A stretch of 64,000 nucleotides of DNA from Apophysomyces variabilis (lineage: Eukaryota > Mucoromycota > Mucoromycetes > Mucorales > Mucoraceae), in assembly GCA_002749535.1 (NCBI GenBank), contig MZZL01000117.1, positions 310,001 through 374,000 of the forward strand, in the 5' to 3' direction. Positions 1 to 64,000 of this stretch are shown piece by piece. Numbering within the stretch: the first letter of the stretch is position 1; every line of letters begins with the position of its first letter. The position numbers were made by a program, and so were the translations under genes. The notes beneath the pieces are model-generated. The model was given only the letters and a program-made list of their open reading frames with translations. It did not search any database and was not told the origin of the DNA.

Positions 1-403
1 CAACAAGAAGACCACCGATAATATCGGGCTTGACCTTGTTAGAGACCAAAAGCTTCTTGCCCTCAGCTAACTTGCTCTTTTGCAAAGCATCTGTGACTTT
101 GTTCAATGTAGTCTTGTCCAAAGGCTAATGATTGAAAACAGACATCATACTGAATAAACCTTTGAACCAAATCAACCCTATTGTTTATAACTTTACCTTT
201 GCAGAAGTGACAACCATGGGCAATTCGTTACGGTGAGCGCTCATCAATTCAGCATAGGCATCCATGATCTTGGTGGTCTGTTCCAAACGACCATTCTCGG
301 CCAAGGTCTCGAACAAGTTGGCGGTCAAGGCGTTGACCTTGCCAGACTTCTCCAACAATGCATAAACACCTTCCATCTTTAACAGTACGCGTCACGGTTG
401 GGT
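1..403 (-). pseudogene. Displaced 3' part of ATP5 (OSCP), truncated and frameshifted
   Basis: Positions 1-403 align base for base with 4357-4759 of the intact ATP5 gene on the same strand. The aligned part covers an exon piece (1-124), the whole intron (125-196, identical) and part of the next exon (197-403). Up to about 372 there are only two substitutions (near 358 and 370). At 377-389 the copy differs and has one extra base relative to 4733-4744, which shifts the frame. All similarity stops at about 404. The 5' half of the gene (mitochondrial leader and first 100 or so residues) is absent, so this copy cannot make OSCP. The copy runs off the left edge of the window, so its 3' end is not visible. 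Near-perfect intron identity means the duplication is recent or kept uniform by gene conversion. Confidence 0.9.
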
Positions 404-718
404 CAAAAGATTTCCCTTGTCTACTATTAATTATAACAGCGACATCCTTGTGCTGTTACGTATATTATAGGGGAAAGGGATGTGCTGGGTAATGTGATGT
501 CTATGGTCAGCTTTATTTCTTTGTTTTTTGATAGGAGTAAAGGATTCAGAAACAGTGATAAGTTGACAGCGCAGTTCAAAAAAATTGTGTTAAACAGACA
601 AAAAGATCACATGAAAGGATACCGAGCAAAGTTGTATGTATGAGCCAGGTCAAATCCACGCATCATCCAAGGAGAGGTGTCAGATAACCAAACGCTTGCC
701 GGAGAAGGCTTTGGGAGC

Positions 719-1215
719 TATGTAGACCTACCTAAAATGTTAGTAATCATAAAGAGTGTGGACTAGAGGAAATTGCAAGAATGGCCAGCGCTTGAAATCC
801 CATCTAAGGCCGCCAGATGCCGCCAGATGCCAGGGGCTGTCTTAGGCGACTGTCTTAAACGGACTCTCAGAATGGGGCATCTCGAGTAACATAGCCACCA
901 AAAAACATTAACCTGGAAGACGCCAGATGCCGTCAGATGCCAGTGGCTGTCTTAAACGGCTGTCTTAAGCGGCAACCAAACTTTTTTTGGCTCCTTTCAT
1001 GATTAACCGAATTCATAACTACTTTTGTCTGCAGACTACCGAAAATATATGATATTTGAATTTGACGGCTATGTAAACATACCGAAAATGTTTAGTAATT
1101 ACAAAGAATGGTGGCTTGAGAAAATCTCGTTTGAAATCCCATCTAAGGCCCCCAGATGCCAGTGGCTGTCTTGAAACGATGATCAAACGTTCTTTACTCC
1201 TTGTATTATTATCCA
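719..1215. repeat. Diverged direct repeats around GCCAGATGCC motifs
   Basis: Two copies of a unit of about 120-140 bp can be read, from about 719 and from about 1069. Each starts TATGTA-A/G-AC, continues with an AAAATGTT-AGTAAT block, and then has TGAAATCCCATCTAAGGC, one to two CCAGATGCC motifs and GGCTGTCTT. A third partial copy lies at about 917-1000 (CGCCAGATGCC, then GGCTGTCTTAAACGG and a second GCTGTCTTAAGCGG). Inside the first unit GCCGCCAGAT is tandemly repeated. I see no open frame and no clear terminal inverted repeats. The block lies between the displaced ATP5 end and the nuclease-like gene. It could be a degenerate non-autonomous repeat. Confidence 0.6.
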
Positions 1216-1384
1216 AATTGATAAGTATACTTTGCACACATTTGAAGAGGCCACGTTTGGAATACAGCTGAGTAGAGTTTATTGTTGATGGCGCATCTGA
1301 TTTTCGGAATTCAAATACGCCACTCAGTGGGCTGTTCTGCAGCTCGCATTAACTGGCATTTCTCTACCTTCTAGCTACCCTATA

Positions 1385-3665
1385 ATGCACTATAAGGAAG
1401 GTTCGTTTAATGGGAAAGCCTTTTCATGTATACGGGCTTATTTCGTACCTGTTGTAGCATTTACAGCTTATGCCAACGCTTGTTTCGAAGAGGGGCGCAC
1501 TGTGAAGCTATCCGCAGCTCTGAAAGCCATTGATTCTACTGTCGTTTCTGAATCACCGACTGTCACCGAACTTGAGGATTTGAAAAATGGTTGGCAAAGC
1601 CGTCTAGCTTTTACATATCACGGTATTAAGAAAGATTTTCCTATTCAAAGCGATGTAGCAAGGGTACGTGCTAGCCGGGTTTTTTGACCTCTGTGTTAAA
1701 GTTCTCCACGTAGATAGAGTACGACGTATCGCAGGACGAATGGATAAAACTCTACTCACGGGTCGTCGAGGTAATTATGCTTATATAGTAGCTAAGCATA
1801 GATTTATTGACCATAGTGCTTTGCCAGAATGAGATTTTGAATGATAAGAAGCTGGCACAGGTGGGCTGACTCCGCACGACCTCGACACTGTACAAAAGTG
1901 CAAGCGAAGACTTTGGACGTGAGATTTTACAAGAAGCATGTGAGTATGAATAGGTTTTGCGTAGTCCGCGAAAAGAAAATTCTAACTTAGCCATGTTTCT
2001 GATAGCAAATAATGGTCAAACATTGGATTGGCAGATTGCAGTCGAAGACGATGGCATTGAAGGTCTTCAACCTCCAACAGAAGAAGCTACCCCCGAAAAA
2101 TTTTAGAAGCACGGTTTTCGAAACTGGGTACAAATCCGTAAGTGGATTATTCTTTGATTGAGAGTAGCTAACTAACGTCCTCATCCTTCCCCTGTTTCTT
2201 TTGTTCTGCAGTTTAGACGCCAACTCTCCTTCGAATCGCTCGCTAAACTCAATACTATGGCGCGTCGGACGAAACCAGCGTCACTGGGAGACTGGGTTGA
2301 TATGTTCTCTGTCTCACTTATCAACTCAGATCTATCAAAAGCAAGAAAGGAAGTCCTGAAGTACGTTTGTATTGGCTATACGTGATTTGTGTTTGCTGAA
2401 GATCAAAAGGCTCTCACTTTCAAGAATTGTATATCTGATAGGAGGGGAATCAATACACTTGTATGAAAACTTCTTTTGCGACAAGACATCCATCCAAAAC
2501 AAGTGGCTGGAGGCAAAGAGCCAGAAACCAGAGCTTGGGCGAGGAATGACGAACAACATGCATGACGTTCTTGACGAGATCATAAAGGTAAGGAAATTCT
2601 AGTGGTTGGGGTCACTGAACCATTCGCATCTTTTCATTGTGCAGAGGGCAGCTGTGGGCAAACTAGAGGCTAGGAAGCTCGTCTGCCAAAAGAAACTGCA
2701 GGTGCTCGATACGGGTGTGAACGACAATGAGCTTTTGCAGATGCTCGACATCATGGATACTGTTATTGCGGATCTACCGGATGATAATGAAATACAATCT
2801 CGCCGTGCAACAAAAAAAAGCGAGCTTACTCATTATCGGCACGTTGCGAAGTTGTTAGACATCATGTTTCGCGACACTAACTTTGATATGGAAGAGTAAG
2901 CCACTTAATAGACATACTATGTGTAGAACATATATGCTTCTTGATTGTAGTAATGATTATAAATTAGTGGAGAGACATGCAGCAAGGCGACGAAGGCTGC
3001 TCGGCAATACAACATGAACATGTGCGGCGATAACGAGCAAAAGCAAACCGTGATTGGCCGCAGGATAGACCTCCTCATAAGCAAGATGGCGATTGAGCTA
3101 GGCTCTTCAGAATGGAAGAAGGAGAACGTAGCATCAAGCGTGGGCCGGCAGCAGCAGATCAAGAATGTACGGACAAACAAGGCGATTTTACGAGCGCTAG
3201 AAAGAATGCCAGTCGATGACGACAAACGCGAGGAACTATTTGTGCTCGGTATGGATTGGTTAGGTAAAGGCACACTGCAGTAGAGTACGTGTTATGGAAT
3301 TAGGCTAATCTGCGACATATGTAGGCTCGCTCTGATATATGATAGCCATAAAACAGTTCGATTCTGCATATGTTGCCTATTTCATGGGAGACCTAATCCT
3401 ACCCCCGACCCTTAGTAATCTCGGTGACTTTAAACAAACGTTGGACCTTTTATTTGCTGTCAAGCATCACCACATAAAACTGGAGAAGATCGTGGAGCCG
3501 GCGTATCGCCGAAAAAAAGCGCAATCAGTATTACAACACTATCGATCACCGGCAATACCGAAAAGGGACTTGAGCCCTGACACGTTCTTCACGCCAGTTA
3601 AGAAGCAACGCGTTAGGAAGGTTTTCGAGGAGGAGGAGGAGGAGGACGTCGATGAAGAAGCTTAA
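1385..3665 (+). CDS. Lineage-specific family protein with putative PD-(D/E)XK nuclease-like core
   Basis: Ten exons join without a stop: 1385-1663, 1714-1770, 1828-1860, 1910-1939, 2006-2137, 2212-2360, 2410-2587, 2645-2895, 2968-3263, 3346-3665 (about 574 aa). The splice choice around 1860-2006 is the weakest. The C-terminal third has GETCSKATK (372-380), IGRRIDLLIS (399-408) and SSEWKKE (416-422), then an amphipathic Gln-rich helix. Asp404 followed by Glu418-x-Lys420 fits the D...(D/E)xK arrangement of restriction-like nucleases, but this is my inference. The end is acidic (EEEEEEDVDEE) after a KKQR basic patch, suggesting a nuclear protein. I remember similar sequences as a large, unnamed family in Mucoromycota. 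It lies between two copies of the ATP5 3' end, with repeats 170 bp upstream. Reactions and partners are unknown. Confidence 0.68.
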
Positions 3666-4228
3666 ATCATAATTACTGTATTCACAATCACGTTCATATG
3701 CGCTATCCAGGAATGAGATCCAAAGTCCACGCTTAATTGTTTGGAAGCCAGATCACATAGTCAATGATTTACTGTCAGCAAGATGGGGACAGAACCAGGT
3801 TCTTTGATCAATGCGGGATATTGCTTACAAAGTCTGTTTCTGGTCGAGGTCGCGTACGTCTGAAAGCCTAAATCGTTCTGTCGGACAACATAGTAGTATC
3901 GCATACGTCCCGTTTCACTAATGCTTCAATTTGAAGAAAAGAAAGACTTCAGATCGCACTAATGCCACCCGTTTCTCTGTTTCACTCCGCCATTCGCCTA
4001 GTACACTGTACGGACATGCTAGGATCACCGGTCACCCTATACTATATAGATTTCGTAATACATGTTGCCAAAGCGAAATATTGTTTGGAAAAGAACTCTG
4101 CGGTAATTTACGAACAATGCGCTAAACGGGCAACTCTACAAGTTTCAAATTTCGATCAAAGATGAATTGCATGGAATGGTTTAATGATTGGGCTGAAAGA
4201 TATCATTCTTTTTTCTTTATTTCGTTGT
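3666..4228. other. Convergent intergenic spacer
   Basis: The 563 bp between the stop codons of the nuclease-like gene (+) and ATP5 (-) hold only short overlapping frames (for example 3931-4165) without splice support or recognisable motifs. No RNA gene or mobile element was seen. Confidence 0.6.
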
Positions 4229-5117
4229 TTAGACAGAATCTAAGGAGAATTTAAGTAAAACAACCTTTCCAATAACAATTCACTTACCGGTAACAAGCTT
4301 GTTCAATTTGGCCAATTTGGTGGAAACAGTCAAGTCAATGCTCTTCTCACCAATCTCAACAAGAAGACCACCGATAATATCGGGCTTGACCTTGTTAGAG
4401 ACCAAAAGCTTCTTGCCCTCAGCTAACTTGCTCTTTTGCAAAGCATCTGTGACTTTGTTCAATGTAGTCTTGTCCAAAGGCTAATGATTGAAAACAGACA
4501 TCATACTGAATAAACCTTTGAACCAAATCAACCCTATTGTTTATAACTTTACCTTTGCAGAAGTGACAACCATGGGCAATTCGTTACGGTGAGCGCTCAT
4601 CAATTCAGCATAGGCATCCATGATCTTGGTGGTCTGTTCCAAACGACCATTCTCGGCCAAGGTCTCGAACAAGTTGGCGGTCAAGGCGTTGACCTTGCCA
4701 GACTTCTTCAACAATGCATGAACACCTTCCATTTTCGCAGCACGCGTGACGGTTGGGTTCTCCAAGAAATCTTGGATAGCCTTTTCTTCACTGACGATCG
4801 TCTGGAGTTGCTTCAAGTCCTTTTCAACAGCCTCCAGCGCGTTTTGACGCACAGCAGCAGTGTACAAGGCGGTGGCATAACGACCATCAAGACCGTAGAG
4901 AGTGACAGGTGCCTATAAAGTAAAAAAAGCATGAGCGTCTTTGACTCGTGTATATGACTTTCATTTAGCGGGACAGTGTACCTTGATGTGGGTAGCAGCT
5001 GCAGCATAACCGCGAGCCAACTATCACGTAAGTTTCAGTACATTTCGAGTACATAGCTGTTGCCATGACTAGTACCTTAGGAACGGCAGTAGTCAAGCGT
5101 GTGAATCTAGAAGCCAT
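4229..5117 (-). CDS. ATP5: ATP synthase subunit 5 / OSCP, mitochondrial
   Basis: Oligomycin-sensitivity-conferring protein is the peripheral-stalk subunit linking the F1 head to the membrane part of mitochondrial ATP synthase. Exons on the minus strand: 5076-5117, 4982-5020, 4553-4912, 4288-4480, 4229-4239 (214 aa, close to the yeast length of about 212). The protein starts MASRFTRLTTAVPK, a basic mitochondrial leader, then LARGYAAAATHIK. The body has LYTAAVRQNALEAVEKDL and ends KLNKLV-TDSV, matching the family end. The last exon is only 11 nt (ATTCTGTCTAA after CTTAG). Without it the frame would run through a GTAAGT donor and end in TGK. The 3' half (4357-4759) is duplicated at 1-403. The start at 5117 is the only ATG giving the leader. 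Confidence 0.95.
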
Positions 5118-5620
5118 GGCAAGTACCAACGAGGGTCTGCAGCCCAAAAAAAAAAATTTCGTGTTTTTGGGCGGGGAAAGCGATCCACAGTAGGAGTGTG
5201 TGACTGACTGCGATTCGAGGATGCAGACAGCTTCAAATGCTGTGTACGTAACGCCTGAAACTTGCTTATCGGCAAGGATACGTTTTCTAGCATTAATACC
5301 ATGATTCTTCCTGCGATTATAGGCGTCAGTTATGCATAAACCATAATATAGTTCGCCGATTCGTTAGATGCAATAGTGAGAAGTGCAAGCATTGTGTTCG
5401 TGGTAACACCTGCCTGCCATATCAATATAAGCAACAAGCAGAAAAAGGATTTCTTCTCTCGGGAAATATCGATATCAACATTCGGCCAAATTGAACTGTA
5501 TACCCTAACTGATATGCAACGAAACTTTGCTGTTGCTTACAAATGCGGGCATCGGTCTCTAGAAACTCATCTGTCGGCAAGTCATTGACATTAAAGCTAT
5601 CATTAAGAAAGAGAGGTTCA

Positions 5621-6164
5621 TCAACAGTCAGATCTGCCGCATAGCGTGCAGTGTACATTCAAGGCCTCTTTCTTTAGTTTGCTAAAAGCGATAATATCCT
5701 GTGTTTCTCCCCCATCTCCAATGCACTGGTCTTGGGCACAGGTTTTTTTTTTAAGTTGCCGCTCACTTCGAAAAATGTGCGTGAAAGTATCAGAATACTT
5801 TTGTTTGCTGTCGCTATATGGTTTCGAATGAGCCAATGGGATAAACTCCCTACTGAGCTCTTTTTCTTCCTCAATGGTTGCGGCTTGATCAGCGCCAACC
5901 GCGTACAAGTTAATAATTTGTGTGGAAATTTCGCCTACTTTGCCGTATATGTTCGTAACAATGAATTTACAGCTTTGCGTTGTCGCTCAATCGTGCAAAT
6001 CTCCTCAAATATCAGCAATAGCGAGAAGAAAACGAATGTCTATAGTATCTTTCATCAATACTATTGTTTCCCTTATAGCTTGTATCACGCCTGGCTCGAC
6101 TCCTACTATAGGGGTTTGTTGAGGATGTAGAACACGGGTAACTGTTATGGCTTCATCACAAGCT
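5621..6164 (-). pseudogene. Decayed coding remnant of unknown identity
   Basis: One minus-strand frame reads as protein-like sequence from about 6164 to 5621 (TPIVGVEPGVIQAIRET ... VGADQAATIEEEKELSREF). It is interrupted by two TGA codons five codons apart (5987-5989 and 6005-6007). Both could derive from CGA by C-to-T change. A second frame (about 5450-5650, VDEPLFLNDSFNVNDLPTDEF) seems to continue it, so a frameshift near 5645 is likely. No intron with good consensus removes the stops and there is no good start codon. I do not recognise the family. It could also be a real gene with introns I failed to see. Confidence 0.35.
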
Positions 6165-7394
6165 TAAAACGATTGACAACCTCATGCAGTGACTTGACAC
6201 TTCTTTTTCATTTTCTTGTATTATTTACAATTCTCGCTCGATCTGATCCTCAATTATCTACTTGTCTGTATCGGACTTGATCCTCAGAGATATTGCCCTT
6301 TGCTTAATTGACTCTAATGAATAATATCCGTTGAGAACTTGGTCTGTTTCAGAACAACTGTAAGATCCTTCGGTTCGTTCTTTTGAAGGTGTTGGTGTCG
6401 GTAAGCTCGCTATCACATTTCAACAATGCTCGCCAAAAACTTTCTGAAATGTTTCATCGTTTTTGCGTCAGCGAGGTAAACCTAGGGCATCAAAATCCAA
6501 AGCTACAATGGTGCGCTAGGTGATGCATTTGAATTGTTAATGCCTGTCTAATTTTTGTTGGTCATTTAATCAGAGAAGCATTTTAAGCGGCGCGAAAAAT
6601 TCATGCGCGGTTTGAATTTTAAACAATACTCCTTGCCACTTGCAGGATGATTTTCCTACCTTTGCGCGCCTTCATTCGAATCAACCTATCTATCACATAT
6701 AAGTAAACTGCTCATTAACTGATACCAATAAAACAGAAAATATAACAGAGACGTGTAGGGGCTGGTTTGTTGCACAGACCCATTATGCCCGTCTTGGTTA
6801 GGGAGCGCAAGCATGATTCTGCTTTACAAACAAATCACGGACTAGTCATACAAAGTTATTTGTGTGTCATAAGGTAATTGTCCTAGGAATTGATACTACA
6901 AGTATATGTTTATTGTTTTGTTCTTTAGACAAAGAAGTTTAAGTATGGCCAGCAGGTCTATATCTGCATCTAAACATGTTCTTACCCCACTTTTGGGTCG
7001 CAAAGCAGAGGGGAAAACAGTGGGTAAACAAGCAAGCATGCCTAGTGCGACATATGCCATAGATGAGAAGTTCTACGCAGGAAGGATTCTATTGTTTAAA
7101 ACTATTACTTTCAATTGGTATGGTAAGACAGGAAGCCGTACATGACGAGTATTCGGCACGATGCACTCATTGAGTGGCTATACAATGTTCGCTGTCTCCA
7201 CACTGCAGGACGTTCATACCAAAGCTGCATTAGAGCAAAAGAATACATTCTTTCCATGCATTCAATCAACGCTCACCCCTCACTAAAGTGTTTCAGGATT
7301 AAAGCGTAAAATCTATCCAATGAATACTGACGAATCATGCTGAAATGCTACACATACGGGCCGCGTGTGAATCAAATTCAAGGGAATAAAAACA
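6165..7394. other. Intergenic region
   Basis: About 1.2 kb with no supported gene. A 79-codon frame at 6906-7145 lacks splice context, homology and typical composition. The right end is the likely promoter of the zinc-knuckle gene. Confidence 0.5.
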
Positions 7395-7403
7395 TATATA
7401 AAT
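7395..7403 (+). promoter_or_regulatory. TATA-like box before zinc-knuckle gene
   Basis: TATATAAAT lies 78 bp before the ATG at 7481. A CT-rich stretch (about 7405-7472) follows, as is common in fungal promoters and leaders. This is assigned by sequence and position only. Confidence 0.45.
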
Positions 7404-7480
7404 CTATTCTCTCTCAAACTTTGTTTCCTCAAATTCTTTCTCTTTTTTCTCTTCCCCAATTCTTTCTTTTCCTGACAAAC

Positions 7481-7903
7481 ATGGATACTCAGTTTGCTGG
7501 TAGTAATACAGAACAAGACAATAATAACTATGTGGACTCGGACCTGGTGGTCTTGAACGGATTTGGGTTCTGCGCGCGGCACGGGCTTGAGTATTGTGAA
7601 AAATGCCCTACGGATAATCGTATGACGAATAACATGCATGTGGACGGCTTCCTTCACGAGAAACTCACTGAAGAAGAACTGGAAGCAAAGTGGGCAGGTG
7701 ATGATCGTGCCCCGTTCTCGGTTACTGGTCAATGGACACGTCTATCCAATGGGAAGCCAGGATGTACCACTCACAAGGAAGTGGCGTGCGCCGAATGCTT
7801 TAACTGGGGCGACAAGATCCTGACAGATATCCTGGGTGGCAAGCGTATGCGCAGAACAGCTAGAAAGGCGAGAAAAGGTAGCAAGAGTCAGACCTCTGAA
7901 TGA
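7481..7903 (+). CDS. Small protein with two CHCC zinc-knuckle motifs
   Basis: Intronless, 140 aa. Two copies of the same metal-binding spacing C-x2-H-x4-C-x2-C are visible: CARHGLEYCEKC at about residues 31-42 and CTTHKEVACAEC at about 99-110. They are joined by an acidic linker ending in a tryptophan-containing stretch (KWAGDD). The tail is strongly basic (GGKRMRRTARKARKGSK), suggesting nucleic-acid or nuclear binding. I believe similar short proteins are conserved and uncharacterised in fungi. No function is known to me. The ATG at 7481 was chosen because it follows a TATA box and pyrimidine-rich leader; the open frame upstream has no better ATG. AATAAAG follows near 7963. Confidence 0.85.
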   Translation: MDTQFAGSNTEQDNNNYVDSDLVVLNGFGFCARHGLEYCEKCPTDNRMTNNMHVDGFLHEKLTEEELEAKWAGDDRAPFSVTGQWTRLSNGKPGCTTHKEVACAECFNWGDKILTDILGGKRMRRTARKARKGSKSQTSE

Positions 7904-8075
7904 TGACTCTATGTGTATATCTGTGTAGAAGTGTGTGATGTAAACATGTGTGTGTGGCTAAAATAAAGAAATCGGGTTTTGTCATGTTTGTGTTCCTTGT
8001 GCCGTTGGCTGTGGCGCGCATGACTGGGAGTTCAAATAGAACGAAGATAATGTTTGTACCACATTGATCGTTTCA

Positions 8076-9910
8076 ATGGAGTCAAGCCAAGAATCTACCA
8101 CGGTGAGCATCACCAAGTCCTCATCGACGCCTACCAACAGTGGTGAACCTGTTCGTCGCCGGGACCGACTACGCGAGATTGCGACGCGCTCCACCACCTT
8201 GGTCCTGAAGGAATTCCATAGACTGTATTCGAATTCTAGTGCTCCCACGCCAAGACAGGTCGATCGGAGCATCACTACCCCAGTAAAGAGGACAGACAGT
8301 CAGACCATTGACGAGATTCTCGAAACTAGCCAGCCGGATACTGTCAAACCTCAGTGCATGCTATTTCCCACCTATGGATGCCAGACGGAAGTTGATGGCA
8401 ACATGCGATGGAAGGTTGAAATTGCCGGTTGGACTTTTGCTATTCCCGGTTCTACCCGACTGGAAAGGTTTCTATTAGGTAAACATTGTTAGACCTATGT
8501 CGAATATGATGCTCAATTCCGTCCTGTTTTTCTGCTTTATCCGTAGCGGCGGGACGTACTTATGGTGGCTTCATGGCTAATTCGGCCGAAGATACCCATT
8601 TTACTTCGTTACTAAATCAGTTCCGTTGTCACACCATGAAGGAAATCGACGTTAATATTCGCTTGGGTGCAAGAATACTGGAAAAAATCCAAAAGCAGGA
8701 TGACCTGGAACATAAACAACAGCATGACGATATGATCACAACTTTGATCAATTCTGGTCCCAACGGACGCTTCGAGCACACGCTTTTGCTGGATCCTACG
8801 GAAATCCAAAGGTGGATTCACGGCAAGACACTTAAGCTGGAAGCCCTGTTTGACGGCATCGGTAATGAAATCCTCTTGATTTAAACCCTCTTACATCCCT
8901 TTCCCTGCATATAGAGTCACCTTATCCGGGATTCGTTGATCTTATTCCACCCACTGGAATCTCTATTATATCCGTACGTCTTTTTCTCTTCTATATGTGT
9001 GTATGCTCATTGCTAGTGTATATTAGGATATCGATGATACTATCAAGATCACAGACGTGCCAGATGGAAGCGATGCAATTCTTCGAAACACGTTCTTCCG
9101 CAAGGCTAGAGAAGTCCCAGGGATGTCGGATGTTTATAGAAAATGGGCAGAACAAGGTGCTCGTGTCCACTACGTCTCCAACGGTCCCTGGCAGGTGCTA
9201 CCAGCCCTAGAAGAATTCTTCAAGGACACCAATTTTCCGAAAGGAAGTATGCATCTCCGTGTTATCACCACGCAAGATCTGCTACGTGGTAAACCAAAGC
9301 AGCATAAACTAGAAGTGATTCCCAAGATTTTCGAGGTAACAAAGTCATTCTGTTTCTACATCTAGTTTTTAACCGGGTTCCCAGGATTTTCCTAAGCGCA
9401 AATTCATCCTTGTCGGGGATTCCGGTGAATATGATCCCGAAATGTACAGTGATATTGTCCTTGTCGGTTTACACGCTAATCTATTTCTTTTCTAGATACC
9501 AGGAGATCTATGCAAGATTCCCTCATCAGGTAGCCAAGATCTTTATTCATGACGTGACCAGCGAACGGGCCATAGATCAAGATCGTCGTCAACGTGATCG
9601 GGATGCATCGGACAGTTACTACAACACTCTTCGTAAATTCCTGATCAAAGAAGAGTCCCATCTTCTTCGACGTTCCAATACCGCCACTCATACAGCCATG
9701 GATGCCATGACGCACACAGAGATGCCAAACGAACAGGAAGCTGCCCTTGATCCTGAAGTTCCACCTGCAACCAAACTGGAGTTATTCCAGCAAAGAATGG
9801 AGCGTGTTTCGGCTGGTATGCCTGAAGGGATGTTTACAGTGTTTAAACTTGCTTCGCAGTTATTGACAGTAAGTGAGCAAAAAGTAATAGAGGATGTAGT
9901 TGACATCTGA
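8076..9910 (+). CDS. APP1: APP1-type phosphatidate phosphatase (Mg2+-dependent)
   Basis: App1 proteins dephosphorylate phosphatidic acid to diacylglycerol; yeast App1 acts at cortical actin patches in endocytosis. Six exons: 8076-8478, 8547-8861, 8915-8973, 9027-9335, 9385-9443, 9496-9910 (519 aa). The haloacid-dehalogenase nucleophile motif DIDDT lies at residues 260-264 and starts an exon. The second catalytic block GDSGEYDPEIY (373-383) spans the exon 5/6 join, which confirms that splice. The N-terminal part carries AAGRTYGGFMANS. The catalytic part has VHYVSNGPWQVLPAL, typical of the family. The C-terminus lacks the long proline-rich tail of yeast App1. The gene is convergent with NAA30, 141 bp apart. 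Confidence 0.93.
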
Positions 9911-10051
9911 ATTAGGATCCTGTTATGGCAGAAGAATTTCTCGTTGCTAACCAAAGTGAACTTGGCATTTAGATAGACATACCAATGATAAATTTCTTTT
10001 CTTCCTATGTCTCTCTTGCCTTGTTCTTCGTGTTCTTGGAATTTCCTTTAT

Positions 10052-10649
10052 TTATCCCTGTTTCATCGTCATTGTCTTACAAAACAATTTAAGACGAAAC
10101 GCATCGACGCCATTCAGATAATATCGATAGAGGCGTTTATCCTTGATAAATCCTAATCTTTGGTATAAACCAAGAGCTCCTTGGTTGGTGTATTCTGTTT
10201 CGAGTACAATCTTCGTAGAATTTCCTTAACATCCCTATCACATGCTTCAATTCTTTTTGTATTTTTACCTCGTCAGCATCCTGTTTCCGCATAGCATCAA
10301 TGGCCATCTTCACCAGAGTAGTAGCTATCGCACGTTTCCGATATTCTTTTGCCACAGCCAGCATGGCTATATATCCTCGAAGCCGATCTTTATGTCGATC
10401 GAGTTTACAAATGATCACGCCCACACATTGGTCGTTGTCCATGGCCTAGGACATGTTTAGCGTTCTGTCGTACGATGCGAATTGATTGTTTCTGCTTACG
10501 AGGAAACACAGATTCGGCCAATTGTGAATGAAATAGCGATACGTATAAATGGAATATGGTTCCGATAGGTCGTTTTCGATTAAGTGAATAATGGAAGGTA
10601 GCTGATGCTCGGACTCATAAGAGATGAACTGAATGGGCCGCTCAGACAT
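10052..10649 (-). CDS. NAA30: N-alpha-acetyltransferase 30, catalytic subunit of NatC
   Basis: NatC acetylates N-terminal Met followed by hydrophobic residues during translation. Three exons: 10500-10649, 10269-10445, 10052-10210 (161 aa; yeast Mak3 is 176). Family blocks seen: [21 protein letters not shown] (the last residues of exon 1), [31 protein letters not shown] and [17 protein letters not shown]. The acetyl-CoA loop usually reads R-x-x-G-x-G/A. Here it is RKRAIA (residues 86-91), so the conserved Gly is Ala89. The fold and all other motifs are intact, so activity is likely. The start is the only ATG giving the conserved N-terminus. Confidence 0.92.
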
Positions 10650-11043
10650 GGTGAATGATTAGTTGCTTTTCTTCGGGTCAGATAAACCACAATGTTTCCC
10701 AATTTTGGCTGACCGTTAAAATAGACGACGCTTTTCAGGACTTTGATATGCCCAAAAATTATGACAGGTAAAGGCATGGAATAACAAACGTGATAAGCGA
10801 AACGTTTTGTCTCATAAGACATTTTGCAATCTTGGCTATTGCCTGACAGTTAGCGGAAACTCTGGATCGTTTTAATGGAGTCGTGAATTCGTGTGTTTAT
10901 ATTGTATCAATCACTGTTTCGATATGTCATGAGGGTTATAAAATACATTTAAGAAATTGCGCGATTAGTCCGGTCTAAGTAGAAAAAGATGCATATGCTT
11001 TTGTTTTATACACTGAGTTTTGTCCAACAGAAAACTGTGCACA
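10650..11043. other. Spacer between two same-strand genes
   Basis: 394 bp between the NAA30 start and the methyltransferase stop. An 80-codon minus-strand frame (10580-10822, begins with ATG) overlaps the NAA30 start and is probably leader sequence. It has no recognised domain. Confidence 0.45.
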
Positions 11044-12249
11044 TTACAGCTTTCGAAATTTGCCCTGTAACCACACTCGGTACATTTTGAGTCTTCTGCT
11101 TCGATTCACGATTAAGCGCCGATCCACAGCATTTTGTTCGATAGCAAATTTTGGACCCGATTCATCACTGAATGAGAAGATCGTTGCGATCTCTTCAGGG
11201 GTGAAAAAATACACACGCGTACCGTCACCGCGGATGTAGAAATTCTCTTTTAGCAGGCGTTTTTCTTTGAATCGCAACTGAGCCAAGTCATATCGACCAT
11301 AATCACGGAAAAGGATAATGCCTCCTGGCTTGAGCATCTACATCACCAAAAACGAAAAGGGTCAAAAAGGTTACGCGAGTTAGAAAAGCATATTGGGACA
11401 ACAGATATGATGCCATCTACCTTATGCATGTTAAGGACAGCCTGATTCCATTGCTCAGGTGTTAATGCAGATAGAACAAAGATAAGGACGATAATATCCA
11501 GCGAGCCAGGCTCTATATGCTCGGGAATATCTGGGCTTGCAAGATCCCACACAAAGGCTAAAGAGCGACTTGTGTCATAATTAGGATTAGAGCGGACAAC
11601 TTCAACAGCGGTACTAGAGAAATCTGCCGCATATACGAAAAGTTCTGAATTCTTGCTTTGCTGAAGCAACGGGAACATGGTGTTACCAGCACCACAGCCC
11701 ACTTCGAATACTGTTTTCTTCCCTGCCTACATGTAAAATGATCCACATCAGCACCACGCCATCTCTAGAACCATCTATATTATTTTCCTCTTACGTTCTC
11801 ATCCGCTGTATGGAAAAGTTCCGGGAACTCGATTCGTAGCCAGTTTCTATCCTTAAAGAACCTGTTTTCGTTCTTCTCATAAAACTTGTTCCAATACTCT
11901 GCAGGCTGTGTGTAGTATTGCACTTCAACAAAAGAGAAGATTAGCCCTCCGTGAACCAAATCACTATGCTAGAAAGCTGCATTTACCTTGTTCTTCCTCA
12001 GGTACGGGGCTGTTAATATGTCGTTGAATTTGACTTTGTGCATATGTTTCCTGTTCTTCATCCCATTCTACATGATCCCTTTTGCATCAAAAGTCAATCA
12101 AACCGTAGAGTTTTCCTTTCTAGTTGAACCCACCAAGCGTTATGTTCGAACACAGCGTTTTCGTCTTTCAAGAGTCGAGAGCCAAAAGTAGACTGACTGT
12201 CTTGAGTCACATCCAAGGCAGAAGACTGGATCTTTTTTTCGCTAGTCAT
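11044..12249 (-). CDS. tRNA N3-methylcytidine methyltransferase, METTL2/Trm140 type
   Basis: SAM-dependent enzyme making m3C32 in the anticodon loop of tRNA(Thr)/tRNA(Ser)-type substrates. Five exons: 12134-12249, 11987-12078, 11795-11922, 11421-11726, 11044-11337 (311 aa). The N-terminal signature [15 protein letters not shown] spans the exon 1/2 splice and is typical of METTL2/8/Trm140 rather than METTL6. Then come [16 protein letters not shown], the SAM loop [11 protein letters not shown] (118-128), [36 protein letters not shown], and a final exon with [20 protein letters not shown] and the FFTPEE motif. It lacks the actin-binding extension of budding yeast Abp140. METTL8-like mitochondrial targeting is not seen. 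Confidence 0.93.
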
Positions 12250-14809
12250 GAATAAATGGGATTGCCTACGAAAGAATGGTCGACTGGTGGCCTGTTGAAT
12301 AAATGTCTGACTGGTGGCTTATTATGCTTAAACTGCATCACAGCCTCAGGTCGCATTAATGGGTCTAAGCTGCCATAATGGCTTCAATGCTAAGAGGAAC
12401 GGGGTAATAGGACTAAAAAGACACTGATTGACTCCTTATTATCCCATTCTTCCACGCTACAAATGATGCTCTCTCGTGCAAAGTAACATCTACAGAAAGA
12501 AAAAACATGGCAAAAGTTAGCACCAAGGACACTCAGTGGTGGATTAATCAGCCAGATTGAAGCAAATATCAAACTACTCATTCTATCTGATAAAGTTTTT
12601 TTATTGGCAAAGCTGATAGGACCCTTTGATCCTCAAGGCGATGGAATTACGGTCTATAGCAATGCATGACGGAAATCATAGTTTATCACTATCCTAGTAC
12701 CTTCTACAATCGTGTATAACAATGCTAGCGCAGAAATTTGCTTAATTCTAGCATTCCGTCTTAGAGGCATTTATATCCAACAAGGCATAGTGTGTATACG
12801 CTTCAATAGATTTGAACAGGACGAAGCGGACTAGGCAAATCAGCTAGGAAATCCCGTGTCTACAGCTGGTGAGCGTCATAGTTAGCAAAAAGAAATATGC
12901 ATTGGCAGACGCAAGCTCGTAGCAGAAACCAGGTTTACGCCTTACCAGGATGTTGTGCTTAAGTTATTGTTGGAAAAGTAATCTGTTCCTGACGGCGGTT
13001 ATGATTAGAAAATCTTGATATTAGATTGCGCTTGCATTTTTCACATAAACGGGAATACAAACATAAAATTCGTACATCAAGAGGCTATGATAAAGTAGTT
13101 CCTGTGCAACTTGCCAAGTACTGCTAAGATCGTCTAAAGGGCAAGCACTGACCCATTTTCTTTGAGAACTTTATTATATCTTTAATTGTCATACTTACCG
13201 GAGCCTTTCCATAGTTAGTATTCCTTTTTTTCGGGGGGAGGATGTTGATAGGGAGTAACTCTAGGCATGATCGAAAAGCTGGCGTTTCTAATATCATATG
13301 AAACCGAGCAGCTCTTGTTGCAAGAATTCCTTCAAAGCTACTAATTACTCTTCTGATAATCTTTATGCAAAAGAAGCTTATTAGCGAATACTAATGCTGT
13401 ATGGATGCAGTTTTCAGAAAGGAAAGTGAGTTCACTTGTACTTCCCTCTTGACGGGAAAACAGTTCATGTATAGTTTGTTATATTCATCTGTCAACGTTA
13501 CTGGCCACTATGATCTACGTACACGATGTTTCTGAGTTAGCCACTTTATATAATTACTTGCTTTTGTCTACTTACTCTATCCCGAGATAATGAGAGGGAA
13601 AAAGTGTGTTGGCGCAAAGGTCCTGCATTGGTAACACCATCGGCTGGCTGTGGCATGGCGCCTATTTTGAATGTCCGAATTTGTGCTGCAACGACTTCGT
13701 CATGCGCGAAAATAGATAGGCTAGATGAGAAAAAAAGAAGAAAAAACTTGACGTTGTCAATAACAACCATCATGGCAATATAATCTGGCTATCTTGCATT
13801 TGATTTAGCTTCATTGGAATATAGCACCACAAGAACGATGGCGAAACTGCATGCAATCATGCGGATAAGTTTTCCTGCAGAAAACCAAAGGAAAAAGAAG
13901 TTAGGAGCGATCCCTCTCTCGGCCCGATTTGTTACACAGGCATTATCGGAAGGGATCAAAAAAGGTGTGATCCGAGCATGGGAACCTTTGGATGAAAAGA
14001 AGCACATATCGAAACTATGATCTTTGTTTTTCTTTTGGGGCTAACTGTATACATAAGATATAGCTATGCCAAAGTGGCAAAAAGAAGATAGAAGTATATG
14101 ATGCGTTATGAAACGAAAACAGCCTTATTGTTTATGTTTCATCCTTTTGCTTGCACCCCTTCCTTTGTGGGACTTTATACACACTGCTGTGCCTTTTGTT
14201 GTCACTTTCACATCGATAACAGAAAAAGACAAGAACATAAGAGTTTAGAGAATAGATAGCAATCCCAAAAAAAGTTCGGTTTATTTTATTCATTATCCAC
14301 ACATGATATTAAATGCTGCGAATAGCATCGTATCACAGAATTATCTGACAGCTAAATTCCCTTCTTCAACATCCCTTCTTTTTATTAATATCCTTTGTAC
14401 TGAATACAGTGCGTTTGTTCTCCAGGTTGTACGAACTGGGACTGTGGGAGAAAATAGTCGCCCTGGAAGAAAAGGAGGTATTGTGTCACCCTACTTACAT
14501 AGTATTCTTTATTTTTTTTTGGATACAAGAAAATGGATTTACAGCAATAGAATTATTTATACCAGAGAACGCCAATCTAATAACAAGGAAGAAAAAGCTA
14601 GTCGTTTTGTGTTTATATGATTGTTCTCTATTAAAGGACTGCATAATAAACAATCGGGTCCTTCCAGCCTTTTCCGTTCTACGTTGGCCAACTTTTTATT
14701 ATGCATTTTAATGTCATTTTGTAACAGGATGTTGGCGGCGGCATGTGATAGGAAAACAAACGCTAAGGAACAAGTAAAAAAAAAAAAAAAAAAAAAAAAT
14801 GGAAAGAAA
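12250..14809. other. Gene-poor region
   Basis: About 2.5 kb, AT-rich. Two short frames stand head to head: minus 13546-13773 (75 aa, with a hydrophobic start MMVVIDNVKFFLLFF) and plus from ATG 13838 to 14020 (basic, RKKKLGAIPLSARFV). Neither is recognised nor has splice support. A possible isolated exon at about 14425-14475 (LYELGLWEKIVALEEKE, flanked by CAG and GTATTG) could not be joined to anything. No RNA gene was seen. Confidence 0.4.
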
Positions 14810-14935
14810 NNNNNNNNNNNNNNNNNNNNNNNNNNNNNNNNNNNNNNNNNNNNNNNNNNNNNNNNNNNNNNNNNNNNNNNNNNNNNNNNNNNNNNNNNNN
14901 NNNNNNNNNNNNNNNNNNNNNNNNNNNNNNNNNNN
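14810..14935. other. Assembly gap (126 N) between poly-A tracts
   Basis: 126 undetermined bases, with 24 A residues ending at 14799 to the left and 16 A starting at 14936 to the right. The bases just left of the gap (14795-14809, AAAAATGGAAAGAAA) recur just right of it (14953-14967), so the two contig ends probably overlap and the true gap may be zero or negative. Confidence 0.95.
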
Positions 14936-15080
14936 AAAAAAAAAAAAAAAAGAAAAATGGAAAGAAAGTGCAACACACAACAAGGACGGCTCTAGTCGTT
15001 TGTGTCACCACAAGAATTGAAGCGTAAACAAACAAAGAGGGCGAACCAACCTAACAAAAATTTGTTACTGTGAGTATGCA

Positions 15081-15089
15081 TATAAAAGG
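15081..15089 (+). promoter_or_regulatory. TATA box of homeobox gene
   Basis: TATAAAAGG lies 71 bp before the ATG at 15160 but only 5 bp after the upstream in-frame ATG at 15076. A core promoter here argues that translation starts at 15160 (MYRPSTNRDF) or later, not at 15076. Confidence 0.55.
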
Positions 15090-15159
15090 ACGCGTCCGTA
15101 TGTTCTTGCTTATCACAGCATCTTCTTTTCCGCTAACTCTGGCGTTTCCTCACCTTGTC

Positions 15160-17058
15160 ATGTATCGACCGAGCACCAACAGAGACTTTCGATCCTGTTT
15201 TGCATCAACACGCCCATATTACTTAAATTTATCATCGCTACATCCCCTTTCCACTACGACTTCTATATCGCAATGGACAGCCTGTGTGGACAACAATGTC
15301 CCATTTGAACAACCCGCCGTCGATCTGAGATCCCCGCAGTCCTGCTGGTCTGCACAAAAGCTGCATGATGCCGTACCCGCTGCCTCATCGTGGTCCCTTT
15401 TCAGCCCACCCAACTATAATCTTACCACGCTGGCCGTGGATACAACAACAACAACTTCCTCCTCATCACCAACAGCAACCTACTGCTCTCCTATCACTAT
15501 GGATGATGACCTGGCGTCCGTTTTTCCTTCCGATCCCCTTCCACCAACAGCCGCACTCGATCCCGGAACGGTGGACGAATTTCTGGGCATGAAGCTCTTC
15601 CCAACGGACGATTATGCCGATTCCATTTCATGCCCAGTGCAGACGGTTCAAACAACACCTTCCCTGTTGGCAAAGGAAGATCATGGCTCTGACAAGCTAT
15701 TCTGGGATCGCCTTTGTCCATTCCCACCTTTCTCTCCTGAACTGGAACTCTCGTCGTTCGGACAAGTTACTGAGCGCGCGATGGCATTAATGTCGCGCTC
15801 GCCATTGCTGCTGCATTCACCATTGCCGAGCCCACCCAGTACTGACATTGAATCCGTCCATTCTCATAGCAGCAACCGTAGTACATTTGATGGCGATTTG
15901 GGAGACTATCCAGCTGAAAATGGAAATGATCCAGCCGTGGTGAATCCTATGCAACTTTGGCAGTTTGACCCTGTGTACGATGCTCACCCACTTTTCGAGA
16001 CGTTCAATCAGTTGAATACATTGACCAATCTGCCCAGAGAATCTCTCTCCGATTTGCTTGGCTCTATGCTGGATAACATCGCGGCCACGCTTCGATCATG
16101 GCCTCAGCAGCGCACATCACAATATCCTGGAGACAATACCGTTCGTGCCCATATCCATCAACTTCTCTGCAAGCTAAAAGATTGTGTGGCATATCAAGAA
16201 GAAACGCATGGATTCGTACGTTATTCTACACTATTGCAAGAGCTTCAAGACCTTGTTCTATATCAAGGCCATTGCTCACAATCAAACATGGAAGGCTCTA
16301 CGAAGGATGCGGATACAGTGTGGCCATCATCTTCTGAGGAAGAAGAGGAGGAACAGGAGGACGAAGATTACGTGGATACGTACTCAAAAGGGCGACGACA
16401 GGATATGTGGAAACGTACTATGCAGGAAGAAGTTCCTTGTCTCCCCGAATCTGATGATCAGGATGCAGCTAGCAATTCAGATGACAGAGTGCGAGCCAAG
16501 GTTGCAAATCCTGTGTATACTGCAGAAGAAGAAGAGGAAGAAGACGACGAGGAAGAGGAAGACGAGGATGAAGAAGACGAAGAAGTTGATGTTATGTCTG
16601 AAGACGATGAAGACTACGAGACAATCTCTTACTCGAGTTCCAGGCGCTCCAGTTCTCATTCTGGTCGCAAGACTCGCAAAAATTACAAGCCTGAACAGAC
16701 TAAAATCCTGATGACCTTCTATCTCACTCACGATGGAAACACGCCCGACGTAAAAAGCAAAGCATACCTTGCCAAAGAAACTAGCCTGTCCGTTGGTCAA
16801 AGTAAAGTATTCATTAAGCTCACACAAAGAAAAATCAACTAATAACGCTTATGCATAACTCTAGTTTCTACTTGGTTTCAAAATGCTCGTCGCCGGCAAA
16901 AAGACAAGCTGCAGAAGTTTAAGGAACTATCGGAAACCTACCCTGAGGATGTCTATGATTACGTCTCATTCACACGATTTACTGAGCATAAATCTGAGAA
17001 TGCTAAAAAGCGACGATCAAGCGAGCAGCATGTTCCGGCAGTGAAAAGGCGCAAATGA
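15160..17058 (+). CDS. Homeodomain transcription factor with acidic central region
   Basis: Two exons, 15160-16801 and 16865-17058 (611 aa from this start; 639 from ATG 15076). A typical 60-residue homeodomain lies near the C-terminus, about residues 504-563. Helix 3 reads ISTWFQNARRRQKDKL, with Trp551, Phe552, Asn554 and Arg556 at the diagnostic positions. The 63-nt intron interrupts codon 548 just before helix 3, so exon 1 alone ends in a false KVFIKLTQRKIN tail. The N-terminal 350 residues are Ser/Thr/Pro-rich. Residues about 390-500 contain long Glu/Asp runs, a likely activation or histone-interacting region. The end KKRRSSEQ-VKRRK is a bipartite-type nuclear signal. Target genes cannot be inferred. 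Confidence 0.88.
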
Positions 17059-17381
17059 AGGACGGAGAGGATTACGAAAAAAAAATTGTTTCATTAGTAT
17101 CATAACTCTGTAGATAGCTTTACTTTTACTTTGTTTTATATCTGTTTATGTAAAAATTGTAATCAACACAAAAACGTTGAATATTATTATTGGCAAGTAT
17201 TTTCCAGCACCAACCGGAAAGATACATGTTCGTCTTCTTTCTTTCCATTTTTATACAAAGCATGCAAAGGAACAAGTTTTAGTGGTCGTTTCAACGATAG
17301 CTATATGCTTACTAACCAAATCATCTATAGAATTTGGTCTGACGGTTTCCGTATTTCCTTTTGCCCTGCTCACTAGAAAAA

Positions 17382-17785
17382 TGTCCGTGGATGCCATGGA
17401 AAAATGTGGCTATGATTTGTTGATTCTGTGCTTGTCGGATGATGCGGATTACAGATCTTTGCAAACAGATCTCCATTTAGACATTGAATATCAAGGTAGG
17501 TGATGTATATGAATAAGAAAACAAAGTCATTTCCCTGTAGCATCAAAGCCAACCATAACATTAACGAAGGCAAGATTGTTTTGTTTCAGAAGTTATATTA
17601 GCTCAATGCTGCAAAATGCGCATGTGATATATGTACCGTACACACCTGTCAGCAAGGTAACACAGTTCTTTTACACACTAGCCATGTTTGGCATCCATGC
17701 CATACGCGAATCTTGGAACTCGGCGTACGGCTTTTTCCCATTGAAAAACACACAAAGAAAAACAAAGCACAGACGAAAGAACTAA
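17382..17785 (+). CDS. Hypothetical two-exon small ORF
   Basis: ATG at 17382 opens MSVDAMEKCGYDLLILCL. A GTAGGT donor after LDIEYQ (about 17495) and a CTGTAG acceptor at about 17540 restore a frame reading ASKPTITLTKARLFCFRSY ... VIYVPYTPVSK, which continues to a stop at 17785 after a basic tail. The in-frame splice is the only support. No family is recognised and the frame also extends upstream to 17177. It may be chance. Confidence 0.25.
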
Positions 17786-20700
17786 TCACCTTTCGGCACA
17801 AAGCAACTTTCTTTACTAATTACCTTGTTGTTTATTTCTACCAACCTTCGCTGGAGTAGAAAAGTTACTATGCCAAATGGTATCATCAGCGTAGATGGCG
17901 TTCAAGATGAGAGCAAAGGAAAACCAAAAACTAAATAATAATAGAAGAAAGCTTATAAAAAGCCTTCTAACCATTGGGATAACCGTTGCTTCTTTTCCTT
18001 TTTTAGCTTTTTAGACTAAGAGTTTCAGTAAAAGCGTAAACACGCTGACACTCTCACCGGAACCTTACTACGGTAAGGCGCTTTTACAAACCTTATTGAG
18101 CATCATTGATGCCAGCAACAGCGGAAAATTTCATATCCCTTCCTTTTTTGTTGCTTTTACAGCGCTTAGGTACTATCTGCTATAAGCATCATATCCATTA
18201 CTTACTATCACAGCGTTCCAAGTCTTTGTTGCTATATAAAACGAGCATTGCTCAAAACGCCTGCTTATCCAAAGTGTCGTGGAACTCAGGCATAAGTGCT
18301 ATCATTCATATCTTCTGGTTGTTGTTATTATGGTTCATTTATTACATGCTGCTATGCATATAGCGTTGCAGATGATTCGTCTTTGGTTGGGAAAAAGCTT
18401 ATATTGTAAGATTAGTTCCTATCTTTTCGGTGCCAAGGTGGTCTGCATGCTTCCGAAAAAAAAAGATACATCAACTGACTACCACTGTAAACAGCCTTCT
18501 ATTGGCATTTTTCAAGTGAGTTCTCAGGCAAAGTTCGTCAATACATCGCTTTGTTTAGGTAAAAATATTGCACATTAAAAACCCTGATATAGATACACTA
18601 TAGCGCTGGCTTTGCAGATTAAGATTATACGGCCAGAACAAAATTTTGCGAAAGTCAGTCTACCGTAACATTCGACTATGGGAACCAAATCTAACTGTAT
18701 GATGCGTTTCCATACAGGCTAATCCTTTGTATTCATACCGTTAACATTGTTCTGGAACTCACAGCATATTATTACCGATGGATTAATAGCATTTTATTTA
18801 GGTGAGACCCTTAAGAAGTAGAGTAGTTTATCAAAACATGAAACCTGCAAGATGAAATCTGTCATTGGATGGCAATGCTTGATTTACGATAGGATAACAC
18901 AAAATTTGCAAGTATGCCGAAGGCACTTAACCCGTTTCCAGAGAGTTCGATACCACATCCTTACGTAAACCTTTATCGCTTATGGTTATTTCTCGTAATG
19001 CATGGTGAAAAGAAATTCTGTTGGGTGCTTTTGATGACATATGATTGCAATAAGTTTAGACATTGTATCTAGCAGAAATGATTGTAGATTGACATAGACC
19101 TGAATAGCCCAATTTTTCTGTTGCTCATAGAATAGTGGCAGCACCAATCATAAATCCAAAAACGTTGTCTTCAAGTTGGCCTTAATAGAGGGCTGTTCTA
19201 TTGCATTGACAAGTCCTTCAACCTAACCATGCATCAGCAAATCTGAGAACAACATATGTTCATTCGCATTCGCGGTGCCTGCGTTTTTAGATCAGAAGTA
19301 CGAAGTCATCCTTTAACACATCATATGGCCTGGTTTGCAAGAATATTTCTGCAGTCAACGCGGCCTTATCATCAAGCACGCGTCGCTAATTGGATTAACA
19401 TGAGGTAGATTAAATTCTTTTTTATGCACCATCGCAGAAAATCCGTGTTAGAGCGATTATTTTTCTTTTTGGTGGCCACATCGTTATATTAATTAAGTAT
19501 CTTCCTGTCCCATCTGTTACAAACGGAAATGTGCACTGAAACTTCTCAACTTTTTCTCGATGCGTCCTTTTCTATGGCTATTAGTTGAATTCACGGAGCA
19601 ATTTTACTTGCCAGCTACTGTTCGTTGCTATCCTCTTAACAATAAGCAATTTACAAAATTTGCCTGTCATACTACTGGCGCGTCTGAGCTTAACAACTGG
19701 ATAAGAGCTCCTATAAGTTAACCATTGACATGGGAAATCTGTTACAAGGATTGAGCAATTGTTTAAATTGTTTTATTTACGAATTTGTCATATAAGAGTT
19801 AGCAAGGTTTATGGACATTATCAGCATCCACTGGGAAACATCCGCTTTTCAAGATTTACCCGCTGACATGGCGAATTATATACGCGGGACAATGAAACAG
19901 GGTCCATTTGTCTATTTCTGTTAGTTTCTACATTTTCCCATGTTTCCCATTGAAAATGAAGGGACACCATAATGTTGCAGAGGTTCATCTGACCGATATA
20001 GGCAGTGACGCAAAAGGCCATCCAAGGAATTATCCTGTTCTGGCCTAGATCCATGATGATTCAGCCAGGATAAGTTCTCATGCGGGGTAGATTAGGAAAT
20101 CAGTATCTAGAAAAAAATCAAAATCAATGCAGGGCAGCCCTTGGATTTGATTGTTTCCTTTGCCGGGCAAGGCTTGTCAGACTTGTCAAGGACAATGCTT
20201 TAGGACCTATGCTTTGCTTTTTCTTCCAGACTGGAAGGTTGAAGGGACGGATAAGCCACCGCATGACAGCTCATATTCGGGAGTAGATCTGTGGTAGTTC
20301 CTTAAGATATAGAAAAGGCGTATATGGTCTCCGATGCTCCATGATATACCCTAATTTTTTTTTGAATTTCACGTATAGGCAATGGACCAATTACTGGTGA
20401 TACACAGATGTGCCTCGTGCACGCGTTTGCTCAGTTATAATAAGCAGGCAGTGCTTCCTGATCCTTATTATTTTCCGAACATTGAACCAAGTACTAAATG
20501 GAAATCAGAGAATAAGCAGTACAGGTTCACATATTATTGTCATATGGATCCGGATATATATAACAAAAAAGTTCAAATTCGGCTTTCCAGCCTATTATCG
20601 ACAAATTAACGGATGGCTTAAAAAAGGAAAAAATTTCAAAGTAATGCCGAAGTAGCCATCAGATACTCTAAATTGGCGATTTCCGTCATGCTGCGATTGG

Positions 20701-21736
20701 TCCAACCATAAGTTTATACGTTGTTCAAAAGCCTCGTTTTTCTCTATGGATAAAGGTTTGTCTACGGACAAGATTCTAAGAAAGTTAGCTAATGAACTTG
20801 CTTGATTTGGGTAAAGACGTAATTTCTGGATGATCACATTGTATTTGCGGCGCCAGGAAGAAGATCTAAAACCCATCATGGGTTTGTATATGTTGAATTG
20901 AAAGAGGGATATTGTACAACAAAAAAGATGACATGGTTAATCAGTGCATGGGAAAACAAGCGGGAAAAATACCATTCCATTTTTTTAGCGTTTTTCTCAT
21001 AGCAAAGAAAATGAGCAATGACTTGAGTTGCGCATTGACACTTTGGAGTGCTAGTCATTCGGACCATCTAAAATAGAATGGTTTGCATATTTCAGCCTTG
21101 TTAAGCATCTTTTCCTTTGCCTTTTGTAGATTTGATATATATATGGATATCATGACACCATGTCACAAAGAAAAAGAAAAAAAAGTTAAAGTTTTCTGTG
21201 ACCTTATAGAAAACGCACGGTCCTTTGAATTCCTATACAATGTTATAGCATATGGACCAACTACTGTCTAGTATGTGAACTAGTTATCATTCGTTTGTAT
21301 GCGGAATTAATTTATCTGACGAGAAAGCGGGCTGTCAAAAAGCTACAGAAGGGCTTAGCAATAGACATGGACGGGACATAGAGAGAGAGAGAGAGAGAGG
21401 AAAAGACGATTTCGGTGGCTGCGCTGATTGGCTTTCTAGATTGTACAACGTACCACGTTCTTCAGAGGAGATTGGATTGGATAAGTCCAAATGAGCGTTG
21501 AGAGAATCAAGTGCTTGCCCTTCTAAGTATAAGATTAAAATCCCGAACTCCAGTTTTTTTTTTGTTTGACGATACGGTCCTGATCTTCTTCTCTTTCTCT
21601 CGTTCCTCTCTTTCTTTTTCCCTTTCTTTTTTAATTCTTTACTACATAACGAGGAGACAATACATCAGCAGATAGATCCATACGTGCACATTCCTTTATA
21701 TATTCGTCAAAATAACATAAACCACGCGTGGATACG
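17786..21736. other. Gene desert upstream of the receptor gene
   Basis: Nearly 4 kb with only short frames lacking motifs. The most protein-like are minus 20595-20879 (RRKYNVIIQKLRLYPNQASS) and plus 20382-20609. A short GA run lies at about 21379-21400. The CT-rich tract at about 21570-21650 followed by TTTATATA near 21696 probably belongs to the receptor promoter. No transposon, tRNA or rRNA was recognised. Confidence 0.5.
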
Positions 21737-23993
21737 ATGATGGTGGCAAGCAGTCTCGCATTTATTTTCTTGTTTCTCTCTACCGTTGGTGCCCAAATAT
21801 CCTCATCTACAAATGCATCTAATCGTAAGCAGACAAAATTACATCTGGACCTATGAAATATGGAGTATTAAATGTCTACTCTATGTGTTATAACAGCCAT
21901 CTCTTCCAGTACATGCATGCCGTATACTGGCGAAATTTGCTCTGTAAGTTGTACTCATTTTTAAGATCGACAATACAATGTTGTTCTCACACACCTTTTT
22001 TGCATTAACCTCTGCTATTTTTAGGGCTACATTAATTATACCGTCTATTCTTCACCCGAACAAATGGCCATGATCGAAAAAAACCTGTCATTTTTGCGCA
22101 ACTTAACCAATTCCTTTCACGACATTCTTCCATCCTGCATCGACGCCTACTATCGATATGCTTGCTCATTTAATTATCCAAAATGCGATACTTCCAACTC
22201 TACGAAAGGTAATAAACAACCTATACACCAATTATCTTTTGTCTGATAAACGGAGTAGATCAGATATGGATGGGATGCAATTCGACCTGTGAAGATGTTC
22301 ATGAGGATTGTACAAACCTTTTCAAATGGACAGGAAGAACCGCACTGCTGCCGGACTGTAGTGCACCTAATTCAGTAACTGGGAAACCACTCCAACCCAA
22401 CGATAGTTGTAATCATATCCCCCCGAAAGGTACGAATTTATTTAGCAATAGTTTGTTTTCTGCATATACTAACTCATATTGGTATAAAAAAAAGCGACGG
22501 GTGGGCTCAATATTTCTGCTGTTCCAGATTATTTCGTCATGGCGGAATGTCCTTCTCCTTTCGTAGTTGATCCATTGGCTAAGCCCTACACCAACCTATC
22601 GGCAAATCCACTCCTTTGCCGACATGGATGCTGTGTCCCTTGTCCAGCACAAAATCTCGTAAGTATAGCAATTTGTCGGTCGCTGACTGTTTTTTGGCGC
22701 AGTATAATTAATTTTGGTATATTAGTTTTACAACGAAGGATGGACGGTGCATGCATTTTTAGCAACCGACATAGTCCGGTTCATTTCCGCTATCACGTCG
22801 TTTATTATTCTTCTCAGTTACCTTGTGTTGCCCGATAAGCGAAGGTAAAAAAAAAAAGAAAAAAGAAATCAAAGAAAATCAAATTGAACAAGCATAATTA
22901 GGCATCCTTCGTTGTTGATCTTGAATATGGCAATTGCCATTTTTTTGTTCAGTATGACCGTATTCTTTTCCATCGGCAATCCCAACAAACTTCAGTGCAG
23001 CGGCCCCATTAATCCGAGTACGCAGGACAACAATGTTCTGTGTGCTGTTCAGGGCGCAATTCTGATCTTTTCGTCGTTAGCCACGTGCTGTTGGAGTGCA
23101 GCATTGATCGTCAATCTGCACTGTCACACCGTGTGGAACTCGAACTTTTTCACCCATCGATACGTGGCCCTCAACATCATTTGCTGGGGAATCCCGACCG
23201 CGTTTATGGCAACTGCACTCGGACTACACGCCGTTCGATTTGAATTCGCGAATTTGTGCCTTGTTTCAGTAAGCCGGATCTTTGAACTGTTTTTCTATCC
23301 CATGGCTGTTATCATTTGTCCGGCCTTTTTATTGCACATCTCCACTTTCTTCTATATTGCCAGGGTATGTCATCTTTTGGGTTATACCCTCTTATGGATA
23401 ACAGACTGACCTATTTGCTTAGATTGCAATTAAAGAAGGATTGGAAACAGATATGTCGCAATCCTTGTCAACCGGGTCTCATACAGGAAGATCTCAAGCA
23501 ACTAGACGCCATCGGCATGTAATTACAGCTGTCAAGATCCAATGGCGTGCTCTGTTACTAGCCATTGTGTCGTGCGGCACCGTGGTGTTTTATTGGGTAC
23601 GAGGAAGAAAAGACAGGATGGAAGAGAGAGTGACTCGAATCTAACTTTCATTTGTTCTTATCAATGTAGATCTTCTATTTTACGCAGATTCACAAAATGC
23701 AACGTATCGGCACGGATCCTACGATTACGACGCATTGGTTGGAATGTATGCTTACGGCGGATAATAACCATAACCAGAATTCGTGCGTACACGTAGTCAG
23801 TCCACATTTACCACCCTTCGGGTTAATGATCACTGCCGAAGCATTAGTCAGTCTCTGTGGATTTTGGGTATTCCTGATCTTTGGTAAACGATCGCTCTGG
23901 CGGGAATGGAACGATCTGATCTACGACATTCGTGTAACCCTTGGTGCAAGAGGTCGAGTGGAGAAAAACGGAGAACAATTTTTTGCACTGTAA
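21737..23993 (+). CDS. Frizzled/Smoothened-like seven-helix receptor with cysteine-rich domain
   Basis: Nine exons: 21737-21824, 21897-21943, 22025-22208, 22259-22429, 22528-22658, 22726-22844, 22902-23364, 23423-23596, 23670-23993 (566 aa). Order: signal peptide (MMVASSLAFIFLFLSTVGAQ); an extracellular Fz-type domain with about 16 cysteines and many N-glycosylation sites (NYT, NLS, NLT, NST); then seven hydrophobic helices from FISAITSFIILLSYLVL (about 220) to ITAEALVSLCGFWVFLIF. Conserved receptor features include a Cys in the loop before TM3 and CGTVVFYWIFYF in TM6. After TM7 the cytoplasmic tail is short: GKRSLWREW, close to but not matching the Frizzled KTxxxW. Frizzled-like proteins without Wnt ligands are known from chytrids and Mucoromycota. 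Ligand and G-protein coupling are unknown. Confidence 0.9.
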
Positions 23994-26735
23994 TACTGCT
24001 ACTCTATTTTATTGTACATACATTGTTTTTACAAACATAACCAAAAAGAAAAATAAATCTTATCTCATGACGTTCACCATATTTTGTTGAAAGAAAAGCA
24101 GAAAACAATGGCAGAAGAGCGGGAAGCAAACATGTTTCTTTTTTTTTTTTTGCACAACGGTCACTTCCTAGTAGGACAAACGGTAACGTAGAGATGGCAT
24201 CACACTCAGCGGATTCTGTGGTTAGGAAGTTTACCCTGAGATTTGTTTGATACTACAAGCTTTGCCCTGACACATCGTCAATCAGTGAAAGTAGTTGCGA
24301 GATCTCCTACTGCGCTCTTTCCCTGAATGTACAGTCTGTCAAATTATAGTATGTCGCATTCTGTGTAATACTATAATACAATCGCACACACACGAAGCGA
24401 TATGACATAGCGATTCCCATTTTCTGAAAACAGTGCAGCTCAGCATGTTAGCTTCCTCCTAGTTTGATGTTGAGGACCGCCAAAGTCTAAGGTGTTTTCT
24501 TTATTTTGCCTCAGCTAACTGTTGCGTTATTTTTGGAAGAGTGACTTCAAGTAGTCTATTCTACCGGCAAGTGGTTCAAATCCGCGACAGTGATACTAGC
24601 TTGAAAAGAGCCAAAAGAGAAAAACTTTAACTTGTTTTTTAATCACAGCGGGTTAGTGAAAGTGCTGACTTTTTTTTTAACTCCTTAGTTAACATAAGCT
24701 TTTTTATTTTTATTTTTATTTTTTCCTCCTGAATCGTGTATTTCCCACAGCGAGTATCGCCAATACCAAGTATGGGACGGCCTTTGGTTAGCTTTTGGAA
24801 AATTCTTCTTTCTTGTCTTTTCTAAGTCAGAGTAGCCTGTTTTTCATGTGATTTTTCCTCGCTGGCTCAACATGAAATAGGAGAAGGCAAAGGAGATTTC
24901 TTCCGCAATGTCCGTGCGCAATTTTTGGTAAAGACCCAAATTTTGTTTTATTTCTTTTTCCGTCTTGTCCATTTGTACTTTGGCTATCATTTGTTAGTGA
25001 TAGAGAAGACTAAGAACTTTCGAATGTCCCTTACTTGTGCAACTTGAGAAAAAAACCAAAGGCTCTGTGCGTACAACGTAGGTCAAGTTTCTCTGTTAAA
25101 CCCCAGTTCTCGGAAACTGCCGCATTCAGGGCGATCCAGACCAAGAGAGAGAGAGAGAGAAAAACAAAATTGTTACATCCGCACTAACAATGACTTGCCA
25201 AGTGTCTCACTGGTTCCGGCTGCAATTCGAGTTCTCGATCTTTAACTTGACCACATCGACAGAATGAGGCGCATGGTTTCGAGATTGCCCTTTCTGTGAA
25301 ATAAATAGCACAAACAGCTTTGGTTCACCCACACGTTACTTTCTTTTACTAGTGTACAACCTATTTTACTGCGCCTGTGTGATGACTATCATTATCTTTC
25401 CCATATCTTCTTGGCAAAACGTCCAGTAAAAACGAAGTTTAACTACGGATATAGTTGACGCTATGGTAACGGTAAACGTTCAGCAAAAGGGGAATCCGCA
25501 CTGTTCTATAACACAAAGGCCATAAAGAAAACATACCTCATGCAAAAAGTTCTTGCTACTGAATGCAAGTTCTATCCGGTTCTCCATGTCAGAGGTAGTT
25601 TCTGATTGTATAAGTCTTTTTTACACGGGTCCATCTGAATTGGGTATTGTCGGACATGGATAGGAAAGGGAATATAGGCATAGTTAAATTCTTGAATATA
25701 TAACTGGTTTTCATATAACCGCATTTCATGGCTTTCACAGTTTACATATTTGCTTACAAACTGGAACAGATACGTAGAATGTTAGAAAACCGAACAGCAC
25801 GCTTTCTCCTTTAATTTCCAGTTTGTACAAAGCTTTTGCTGCAGTCCAATCTGAATTTTGTATCTAACTTTTTCAATAGGAAATATATTGTTTTGCCTTC
25901 AGTATCCTCTAATATTTCGACATGATTCAGATTTCAGACCAATGTGGCAAGTTGTCTTGTGAATTAATGATATAGTACCAAGCAGCATTATTAAGCATAC
26001 TGAGAGTACTGCAGCATTTTATGCTTCATCGTCATCGTTGGTGGTTTACTGACCGCTACGTCCATAACACTCCATCTTTGTTATATTCAAATTTTCCTAC
26101 AATGTGTGGCTCTTGTTTTTAAGAGCGAAATAGGCCAAAGTTTCTTCAACAAATTTGTCCAGTAGCTGGATCATGCTATGCAGCCAAACTAATACATCAT
26201 TCTGTAAGAAAAGTGGATTTATTAAACACGAACGTACTACTTCCCAAGGGGATGGATCAATGTAACGTTCATTTTTTACCTTGAAAAGATATCTTTCATG
26301 TTTGCAAGGCAATTGCATCCGTATCACGGTTGCGTTCCTCCATATTATTCCCTCTTAAGGCCGAATTGCTTTTGGCAGCTCATCTCAGAAACAGTTGGGT
26401 AAGCATTGTCTATGATACACAGTAACAAACCATTGTTGCTCTATGACTAACCTGTTTTCAATGCGTCCCCTTTTACAATAAAATGGATTGGTCGGCTAAA
26501 TTTTTTGCCCTGCGTGGCCTTTCTGCTCTCTTTCCCAGCACAGTCAGCCAAAAGAGCTTGAATAAATAACGAGTCACTTCACCCAGCCAAAAAAATAAAA
26601 ATTTTTGACGCAAATTAACCAACTCCTTCTCTTTTCAGCCACCCCGTTCCTCGACTGACAGGTCAGTAAAAGATAAACCTACATGCAACATCGATGAACT
26701 AAACCTTTTCGTCTTTTTCCTTCTCTAATAACAGA
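23994..26735. other. Intergenic region
   Basis: About 2.7 kb. AATAAATC near 24052 is the probable poly(A) signal of the receptor gene. A GA run lies at about 25145-25160. A minus-strand frame at 26097-26327 (YIDPSPWEVVRSCLINPLFLQ) reads protein-like but has no ATG-led start or recognised domain. A T-loop-like GTGGTTCAAATCCGC at 24571-24585 was examined for a tRNA and not supported. The right end is the eL21 promoter, and a 5'-UTR intron is likely from about 26662 (GACAG/GTCAGT) to 26734. Confidence 0.45.
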
Positions 26736-27524
26736 ATGCCTCACTCATTTGGTCGTAAGTTGATCGTTCAATGGCACTTTCCTGTTGTTTCTCGGATGAA
26801 GCTTGGGTCTTGACCTTTTTCTTGGTTTTTTTTTTGGTGATTTCGTTTAGTTCGCGCTCGCACTCGCCACATGTTCTCTCGCAACTTCCGCGAGCATGGC
26901 GCCATCCCCTTGTCCACCTACCTGAAGACCTACAAGGTTGGTGACATTGTTGACATCAAGGCCAATGCTGCTGTCCAGAAGGGTATGCCCCACAAGTTCT
27001 ACCACGGGTAAGTTATATTTCATTAGAGCGTACAAGAAAAACAGTGGGAAGAAGAGGCATGGTGAACGAAGAAACCGAGTAAAAGAAGTAGAAAATTAAA
27101 ATCGAGAATGATAATAGTCGCACTGGTGTTGTCTACAACGTCACCAAGTCTGCTGTTGGTGTGATCATCTACAAGCGTGTTGGCAACCGCTACCTCGAGA
27201 AGCGTGTCAACATCCGCATTGAGCACATCAAGCACTCTAAGTGCCGTCAGGAATTCTTGGACCGTGTCAAGGCTAATGCTCAGAAGAAGAAGGAGGCCAA
27301 GGCTACTGGTGGTAAGTTAAGAAAAACAAAGTTTCTGGGCGGATCAGAAAAGCAATATTTTTTCTTTAGCCGGGACGTTTTGCTTACCAAAGTTTGAATT
27401 GCCTTTTGTAGTCAACTTCAACTTGAAGAGACTTCCTGCCCAGCCCCGTGATGCTCGTCACGTCTCTACCAAGAACAACGTTCCCCAGACCATCACCCCT
27501 ATCCCTTACGAGACTTTGTTGTAA
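26736..27524 (+). CDS. RPL21: 60S ribosomal protein eL21
   Basis: Structural protein of the large cytosolic ribosomal subunit. Four exons: 26736-26754, 26851-27007, 27118-27311, 27412-27524 (160 aa, the same length as yeast). The first exon is 19 nt and encodes MPHSFG. The split-codon join gives [17 protein letters not shown], matching the family start. Then come [34 protein letters not shown], and the end [19 protein letters not shown]. The introns (96, 110 and 100 nt) are longer than others in the window. Codon use is strongly C/T-ending in CGT/AAG style, as expected for a highly expressed gene. AATAAAG lies at about 27544. Confidence 0.97.
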
Positions 27525-28406
27525 GAAAATTTAGGTCTGTAGCAATAAAGAACGATTTTTTTGTTGTATAAGCGTTTTGTTTGTCCCTTTTGCTTTCTTC
27601 TTTGTTTATGTTTACCATTGATGGTTACGTTGCATATATGTTGATCTGGATAAATTTTTTTTGATCTTCGTCAGATCGTACAAGTAGCTTGTTTCCTAAA
27701 ATTCACTTTCCAAATAAAATTGTCAAGCGGAAAAGCAGACAAAGGAAGGAGGGAATAAGTTACACGATAGCTGCTACAATGGGGTGCTATGTGTGAATAG
27801 CATGATGTGACCTCATTTGGCAGAAATACAGTATCCCAAAAATAATTTCGCAAACTACGAAAATCGAAGTCGCAGGCGTTTGGGATTGAAATTTATATAT
27901 GCATCTTGCATTCACTTGGCGGGTAGATGGGTATGGCGTCGTCGGTTTTATGACAGGTATGTAAGAGTGGTCAATTCGAACTCTTATAACACGACAATTA
28001 ATGTAATTTGTTAGCGTCAAGCCCAGTTTCCAAATTGCGCCAAGTGAATTTGCTAGATGCGACTTATAATTTTTGGAAATAAAAGTACGATAGATTCGCA
28101 GAATTTGTCGCTACGTGTATATAAAGAGTGTTGGATGGTCACATCAAGTATCTGTTGTACCTAGGGCTGGTCATCCACATTGGGCAGTCTATACTTCGTC
28201 AGATGCAGTGTTTCCATGTGCAACATAGTGTCTTGTAGTTCGATGAATCATGTTTGTTGTTATTGAGATAAGTTGTTTACGAAAAACATTTCATATTAAA
28301 TCAATGCCAAAAAAAAGATAATAATTGCAATCTATTGAATACAGGAAAAGGGGATACATGCGTGCATATATGCTGAATGTTAAAGTAAATTTAAAGGGAG
28401 ACGTCT
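27525..28406. other. Convergent intergenic spacer
   Basis: About 880 bp between the eL21 and helicase stop codons. It is AT-rich with short frames on both strands and no motif or splice support. Nothing else seen. Confidence 0.55.
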
Positions 28407-30562
28407 TTAATATCGGTTACGATCATTGGAGCGGTAATGACGCTTGTTTCTTTCTTCTCGATAATTGTTGCGGAAATCATCCTGGAAATCGCTGTCATCA
28501 GACTTGCTGCGATGTTCGAATCGATCTCTGCGGGGACCATCACGGTCAAAGCGCTCGCGTCGGTCACGGAAACCATCCCGACTAAAACGGTCGCTGCGGT
28601 CGTTACGGTCACTGCGTTCGGCACGATCACCACGGTCACCACCACGGAAGTTGCCACGGAAGCTACCACGTTCGAATCGGTCGCGATGGTCGCGGAATCC
28701 TCCGCGCTTGGGGAAACGATCACCAGCATGGCGGCTGGACAAACCAAGCTGGTCCAAGAAACGGCTAGACAAATGTGGGATGTCCTCGATGTTGAAGGAA
28801 GTCAAGAACTCCTTTGCTTGAGCTAACGTTTCAATACGAGGTTTGCCTAGTGTCTGCATACGAGAAGAGTCTGTACAGAAAATCAAAAGAGAGACAAGTT
28901 AATCATCTCTGTATCCAGAACTGAAAATAATAATAAAAAAAATAATGTACTTACAATAACCTAGATAGGCCGTGTAGATCTCTCTCACCAGTTCATCATC
29001 TATCGCACGCAATGCATGCTTCATCTGTTTTTGCGTAGCTTCCTTCACGGTATCATCGATTTCGGGTGGGACGAGATTCTGAATGGGTAGGTCAGCCACC
29101 TCTTGCTTCAAGAAATTTTTCTCGAACGGAGCCAACACAATGACACCTTCGCCTTCACGACCAGCGCGGCCAGTACGGCCTAAGCGATGGATGTACTGCT
29201 CACGTGAGGTGGGCATACCGACCTGGACCACCAAGGAAACACCTGGGTAGTCCACACCTCGTGCAGACACGTCGGATGTGAACAAGACCGTGCCTGGAGG
29301 CGCTTTTCTGAAGCGTTCCGATATACGACTACGTTGGTCCTGGCTCTTGCGTGAATGCAACTCATACACAAGACGCTCCGGTAACAGGTATTTGAAGGTT
29401 TGTGCATAGAGCATGGTCGACTTGGTGGTGGGTAAGAAGACGATGACCTTGCCAGTGGAGGCCGGCTTGTATTTGTAGAACATATCGCGGATGTAGTTGA
29501 CCTGCTCACTGTAGGGTAACACCAGAGCGGACTGCTTGACGTGCATGTGCGTGTTCACATCATCCTCGCCAACGGTATCTAAAACGTCATGTTGAGGGGA
29601 CAAAGCAAATTTGCCCAGGTTATCACGGATCTCCTTGGACAACGTAGCGGAATACAGCATGGTCTGTCGTTTTTCAGGGATCTGCTCTAAAATACGTTGC
29701 AATTCTGCTTTGAAACCCATATCAAGAAGCTGATCGGCCTCGTCCAGCACAAGCACCTTTAAGTTTTGGACCATCTTTTTGAACCGAGGCACGCTGGACA
29801 GCATGTCATTCAAACGTCCAGGTGTGGCCACAACCACGTCACATCGGTTACGTTCCATGCGCATGATCTGACGATGTTTTGAATCGCCACCCACAAGACA
29901 ATGCACTTTGCAAGGGTAGAATTTAAACAACTTCTCGGCTTCTGTCGCAATTTGGCTGGCTAATTCTCGTGTGGGCGAGACAACAAGAATAGAAGTTCCC
30001 TCAAAATACTGCAGGTCCTTTGGCGATTTACCCTTGAAGGCCGTTTCCATGGCTGCTATCAAGAAAGCCAGGGTCTTACCAGTACCCGTCTTGGCCTTGA
30101 CAAACATATCATTTTCGTTTGGTAATCTCGACAAGACAGCTTCCTGAACCACTGACATTTCTGTGTACTTGAAAACTTTTTGCAAAGCTCTTTGTGTGGC
30201 AGGATTGATCGCTTCGATCGAGTCAAATCGTTTGCGAGGCTCTTCTGTAGTTTCTTCTTTTGTTGGTTTAGGATCTTCTACGGCCACTGGTGCTGAAGAA
30301 AGAGCGGCTGTGTGTGTATGAAAACAAGCATAGGGAGCGATCTTCGAATGTAATGAGAGTATGGTCTGGTGATCCGTGTTCCTGAGCAAGGACGGAGCTA
30401 AAGCAAAAGGTAAACTATGTCAGCACAACGAGTATGCAAGCAACCAACGAATTTTTTTCTTTTACTTTGAGGAAGACGAGTCAAGACTCTTCTTGAAAGG
30501 GTGCGAGCGGTAAGCTGTCCGGCAAGCCTCGAGACAGTAGGCACTAATACTTTGCTGAACAT
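28407..30562 (-). CDS. Mitochondrial DEAD-box RNA helicase, MSS116-like
   Basis: ATP-dependent RNA helicase, probably acting in mitochondrial RNA splicing or translation like yeast Mss116. Three exons: 30466-30562, 28955-30397, 28407-28870 (667 aa). The first exon encodes a basic amphipathic leader (MFSKVLVPTVSRLAGQLTAR...LSRRVLTRLP). Motifs: AKTGTGKT (134-141), SPTRELA (173-179), ATPGR (223-227), DEAD (251-254), SAT (282-284), and HRLGRTGRAGREG near 420. A helical extension after the core (VKEATQKQMKHALRAIDDELV) is typical of this subfamily. The last exon carries an Arg/Asp/Gly-rich tail (FRGNFRGGDRGDRAERSDR) that could tether RNA. The exon 2 donor TT/GTAAGTAC avoids the false KYIIF read-through. 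The gene is divergent from PIN4. Confidence 0.92.
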
Positions 30563-31323
30563 GGCTTGTTGACAGGAGTCTAAAAGGAAGGTCGGAAAAT
30601 TTTACCAAAAAAAAAAAGAAAAGTGATACCCCGGCCTGTTCTTTTCGCTGGTCACAAACAACGTTTGCAAGCGGAAACCGAATACCTTTTCCCTTGTAAG
30701 GAAGGGTAGGTCTCAGAAAAAGTTTTTCCTTTGCTAAATTGGGGGACCTTGTCTATACGAGGAATAAAAGCAAAAGAGAAAACAAGAAAAAGGAGTTCCT
30801 CTATACTATGACTAGAGCTAAGAAATTGAAAGATGCAGTAGTTTTCTCCGGAGATCCAACAAAGTTTCTTTGTCCGAAAGGGTAGTTTATGCTAGGTATA
30901 TGATCCGGTTAACTGAGCCCTGCAAAAAGAATATAGATCTAACAGGGAGGCTTGTCTTGAGGTTAAATAGTACACAAACACTAGTGCACTTGTTCTAAGC
31001 TTGTAATACAGGTACTAATCTCTTCTCCGCATAGTGTTCTATTGGATTGCTGCAATTTGCAAAATAAAATGGAATGTTGCTCAGCAACTTTAGTTATCTC
31101 TTATGTCTCGGAAAACGTAGCATCAGTCTCAATTTACATCAAGTGTTGTTTAAGGAATAGAAGATATATTTCTATATAATTTTTGTGAGGCGAAGAGAAG
31201 TAAGAATCATTGTGCTCATGCGGAGAAGTGGCTTCTGTGACTTGGAACCCTGAAAAAAGGGGCGGGGTTCTCAATGACCACTTGCAAGTTCAGCCTCGAC
31301 GCACGCGCCTTTAATCTTTACTG
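30563..31323. promoter_or_regulatory. Divergent promoter region of helicase and PIN4 genes
   Basis: The 761 bp between two divergent start codons hold no supported ORF. A-rich and T-rich tracts are present, but no clear TATA box or known operator was identified. Confidence 0.4.
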
Positions 31324-32314
31324 ATGGCGAAGGGAAAGCAAGCAGCAGGTCAAAAAGCAAAAGCCGCTTCATCAGGTGTGTTTTATTCTGTTACTCGGGC
31401 GAAATACATTAGCCTCTAATGTCATTCCGAGCTATTGACTCATGCTTTTATGTTATATAGACGATGGCAAAAAAGGTGGCAAACTGAAAGCTGCCAACAG
31501 CATCAAGGTACAGCATCAAGTCTCTTAATGCATAATACAACAGCTTACCTTTACTTCCCCTTTGTCTTTCATTCTTTTGCTTAGGTTCGCCATATTTTAT
31601 GCGAGAAACATAGCAAGGTAAATTAAAAGCGTGATTGTTGTCTAACCAGTTGGATTGATATTTTAAATACACTGAATATGACAGATCATGGAGGCAATGG
31701 CCAAGTTAAAGGAGGATAATATGCGATTTGACAAAGTAGTAGAGAGAAAGAAGGAGAAGAAAGCGAGGCGACAATGTTGGGATGACTAAAGAATGCTATT
31801 ATTACCTTTTTTCAGGTTGCAGAAATGTACAGTGAAGACAAGGCTAAAGCGGGAGGTAAAATAACCAAGAATAAGGGGTGGTTTTATTTTAGCAGTTTCA
31901 TTGACATGATCGATCAGGGTCACTTGGCTGGATGGTAAGAGGATCGATGGTCGGTGTATTCCAGGACGCAGGTAAAATATTAAAGAAGCTGGAGGCGTGT
32001 TATGTATTTCTCAATTAATTCTTTTTTTATATGAAAGCCTTTGCATTGCCGCCGAGCACCTGTGGTAAGTAAAGGACGGGAAACAGCTGGAAAAAAAAAA
32101 GAGTGTGTGTATCTCATGTTCGGCAATCTAGACAAACCCGTGTTCACGGATCCACCGGTAAGCCCGACAGAAAATAAGGTTCATCGTCATTTTCCAATAC
32201 ATTATTAGGTCAAATCGAATTTTGGTTATCATATCATTATGGTGGTAAGATGATTTTTTTACGGAAGTTTCTAGATTCTCTTTATAACCTGTACTATAGG
32301 AGGACCGCAAGTGA
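31324..32314 (+). CDS. PIN4: Parvulin-type peptidyl-prolyl isomerase PIN4/Par14
   Basis: Catalyses cis-trans isomerisation of peptidyl-prolyl bonds; Par14 homologs act in ribosome biogenesis. Ten exons encode 126 aa (human PIN4 has 131): 31324-31375, 31461-31507, 31585-31617, 31685-31735, 31816-31855, 31918-31971, 32038-32064, 32132-32157, 32209-32244, 32300-32314. Every exon is under 55 nt. The order is a basic Lys-rich N-terminus (MAKGKQAAGQKAKAA), then VRHILCEKHSK, IMEAMAKLKED, YSEDKAKAGGSLGWM, VRGSMVGVFQDAAFALP, DKPVFTDPPVKSNFGYHII, MVEDRK. The phosphoserine-binding loop of Pin1 and a WW domain are absent, as expected for this class. No six-frame ORF longer than 60 codons represents it, so it is easily missed. 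Confidence 0.93.
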
Positions 32315-33160
32315 ATAATTGAACAATAAGAAAGAAAATGGGTGATGGATGGCCTGAGCGAAAAAGAAACAAGAAGGAGAACGCAGTAAAATATCCAATC
32401 ATCGGAAGCCGAAAATTATATCTGTTTGTGCACAAATTTTTCTTTTGCCATGTGGCTTCTCAAGTCTGCGAAACCATGAGGGCAAACTGTTCTTTTGTGC
32501 CTCATTTTCTCCGACTTCGATCTCGCAATAGATACTTCTTCGTACCTTCATGCATGACATGATACCTTTTCTCCTGAACCCTTGAAGCGTCCTTAACGTT
32601 TGGTATATATATATATATATATATGTATGTATATGATATCTCTGTTCTTTTTTGCTTATCTTCCTACCAAGCATGGGCAGAACCAAAGGTCATGGTATAT
32701 ATTCTGTTCGGGGAAATAGGTATGCGGACCTACAAATGAAACTTGTGTGTCAATGACAGAGGAAGCAAAAAAAAGGAAAATAGCGTGTGGTTTGAGAGTA
32801 TTCTGATAGAAAGTACACGTGGAACTATTTCCTTTTGTATCGATTTCTGAACGAGCCATGGTTTATTAATGAACGGTTCCAAACAGAGAGAGTGTGTATA
32901 TGTATATGGAGCTCAAGAAGCTAGTCTTTTTTTTATTTTCGAATTAGATAATTCCGGTTAAATAGAAGCTCGCGTGGTCTTCTTTTTGTTTTAAAGATTG
33001 CAGTGGAGTGACTTTATCAGAACAGTGTCACGTCCTTTTCTCTCTCCCCTTTTTTTTTTCTTTTTCACTGCTTCGAGATATCCCTCTCTCCTCTTTCTCT
33101 TCTCTTCTCTCTTATTCTTGCTTATCTCCTCGAAAGTAACTTAACCCCCTTTCTCTATCG
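32315..33160. other. Intergenic region with TA microsatellite and CT-rich promoter tract
   Basis: 846 bp. A (TA)n run lies at about 32604-32622. A long CT/T-rich stretch (about 33030-33150) precedes the Ser-rich gene and is probably its promoter and leader. Short minus-strand frames (32399-32686, 32656-32859) have no support. Confidence 0.5.
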
Positions 33161-33841
33161 ATGTCATATACTTCTCAGCATTATCAACACCGATCATCAT
33201 TTATTCACCAGAGGAATACAAGCAGCTCTAGTAGTAGTCGGCATCGAACATTGCCTTCCTTGTCTTCCTCCGTATCGAGTTGTTCATCGACCAATTCAAT
33301 CCCATCGCCTTCAACAAAGGCCCATTGTCCCTATTACTATTACTCCTCTGCACAACAGCGGTATATAGCCCCTTCACCAGAACGTAATCTTGCGTATTCC
33401 AAATCTCTACGGATCACAACACAAAGACCTACTTCCCAATTGCCTCAACGCTCGGCCTCAGCTGGTTCACTGGTTCGTCAACAACAACAATCACAACGGC
33501 ATAGTACCTCGGCCTATGAAATACAATCCAATGCCGATCGTCATATAGACAGACGCGTCTCATTTAATCAACGTGTCACCGTCATCCCTACTTTGGCACA
33601 ACCAGAAGAAGAACAAAAATCCGTACAACAAACACAACCAAAACCCATGATATGGGACGACTCTCTTGAATTGGAGTTAGCAGAAGATGATCTTATTGCA
33701 TCCTCAACCAAACATCATCGATCATTTAAAGAACGCTTCACCGCTATTCTCCATCCTCGGGACTTGCAAACAAAAGTATCCTCTTCGTCAAGCAACAGGT
33801 TTGCTCGATCTCTCAAGAAACTATCCGGTTTTCTATCCTGA
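33161..33841 (+). CDS. Ser/Gln-rich disordered protein with RVxF motif
   Basis: Intronless, 226 aa, starting with a true ATG after a CT-rich leader. The first 110 residues are low-complexity Ser, Gln and Tyr (SSSSSSRHRT, YYYYSS, RQQQQSQRH). A short ordered-looking block RRVSFNQRVTVIPT lies near residues 127-140, where RVSF preceded by Arg fits the RVxF docking motif of protein phosphatase 1. Next comes an acidic stretch (WDDSLELELAEDDL) and a basic C-terminal helix (HRSFKERFTAIL ... RFARSLKKLSGFLS). This pattern resembles regulatory subunits or cell-cortex adaptors, but the assignment is inference. No named family is recognised. Confidence 0.72.
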   Translation: MSYTSQHYQHRSSFIHQRNTSSSSSSRHRTLPSLSSSVSSCSSTNSIPSPSTKAHCPYYYYSSAQQRYIAPSPERNLAYSKSLRITTQRPTSQLPQRSASAGSLVRQQQQSQRHSTSAYEIQSNADRHIDRRVSFNQRVTVIPTLAQPEEEQKSVQQTQPKPMIWDDSLELELAEDDLIASSTKHHRSFKERFTAILHPRDLQTKVSSSSSNRFARSLKKLSGFLS

Positions 33842-36800
33842 TACCCCTCCCCTTCTTCTTCTAACCATTTCCTCGTCCCCCTCTATCAACCCGAGGCTAC
33901 CAACCCCCTTTTTTTTACTTCTTTTTCACTTATTAACTGTAAATACCGTGTATGACCAACTTCTTCCTTTTTTTTTCCTTTCTTAAACCTCCTTAATAAG
34001 CACACGCACATATCACGCACATTCAAGAACACCCTACAGAGCGTCTCACTAATTTTTTTCCCTTTTTTTTTTATTTATTGTCAGGACAACCTTTCTTAAC
34101 AGCATTCAAAAACATTTCTCACCTTATGCCCTTTTGTGATTTTTTTTGCCTTTTTCTTTCACATAAATTCACTCTGGAAGTAAATAAAATATTATTAATT
34201 CTTTTCGATGTCAGAAAGAACAAATAGAACAGTAATGCAAATGGAACAAAAACATAGACGCAGGATTTGAAAACGAAAGAAGAAAAAAAAACAAAACAAT
34301 ACTCGTGACTAACGTGCCTTATCGTCCTGGACTCTTCTTTGTACGCAGATGTGGAGTGTCTATCCTTTCTCCTACCGAAAAAGAGAAAAAAAATTGGCTC
34401 CATGATGCTGCCTGCATGAAAAATTCAGCTATACGATAAACCACCCCCGTGCTGTCGAATCTAAATCTTATATCTACAGCAAATGACGCTTTTTGATTGG
34501 TCCCCTGTGCTTGGATTGAACAGAATGGATGCAATCCTTTATTTATGGTTTTCGAGCAAAGGATCTCATCCCACAATCCCCCCCCTTTAAACAAAGTCCT
34601 GCTACTACTACGCCAACAGGAATGCAGCTTGCTCTATTTGATTTATAGACAATTCATACGAGACAAGTTAAATCTATGCATCTGTTGGTTTCTGTTATAT
34701 TGTACGTATGAATAAAAAAGAATAACATCTGATTTCTTGGGAAAGAAATAAGACCTCCAAAGCCAGAAACTGAAAAGCAGAGAAAAGAACAAAGAATATA
34801 GAAGGACATGCATTTTCAAAAATGAAATAAAAGGAATCGAAATCCCAGCTCAAATGTTGGTCCGGCATGGGCATACCTCACCATAACAACTCCAGTCATG
34901 GTGACCAAGAAAAAAAAAAGTAACTGCTTTCTATTCTCTTTGACTTATCTTGCAGAGACCAAACCATGGTACGGTATAATAAACGTTTGCGTTTTGTTTA
35001 CATGGTTCCAATCATATAAGCCATTGTCAAGTAAGCATCTTCGATCTCTTTTTCTTCTTTTTTTTTCCAAGAGTGAAAAACATTTTTGTTTAAGCATGCG
35101 TTGCAGCAAGTCACAATGGGCTGCAGTGCGACAATGTGTTTCCAAAATCTTGAACGTGCGGAGATGCACATAAAGGAGCAAAAAAAAAAGCCCTCTCTTG
35201 CGCCGCAAAAGAAAGTCTCTGTGTATGTATCTATGTGCCTGCATGTGTGTCCAGACATATTGTGCAACCATGGTGCCACCACCAAACGCGCATAATCGAT
35301 TGTGTCATTTTTCCTCACAAAACGAATGCTCATTGAAATGCAGCTGATTGAGAAAGGACGTCTGTCTTATTCTAACCAAGCGTTTAAGAACAAGAAAGAA
35401 AAGAGGTGAATGCGAGTTTCCATTAGGATGATTCGACTTGCTATTTTTTTTTTGCTTTCAACATGGGAAAGACAAGAAAGAAAGAAAAAACTGACGAGGA
35501 CGCTTTTCTTTTCTTGTTGCCTTCCGGTAATAACCGTAAGCTTAAACCCCCATTGCAAACTTTGATATTACAGGGAACTTGTTTTTCCTGTTTCCTTTTT
35601 CTCTTTTGTTTACTTTTTGGTTTATGTGCGCGTGAGTATATATGCGTGTATATACGTCCCTGTGTCGAGCACCAGAAAGACCTTCCTTTCTTTTTTCTTT
35701 CTGTTAAACCAGTATGGCGTTTAGTTTTCTCCAAGCTTTACTTCTATGCCTACTGGTATGACCAAACATGGATGCTAAGAATGGAAAAAAAAAAGGACAA
35801 TAACCCCGAATGAACAACCTCCTTCCCCCTCCCCGATCTTTTGCCGTTACAACAAAAGAGTCGTTGCATGATAGATTCTAGACAATGTAAGCCTAAATGG
35901 ATGATCGGATTTTAATGTCAATGGTAAAACGGGGATAGACTTGTTCTAGAAGCAAAGGTATGTGGTCTACCTTTTTTTTTTCTCCGTTTACCAGGGAATG
36001 GTTCATGCTATGTTAAAAGTGTTGCGTTACCTTTTTGCTGTGTAGCTTAACATAAGCAAAAACAAAATACACAAAAAATGAACATAAAAATAGTTAGACA
36101 TTCTGTGTATCTTTCTATTTGAGAGCAACGATCTGTAACTGAGAAAAAGAACAAGAGTGAAACAGGGTTAAATCACCGGCTTAAAGTACAGAGGTATTTA
36201 GATTAGCGAATATAGTGTGCTCTTTTTCTCACTGTTATTTTTAATTAGCGAATGACGGCGCCTTTCGGATTCATTTTTTGCACGATACCAAATCCTACCA
36301 TTGCCTCTTTTCTTTTGTGAGCCCGAACCCAAAACCTTGCTATGCACAAACCTTCTTGTCGCATTTTACGAAATAAATCTTGTGCAAGACGAGCAGCCAA
36401 ATAAAAGAGCAAAGGGAGCGAATAAGGTAGAACCGTAACACTGTCGTACTAAGCCATGTCCCGAAAAAAAAAAAAAGGTCTGTTCGCGCAGCACCAACAA
36501 GATTTTTCCCATGTTTTTTATTTTACATTCATATAAAACAATAAAAATATTCAAACGAATCAAAATGAAGAAAGAAGAACAAGAACAGTGTCACATATCC
36601 ACTAAGTCATTGGCCTTAGCATGGACTTTTCTTTTCTTGTTTCGTAACGAAGAAGGCATCAATGAACATATACCAAAAATATATCTTCATCTCCGTTTCG
36701 AAGAGACCAGGCGACCTTTTTTTTTTGTTGTTCATGAGAATTGCTTGAACCCTTTTGGCAAGAGTGTCACTAGGTTTCACTTGACACAAACCTACTCAAG

Positions 36801-38893
36801 GCGGGCCATACCGACAATCATCCGGTCTCCGTATGCCGCGACCCTCCGTCTCTTCTTATGAACATAGACACCTTCCATGTCACGTTCTGCCTTAATAGTT
36901 TGATTAACACATCCAATCATACGCTTTTATTTTGGTTTTTGTCAAAGACGAAATAGTAAGGAAGGAAAACTAGAGAGAGAGAGAGAGAGAGAGAGTGTGT
37001 GTGTGTGTGTGTGTGTGCGAGAGAGTGAGAGATAGAGAGAAAGATCCCGGATGTAAAGAGACGTTAGGCTTGTAGCGCGATCTTTCTCTCTCTCATTGGC
37101 TATCACAGAATGTCATCATGATGCTAACTAATTTCTTTTAGAAATACCTCTTTTGAAATGGCTCCATGCTTACTTGTCATACAACAATTGGCCCTTTTCT
37201 TATTCATGGGCTTTTTGTTTCTTTCCCTTTTTGCCGTTTCGATCTAAATAAAGATGGGGTTGGCTCTAAGCATGATAATGCTATATGCGAAAACTGGAAT
37301 AAGTTAAGTTTCGCTTTCTACAATAAGCTCAGCACTACATGGGAACAAGTTAGGTTAAAATTTTCAACACTTTTTTTTCTTTTCTCTTTTGTTTTTTTTT
37401 CTTGCTTCTACTGTTTTTGACTCGCAGAGCTAAAGCAGGAAGGCAACGTAGCTAGGTTGCATAGAAAATGAGCGGACCTGTATGTGTAAGCCAAAGGAAG
37501 ATAAAAAAGAAAAAGAAAAATTGCAACCCTCTCTCTCCCTCTTAGGATCGGGTGCTAGGCCGAAATTTTCACGTTGTATATGTGGTCTTGTATCAATTGG
37601 GCAATTCTCACATTGCACTATCAAAGAAAAGAAACGCGAATAAAGCATAAAGAAGTTTGTCCTAACACCTTACTACTTTTGATTTTTACTCTTCCTCCCC
37701 AGTGGGGCTAACTGCATAGTCATCTTTCTTCTTCTTCTTGCATCCACACCCTGTCTTAGGATGCCATTAGGCCAATTAGGATACTCATTGTCTTGCTTGG
37801 ATTTTGCTTTCTCCTCTCTTTGTCTTTTTTGATTGGGGTGTAGCAAGTGGGATTGCTACTTTCTCAAGAGAATCGGCTCGATGAAAAATCTAAAGGCACA
37901 AAATTTTTTTATTTGTTTTTGATACCGTTATTGCTAAGATTTTCTTTGCTAAGTAAGTTATTAAGGTTAACCTCTTGTATGCTAAGATGTTAACCTAATT
38001 GTCATGCTCAGGGGCCTATTATGATTATAAGGTCGGATATGGATGGTGCCTTCTTTAGGTCAAGTACCGTCATTGATGCGAGGTCAGGGTATTCTAGACT
38101 TATTGATAATCTTCTGGGCAATCTGGTAACCACGTGGGCTTTACAAGCGTTTTTGGGCTGCATCAGTCCCTTCCGAAGCTCCATTCTCAGACTGTTCCAC
38201 TAAATATCGTAATGTATGCACCAGCTTAGTGCTCGACGCTTTTTTTTTGGCTATCTTCGGGTGCTTAAAAAGAAGCGTCTTAGTAGTAGTACATTGTTGG
38301 TGATGAAAATCCACCTCGTTACAGCAGTAGTACAAAACAAACACTCGGTTGTAAAAATGGAGAAGGATATAATATCCGATTGTCTCGGGCATTCAAGCTT
38401 AGCTGTCCTGGAAGCAACTCCTACGTTTAATCCTGCATGTACTGGAAAAGCTCCCGGAGATTTTTTCAATGAACTTTGTCAGTCAGCATAGTTAGGATCA
38501 GAGATAGAGAGGGATGCGGTGTTACAGTATATGTGTGTACCGTAACTCCCCGACACAAGAAGTTGTTCTATTCGTTTGAAATCCTTGTTCGCCATCGCCC
38601 AAATTAATGATTTTTCGGCTCACTGGGTAAAAAAGGAAATGTAGAAGTAATAGATCTTCACCCTACCCTTTTTCTTTTTTACCCTGCCACTATCTATAGC
38701 ATTATTGAAATTGAATAGATAGCAATCGCTAGTATATAGATGGCCTTGGTAAAGTCTTTTTTTTTTCGTTTATTATTACTACTACTACTATATGGTTATA
38801 AACATAAGTCAGCGAACATCATTATGTTACATTAGACTTGAAAGGAAATGAGGAGTGAAAATTACACGAAGTTCCGAACTGTCTCTGTTTGGC
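33842..38893. other. Five-kb gene desert with simple repeats
   Basis: No gene could be supported on either strand. The sequence is rich in T8-T10 and A8-A12 runs. The longest frames (for example plus 35463-35813, minus 34945-35271, plus 36511-36861, plus 38216-38491) overlap each other on opposite strands and show no motifs or splice structure. One frame (38339-38491, KDIISDCLGHSSLAVLEATP) is somewhat protein-like. GA/GT microsatellites lie at 36972-37030. Confidence 0.45.
36972..37090. repeat. (GA)n(GT)n microsatellite followed by inverted repeat
   Basis: (GA)n at about 36972-36994 runs directly into (GT)n at about 36995-37016, then further GA repeats. GAGAGAAAGATC at 37035-37046 is perfectly inverted at 37079-37090 (GATCTTTCTCTC), giving a 12-bp stem with a 32-nt loop. 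No gene is adjacent. It could be a mutational by-product of simple repeats. Confidence 0.75.
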
Positions 38894-41439
38894 CTACTCA
38901 AAATAATGTCTGTTTTCATACAGTTCCACATCAGTGGGTATTCGTAAAACAAGCGGTTTGAAATCAGAGTCGTCTTCATCAAAGATACGGTCGAAACGAT
39001 GTGGTATAAGTTCTGGAAGAGGCTTTGTATCTGATATCGCCTCTTCAAAAAATGGTAATAAGTCGCGTTTCCCAGCAGCTAGATGTGCTAGGCGAGCCGG
39101 GGTAGGTCGCGGAGGAGAAATCGGCGCTGGGAAGACAGGTGACGGTGGGGCGAGTGTTGGAGTGGAATACCCATGTGGTGACAATGCGCTCGTCACAGTA
39201 GCTGATACTGGTTGGGATGGAACAGGCAACGATGTGTTTGTTGGAGGAGGTGCTGATGCTGCTGAGGATGTTGATTCAGTCTTTTTCCCATCTGCTCCCC
39301 ACTAAACAAGATACGATACGATTAGACAGATGGGCATTTCTTTTTTCTCGTTTTCTTTATTATGCTGACTTGCCTCTTTGGTAACCATTTCAAGGAAACT
39401 CTCCATGGTAACTGGACTCAGGGGTTTTCGACGTTTTGCAGCTATATATTTAGTTGGCTAAGATCAGACAAACCTTGCGCCAACACATAATATATATATC
39501 AAGTAGAACTTACTGTTACTGTCATTGGCACTCTTGAAGAATGGGCCGGCTGGCTTTACCATGACTCTTCCACAAACTTCCTTGGTAAGATCCATCTTAG
39601 CTTGAATATAGCCTTTCTCTTTCTGAGGTTTTGGCGCATTCTTGAAATCAACGATTCGCTTCATAAAAGGTAGATCTTCTAAGGTCGACCGAGTGAACTT
39701 CGTTGCCTTTTCTTCGTTCATAAGCTCGCCTAGCGTCTTCTGTTTCTTCGCTGGGATAGTTTTTGATAAGGCACGCGGCGTGCTAATATCTTTAGCTAAT
39801 GCTCGTTTAGAGAGACTGGATATGTTTCGCTTTTCTCCATTGCTTGCATCTTCTTTTCTGATTTCCACGCTTTGTACTTCTTTCGTTCGTTTCTTTGACC
39901 GTCTGTCGCAGTATTAATTTGGTATGGTGCTTTCAGAAATGTACTGCTTACCTCGTAGCTAAGGCGTGAAGAATGTGTTCAGGAGGCTCCATTTCAATGG
40001 TTCTACTATTTGAGCAATCAAAATCTTTGTGCCAATCATGCTTGATTAACTCTTCATCGGGTATTTCAAGTAAAGGAAATCTCAAAAAGTCGGCAACCTC
40101 GCCAGTAGCAGGAATATTTACACATGGTTTATCCATTCTTTTTGAGCGTTGTAGTTGGGTAGCATCCACCGTTCTCTGCAATAATTTGAACGACGCAGTT
40201 TCTGGCGTTGCTACATCAATAAGCGCTTGGTAAGGTGGTCGGTCGGTTATCTTCCCTGTTGACGTAAGTTCACATAAAAGAACTAGATGACGCGACTTTA
40301 AAAAGCGCAAAAAAGATGTAAATGTCGTCCTTTCTTTGTCTGCTGCGCGCAGTAGAAATGTGCCTTCATTTGCTGGTTTATCTGGTAATGCAGCAAACCA
40401 TGTCGGGCTAACGCTTGTATAATGTAGAACAACGATAGAATGAATGTTCGTGATATTTTGAAAAAGCTCCTTGCTTCTAGTGATGCTGTTTGTACTGTTG
40501 CAAATAGTTAGATGCATTGATATCGCAACATCGCTGGTATCAAGCTGACCTTAAAAAAAGGTGAGCACTGACAGGACAGGTAAATGTTGGTGCATGAACG
40601 TCAGGACCCCCGGAGAGTGTACCAAACCATATTGGTAAATCATGATCAGCAGGACTAGGAGTATCGGAATCGCTTTGTAACGGTAATGTAATGTTTTTTG
40701 GTAGAAATGTCGGGCAATAGCGTGAAAAAATACTACTGAAAGGTATCTGATAACGGTCGGCTAGTAGAAAGCGCTGCGAAACAACTTGACCACCAAAGTA
40801 CGCGAAAAAGGCCTGGAAACCTTCTTTGTCCGCGCCATTGGACTGAACAGGGTCAGAAACATCAATACAATTGATGGAGATATGTCTTTCGAGATATTTT
40901 TCTCGCAATTGCTGCTGAATGTTTGTTGGTTTTGTCCAAACGCGGAATTTATGATCTTGAATCAAAGTATCAGGAGGATGGGGGCAAGCTGTGACAGCAT
41001 AGACATAGTTTTCTATCGGCCATCGGTTATCTTTAGATAATCGTTCAGAACCGTCCCAAGCAAAATTATCCAATGTCTGGGAAAGCGTCATCTCCAGACT
41101 TTCCAGTTGAGGATTCTGCATATGATAATCCACAAACGTGTCGTAGGATTCTGCGTGTCTCATGCGTTCGCTTCCTAGCTGCTGTCTGAATTCTTTACAA
41201 AATTCTATTACTGACTCCCTAGAGACTTCATGAAATTCACGATTGTCGCAAAAAAAGGTGGTTTCATCCGAGCAAAAGAACCGATAACCCCAGGTAACAT
41301 TCATGCTAACACAGTAAAAGAAATGGAGTAGGATTTCCATAATGAGCTTTTCTGTTCTTTGCACTGCATCTGTTTGCTCGTCATTGGTCCCAGAGAACGG
41401 TTGGAAATGTGTGTCAATGAGAAAGACAACGCGAGGCAT
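38894..41439 (-). CDS. Treslin/TICRR (Sld3-like) DNA replication initiation protein
   Basis: Treslin/Sld3 recruits Cdc45 to the MCM helicase at origins, under CDK control. Exons: about 40623-41439, 39952-40549, 39514-39902, 39374-39441, 38894-39301 (about 759 aa); the first intron boundary is uncertain. N-terminal blocks line up with vertebrate Treslin: VVFLIDT at the start; LLHFFYCVSMNVTWGYRFF; FHEVSRESVIEFCKEFRQQL; a TLDNFAWD block; YVYAVTACPHPPDTL; and LERHISINCIDVSD. The later part is basic (RRSKKRTK, KQKTLGELMNEEKATKF). The C-terminal region has many Ser/Thr-Pro sites (KPLSPVTMES, ALSPHGYSTPTLAPPSP, ISPPRPTP) suited to CDK control. The end is DLLPFFEEAISDTKPLPEL. The intron 39302-39373 is GC-AG. 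It is much shorter than vertebrate Treslin and close to yeast Sld3. Confidence 0.68.
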
Positions 41440-41473
41440 TGGATTGCACCGGTGAAATGCCGTAAAAGGGAGC

Positions 41474-41653
41474 TCATAAAGAAGAGCTTTGTGGCTTGTT
41501 CTGGTTAACGGAAGACGTCATACGGGCTTTTGCTAAAGCGATTTCGTCTATGGAACTGTAGTTACCGTTTGTTTTCCAATGGAAGGATGATTCCTTAGCA
41601 TCAGCAAGTGTTTTAAGTATCGCATCATAAATTTTACGCAACCAAACGTCCAT
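41474..41653 (-). other. Short ORF just upstream of the Treslin-like gene
   Basis: ATG at 41653 opens 59 codons (MDVWLRKIYDAILKTLADA ... NKPQSSSL), and the stop lies 34 nt before the Treslin-like ATG at 41439. It could be an upstream ORF in the leader or the last exon of a small gene. The frame extends upstream without a start codon. No family is recognised. Confidence 0.3.
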
Positions 41654-42333
41654 TGAGCAAGTCTCAAAATTATGCTTTGCAAACTTTATTTGGATATGTA
41701 TTATGCAAAGGTTCTGATTAATCAAGATCCTGTTCGCTTTCATAAGTGAAGGATGAAAAACGTCAGATTATTGATATGGTGACTCGTCGTAATACTTTGA
41801 GAACATCCTAATCTTTGGAGAGAAGAATAGGAAGCTGGGAGAAGCATGGATCCCTTGAATACGCACATACGTGTCACAGCATTGATTGTTGTGCACGATC
41901 CGTTGTCGTTCTGCTGCTGCCTAATTTGTATTTGAATGCCATGTGGGATCGGAAAGCAGGGTACTGCATTCGTACTAGACTGGTTTTCTATTGAATAGAA
42001 GCGTCTGCCGTACTTACTTAAACGAATAAAGGCCAACCCATTTGTTAGCGATAAGTCCGTCGAAACTTCTACTAATATCTGCTTAATCTTTAATTATTGC
42101 GAAAAGTCTGAATGCAGCTAAAAAAGTTTTGCATATTGCATATGCAACAGCCTGTAAAGGCTCATAGCTTTGTACCTGGAGGTTTGTTGCATTTTCAACC
42201 CATATGAGCTTAACGAAACTATATATAGGTTCGATCAGTAGCTGTTCTCGTTCTCAGAATGTCTTGCCTTTTACATCGTGCACAAAGCGTAGGCGTTTTT
42301 GTTTTGTTTTAACTGCAACAAATATCTATCAGC
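41654..42333. other. Divergent intergenic region
   Basis: About 680 bp between the Treslin-like gene (minus) and the small secreted candidate (plus). A 98-codon minus-strand frame (41740-42036) has no ATG and contains a GTAAGTACGG donor-like site. Nothing else is supported. Confidence 0.4.
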
Positions 42334-42723
42334 ATGCAAATGAGATTGTCTGTTTTTGATCCAGGTATCCTCGTTCTATTAGTGCTGCAGTGGAGTACAT
42401 ATTCCTTTCCTTACGGAGTAGAGCGGAGCTCCCATGGATCCCTTACAGTGGTTACAGCGAAGCCCCAATTGGAGATGAGTGGCCTTCCGTAAGTAGGTAG
42501 GCTTAGCTTATACTATATTAGTCGTTTGCTTTGCAAGTAGCAATAAGTTGATAATTTGCCTTCTTTTAGACCTTCTGAAAAGAGTAAGGATCTCTTAGCC
42601 AATGTCCAGCAATGCGGTACAGACCCCGATTTCGGCTCAGCTATGCTATTTCCCCGCCTTGTTCCCTTCATCTCCCATAATAATATTAAGATGGAAAACG
42701 ATTTGCATTTTGTTCAACGCTGA
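42334..42723 (+). CDS. Putative small secreted protein
   Basis: Two exons joined by a canonical intron (GTAAGT ... TTCTTTTAG): 42334-42488 and 42570-42723 (102 aa). The start MQMRLSVFDPGILVLLVLQW has a hydrophobic core with a cleavable-looking site after TYS. The mature part is hydrophilic (SLTVVTAKPQLEMSGLPPS) with a single Cys in VQQCGTDPDFGSAMLFP. No family is recognised. The support is the consensus splice in frame, the ATG and the signal-like start. TOM7 begins about 210 bp downstream on the same strand. Confidence 0.42.
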
Positions 42724-42934
42724 TTCGGATCTAAACAATTATGTGATTTATGAAGCGAAGCATAATCGGCTATCGAAAGGCAGTTGCCAAAGTTTGAAGT
42801 AAATCTGTCATTACCCAATCATAATGGCGTCTATGTGACTTGCCACCAAAACGCTGAATACCGAGTCCCACGCACAAAACATGGGCCTTTTTTTGGGTTG
42901 ATTCATACCGAACTAAATCACAATAACAAGTAAC

Positions 42935-43224
42935 ATGAACGATTCGACCAAAGAAACCATTATGAAGGTGCTCATTTCACAGTGTATTCATGTATTGTTA
43001 TTGAACGCATTCTAAATTTCGATTTCAATTGCAGGTGTTTGATGTCTCTAAACAGATCGTGCACTGGGGCTTTATTCCTTTTGTTATCTATCTTGGTATG
43101 ACTCGCAGCAACCCCAGACCCTCCTTACTCAAGTAAGTAATTGTTATACTTCCTATTTGTTTGTCTAGGAGGCTGATTTTTTTTGGCTTTGACAATGATT
43201 AGGTTGATTAGCCCTCTCGCTTAA
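42935..43224 (+). CDS. TOM7: Mitochondrial import receptor subunit TOM7
   Basis: Small tail-anchored subunit that modulates assembly of the TOM complex in the outer mitochondrial membrane. Three exons: 42935-42967, 43035-43132, 43203-43224 (50 aa; yeast Tom7 is 60 and human 55). The protein reads MNDSTKETIMK, then VFDVSKQIVHWGFIPFV-IYLG, then MTRSNPRPSLLK and LISPLA at the stop. The membrane segment with WGFIPFVIYLG and the following basic RxNPRP match the family closely. It is too short and too split to appear as an ORF of 60 codons. Confidence 0.93.
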
Positions 43225-44681
43225 AAAGGGATCATGTGCTAATAAGGAGCCATTCTTCACCATCTGCAAGGGTTTTTTTTTTCATCTTGTCAATAAAAAC
43301 AAAAAGTATTGTTCGTCAGTATCGGATCTCTGATAGTCATTTCTCATCGGAATGTGACAAGTCTGTGTAATATTTTTAAAATAACGTGTGCATATATTTT
43401 CTAGAGCTGCAAGTTCAGGGCATCTGTAGATCCGAGCACGTTTGTGCTAAACTGGGTCTTAACCGATACACACGGAAAATTAGAACCCGCTTTCCCACAT
43501 ATCGATCAATGTTTCTGAAAACGGATAACCTTACCAAAGTAGATTATAATAGTGAAACCTTTTTTTTGTGGACTCATGTGTTTGTCCTCCAGTCCAACCT
43601 AACCGAGGATATTGTCTGAGAGCGTAAGACCTGAAACTGGGCCATGATAAGCATGTCAAGGCTTCTTTTTTTGTTACCTTTTGTTTTTATTTACTTCGGC
43701 GTGATGCAAAAAATGATCATGGTATTCCTTCGTTCTACAGTTTTCTTTGTACTTCAAGTCTAGTGTGGAGGAGGAAAAGTATGTATTTTAATGGACTGGA
43801 CCCCGTCCCTAATGTTGTGAAATATTATATCGAAATGATAGTGCATTTCTTCTAAATTCTGCACCTTGCCTTTTGATCCCGAAAAAAGAAAATCCCACTA
43901 TCTTTTAATGGACTATTTTGCTTACAGGTGGGAAAAAGCAAAATTTTCTTCTGCGGCAAATACCTCCGACCAATATCGAATGAATATATCACACTTACTT
44001 CTGTGGACCCAAGTTACATAGTGTAAAGCTGTCAAAGAAAGACACAAGAAAACACAAAATTAAACCAGGCCAATTGCCGCTCATCCGAGCGGAAACTCTG
44101 GGTCACAAAAATGTGTACAAACCGGACGATCGCTTGTTTCGCCAATAGAGTGCTTTTGTGTATGGGAACATAATATCCCTTAAAAATATGGAGAAACGGC
44201 CAAATTACCTAATCGATGATTTAGCATTGGTAGTTCTCTCGCTTTCCAGCATAAGAAATATAAAAAAACAAAGTATGGTAACGAAAACTTTAATTCCTGC
44301 ACGACTTGCTTGTAAAACAATTCTAACAAAAACCGTGTGTAAAAATATGTAATAAAAAAAAAAAAAAAAGAGAAGAAAAAGAAAAAGCGCGCGCTCGTAT
44401 ATGTGTGAGTGTGGGTGTGTTAGTGTAAATATGTGCTATATACAAAAATTAAAAGAAATTCGAAAAAAAAAAACAGCAAAATACTAGAAAACGAAAACAA
44501 ATTTGTTCCTATAGTGAGAAGAAAATAAAAAAACAAGAGGGCATAAATGGGAGAGTGTCTGTGCGGCGATAGGTTTTTTGACGAAGTTTTTGTGGCATAT
44601 AGGAAAAAATATGTTCAAAAAAAGAAAACAAAAAAAAAGCAAAAAAAAATAGGAAAAAAGAGAAAGAATAACGGGTAATAG
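43225..44681. other. Intergenic region, A-rich
   Basis: About 1.45 kb. The stretch 44340-44690 is strongly A-rich and carries TG repeats. A possible isolated exon at about 43406-43525 (FRASVDPSTFVLNWVLTDTHG, after a TTTCTAG acceptor) could not be linked to a start or neighbour. Nothing else was recognised. Confidence 0.4.
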
Positions 44682-46417
44682 TTATTGGTATTGGGGATAG
44701 AAGTTGAAGGGCGATACTTGAGGGATTAGCAAATAGGAAGTAGAAGGTTGTCCATAGTGGCTTTGTTGTTCTGTAAAGGTTGGAGTATTTTCGATAGCAT
44801 AGGAGGTATTTTGAGCAACATTCAAGGGCATAGGGGTAGACAGTGTATCAAAGAAATCCATTGAGTGGTCATCTTCAGTGGAGGTAGAACTGGCTGCAGA
44901 AGATTCTTCTCCATCGACACTGCTCGCTGTAGAGGTTGATCGAGATTGTTCAGCTAATTGTTTGCGTCGCTGTTTTTCTTCCTTGTGTTTAATCTGCGTC
45001 CAACGGGTCCGGCATTGGCGCTAAAGTGAGTAGAGGAAAAGAAAAAAAAAAGGTTAAGGTATATCCATTAACTTAGAAAACAGGATACATACTTGAGTTC
45101 TTCCAGGAATAGTTTCAGCGATTCTGATCCAGCAGCGTCCGAATTGAGCTACACCGGCACGTAGCAAAGCGTCTTCTTCATCATTCCATTTGCCTTTTCT
45201 AACGGAGGGGTCCAGGGCTTCGGTCCAGCGAGCCTGACACTGGATGCCAGTACGGTTAGGGATGCGTTCGGCAATTTTATTCCATGGAATAGGTTGGAAG
45301 CCGCCTTCGCCATCAGGGATGCCAGAATATTCCATCACAGCAAACTTGAGAATGGCATCTTCTTGCTCCGTCCATCGGCCTTTCAAGATATGTGGGCTGT
45401 GCGCGTTGTGGTAATGTGAAAAAAAAAAGTTAGATAACGATATCGGGTCTGTGGGCTGTGCTTACTTGAGCGCGCCTAACCATCTGGTGGAACATTGCAT
45501 TGGGGTCCGATTAGGGACGTGCGACGAGATTAGCGACCACTTATGTGGCCCGTAGATGGCCACAGCTTGTTTTAGCAGCTGGTCTTCTTCTTCTGTCCAC
45601 CGGGAATAGGAGGAAGACTTGCGATTGTGTCTCACCGTGTACGACCGAGACGTGGTCACTGGGCCAGCGCTTTGGCGCCGTCCTATCAAAGTATTGCGCG
45701 CTGTTGGTGAGGAAGGACCGTGGTCGAACGACTAAAAGCATTTTGTATTACTATATACTGGTCGGCTAATGGCTATTCCTGAACTTACTACATTGATAGG
45801 TGACGCCGACTTGGACGCTGTCATTTTTGGATGAGATAGCATCAGGGGTGGGGCATCTAGCGGCAACAAGGCATCGGAAGGCGACGCAGAAAAGTCGCCT
45901 GTGGGTGTCGGTGGAGCCGAGAAAAAGTTAACTGCATCAAAGTAGGACGAGTCAACGCCAGGCGACGTAACCATTTGATGGTCCATAAAACCATTTGGCG
46001 ATTGCCATTCCGCGGTCTAGTACAAACAAAATCAGTGACCGAAACTTCATCGCTACCGACGATCATCAAGCAGGACAAGTAGAGAGCTCTTAAACTCCAT
46101 ATTGTTGCTTTGGTTACTATTTCTAATCAACTCACCGATGCTGTTAGACTAGTCGATCTTGGTTGCTGGGATCCTAGTAGATTATAAAATTGCTATTTTT
46201 TATAGAGAGAGAGAGGGAAAAAAGGAGAGAGTATGTCAGGGTTGTCTGGTAACTTATTTGAAGTGTTGCCACCAGTAATGGCATGGCAACTTACCTCATC
46301 TAAGTCCCATTGATTTGGTTGCTGCGATTGCGATGGCTGCGGATGTTGTTGTTGTTGCTGTGGTTGTTGTGTGCTTCGCAAGGAGGGACTAGGTTGGATC
46401 AAGTGATGAGACATCAT
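44682..46417 (-). CDS. Three-repeat Myb DNA-binding protein
   Basis: Probable sequence-specific transcription factor. Six exons: 46295-46417, 46136-46165, 45789-46016, 45466-45731, 45093-45396, 44682-45020 (429 aa). The N-terminus is Gln/Pro-rich (QQPQQQQQHPQPSQSQQ), followed by Ser/Pro sequence (FFSAPPTPTGDFSASP). The Myb repeats are SRWTEEEDQLLKQAVAIYG..W..I, KGRWTEQEDAILKFAVMEYSG and KGKWNDEEDALLRAGVAQFG. Each has the recognition-helix pattern NRTPMQCSTRW, NRTGIQCQARW and GRTQ-RQCRTRW; the last spans a splice. The second repeat has a longer turn than usual (GIPDGEGGFQPIPWNK). The tail is Ser/Thr-rich. It looks like the c-Myb/Bas1 type; targets are unknown. Confidence 0.9.
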
Positions 46418-48015
46418 GATTATTTTGTGTTTTAGTGGAATGCAATGAATAAAAGTAAAGAAGAAGAAAGAAGAAGAAAGAAATGCAAAGAGAAGGAAGA
46501 GATCAACGATGTTTGATTTAATAAGCAAAGATTTGGTTGTTGCACATGTTACTTATATATTACACCAATTCAAGGTATTATATAGATCTCCCAAGGTTAC
46601 AACAAATTAGCGTTATTTTACCGATATGTTTTCCTCCTCGAGAACGTCCGCTTTCATGTCTGTGCGTGGAGTTGAGACCCAAGCTTTCGGCTCAGAAACT
46701 CGTGATACATGTTATCTGCGCCACGCTAACTTGGTAAAGGATATTCAGCCCATCTTCAAATGTGATGTAACGGTCGACTGTTATTGGATAAAGCTTTCTT
46801 TTCCATATATCACCATATTTGCTAGTTTTGGATGGTTACTGAAATTTTTTTTTTTCATTCACTCTGAGGGAATTTATTTTATCCTTGGCCAATGAATGGA
46901 ACAAGAGTTTTTAGATGAATAATTGCGTTTTTTTTTGCAACTCAAAAAAAAAAAGCCTAAAGGTTGTTTACGCCAGGTTGTTTGCCAGGAAGGCAAATTA
47001 TCGTACATTGCATTCACACACAGATTCGCATAACGTTTCCTCTGCTTCGAAACTTCTTTTTATGCAATCGCGAGGTCTGAGAATTAAAAAAAAGCACAAA
47101 GCAAAAAAAAATTGTAGTGCCGGTGCGCCGCAAGCATGGAAGACACGTGCGGTGGACGAATGTTATTTAGTAGGGAACAAGTTAATAATGATAAAAAAAA
47201 AATAAAAAGAAGCTACAGCTACGGGCGCATGGTAACGGTTAGAGTTGTACAAATCGGTTTCAACTGCGCATCACGGACCTTTTTTTTATTTTGTCACAAA
47301 AATTTGCTGGGGCATTGTACAATGCAGTCGGCTGCATGATGTTACCATCGAAACTAAAAAAGATATGGATATCACAGGGTCCTGTTTCATACCACTTTAG
47401 GTGAGGACCACTGCATTCAATTTGAAGGGATGATCTCGGAGAAAAATGATTGCAGAGTTGTGCAAATGATCAACAATTGCCCATCATTCAGTTCACCTAT
47501 CACAACTCATTGATTTGCATACATCACTTTCCCTGGGTCTACATCACCCGCGTTACCGAGAATAACTAAACACCAATTAATATGTTTTTCTCCATTTTCT
47601 ACGTTTTCCCGAAATAGCTTAAGAATATCCATTTGTGCGGCCGCCCAAAACTTAGTTTCTTGTCCCACCCATCACCAAATACATCCCTTGTTTTTTTAAT
47701 TTTATACCCTTTTTGCTCTTACACCCTGAATGACCCAGAGGATGATAGAAAAAAAAACCCGACCTAACACTATCCCTTATTCGGTTATAGATTGCAATCT
47801 TCGGTGGGGTCAACCTCAAGGTAAAAAAAAAAAAAAAAAAAAGGATAGTCTCGTTTCTTTTTCTAGTCTGAAAAAAAAATGGTGAACATTGTTGGGAAAA
47901 AGAAAATTGGGATATTACTACTAACTTGTTGCTATTATGCCTTACTATATATTGTTATCTAACCACGGATTTCGAACTCCTTTTTTCTTTGGTGTTTATT
48001 CGCCTAGCTTTCGTT
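46418..48015. other. Intergenic region with poly-A tracts
   Basis: About 1.6 kb between two minus-strand genes. It has runs of A9-A20 (longest about 47823-47842). The frames at 46537-47339 on the plus strand are short, overlapping and without motifs. No RNA gene was recognised. Confidence 0.5.
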
Positions 48016-51000
48016 TTACAAAATGCCCTGCATAAACCCCAAATACAATCAAAGTATGTTTAGTCAGTCATACCTTGATAAAGTACAATGGGACCTCCAT
48101 TTTTTTTTGTTTTTACCTGAGAATAATACTGGAAAGTATCGTAGAGTCTTGTGAACACGTTACAACAACTGCTCATTATCAACTTATCCACAAACTCTTC
48201 CACCTGTGGTTCTGTCAACTGAAGCTGAAACCTGTCTCGTAATTGTTGCACAGTCATTTCCCCATTCTGGAAACAAGGCAGCTTAGAGTCCTTGCACATC
48301 ATTTCCACTAGTAATAGAATATTCTCGCTATGCTTTCGTACTGCAATAAATGCTGCTTTCATCAAAGCTTTGTATTCGGCAAACTTTTCCCCGTGCACTC
48401 CTCCAAGAATGTCAATGTACTCCTGCGGGAGTTTAAACGGCGCCATCTCAAACCCAACAGACCCTGGGGAGTTGGACAACATGAATCCAAAATCAATATC
48501 TATACAAAATTAACAAAAGCGGTCCAATCCATCTTTTTGTTTCTTTTCGGTAACTCACGGATTAAATGGCCCGAGTTATCAATAAGAAGGTTACCGTTAT
48601 GTCTTAAATCGGATATTTAGGTTAGTACCAACTATCTTCTTTAAGTACATTTTCACCTGTCTTTGATTTGCAGTATATAGCATGCAATCGAATAACCAGC
48701 TAAACTCCTCATAAACGCGTCCTGCGCCTTTATGAATTCATCTGACTCAGGCTTCCCCCAATTCTAATGAGATTAAAAAAAATTTTTATCGGCATGTGCG
48801 ATAAAGCGGTCAAATCGGTTAGTATCCCCTTTATCGTTGCCTTATTTATTCACTTACCCTTTCGAAATAGTCGCGCAAGGTGAACACAACACCTTTAGCA
48901 TTCCAACCCCGCGCATACGCTGTCTTTTTGATTGAATGCACCGAAATTGTGTTGCGTAGGGTCTCGATAAGTCCAGAGTTATCTGATGTGACCAATACAC
49001 GGAAGCTAACGGGAACATTCATACACCGGTCCCGACTATATACACACAATACAACTTACTACTTAACCCACACATCCACACCTGTATCTTGCCAGATGCG
49101 TTGCATCTCACGTATCAGTTGGATAGCAAATTGCTCTTGCCGAAGATCGGCCCCAGTTTTGACGATAACAGATAACAACCGCCAGTTGGGCAGATGTCCA
49201 TATGGGGATGAAGCTCGTATACGTGCCTTTTTCGTGTCCCAGTCTTCGGAAAATACAGCCGCTGAGAAGAGTGCACAGAACTCTGTTACATACTATTCGC
49301 TTATCGATCACACTCTCTTACCGCTTGGATCATCCTTGTTAATGACAGAAGCAACCCGTTGTTCATCTTCGAGCATTTCTCCCCCTGCACCCTCACCACC
49401 TCCTCCTCCAACACCGCTGCTGACACCTTCTTTCTTCATCCTTGCCATGCGCTGATCTTCAAGAGCAATCATCTCCTTGATAATGCGTTGACGAATCTGT
49501 TCCGTTCCTTGCCTAGCTTTCGACGATGCTGATAAACCAGCACTACTTGTCGACTCAACGTTTTGTTGCAGCTGGGCAAGCATAATTGCAGCCGTTCTCA
49601 TTCTTTCAGCATACTCGTCTGCGGATCTAGAATTACGTCTTCCATCGCTGCCATTTGATTCGACGTCTGAGATACCGGGCACAGACCCAATCGATGTTTC
49701 ATTAGGAGGTAACGCTATCTGTTCTGCTGAAGCTGGACTACACTCGCCCATATCTATCATCTGTGAAGGCATTTCCGAGTGTGGAGAAATAACTGTTGAA
49801 GGAGACGCAAGTGAATTACGACCTGATTCTCGTCTCGTTATCTTGGCACGCGACTTTTTATGCTTCATTGTTCGTCTCATTCTGCATAGCGCTGAAGAAT
49901 AATCATCCTCAAAACTGAGTTCATCGTCAAGTACTTCAATCATAAGCAAATACGGAGCCTAGTACGTCGTTAGCTTATAGTTAACCAACTATACAGTACC
50001 CTTTCAGCGGAGTTCAGTACGACCGCGTCTGACGGACTTATCCTCACTACACGATGATGGTGGGGTTTTTCGGCCGTAGCAGGACACCACAACGGAATGC
50101 ATATCTCTGCAGGAAGATTATGATTCAGCAACGTAAGTTCTGCATGAAGTGCACTCATTCGCGCAGTCTTTGGTACAATAACCAATCTTGTCGCGATATC
50201 TACAAGAGCCAACAGAAACTGCATCTCGGATCGGAAATAGTTCGATCGAAGGAGAGATTTGCGGTGGTCCAAACTCAACTGAGACAGAGCCGAGTAATCT
50301 TCGTCAGAAGAGCATTCTGAATCAGAATCCTCTAGATCAGATCGTGAAGCAGGTTCGCTAGAATCAAATGATGTCGATATTCTAGGCACAAACGAATGCC
50401 TTGTATGCGGTTTATGCGTGAATACTTCTTCCGACGATGCTGAGCACTGAGATAACGCAGGGGATAATGGTGCAGAGTTGGTGGGTACTGATGATTGTCC
50501 CAATGCTGTCAGTTTTGGATCGAAGACGGACAAAGACTTCGTTGGCGATTGCAGTGCTGCTGGTCGAATCTTACGATTAAGTTTTTGATGTGCAGATTTG
50601 ATATAGCGCGATACTGAAAATGCCTTTCCACGATGTAAATCTTCGAGAGATGGTGAACTCGTAAAGGGATTAAAATGCGAAGATCGTCGTTTGGATATTG
50701 GTAGATCAGGCTGTGATGCCGATTGGTATGGTGTGTCTAGCGAGCGTTGATTAGAAGGTACTGTTTCCAGAGAACCAGGAGTCGACATTGTGCTCTCCTT
50801 CGAAGGTGGGGATGAGCCATAGAGTGGCGGTAACCCTGCTGCTGAAGGTTCTCCACCAAAAGTATTACGGCGTGCTAGATTTGGTGCATTAGAGGATGCG
50901 ATGCTCAAAACCCTGTTTCTTCGTCCTTGAGCTATCGCAATTCTTCCAGCTTGTCGAGTCATTAAGGGTTGACCGATACCGGCTATTAAAGCACCCATTC

Positions 51001-51575
51001 CAACAAGTGCTGGAATTGCGTTTTCACGGACTTTGTGTGCTGACATGCCAAGGCTTACAGAAGTTGCTGCGTCAACAATATCTGTATCGGTTGATTGGCC
51101 ATCTGCAAAAACGATAGCTTGGCACTTGTTGAGTAAACGCTTGCACAACTCAAAGGATGGACTAGTAGGAGTAGCTGAAAGATCCGCTAGATAGGCCTGC
51201 AAGTACCATAAACTCTACAGTAATATTTAGCAGAGATATATGAGAAAGAGTGGATATAGACGAACCATAATAGCCATATGAGTCGATTTTTCACACATTT
51301 CGATCAGGAAACATTCAAGAGCAACGGATTCGGTAGGATTGGTTATCATTAAATGTCTGTATGCCATATGAGATACGAGTTGTTTAGCTTACATCAAAGA
51401 CTTACACGAGTTGTGGCAGGAAGAACTCGATCTCTGATATGGGAAAGCTTTTTAGTTCATTACACAGGTAGTGCTGAATGCCGACATTGTCAGGGTATCG
51501 AAATAAGTAAGAGACAGCAATCCACGAATTAAAGAACTCGGATGTAAAGAGACGTAACAAAAGTGCATTGGACAT
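48016..51575 (-). CDS. PIK1: Phosphatidylinositol 4-kinase, PIK1/PI4K-beta type
   Basis: Makes phosphatidylinositol 4-phosphate at the Golgi (and nucleus), needed for secretion. Ten exons: 51406-51575, 51266-51356, 50000-51196, 49322-49958, 49063-49261, 48858-49005, 48657-48763, 48559-48602, 48117-48499, 48016-48027 (995 aa; yeast Pik1 is 1066). The N-terminal lipid-kinase-unique region reads LLLRLFTSEFFNSWIAVSYL and FFLPQLV. The middle 400 residues are Ser-rich and low-complexity. The catalytic part has VKTGADLRQEQFAIQLI, LVTSDNSGLIETL, DRHNGN (849-854) and IDFGF (866-870), then SPGSVGFEMAPFKLPQEY. The last exon is 12 nt and encodes GIL-stop, matching the usual YYSQGIL-type end; without it the frame runs into the intron. 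The 51266 donor (GTTCGT) is weak. Confidence 0.94.
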
Positions 51576-52179
51576 TGTATTTGTACTGCCGATCGGAAAC
51601 TAAGCGTATTCGGGAACTGTCAGCATAGGTGTGGGTAACCTGCACAAGAACAAGGGATCAGTTAGCCGCCCTTCTTTCCAAATTAACGCGCAATGCTTTT
51701 ATTCCTATTCAATGGAACGACCAAGATTCGTACCACTTCAGAAGTAGGAAGACAAAACAACTCTGAAAAGAGTTAATGCAAATACCAGAGGAACAAGATG
51801 AGAAAATGACCTTCTGAAAAAAAAAAGCAGGAAGTAAAAAGTTTACGGTCCGCTTCTCAGCATACACATCAGAGATACCAAAGCATCACCGTCATTCTCT
51901 TCTTATTGGAAAGGCAGATCAGACAAGTGATTCTCTTTGACAGACCTATAACTAAGCTAGATTGCACCCATTGCTTTGTTATGTTAAAAAAAATGCCCTT
52001 GTTCAAGTTCTTCCCTGTTATTGTTGGGTCACCTTGTATATACAGCACGTTTGAAAGTTTTCTGTTCCTACTTTAGGAACCCTTCAGATACCTATTTCAA
52101 ATCAAATAACATTATTCCCAAGTGGTCACTCATTGCAGTCTCCAATCCGACTAATAGACTTTCAGTAGTGGATGGTAGA
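51576..52179. other. Intergenic region
   Basis: About 600 bp between the PIK1 start and the end of the second homeobox gene, both on the minus strand. It has no supported ORF and presumably contains the PIK1 promoter. Confidence 0.5.
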
Positions 52180-53019
52180 TCAAGAGTGATAGGAACCCAT
52201 TGTATCTTGTGTTTGTGGCGGTTCTGGCTCCGCGTACAATGGATTTGGATGTCCGAAGGTTGCCATCATCCTCCTGGGATGCATACATTGGAACGCAGAC
52301 GTGCCATGTACTCGTTCCTTCGGAAGATAAATGTACATATGGAGCGTTTCCTCGGTTTCGTTAAAAAACCTACGCGACAAGGGTGCCACACTATGAGATC
52401 GTTGTTGCCGGCGATGTCCCGGAATGGTTAAACATCCACTTGCTTTTGCTTTTGCCCGATTGACCTTTGCACGACGATTTTGAAACCATACCTGTCTTTT
52501 CTCATTGTACGATTATCGATACCAACAAAAAAATCCTTCTTTTTGCCTATTACTTACCTGAACCTCTCGTTTTGTCATTTCAAGTTCGTTGGCCAATTGC
52601 TCCCGAATCTCAGAACTTGGGGTATTTGTCTGTGCAAACACCTCCATCAACCGATTGAATTGATGGGGCAATATACGTTTTCGCTTTGCTTTGGCCAAAG
52701 AGGAAATGATTATCTCTCCGTTATGCGTTTGATGCATGCCAGCGCTAGGGTAACCCCACATAGCTTCCGATCCTGCGTCAATCTGCGGAGTATTGGCCCG
52801 TTCATTCCGTAAAGGACCCGGTGACGACAAGGTCGACATAGGCGACGGGAAGTATCCGAGACGTTCAAATTTGTCTACGACAGTCCACGGCGGCGATGGT
52901 TCGGGTGCTGGTCGATATGGAATGGGATCGATGTATTCTTCGTTTAAGATAGCTGATATAGCTAATGGACCCTGCCGACTGGTTTTGTTTTCAGCGTGCC
53001 GTTGTACAGGAGTGTGCAT
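52180..53019 (-). CDS. Small homeodomain transcription factor
   Basis: Two exons, 52558-53019 and 52180-52491 (257 aa). The homeodomain covers about residues 109-168. It reads KRKRILPHQFNRLMEVF (arm and helix 1), SSEIREQLANELEMTKREVQ (helix 2 and turn), and VWFQNRRAKVNRAKAKA (helix 3, with Trp156, Phe157, Asn159, Arg161). The intron falls exactly between the Gln and Val that begin the VWFQNRR motif, so exon 1 alone reads into QVSNRQKEG nonsense. The N-terminus is Pro-rich (YRPAPEPSPPW). The tail is basic then Pro-rich with no known domain. It is not closely similar to the homeodomain gene at 15160, so a local duplication is unlikely. Confidence 0.9.
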
Positions 53020-53706
53020 AGTCTGTCAAGTTGGTCCAAAAGGAAACAAAACTAAGTGGGGACAATGAGTGCCACTATTCTTTATCTCTGAAACTGTAGC
53101 AATTGTAACAAAGAGTTCCGCAACCTCTCCATTGGATGTACTGCAATCGAACAAACATCAAAATGAAACCCTCCGTATGAAGTAGCATCTGGCTAATCTG
53201 CTGCTATCTTTTGATGTTCCACAAGAATAATAGATAGATGCCAATCGGTCCATTTGCCTTGAATGACGTATCCTTTCTTCATCTCACTAACGCCATATCA
53301 CATAATGCACTTTATTTCCAAAAATTGAAGTCGCATCTAGCAACTTCACCCGGCGCATTTTGAAAACTGAGTTTGATGCCAACAAAGCAGAAAAAGGATG
53401 ACATTAAAAAGTTTCATTGATTGCGACATTTAATTCCAATAGACTGCGACATTTTGATTCTCGTAGGTTTGATCAGTCCCATGGTAAAATTGACAACGGT
53501 CAATTATCAGGCGATATCAGGATCCGTCCAAGGGATCTTTTTTTTATGAAAGGAAACCACAGATCAAAGTTTAGACTGAGAGTATGCTTGCAGGTGCTAG
53601 CGCTATTGACTGCTACCAACTCAGGAAACAAACTTAAGAATCTACGGAGTAAGTATTGTTGCAACCAGTAAGGGGCGCTGGAACCGATTTGATGTTCTCG
53701 CCATTA
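53020..53706. other. Intergenic region
   Basis: About 690 bp upstream of the small homeobox gene. An 84-codon plus-strand frame (53417-53671) has no ATG-based or family support. Probably the homeobox promoter. Confidence 0.45.
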
Positions 53707-53880
53707 CTAAATAGGATCAATTCTTTGCTTAACGTTACGCGCTAATAATGTTTTACTCGTTAATAACCGAGAAATTAACGGGACTTGCAACATAGGCAAC
53801 CTAACAGCTTGATTCGCTTCATGCAGAATGGCGTTGATGTTGCAGATCAGCTCCTCCTCAAATACCATCATTGACGTCAT
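53707..53880 (-). CDS. Hypothetical short ORF
   Basis: ATG at 53880 opens 57 codons (MTSMMVFEEELICNINAIL ... NVKQRIDPI). Composition is protein-like with a helical, leucine-rich pattern, and the frame stays open upstream without an ATG. It may be the last exon of a spliced gene or chance. No family is recognised. Confidence 0.3.
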   Translation of the reverse strand: MTSMMVFEEELICNINAILHEANQAVRLPMLQVPLISRLLTSKTLLARNVKQRIDPI

Positions 53881-53971
53881 GGTACCTTGAGCTCTATAAG
53901 TCCATTCTGGCGCCGCTTCAAACCTTCGACCTTTCTCCCCTTCTCTCCTCACCAAACAAGTATCTGTTGCA

Positions 53972-54217
53972 ATGCCCACACAGTCAACCGACTTGGAACG
54001 CCAACCAATACAGTATACGGCGATATGGACTGTTAACTACGTTGAAGAACCCGTCAACTGCTATCACTGGTTTTTAGTTATGTTATTAATGGTAGCTCTT
54101 ATGAGTATGGTTTATTTATGTTATACCATTTCGACGTTTGCTGTCAGAAATGAAAAGTCTATACCCCACTTCTCTTGTTCACATATTCTTTACTTGATGC
54201 CATATTGTACATCTTGA
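53972..54217 (+). CDS. Hypothetical small single-pass membrane protein
   Basis: An intronless ATG frame of 81 aa: MPTQSTDLERQPIQYTAIW, then one clear hydrophobic helix (WFLVMLLMVALMSMVYLCYTI, about residues 35-55), then a short tail. It faces the minus-strand short ORF at 53880 with 91 bp between starts. No family is recognised and no splice evidence exists. Confidence 0.33.
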   Translation: MPTQSTDLERQPIQYTAIWTVNYVEEPVNCYHWFLVMLLMVALMSMVYLCYTISTFAVRNEKSIPHFSCSHILYLMPYCTS

Positions 54218-54371
54218 CATTAAAAAAGAATGGATCTGTATCCAGTCCATTATACAGCTCAGTAAGCCTGTTTCCTTATTCAGCGGGACTGTGAAAAATC
54301 TCGCTTACCCAGGAAAAAAAAAAGCCCATTCCCAGGTTGAATGACAGACAATCGTAACAACAACAGCAAAC

Positions 54372-56565
54372 ATGCATAGAATCCATTTTACTAGGCAGCC
54401 ATTCTTACGGTATGCTGCTGGCGCCACACGTTATTTTTCTAGCGATAGCATGCACTTTGTACAGAAAGATTACCATGGGAGACACAAACTGTCGTCAACG
54501 TTTATGCCGTTGACAAAAGACAAAGGCACGATCGATAGTGCGGATGCAGCAGCTAGTCATTCTTACTTACTAAAAGCGGGATTTGTGCGTCAAGTAAGTT
54601 TTAGCAGCTTTTGATTGCTTGGTCGATGCTCAGTTTCAATGAGAGTCTTCGTCTGGCATTTACTCTTTGTTACCCCTGGGTCTTCGGACCGTGGAAAAGC
54701 TGGAGCGAATTATTGATGAAGAAATGGCCGCAATAGGTATATATGGATTAGTCGAAAATGGAAATAAAATAGTGTACTTTAGGTTGTCAGAAACTTTCGT
54801 TACCCACGTTACTGCCCCCAGAAAATTGGAAAAAGACAGGACGATGGAGCGGTGCGAAAGGCGAGGTATGCGAATCACTCCTTTTTTTTCGTCACAGCTT
54901 ACTGATATAATGTTTTAAGTTCTTCCGTCTAAAAGATCGAAAAGATTCCGAGATGCTTCTTGCCCCGACGCATGAAGAAGAGATCACGAATCTTGTGGCA
55001 TCCGAACTAAGATCCTCTAAGCAATTACCCATCCGACTATATCAAATAGGTTAATCAACTTAAAACCTTCTTGCTTTGAAACTTATTGTTTACGGTAGGA
55101 CGTAAATATCGTGACGAATTACGACCTCGTGCTGGTCTTCTGCGTGGCAGGGAGTTTGTCATGAAAGATCTTTACACCTTTGATGCTTCTGTGGAAGACG
55201 CTTTTAAAACATATAACGATGTATCCGACGCTTACAGCAAGATATTTCTACGCATAGGGGTTCCATTTGTGGTGGTACGAGGGCGTCTTGTTTTGTGTTG
55301 CAGAATCTGAACTCTGTCTTTTTAGGCGGAGGCAGACAGCGGGAATATTGGCGGATCACGGTCGCATGAGTATCATCTACTATCCAATGGTAAGAGACGA
55401 AAAAAAGGAAAATAATTCGGGGATTACTATTTCCTTTTTCTAACATTGACGCGCTTTGTAATGCTACGTTTCAGTGGGCGAAGATACCTTGTTAACGTGC
55501 TCTGGTTGTGGATATACTGCTAACGAAGAATTAGCTGTCGGACATGTCCCACACCTGCCATCCGTGGAAATAAGCCCTAAACAAGCATTAACCACAGTTG
55601 CCGATAACACATGCGACACTCTTGGCCTTCCAAGAAATCACCGATCTGCGGTTCAGTTTACCTTTTTCGACTATCTTGGCACAAACAAAGAAGGAAACGC
55701 CCATATTCGCGGAATGGCAGCTGCAGTGACACCAAAAGGTCGAACAACCAATGTCCTTAAAGTACAAGCCGAATTAAGAAAGCATTTGATGAAGAAGCAA
55801 TCAATGACGGATAGTGACACACTAGACATGGAAGTCTGCAATAAGCCTGTAGAGGAATTACCAAATCACGTTTTTATCGACAACGCTGTAGCACCGCTGT
55901 GTGAAACTTTGTCACCGAATGAACGCTTCTGGTTGCATGAACCCAATCATTTCCGTATAGCCGAAGCCGGCGATCTCTGCGCCTCCTGTTCGGGGCATCA
56001 CTTGACAAGTGTGAAAGCCATAGAGGTGGGACATACATTTTATCTGGGTACCAAATATTCCTCAGTTCTCCAATGCGACTTCAAGCCGTCTAATCCCAAA
56101 GCGGACAAAGTGCCTGCTGAAATGGGTTGTTACGGCATTGGTATCACGCGCCTTCTAGCAGCAGTTGCCGAGGCTTCGTTCGATGACCGAGGAATTGCCT
56201 GGCCACGCAGCATTGCTCCTTATCGCGCGTGTATTGTAACCACGGACGATAAGAATCCGGAATTGCAACAATTGGCGGATACTATCTATGACAAATTGGA
56301 AAACCTATCGGATACTCGTCGTTGTGGCCTATCTCGAACTCCCTTTTACGACAACGTCGTTATTGATGATAGGAGATCTGGATTTGGTAGTAAGATGAAG
56401 GATGCAGAGCTTATTGGGTATCCCTTGATTGTTGTACTTGGTCCAAAAGCACTCAGTCGTGGTGTTATCGAGCTACATGAACGTGTTAAGGGTGAACAAA
56501 ACAAGCGAGCGGAAGTATCTGTGGAGAATCTGGAAGATTGGGTTCTGCAACGTTTTTCGCTCTAA
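54372..56565 (+). CDS. PARS2: Mitochondrial prolyl-tRNA synthetase
   Basis: Class II synthetase of bacterial type that charges mitochondrial tRNA(Pro). Seven exons: 54372-54593, 54646-54736, 54783-54865, 54920-55049, 55099-55274, 55326-55389, 55475-56565 (618 aa). A basic leader ([20 protein letters not shown]) indicates mitochondrial import. Motifs: [33 protein letters not shown] (motif 1 region); [11 protein letters not shown] with [23 protein letters not shown] (motif 2 and loop); [15 protein letters not shown] (motif 3). The anticodon-binding domain reads RACIVTTDD ... [21 protein letters not shown]. An insertion between motifs 2 and 3 contains paired cysteines (CSGCGY, CASCSG). The yeast counterpart is AIM10. 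Confidence 0.95.
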
Positions 56566-57937
56566 CTCTAACAATAATAATGTGATGTTTAATAGAACTA
56601 CTAAGTACATAGTCTGTATTATGCACTAGAAGTATAGACGCAAATCTTAAAAAACTGAGATCGCTTATTTTTCATGAGAGAACAGATCTTGACACACAGA
56701 AAAGGCGGTATCACGTTCTACATTGCATGCTTGTATCCTTGCCAAGTAATATGTGTAATGGTCGGATCATCGAGATTTCACGAGAAAAAGCAGACTCCGT
56801 TTTGGCTAGACTGATTTAGATGCAAGAGCGAAGAATTGCCCAAAAAAGAAAAATAATAATGAAAAAAAGGGACCCTTTGTATGTTTGGTTCGAAAATTAT
56901 TCCCTGTATGGTTTAACACGTATGAGAAAGTCAAATATCAGTACAGGACGCGGGACCAACCAAAAACGGTATTAAGGAAGTCTGTAAGGTCACGAAACAT
57001 GCTTCTCGTTGTCCAACTTAGTGTGAGATGATAGTGACAATGCATACGCTATGATGCAGCGTGGAAAGACATTCTAGGTTATACCACCGTGAAGGCGTCA
57101 TAAAGCTCAAATGTACAAAACTTTAATTTGTTGTTGTCAATAAGATTGGAAAGTCCGAGGTAAAATCAATACAAGGATCTAAGTTTGCAAAGCCCCATCC
57201 TATGTGTTTCCGCTCCCCATCTTGGTAGAGATAAGATGGGTAGTTTTCTAAATCATTTCCCTTTTTTTGATCGAACACGAAGCTATTGTAACAAAACTAC
57301 GCGTAAACGTATAGGCTGTTGCAATAGAGTGATTCCACTAAATCCAGACCAATGTATACAAAGATTGTGCTAATAGGTCGTACAGGCCCCCTCTTTTAAC
57401 ACAGGAAATTAAGAAAGTAAAGTGTTGATGATCACCTAATACCCAAACCAAGCTGTGGTGAGCACCGACTTAGTAACTCCGCTCAGCCGAAGTTGTTCGT
57501 GGTAAGAATACCGCTGTCCATGCTGGAAAGGTAACTGTCACGGAGAACAAGAGCTTTTCCGTTTCAAAAGCTGCCTTGCTGTTATAATCCATGACGTATT
57601 TATCTGCTAGGTGATACAGTAAGCTGTACATGAATAATTGCACGGCCGTTTTTTTGCAAAACATAGTAATGATCTTATTAGTACGAATTCGAGCTTAGTA
57701 CGAGCTGCAAATCATCCGTTAGGAAGAAGAGAAAGATGGCTTGGTTTATATCATACTATAAGCCGTATAGAGACATAGCGTAATAAACATGCCCACCTAC
57801 ATTATTATGTAGCTGATATGCATGATTGGCAGCCGTTTCTTTTCCATCCATGATCGTACGTGACTTGCAATTTATTGCTTAAGCAAGCTACCTTACAAGG
57901 ACTCTCCACAAGGTTGCCCATTCGCTTCCTCAAAGTA
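56566..57937. other. Intergenic region
   Basis: About 1.4 kb with only short frames (57185-57373 plus; 57470-57664 minus) that have no motif support. No RNA gene or repeat was recognised. Confidence 0.5.
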
Positions 57938-60582
57938 ATGTCATCTATGGCGGATGATAAAGCAAGAGAAGCAGTCGAGATCAATGAGAAAAAGCGTAAA
58001 CGGCTAACGCAAGCTTGTGTAGTATGCCGTAAGAAAAAAGTAAGCTCAATGAAGGCAAACATGTTAGCTTTCCTCACGTAGAGTTAAGACGAAATGCGAC
58101 GGAGTCAAACCTGTATGTGGTAATTGTGCTCGACTTCATCAAGACTGTCAGTATATCGCTAGTAACAAAAAACGTGGGCCACGGCAGAGCCACATTGATT
58201 TGCTCGAAAAGCGACTCGCCAAGATGGAAGCCATGCTAAACCGTCAAGCAGCGTCAGAGAAGCAAGAAAACGTCGAATTAATATCATCAGGCCCCGAGGC
58301 AACCGAGGACTCCGAAGATCAACCGGCACATTTGAATGTTCGATCTTTTGCTGAGGACTTATTGCCATCAACGACTGTCATTGATCATTTGGTTGAGCTG
58401 TTTTTTACACATCTTTACGGGACTTTTCCTATTTTCGACAAAAACTCATTGCTGAAATCGATGCGGGAAGGACAATGCTCCCCTTTCTTGATTTTAACGA
58501 TACTGTCTATGGCGGCAAGGTAAAATAGGAATAAAAAACGTATGATGCCCACGAAACGATTCGTAGATTTTCTGATATGCCTGAAGTCCAAGAATATCCA
58601 CCATGGCAAGCTGGGGAAAAATATGCTTCCAAAGCTCGACAGTGCTTAGCCAATGTGGTTGATGAACCCTGTATATCAAATGTTCAAGGATTAATCTTGC
58701 TGGCAATGCATGAGTATGGTTGCGGCAGGGGACCTAGGTACTACGATACTTAGATAGGTTGTCAAAATTGATTGTTTCGATGTGTGTTTGCATTAGATGC
58801 TGGATGTATTCCGGGATTGCTATTCGGTAGGCTGACTATGATCCTTATCTTTGCCTTTTACTTTTGCAAATTTTGAACCATCATACTGAACAAAGCCTTC
58901 TTGTAGAATGGCCTTTCAGGTGGATCTTCACAGGGAAACTGCTATGGAGAAGCCAGGTGCAGATATAATCCTTGTCGAAGAATGGATAGATGCTGAAGTC
59001 CGTCGAAAAGTGTTCTGGGAATTATTTTTACAAGACAAGTAAGAATCATGACGAGAGAAAAAATTGCAATGCAATGGTGGTCTTATTATTGAATGCTCAG
59101 ATTCGCAAGTGCAGCTACAGGTCGACCTACTTGTATTCAAGAAGAAGATTGCAGGGTGTTTTTGCCGAGCGAAGATGATTCGCACTTGACTAAGGACCAT
59201 TTCTGCGCCGTATCAATTGATAGGGATACCATTGTTCGGTATGAAGTACAGAAGGGAGAAGATGGCAATATCTTGGGTTTGAAGGCATCTAGAGTGGATC
59301 CATCTCAAGGTGTGGTGTCACGTACCCATATCTGGAGGCAACTGGGATGGCCTGCACATATATTCTATGAAACTAGCTTACTGGGAAGGGTCACCCAGTT
59401 TGTAAATCGTAGCAAGAAAAGTGAAAACACCTACACGCCAGACGACCCAAACTCTGAGTTTGTTGCACTTGATCGTCAAATCGATGACTGGGCAAAGAGT
59501 CTTCCTTTGCATATGCATAATACCCCTGCCAATCTTGAACGACATCGATCATCGGTATCTTATGATAGTAGCCGATTTGTACTGGTGAGCTAACAAATTT
59601 GTCCTCTGGCATTGTTTACTTTTCCTGTTGTATTGATGCTCAAATTTGTCTGTTAGGCGCACGTTCTGCATAATGCCTTGATTGTTCTTCTTCATCGTCC
59701 AGCATTGGTATTGGCAGAGTCACTCTCGAAGGAAGATGGACCATCGGACAAGAAAGACTATATTCTGAATAGTGTCGACAAATGTATGACGGCTGCAGAT
59801 AATGTGACAGTCATGTTAAAGAGCATCAATTGCCGTCGCGAGCTTCTACCTCCTTTCCTGACGTATCTGGCATACATTATGGCAACAATTGTAGTAAACA
59901 ATAGCTTTTCCCCAAAACCAGAAGAGGTCCAAAAGGCCCAAATGGCATTGGCGGAACATTTCCGGCTATTACAGGTGAAGCTATAAAATTTCAGAGCGAC
60001 AGTATCAGAGTCCTTATGAATGTGCTTATATAGGCAATGCGTTCCCACTGGGCTATGGCGGACAAGCTTTATTTCATGATACGAGACTTATATGCCATGC
60101 ATAAAAATGTCATGCGCCAAATAGTACGTAAAGAAGGGGTTCCAGGACACGTAGAAAAAGCCAATCAGGAGCAGGCGAGTGTCACATTGCCTACAAACAA
60201 CACACCGTCTTCTTTAGCATCTGTAAATACGAATTTTGGAAATACTGGCAACCAAGTATATACGGCGTCGTTTGAACCATCCAATCCTGAGAACGGCCCG
60301 AGTCTTGCTTTGCCTATGGTACGAAAGACACCTTTAGCTGGTCTGTCTTTGTCCACCTCAGACTGGGCTTCATTGACAGACTGGCAGCAAGGCGAGTATC
60401 AAGAAAGTATGATAGCTACCAGACAAACGATTGAGCGAACGATTGGTCCAAACCCGTATTTTCAAGCGCCTATAACATTGGAAGACTTTGGAAGTTTTGA
60501 TACCTTGGGTTTGGAGCTGGAACCGTTTGATACGAACCCATTGCCATCAAATCAAGTAGCAGATTCGACGTTTGGCACTTAA
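57938..60582 (+). CDS. Zn2Cys6 fungal-type transcription factor
   Basis: Eight exons: 57938-58039, 58089-58519, 58567-58737, 58797-58826, 58907-59038, 59101-59584, 59657-59974, 60034-60582 (738 aa). The binuclear zinc cluster has cysteines 27, 30, 37, 44, 47 and 54 in the C-x2-C-x6-C-x6-C-x2-C-x6-C spacing. The first intron cuts the cluster after RKKK, and the AAG/ACG acceptor restores TKCDG. A linker (RGPRQSHIDLLEKRLAKMEAM) with coiled-coil character follows. The fungal-specific regulatory domain is recognised by LVELFFTHLYGTFPIFDK, YASKARQCLANV and MAFQVDLHRE..., RRKVFWELF, FASAATGRPTCI. The C-terminus is acidic and Pro/Asn-rich, a possible activation region. Pathway unknown. Mei2-like follows 379 bp downstream. 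Confidence 0.92.
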
Positions 60583-60961
60583 GTGTTTTCTGTGTCTCTG
60601 TTATGTCCAAGGCTTTTCGTCCTTCTGTTTTCCTGTCTTTTTTTCTATCATACGTTCATGCATCATTATCATTTTACCGCTTTGTTGATTTCTTTTATTT
60701 TGCTGTCATTTTAACTCATGTTGTTCTTAAGTAAAGAATTATAAATTTGCTTACGTCAAACAATGATTGTTCTATTCTGCGTTTTGATCTTCTTTAGGTG
60801 TAAGACATCATGATTTTTTTCTCTCTCTTTTTCACTTGGCCTTTCCCTTCTTTTTTTTTTATTCTTTTTAGACTGTTTCTTTTCTCACGGGGCGCAGCAA
60901 CATTGTTGCCTTCTCTTTTTCCCTTCTTTTTTCTTCTTCCGTATCACTTTGATCCAGCCAA
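60583..60961. promoter_or_regulatory. Mei2-like promoter, strongly CT-rich
   Basis: The 379 bp between two same-strand genes are dominated by T/C tracts (for example 60810-60945), typical of fungal promoters or leaders. No defined binding site was recognised. Confidence 0.4.
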
Positions 60962-63412
60962 ATGGACCGTTGGCCTGTGCTTGGTGATAAAACAAACCGT
61001 TTATCGCGATTGAGTCGTGTTCCTCCAGCAGACATCAAGAACACTTCTTCTACTTCTTCTTTCTCAGGAACACAATCTGCATTCATAGAATGTCAAAGGC
61101 AACAAACCATTACCAGAGACTTTGATCCATTCCGGTCACCATTGCTTCTACCGGACATATCACTTAAGGAATCCGGTGTCCATCCTTCCGAATTGGGTGA
61201 GAAAGAAAAAAGATCGGCATAAATTTATACAAAGTCGTACAATCTCCATTGTTTCTCTTTAGATGATTATGTCACACGCCATCTATGCCTTTCAAACCTA
61301 CCAATTGACCGATACGATGTGCCTTGGCGCGTTTTAGAGGTTTGGTTATCAATGATGCACCGACATTGAACTCATTTCCCCACCCGTCCCAATGTACTAC
61401 TTAAGGCCTGTGGCAACATTGAATTCACATATTTTGAACTTGTGGGTTTACATGGCTTGCTGGCAGCAACCTATTATCATACAAGTCATGCCCAAGACAG
61501 TTACAACGCTTTGACAAGGCTCATTCAACGAGATGAATATAATACAGTACAAGTCTCCTACGTCACTGAAGAAAGAATTTCGGCCTTGTATCATCAATTT
61601 CTTCAGAAAAAGCCTCAATCTCTCGTTCTACCGCTGCATGGTGAAAGCAATCTTCTACGGGCTTTCGATTTCATGGTAAGGAGAAAGAGAAAGAATAAAA
61701 AGGAAAAGGAAAATCCGTATCTCTCCATTGCTTTGTTTTTCCTCACAGCAGGATCTTGTAGGAATTTCTGAAACGTTTTGGTAACATTCACACATTCGCC
61801 GAACTTCAGCATTCGGCTACAAGTAAACTCATGCTGGTGGAATTTTACGATGAGCGCGTTGCAAAGGAAGTCTCCGATGTTCTGCATAACAAGACTTTTC
61901 AGGTACAAAGAAAAGATTGACTACATCGTAGACTGCTCGATTGATTACGTACTATCGGGTAGGGAACAACATTCGATATCCGTCCATATGCCGACAATGC
62001 AAGTCAAACCCCATCTGCTTGCTGGCCCAGAGGCTTCAATAGTCGTTTATTTTTTGAAATGGCATTGAATGATGCGTCTTCATCCCAGAATCCCTCGATG
62101 CAACAGCAAGGCATGATGATTGCCCCGACAGTCTGTCCACCGATACAACTACAAAGTGTTCCATCTTTGCCGACAGCCACTACCTCCTCTTTCACAAACA
62201 CAGCCATTACTACTACATTGTCTGTTTCGTCTTCCTCCAACTTCGTTGGCGAAAATACAAACCGTACCGTTCTATTTAACCAACCCCAGCAATTACTTGC
62301 AGGAACTGCTGGAAGCTCTTCTCAGAGCTTGTTTTCGCACGATTTATGGAGCTCCAGCTCATCTGATGTCCGTTCTTCATCTTACAAAATAGCCGCATCG
62401 AGCTATTCGTCACAAGAGGTCAGCGGATCATCTACACCCAGCACAACTTGCAAACCGGACCAAGGTGACCAATCAATGTGTGCCGACAACACCTTCGACG
62501 TCGATCGAGTCGAAAAAGGTTAAAAAAAAAGCCCAGAAGCAGTAAATTCGGTCTGACGATATTCACCGCCTTTTGCATGCATTTAACTCGATAGGACTTG
62601 ACACACGGACTACATTTATGATCAGAAACATTCCAAACAAATACACTCAGGTAATACGTTGGTTTTCCAGATCGGTAACTCAGAGAATTGATTCTTGCTA
62701 CGTAGCAAATGCTGATCGATTGCATCGACGCAACCCATAAAGGGACATACGATTTTCTCTATCTTCGCATTGATTTCAAGAATAGATGCAATGTTGGCTA
62801 TGCCTTTATCAACTTCATTGATCCGAAGTATGTATTTCAATAAGAAAACGGAAGGGAAAAAACACACAAAAGAATCTACTTACACAAGGAATTAGGTCAG
62901 TTATTTCATTTGCAAAGGAGCGCGTTGGAAAACGCTGGTAAATAAGTGCCATAGACACTAAAAGAGCGGAATGATGGTATCTACGTTATTAGATTACTAA
63001 CTAGTTTTATAGGAACCGATTTAATTCGGAAAAGCGTTGTTCATTATCGTATGCCAATATCCAGGGTAAAGAAGCGCTTATTGAAAAGTTCAGAAATTCA
63101 AACGTGATGGAAGAGGAAGAGGCCTATCGTCCAAAAATTTTTTATTCTCATGGTGCCTTGAAAGGCAAAGAGGAAGTAAATATACCAAAAAACACTATGA
63201 TGCATCGTTTGTTATAAATCACCAACCTCCTTTTCATTTAGCCTTTTCCTCAACCGAACCAACCGGTCGCTTCAAGACGCCATCGGCAACAGGCAAAGCA
63301 ACGAAACGATGCCATAATTGAGGATGAACTTACACCTAACTTTCCCTCTCGCCCCCGATCCACGTCTTTTCATTCTTCCTCGTCGTCTTCTTTTCTAAAT
63401 TATTATCGCTGA
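60962..63412 (+). CDS. Mei2-like RNA-binding protein
   Basis: Mei2 proteins bind RNA to control meiosis in fission yeast and meristem or meiotic fate in plants. Ten exons: 60962-61196, 61263-61339, 61406-61675, 61762-61902, 61963-62518, 62595-62650, 62706-62827, 62896-62937, 63013-63175, 63242-63412 (610 aa). Two weak RRM-like regions come first ([19 protein letters not shown] and [19 protein letters not shown]). A Ser/Thr/Gln-rich middle is followed by the diagnostic C-terminal [23 protein letters not shown] (432-451), [27 protein letters not shown], and [20 protein letters not shown]. The tail after YRPKIFYS is basic and Ser-rich. The split-codon join at 62650/62706 lies inside the RNP motif and confirms the model. 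Confidence 0.93.
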
Positions 63413-64000
63413 ACGGTAAAATCAATATGTTATTCGCCCCTGAAATTTTACTTGCTTCATCAACCCTATTAGCATAAAAAGAACAAACGCACTTGCTGTT
63501 TAATTTAGTGTTAAACTTGCGCATCGTCATTTCCAAATAAAAAAAAAAGAAAAAGAAAAAGAGGCCCCTTTCTTACTTTCTTCATACGTCCCGAACGCAA
63601 GAAAATCCGATGGACGACTTGCTAAAAACACTCCTGCCGCAAGTTGTAACAGTCATTCACTCAATTCTAATCAAGAAAAGTTTATTGACCCAAGTAAACA
63701 GTTGATTACATTCTGACATTGAACTTTGTTCAACAAGTTCACGGTCTTTTATGAGTGAGATAGGGCTTCATCCGGTTATCATCATGAGAAATCATCGTGG
63801 AATAGCCAATCGTATAATTATTTAGCCGCGAGCCATCCAAAAATGGCGAGCTTACAATTAAAGGCATTTCAATGGCGAAAACAAAAGCTGGCCAGCCTTC
63901 TTTTTCATATATATATATATCGACATGGATCAGGTGCATCTCATAGCTTGACTTTGAGATCCATGTGTTTATATTCATTTCCAAAATTATAGTGGTACTT
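63413..64000. other. 3' flank and intergenic end of window
   Basis: The last 588 bp hold an A-rich stretch (63538-63560) with AATAAAAA, a likely poly(A) signal for Mei2-like, and a (TA)n run at about 63909-63921. Frames on the minus strand at 63739-63984 are unsupported. Confidence 0.5.

What the first reader, a model, noticed from the sequence alone, without database searches (positions are those of the whole stretch)
1..4759. Nuclease-like gene lies between an intact ATP5 and a displaced copy of the ATP5 3' end
ATP5 (minus) is intact, but its 3' half (4357-4759) is repeated in the same orientation at 1-403, 3.95 kb downstream of the gene. Between the two lie the repeats and a gene with a putative PD-(D/E)XK core. 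Direct copies of a host gene's 3' end around an endonuclease gene are what an inserting selfish element would leave if it carried a replacement 3' end to restore its target. I remember this layout from fungal mitochondrial elements (Allomyces atp6 and Rhizophagus mtDNA genes). A nuclear case would be new to me. The alternative is a plain tandem duplication of a 4,356-bp unit (404-4759). The two models make different predictions about the sequence left of position 1.
Basis: partly seen in the sequence, partly recalled or inferred. Interest (0 to 1): 0.93.

Follow-up and report, generated by a model that had tools for sequence, protein, structure and literature searches.

The report
Displaced ATP5 end beside nuclease-like pseudogene
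In the fungus Apophysomyces, a nuclease-like gene of a little-known family sits between the energy gene ATP5 and a second copy of that gene's end, a layout otherwise known from yeast and mitochondrial homing elements, but nothing found so far shows that the gene put itself there.

Summary
The repeat runs ~535 bp left of position 1: ATP5 3' end plus ~0.35 kb of diverged downstream DNA, then unrelated genes. No second copy of 404-3702 was found there, so plain tandem duplication of 404-4759 would need a later loss. The copies are mosaic: 541/541 identical over exons, intron and stop, but 240/356 downstream and 44/51 at the break; gene conversion is likely. The genome is taken as Apophysomyces variabilis. 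A. ossiformis appears to carry the same trio on one contig, so the event predates the two species. The window's nuclease-like gene is broken.

The layout matches yeast WHO elements and mitochondrial mORFs, so a nuclear precedent exists. But ATP5's 3' end is native, none of 11 other family members found has a host 3' duplicate detected around it, and the nuclease fold is unconfirmed. Best reading: an old break in ATP5 repaired by an insertion that copied the 3' end and left ATP5 whole. Homing is possible, unproven.

The parts
1..403 (-). Displaced ATP5 3' copy (part inside the window; continues left to about C11:309465). 5'-truncated; open frame from an internal ATG, then the intron and the rest of the gene
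404..1384 (.). Spacer with short tandem repeats (799-862, 909-972, 1128-1175)
   Evidence: repeats; query 404-4356 matched only itself and, over 3885-4356, the ATP5 3' copy
1493..3665 (+). Nuclease-like gene, multi-exon, broken (two in-frame stops, one frame change relative to A. ossiformis P0001)
   Evidence: tblastn of P0001; 464 of 496 compared residues identical, residues 116-157 and 546-560 not compared
2969..3265 (+). Most conserved part of that gene (97 of 99 residues identical to A. ossiformis): GRRIDL...SSEWK...QQxKNxR, proposed PD-(D/E)XK-like core
3666..3702 (.). Element/host boundary: homology with the left copy begins about 38 bp after the stop codon
3703..4165 (.). Right copy of the ATP5-downstream intergenic DNA, diverged from the left copy (240/356 identical, 145 gap columns, counted from 3690)
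4166..4707 (-). Homogenised block: 541/541 aligned bases identical to the left copy, one single-base length difference; includes the stop codon, an intron and exon sequence
4229..5117 (-). Intact ATP5 (OSCP subunit of mitochondrial ATP synthase), 214 aa
   Evidence: 98% to P0006
4708..4759 (-). Junction-side end of the duplication, 44/51 identical to the left copy; homology stops near ATP5 codon 80

Best explanation
An old insertion-with-duplication. A break in ATP5 near codon 80 was repaired so that (a) the original 3' end and its downstream DNA stayed in place as the left fragment, (b) the 5' side was extended by a second copy of the ATP5 3' end plus about 0.5 kb of downstream DNA, and (c) about 3.3 kb holding a nuclease-family gene went in between. 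ATP5 stayed whole. This happened before A. variabilis and A. ossiformis split. Afterwards gene conversion kept the ATP5 part of the two copies alike within each species while the non-coding flanks drifted. The nuclease-like gene stayed constrained for long and has broken recently in A. variabilis. Shown: both copies, their limits, the mosaic, no second nuclease copy found, the broken gene, three proteins each on a contig of one and the same length. Inferred: the break, the one-step repair, gene conversion, the order of events, that the three proteins are neighbours in A. ossiformis. Unknown: who made the break.
For: Left copy runs into unrelated sequence with no second 404-3702 segment found. 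Right copy starts within about 40 bp of the nuclease-like stop codon, so one insert fits between the two limits. Mosaic identity 541/541 against 240/356 and 44/51 (Fisher 4e-53 and 2e-8). P0001, P0006 and P0050 each lie on one contig of 71,756 bp; P0050 equals the last 127 residues of P0006. The one replacement separating the two species' ATP5 inside the fragment (residue 153) is shared by both copies in each species. Region 346-444 is 97/99 identical to A. ossiformis against 44/57 for residues 3-59. WHO10 insertions in T. globosa show one-off host 3'-end duplications in two of five cases.
Against: No DNA of A. ossiformis or of an empty-site relative could be read, so order and single step are inferred. 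A two-step history (small tandem duplication, then insertion at its joint; or larger duplication, then deletion) gives the same end state. The assembly is a short-read draft (if the species is right). Concerted evolution between species rests on one informative residue; in the window the fragment also differs from intact ATP5 at two residues near the break.
Confidence: 0.55

Rival explanations
1. A WHO-like homing element: the nuclease cuts empty ATP5 alleles near codon 80, and repair from the element-bearing chromosome copies the nuclease gene with its ATP5 3' end, using the displaced 3' copy as second homology arm.
For: Same gene order and a 3' limit inside the coding sequence as WHO/FBA1; broken in one species and apparently intact in another; no orthologue seen in Apophysomyces sp. 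BC1034, whose ATP5 is in the same database; core strongly conserved.
Against: ATP5 5' and 3' parts show no discordant origin: against BC1034 the 3' half is 123/134 and the 5' part 68/80 identical, and the 3' tree groups window, P0006 and P0007. 0 of 11 other family members found have a host 3' duplicate detected around them. No homing-endonuclease domain found. No older copies found near ATP5.
Confidence: 0.2
2. Two ordinary steps: either a small tandem duplication of the ATP5 3' end with its downstream DNA and later insertion of a nuclease-family gene at the joint, or a larger duplication including that gene and later loss of one copy.
For: Tandem duplications are common (general knowledge); several family members sit among repeats.
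Against: The first form needs the insertion exactly at the joint; the second needs a deletion ending within about 40 bp of the stop codon. No convincing nuclease-like remnant left of the fragment: best protein match E 0.33, and one 19-residue tblastx match at E 0.023 to the opposite strand, taken as chance.
Confidence: 0.2
3. Assembly artefact of a short-read draft.
For: SOAPdenovo2 short-read assembly; a 541-bp perfect repeat is hard for short reads.
Against: No N within 1-5200; diverged flanks on both sides of both copies; a second genome shows the same three proteins on one contig length.
Confidence: 0.03

Closest known systems
WHO elements at FBA1 in Torulaspora and Lachancea (Coughlan et al. 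2020, PMC7282813; abstract and sections 7, 10, 12, 13 read)
   Same: Nuclear; endonuclease gene between a full host gene and a 3' fragment of it; host gene stays whole; gene transcribed on its own and may be opposite to the host gene; pseudogenes common; WHO10 insertions with one-off host 3' duplicates.
   Different: WHO proteins are intein-related endonucleases with a zinc finger, one shown to cut FBA1; FBA1 3' ends are chimeric and diverged, and the genes cluster. Here no such domain was found, the 3' end is native, copies are homogenised, and one unit was found.
Mitochondrial mobile ORFs that replace C-terminal coding ends (Glomus atp6/atp9/cox2/nad3, Allomyces atp6, Rhizopus oryzae atp9, Mortierella verticillata cox2; PMC3630166, passages seen)
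   Same: Endonuclease ORF between a complete (hybrid) gene and the displaced native 3' end.
   Different: Mitochondrial; LAGLIDADG or GIY-YIG in the Glomus cases; inserted end diverged from native end (63.5% in Glomus atp6) and interpreted as foreign. Here 541/541 identical in the coding part.
Mucorales family of hypothetical proteins around EC973_002086 (A. ossiformis), INT45_012715 (Circinella minor), PS15p_206781 (Mucor circinelloides)
   Same: The central gene belongs to it: 464/496 compared residues identical to the A. ossiformis protein.
   Different: The sources shown call them hypothetical or unnamed; among the 12 family matches found in this genome, a host 3' duplicate was detected only here.

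Membership tests
WHO element | Gene lies between full-length host gene and a duplicated 3' fragment | tested here: met
WHO element | Intein-related endonuclease with zinc finger (LAGLIDADG label recalled) | tested here: not met
   No Pfam family at E up to 5 for P0001, P0002, P0004; for 14 members at E up to 10 seven unrelated families, one member each, best E 0.0043. Strongly diverged domains could be missed
WHO element | Host gene 3' end chimeric or of discordant origin | tested here: not met
   protein level, 24 rows: 3' half groups with BC1034 and is less diverged from it than the 5' part
WHO element | Protein cuts the host gene allele-specifically | not testable with these tools
   needs an assay
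WHO element | Empty-site alleles in the population or relatives | not testable with these tools
   no DNA of relatives; only absence of a BC1034 orthologue among hits
Mitochondrial C-terminal-replacing mORF | Mitochondrial genome location | tested here: not met
   635-kb contig C11 with intron-bearing genes
Mitochondrial C-terminal-replacing mORF | Inserted 3' end diverged from the native end | tested here: not met
   541/541 identical in the coding block, though flanks differ
PD-(D/E)XK nuclease superfamily | Conserved D ... E-x-K with following helix residues (motif reading recalled) | tested here: met
   D379, E393-W-K395, Q407 Q408 K410 N411 R413 invariant in 7 sequences; E393, W394, K395, Q407, Q408, K410, N411, R413 invariant in 14, where several partial rows do not reach D379
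PD-(D/E)XK nuclease superfamily | alpha/beta core fold | tested here: inconclusive
Plain tandem duplication of 404-4759 | Second copy of 404-4356 left of the window | tested here: not met
   only 3885-4356 (plus about 3703-3761) is present; no convincing nuclease-like remnant

The most novel reading that the evidence does not exclude
The first WHO-like homing element outside budding yeasts: a nuclear element of an early-diverging fungus with an unrelated, possibly PD-(D/E)XK-type nuclease that cuts ATP5 near codon 80, spreads by supplying the ATP5 3' end, and uses the displaced end as homology arm. It would be a convergent origin of this way of moving.
Probability: 0.17. Interest if true: 0.85.

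Novelty: new variant of a known kind. Interest (0 to 1): 0.5.

Why it matters
If the nuclease made its own site, host-gene-end replacement has arisen with at least two unrelated nucleases in nuclear genomes, and essential genes with tolerant 3' ends may be general homing targets. If not, the locus is still a clear natural case of an insertion that spares an essential gene by copying its 3' end, with gene conversion holding the two ends alike across a species split. It also draws attention to a multi-copy Mucorales protein family that the sources shown leave unnamed.

Tried and rejected
Plain tandem duplication of 404-4759: no second copy found to the left. A 19-residue tblastx match (E 0.023, opposite strand) between the DNA just before the nuclease-like gene and L004 6802-6858 was taken as chance. 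Older ATP5 fragments further left, as in WHO clusters: only the one fragment; other rows E 0.28 or worse. Foreign origin of the ATP5 3' end: 5'/3' identity split and trees on 24 rows, not supported. Generality: nine stretches (16-20 kb) holding the other 11 matches were scanned for repeats. Blastn (pairs of 50 bp or more, E 1e-4) gave one same-orientation pair across a member, in C93a, which is the two members with each other. Tblastx gave in addition two short pairs in C93b (14 aa at 50%; 44 aa at 34%), not counted as host duplicates. Limits of that scan: N gaps in C93a and C109, the latter 1.8 kb beside the member, a contig end 6 kb from the C30 member, and family counts are lower bounds. 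Terminal inverted repeats as a family trait: pairs of 77-178 bp flank members at C95b, C103, C80 and C109, longer palindromes lie at C89 and C95a. The C103 ends are a dispersed repeat (20 matches listed); the C95b ends were found only there; the C80 query found only its own left end. The ATP5 unit has none beyond a 13-bp match. I read them as background, not as the mover. Structure: P0001 model pLDDT 54.7, not searched; P0003 model 70.8 but under 50 over nearly all of the motif; Foldseek and VIA-align gave no nuclease match, which does not exclude the fold. PDB-sequence searches: two weak hits to P0001 at E 0.028 and 0.16 (mS141, mS125; residues 139-337), none with the profile. An early gene model read upstream exons in a wrong frame; the A. 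ossiformis protein corrected it. Paper searches, seen as listings (title, start of abstract): Apophysomyces with homing endonuclease gave three papers, none on this; one search listed eight, mitochondrial ones and the WHO paper; one search listed 8 of 20 on Apophysomyces; one search listed 6 of 15; (Torulaspora, WHO elements, homing, from 2021) gave none; two searches gave the two papers compared. I saw no description of this locus in those listings; that is no proof that none exists.

Full report
What is there. The window is C11:310001-374000 of a 38.7-Mb assembly. Contig C95 of that assembly is 3,993,377 bp, the same as the largest scaffold of the Apophysomyces variabilis draft in Table 1 of PMC5604411 (passages seen), so I take the genome to be A. 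variabilis. (The paper gives 39.4 Mb in 431 scaffolds, the copy held here 38.7 Mb in 126, so the held copy may be filtered.) ATP5 is on the minus strand, CDS 4229-5117, 214 aa. Its 3' part is repeated at 1-403.

The left side. I read 10 kb around the left edge. The match runs from about -447 to 403 against 3885-4758 at 88%, and a weaker 59-bp match (75%) sits at about -535 against 3703. Beyond it lie a minus-strand ORF, a gene I recognise as RPL36-like, and others (names from reading the sequence, recalled). A genome-wide search with 404-4356 finds only itself and this ATP5 3' copy. The A. ossiformis protein finds no convincing remnant left of the fragment (best E 0.33; one 19-residue tblastx match between the two stretches at E 0.023, opposite strand). 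So the left copy is ATP5 3' end plus downstream DNA, with nothing recognisable of the nuclease-like gene.

The mosaic. Aligned end to end, the two copies are identical over 541 of 541 aligned bases (window 4166-4707, one single-base length difference), including an intron and the stop codon. They are 240/356 identical with 145 gap columns on the downstream side, and 44/51 with 2 gap columns on the break side (Fisher p 4e-53 and 2e-8 against the core). Uniform ageing cannot give this; gene conversion over the ATP5 part can. Truly diverged copies would not be merged by a short-read assembler, so the identity is unlikely to be only an assembly effect (inference).

A second species. The best protein hit to the central gene is EC973_002086 of A. 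ossiformis (P0001, 560 aa, one contig of 71,756 bp). The ATP5 search returned P0006 (214 aa, 98%) and P0050 (127 aa), each on a contig of 71,756 bp; their name fields are empty, so placing them in A. ossiformis beside P0001 rests on the equal contig length. P0050 is identical to the last 127 residues of P0006. The two species' full-length ATP5 differ at four residues, one of them (153) inside the fragment; there both copies carry the residue of their own species. In the window the fragment also differs from intact ATP5 at two residues close to the break, outside the homogenised block. The layout is therefore probably older than the species split, and the copies have evolved together.

The central gene. 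Against P0001 the window gene has exons between 1493 and 3665, two in-frame stops and one frame change. Of 496 compared residues 464 are identical; the stretch 346-444 is 97/99 and residues 3-59 only 44/57. Left out of that count: residues 116-157, where identity is lowest (14 of 21 over 116-136) and the frame changes, 546-560, and a few at exon edges. Constraint on the C-terminal core lasted until recently (inference). Relatives occur in Circinella (54-59%), Mucor, Syncephalastrum, Rhizopus and Parasitella. The own genome has at least 12 matches to the core, this one included, the others at 38-48% identity. The core has invariant D379, E393-x-K395 and QQxKNxR, which reads as PD-(D/E)XK-like. 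Two models, a Foldseek search, a VIA-align look (both with the P0003 model only), Pfam and PDB-sequence searches neither confirm nor exclude that.

Tests of homing. The WHO paper (PMC7282813; abstract and sections 7, 10, 12, 13 read) gives predictions. Layout: met. Chimeric 3' end: not met; window against BC1034 is 68/80 in the 5' part and 123/134 in the 3' part, and the 3' tree groups window, P0006 and P0007 at 99/98. Tendency of the family to sit by host 3' fragments: 0 of 11 others detected, with the limits given under Tried and rejected. Cutting: untestable here. Apophysomyces sp. BC1034 has an ATP5 in the database (P0007) but no hit to the nuclease-like gene among 5 and 14 hits; this fits a later arrival or a loss, and the word filter and annotation limit its weight.

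Judgement. An insertion that copied the ATP5 3' end explains the limits of both copies in one step and leaves ATP5 whole. Two-step histories remain possible. Self-driven homing is the most novel reading that is not excluded.

Noticed in passing
C95:3763851-3764283 (gene about L005 4500-5425): A second, apparently intact ATP5 gene (68% at DNA level); A. ossiformis P0015 is its counterpart, and P0008 (BC1015) groups with both.
   Followed up: partly
C93:71111-71529, C80:205787-206232, C109:19986-20372, C95:3522998-3523416: Near-identical tandem direct duplications (153-210 bp, 97-100%) upstream of the core of four family members; the window gene has weaker tandem repeats at 799-1175. Possibly a recurrent promoter-region feature.
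   Followed up: partly
C95:3520760-3524042 and C80:202730-206794: Family members enclosed by inverted repeats found only at their locus (115 bp at 87%; 142 bp at 77%); the C95 ends begin CAGTC.
   Followed up: partly
C95:1784714-1793600 and C89:145530-156669: Near-perfect large palindromes (arms 2.66 kb and 3.8 kb, over 99.7% identical) around family members; real or assembly effects not settled.
   Followed up: no
C93:74478-75501 (L024): ORFs that look Fanzor/TnpB-like by recalled motif; not tested.
   Followed up: no
L004 3543-4894: Dispersed repeat with a Tc1-like transposase remnant (recalled motif), 87-91% to copies on C30 and C95, about 3.6 kb from the displaced ATP5 fragment.
   Followed up: no
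window 14810-14935: 126-base run of N.
   Followed up: no
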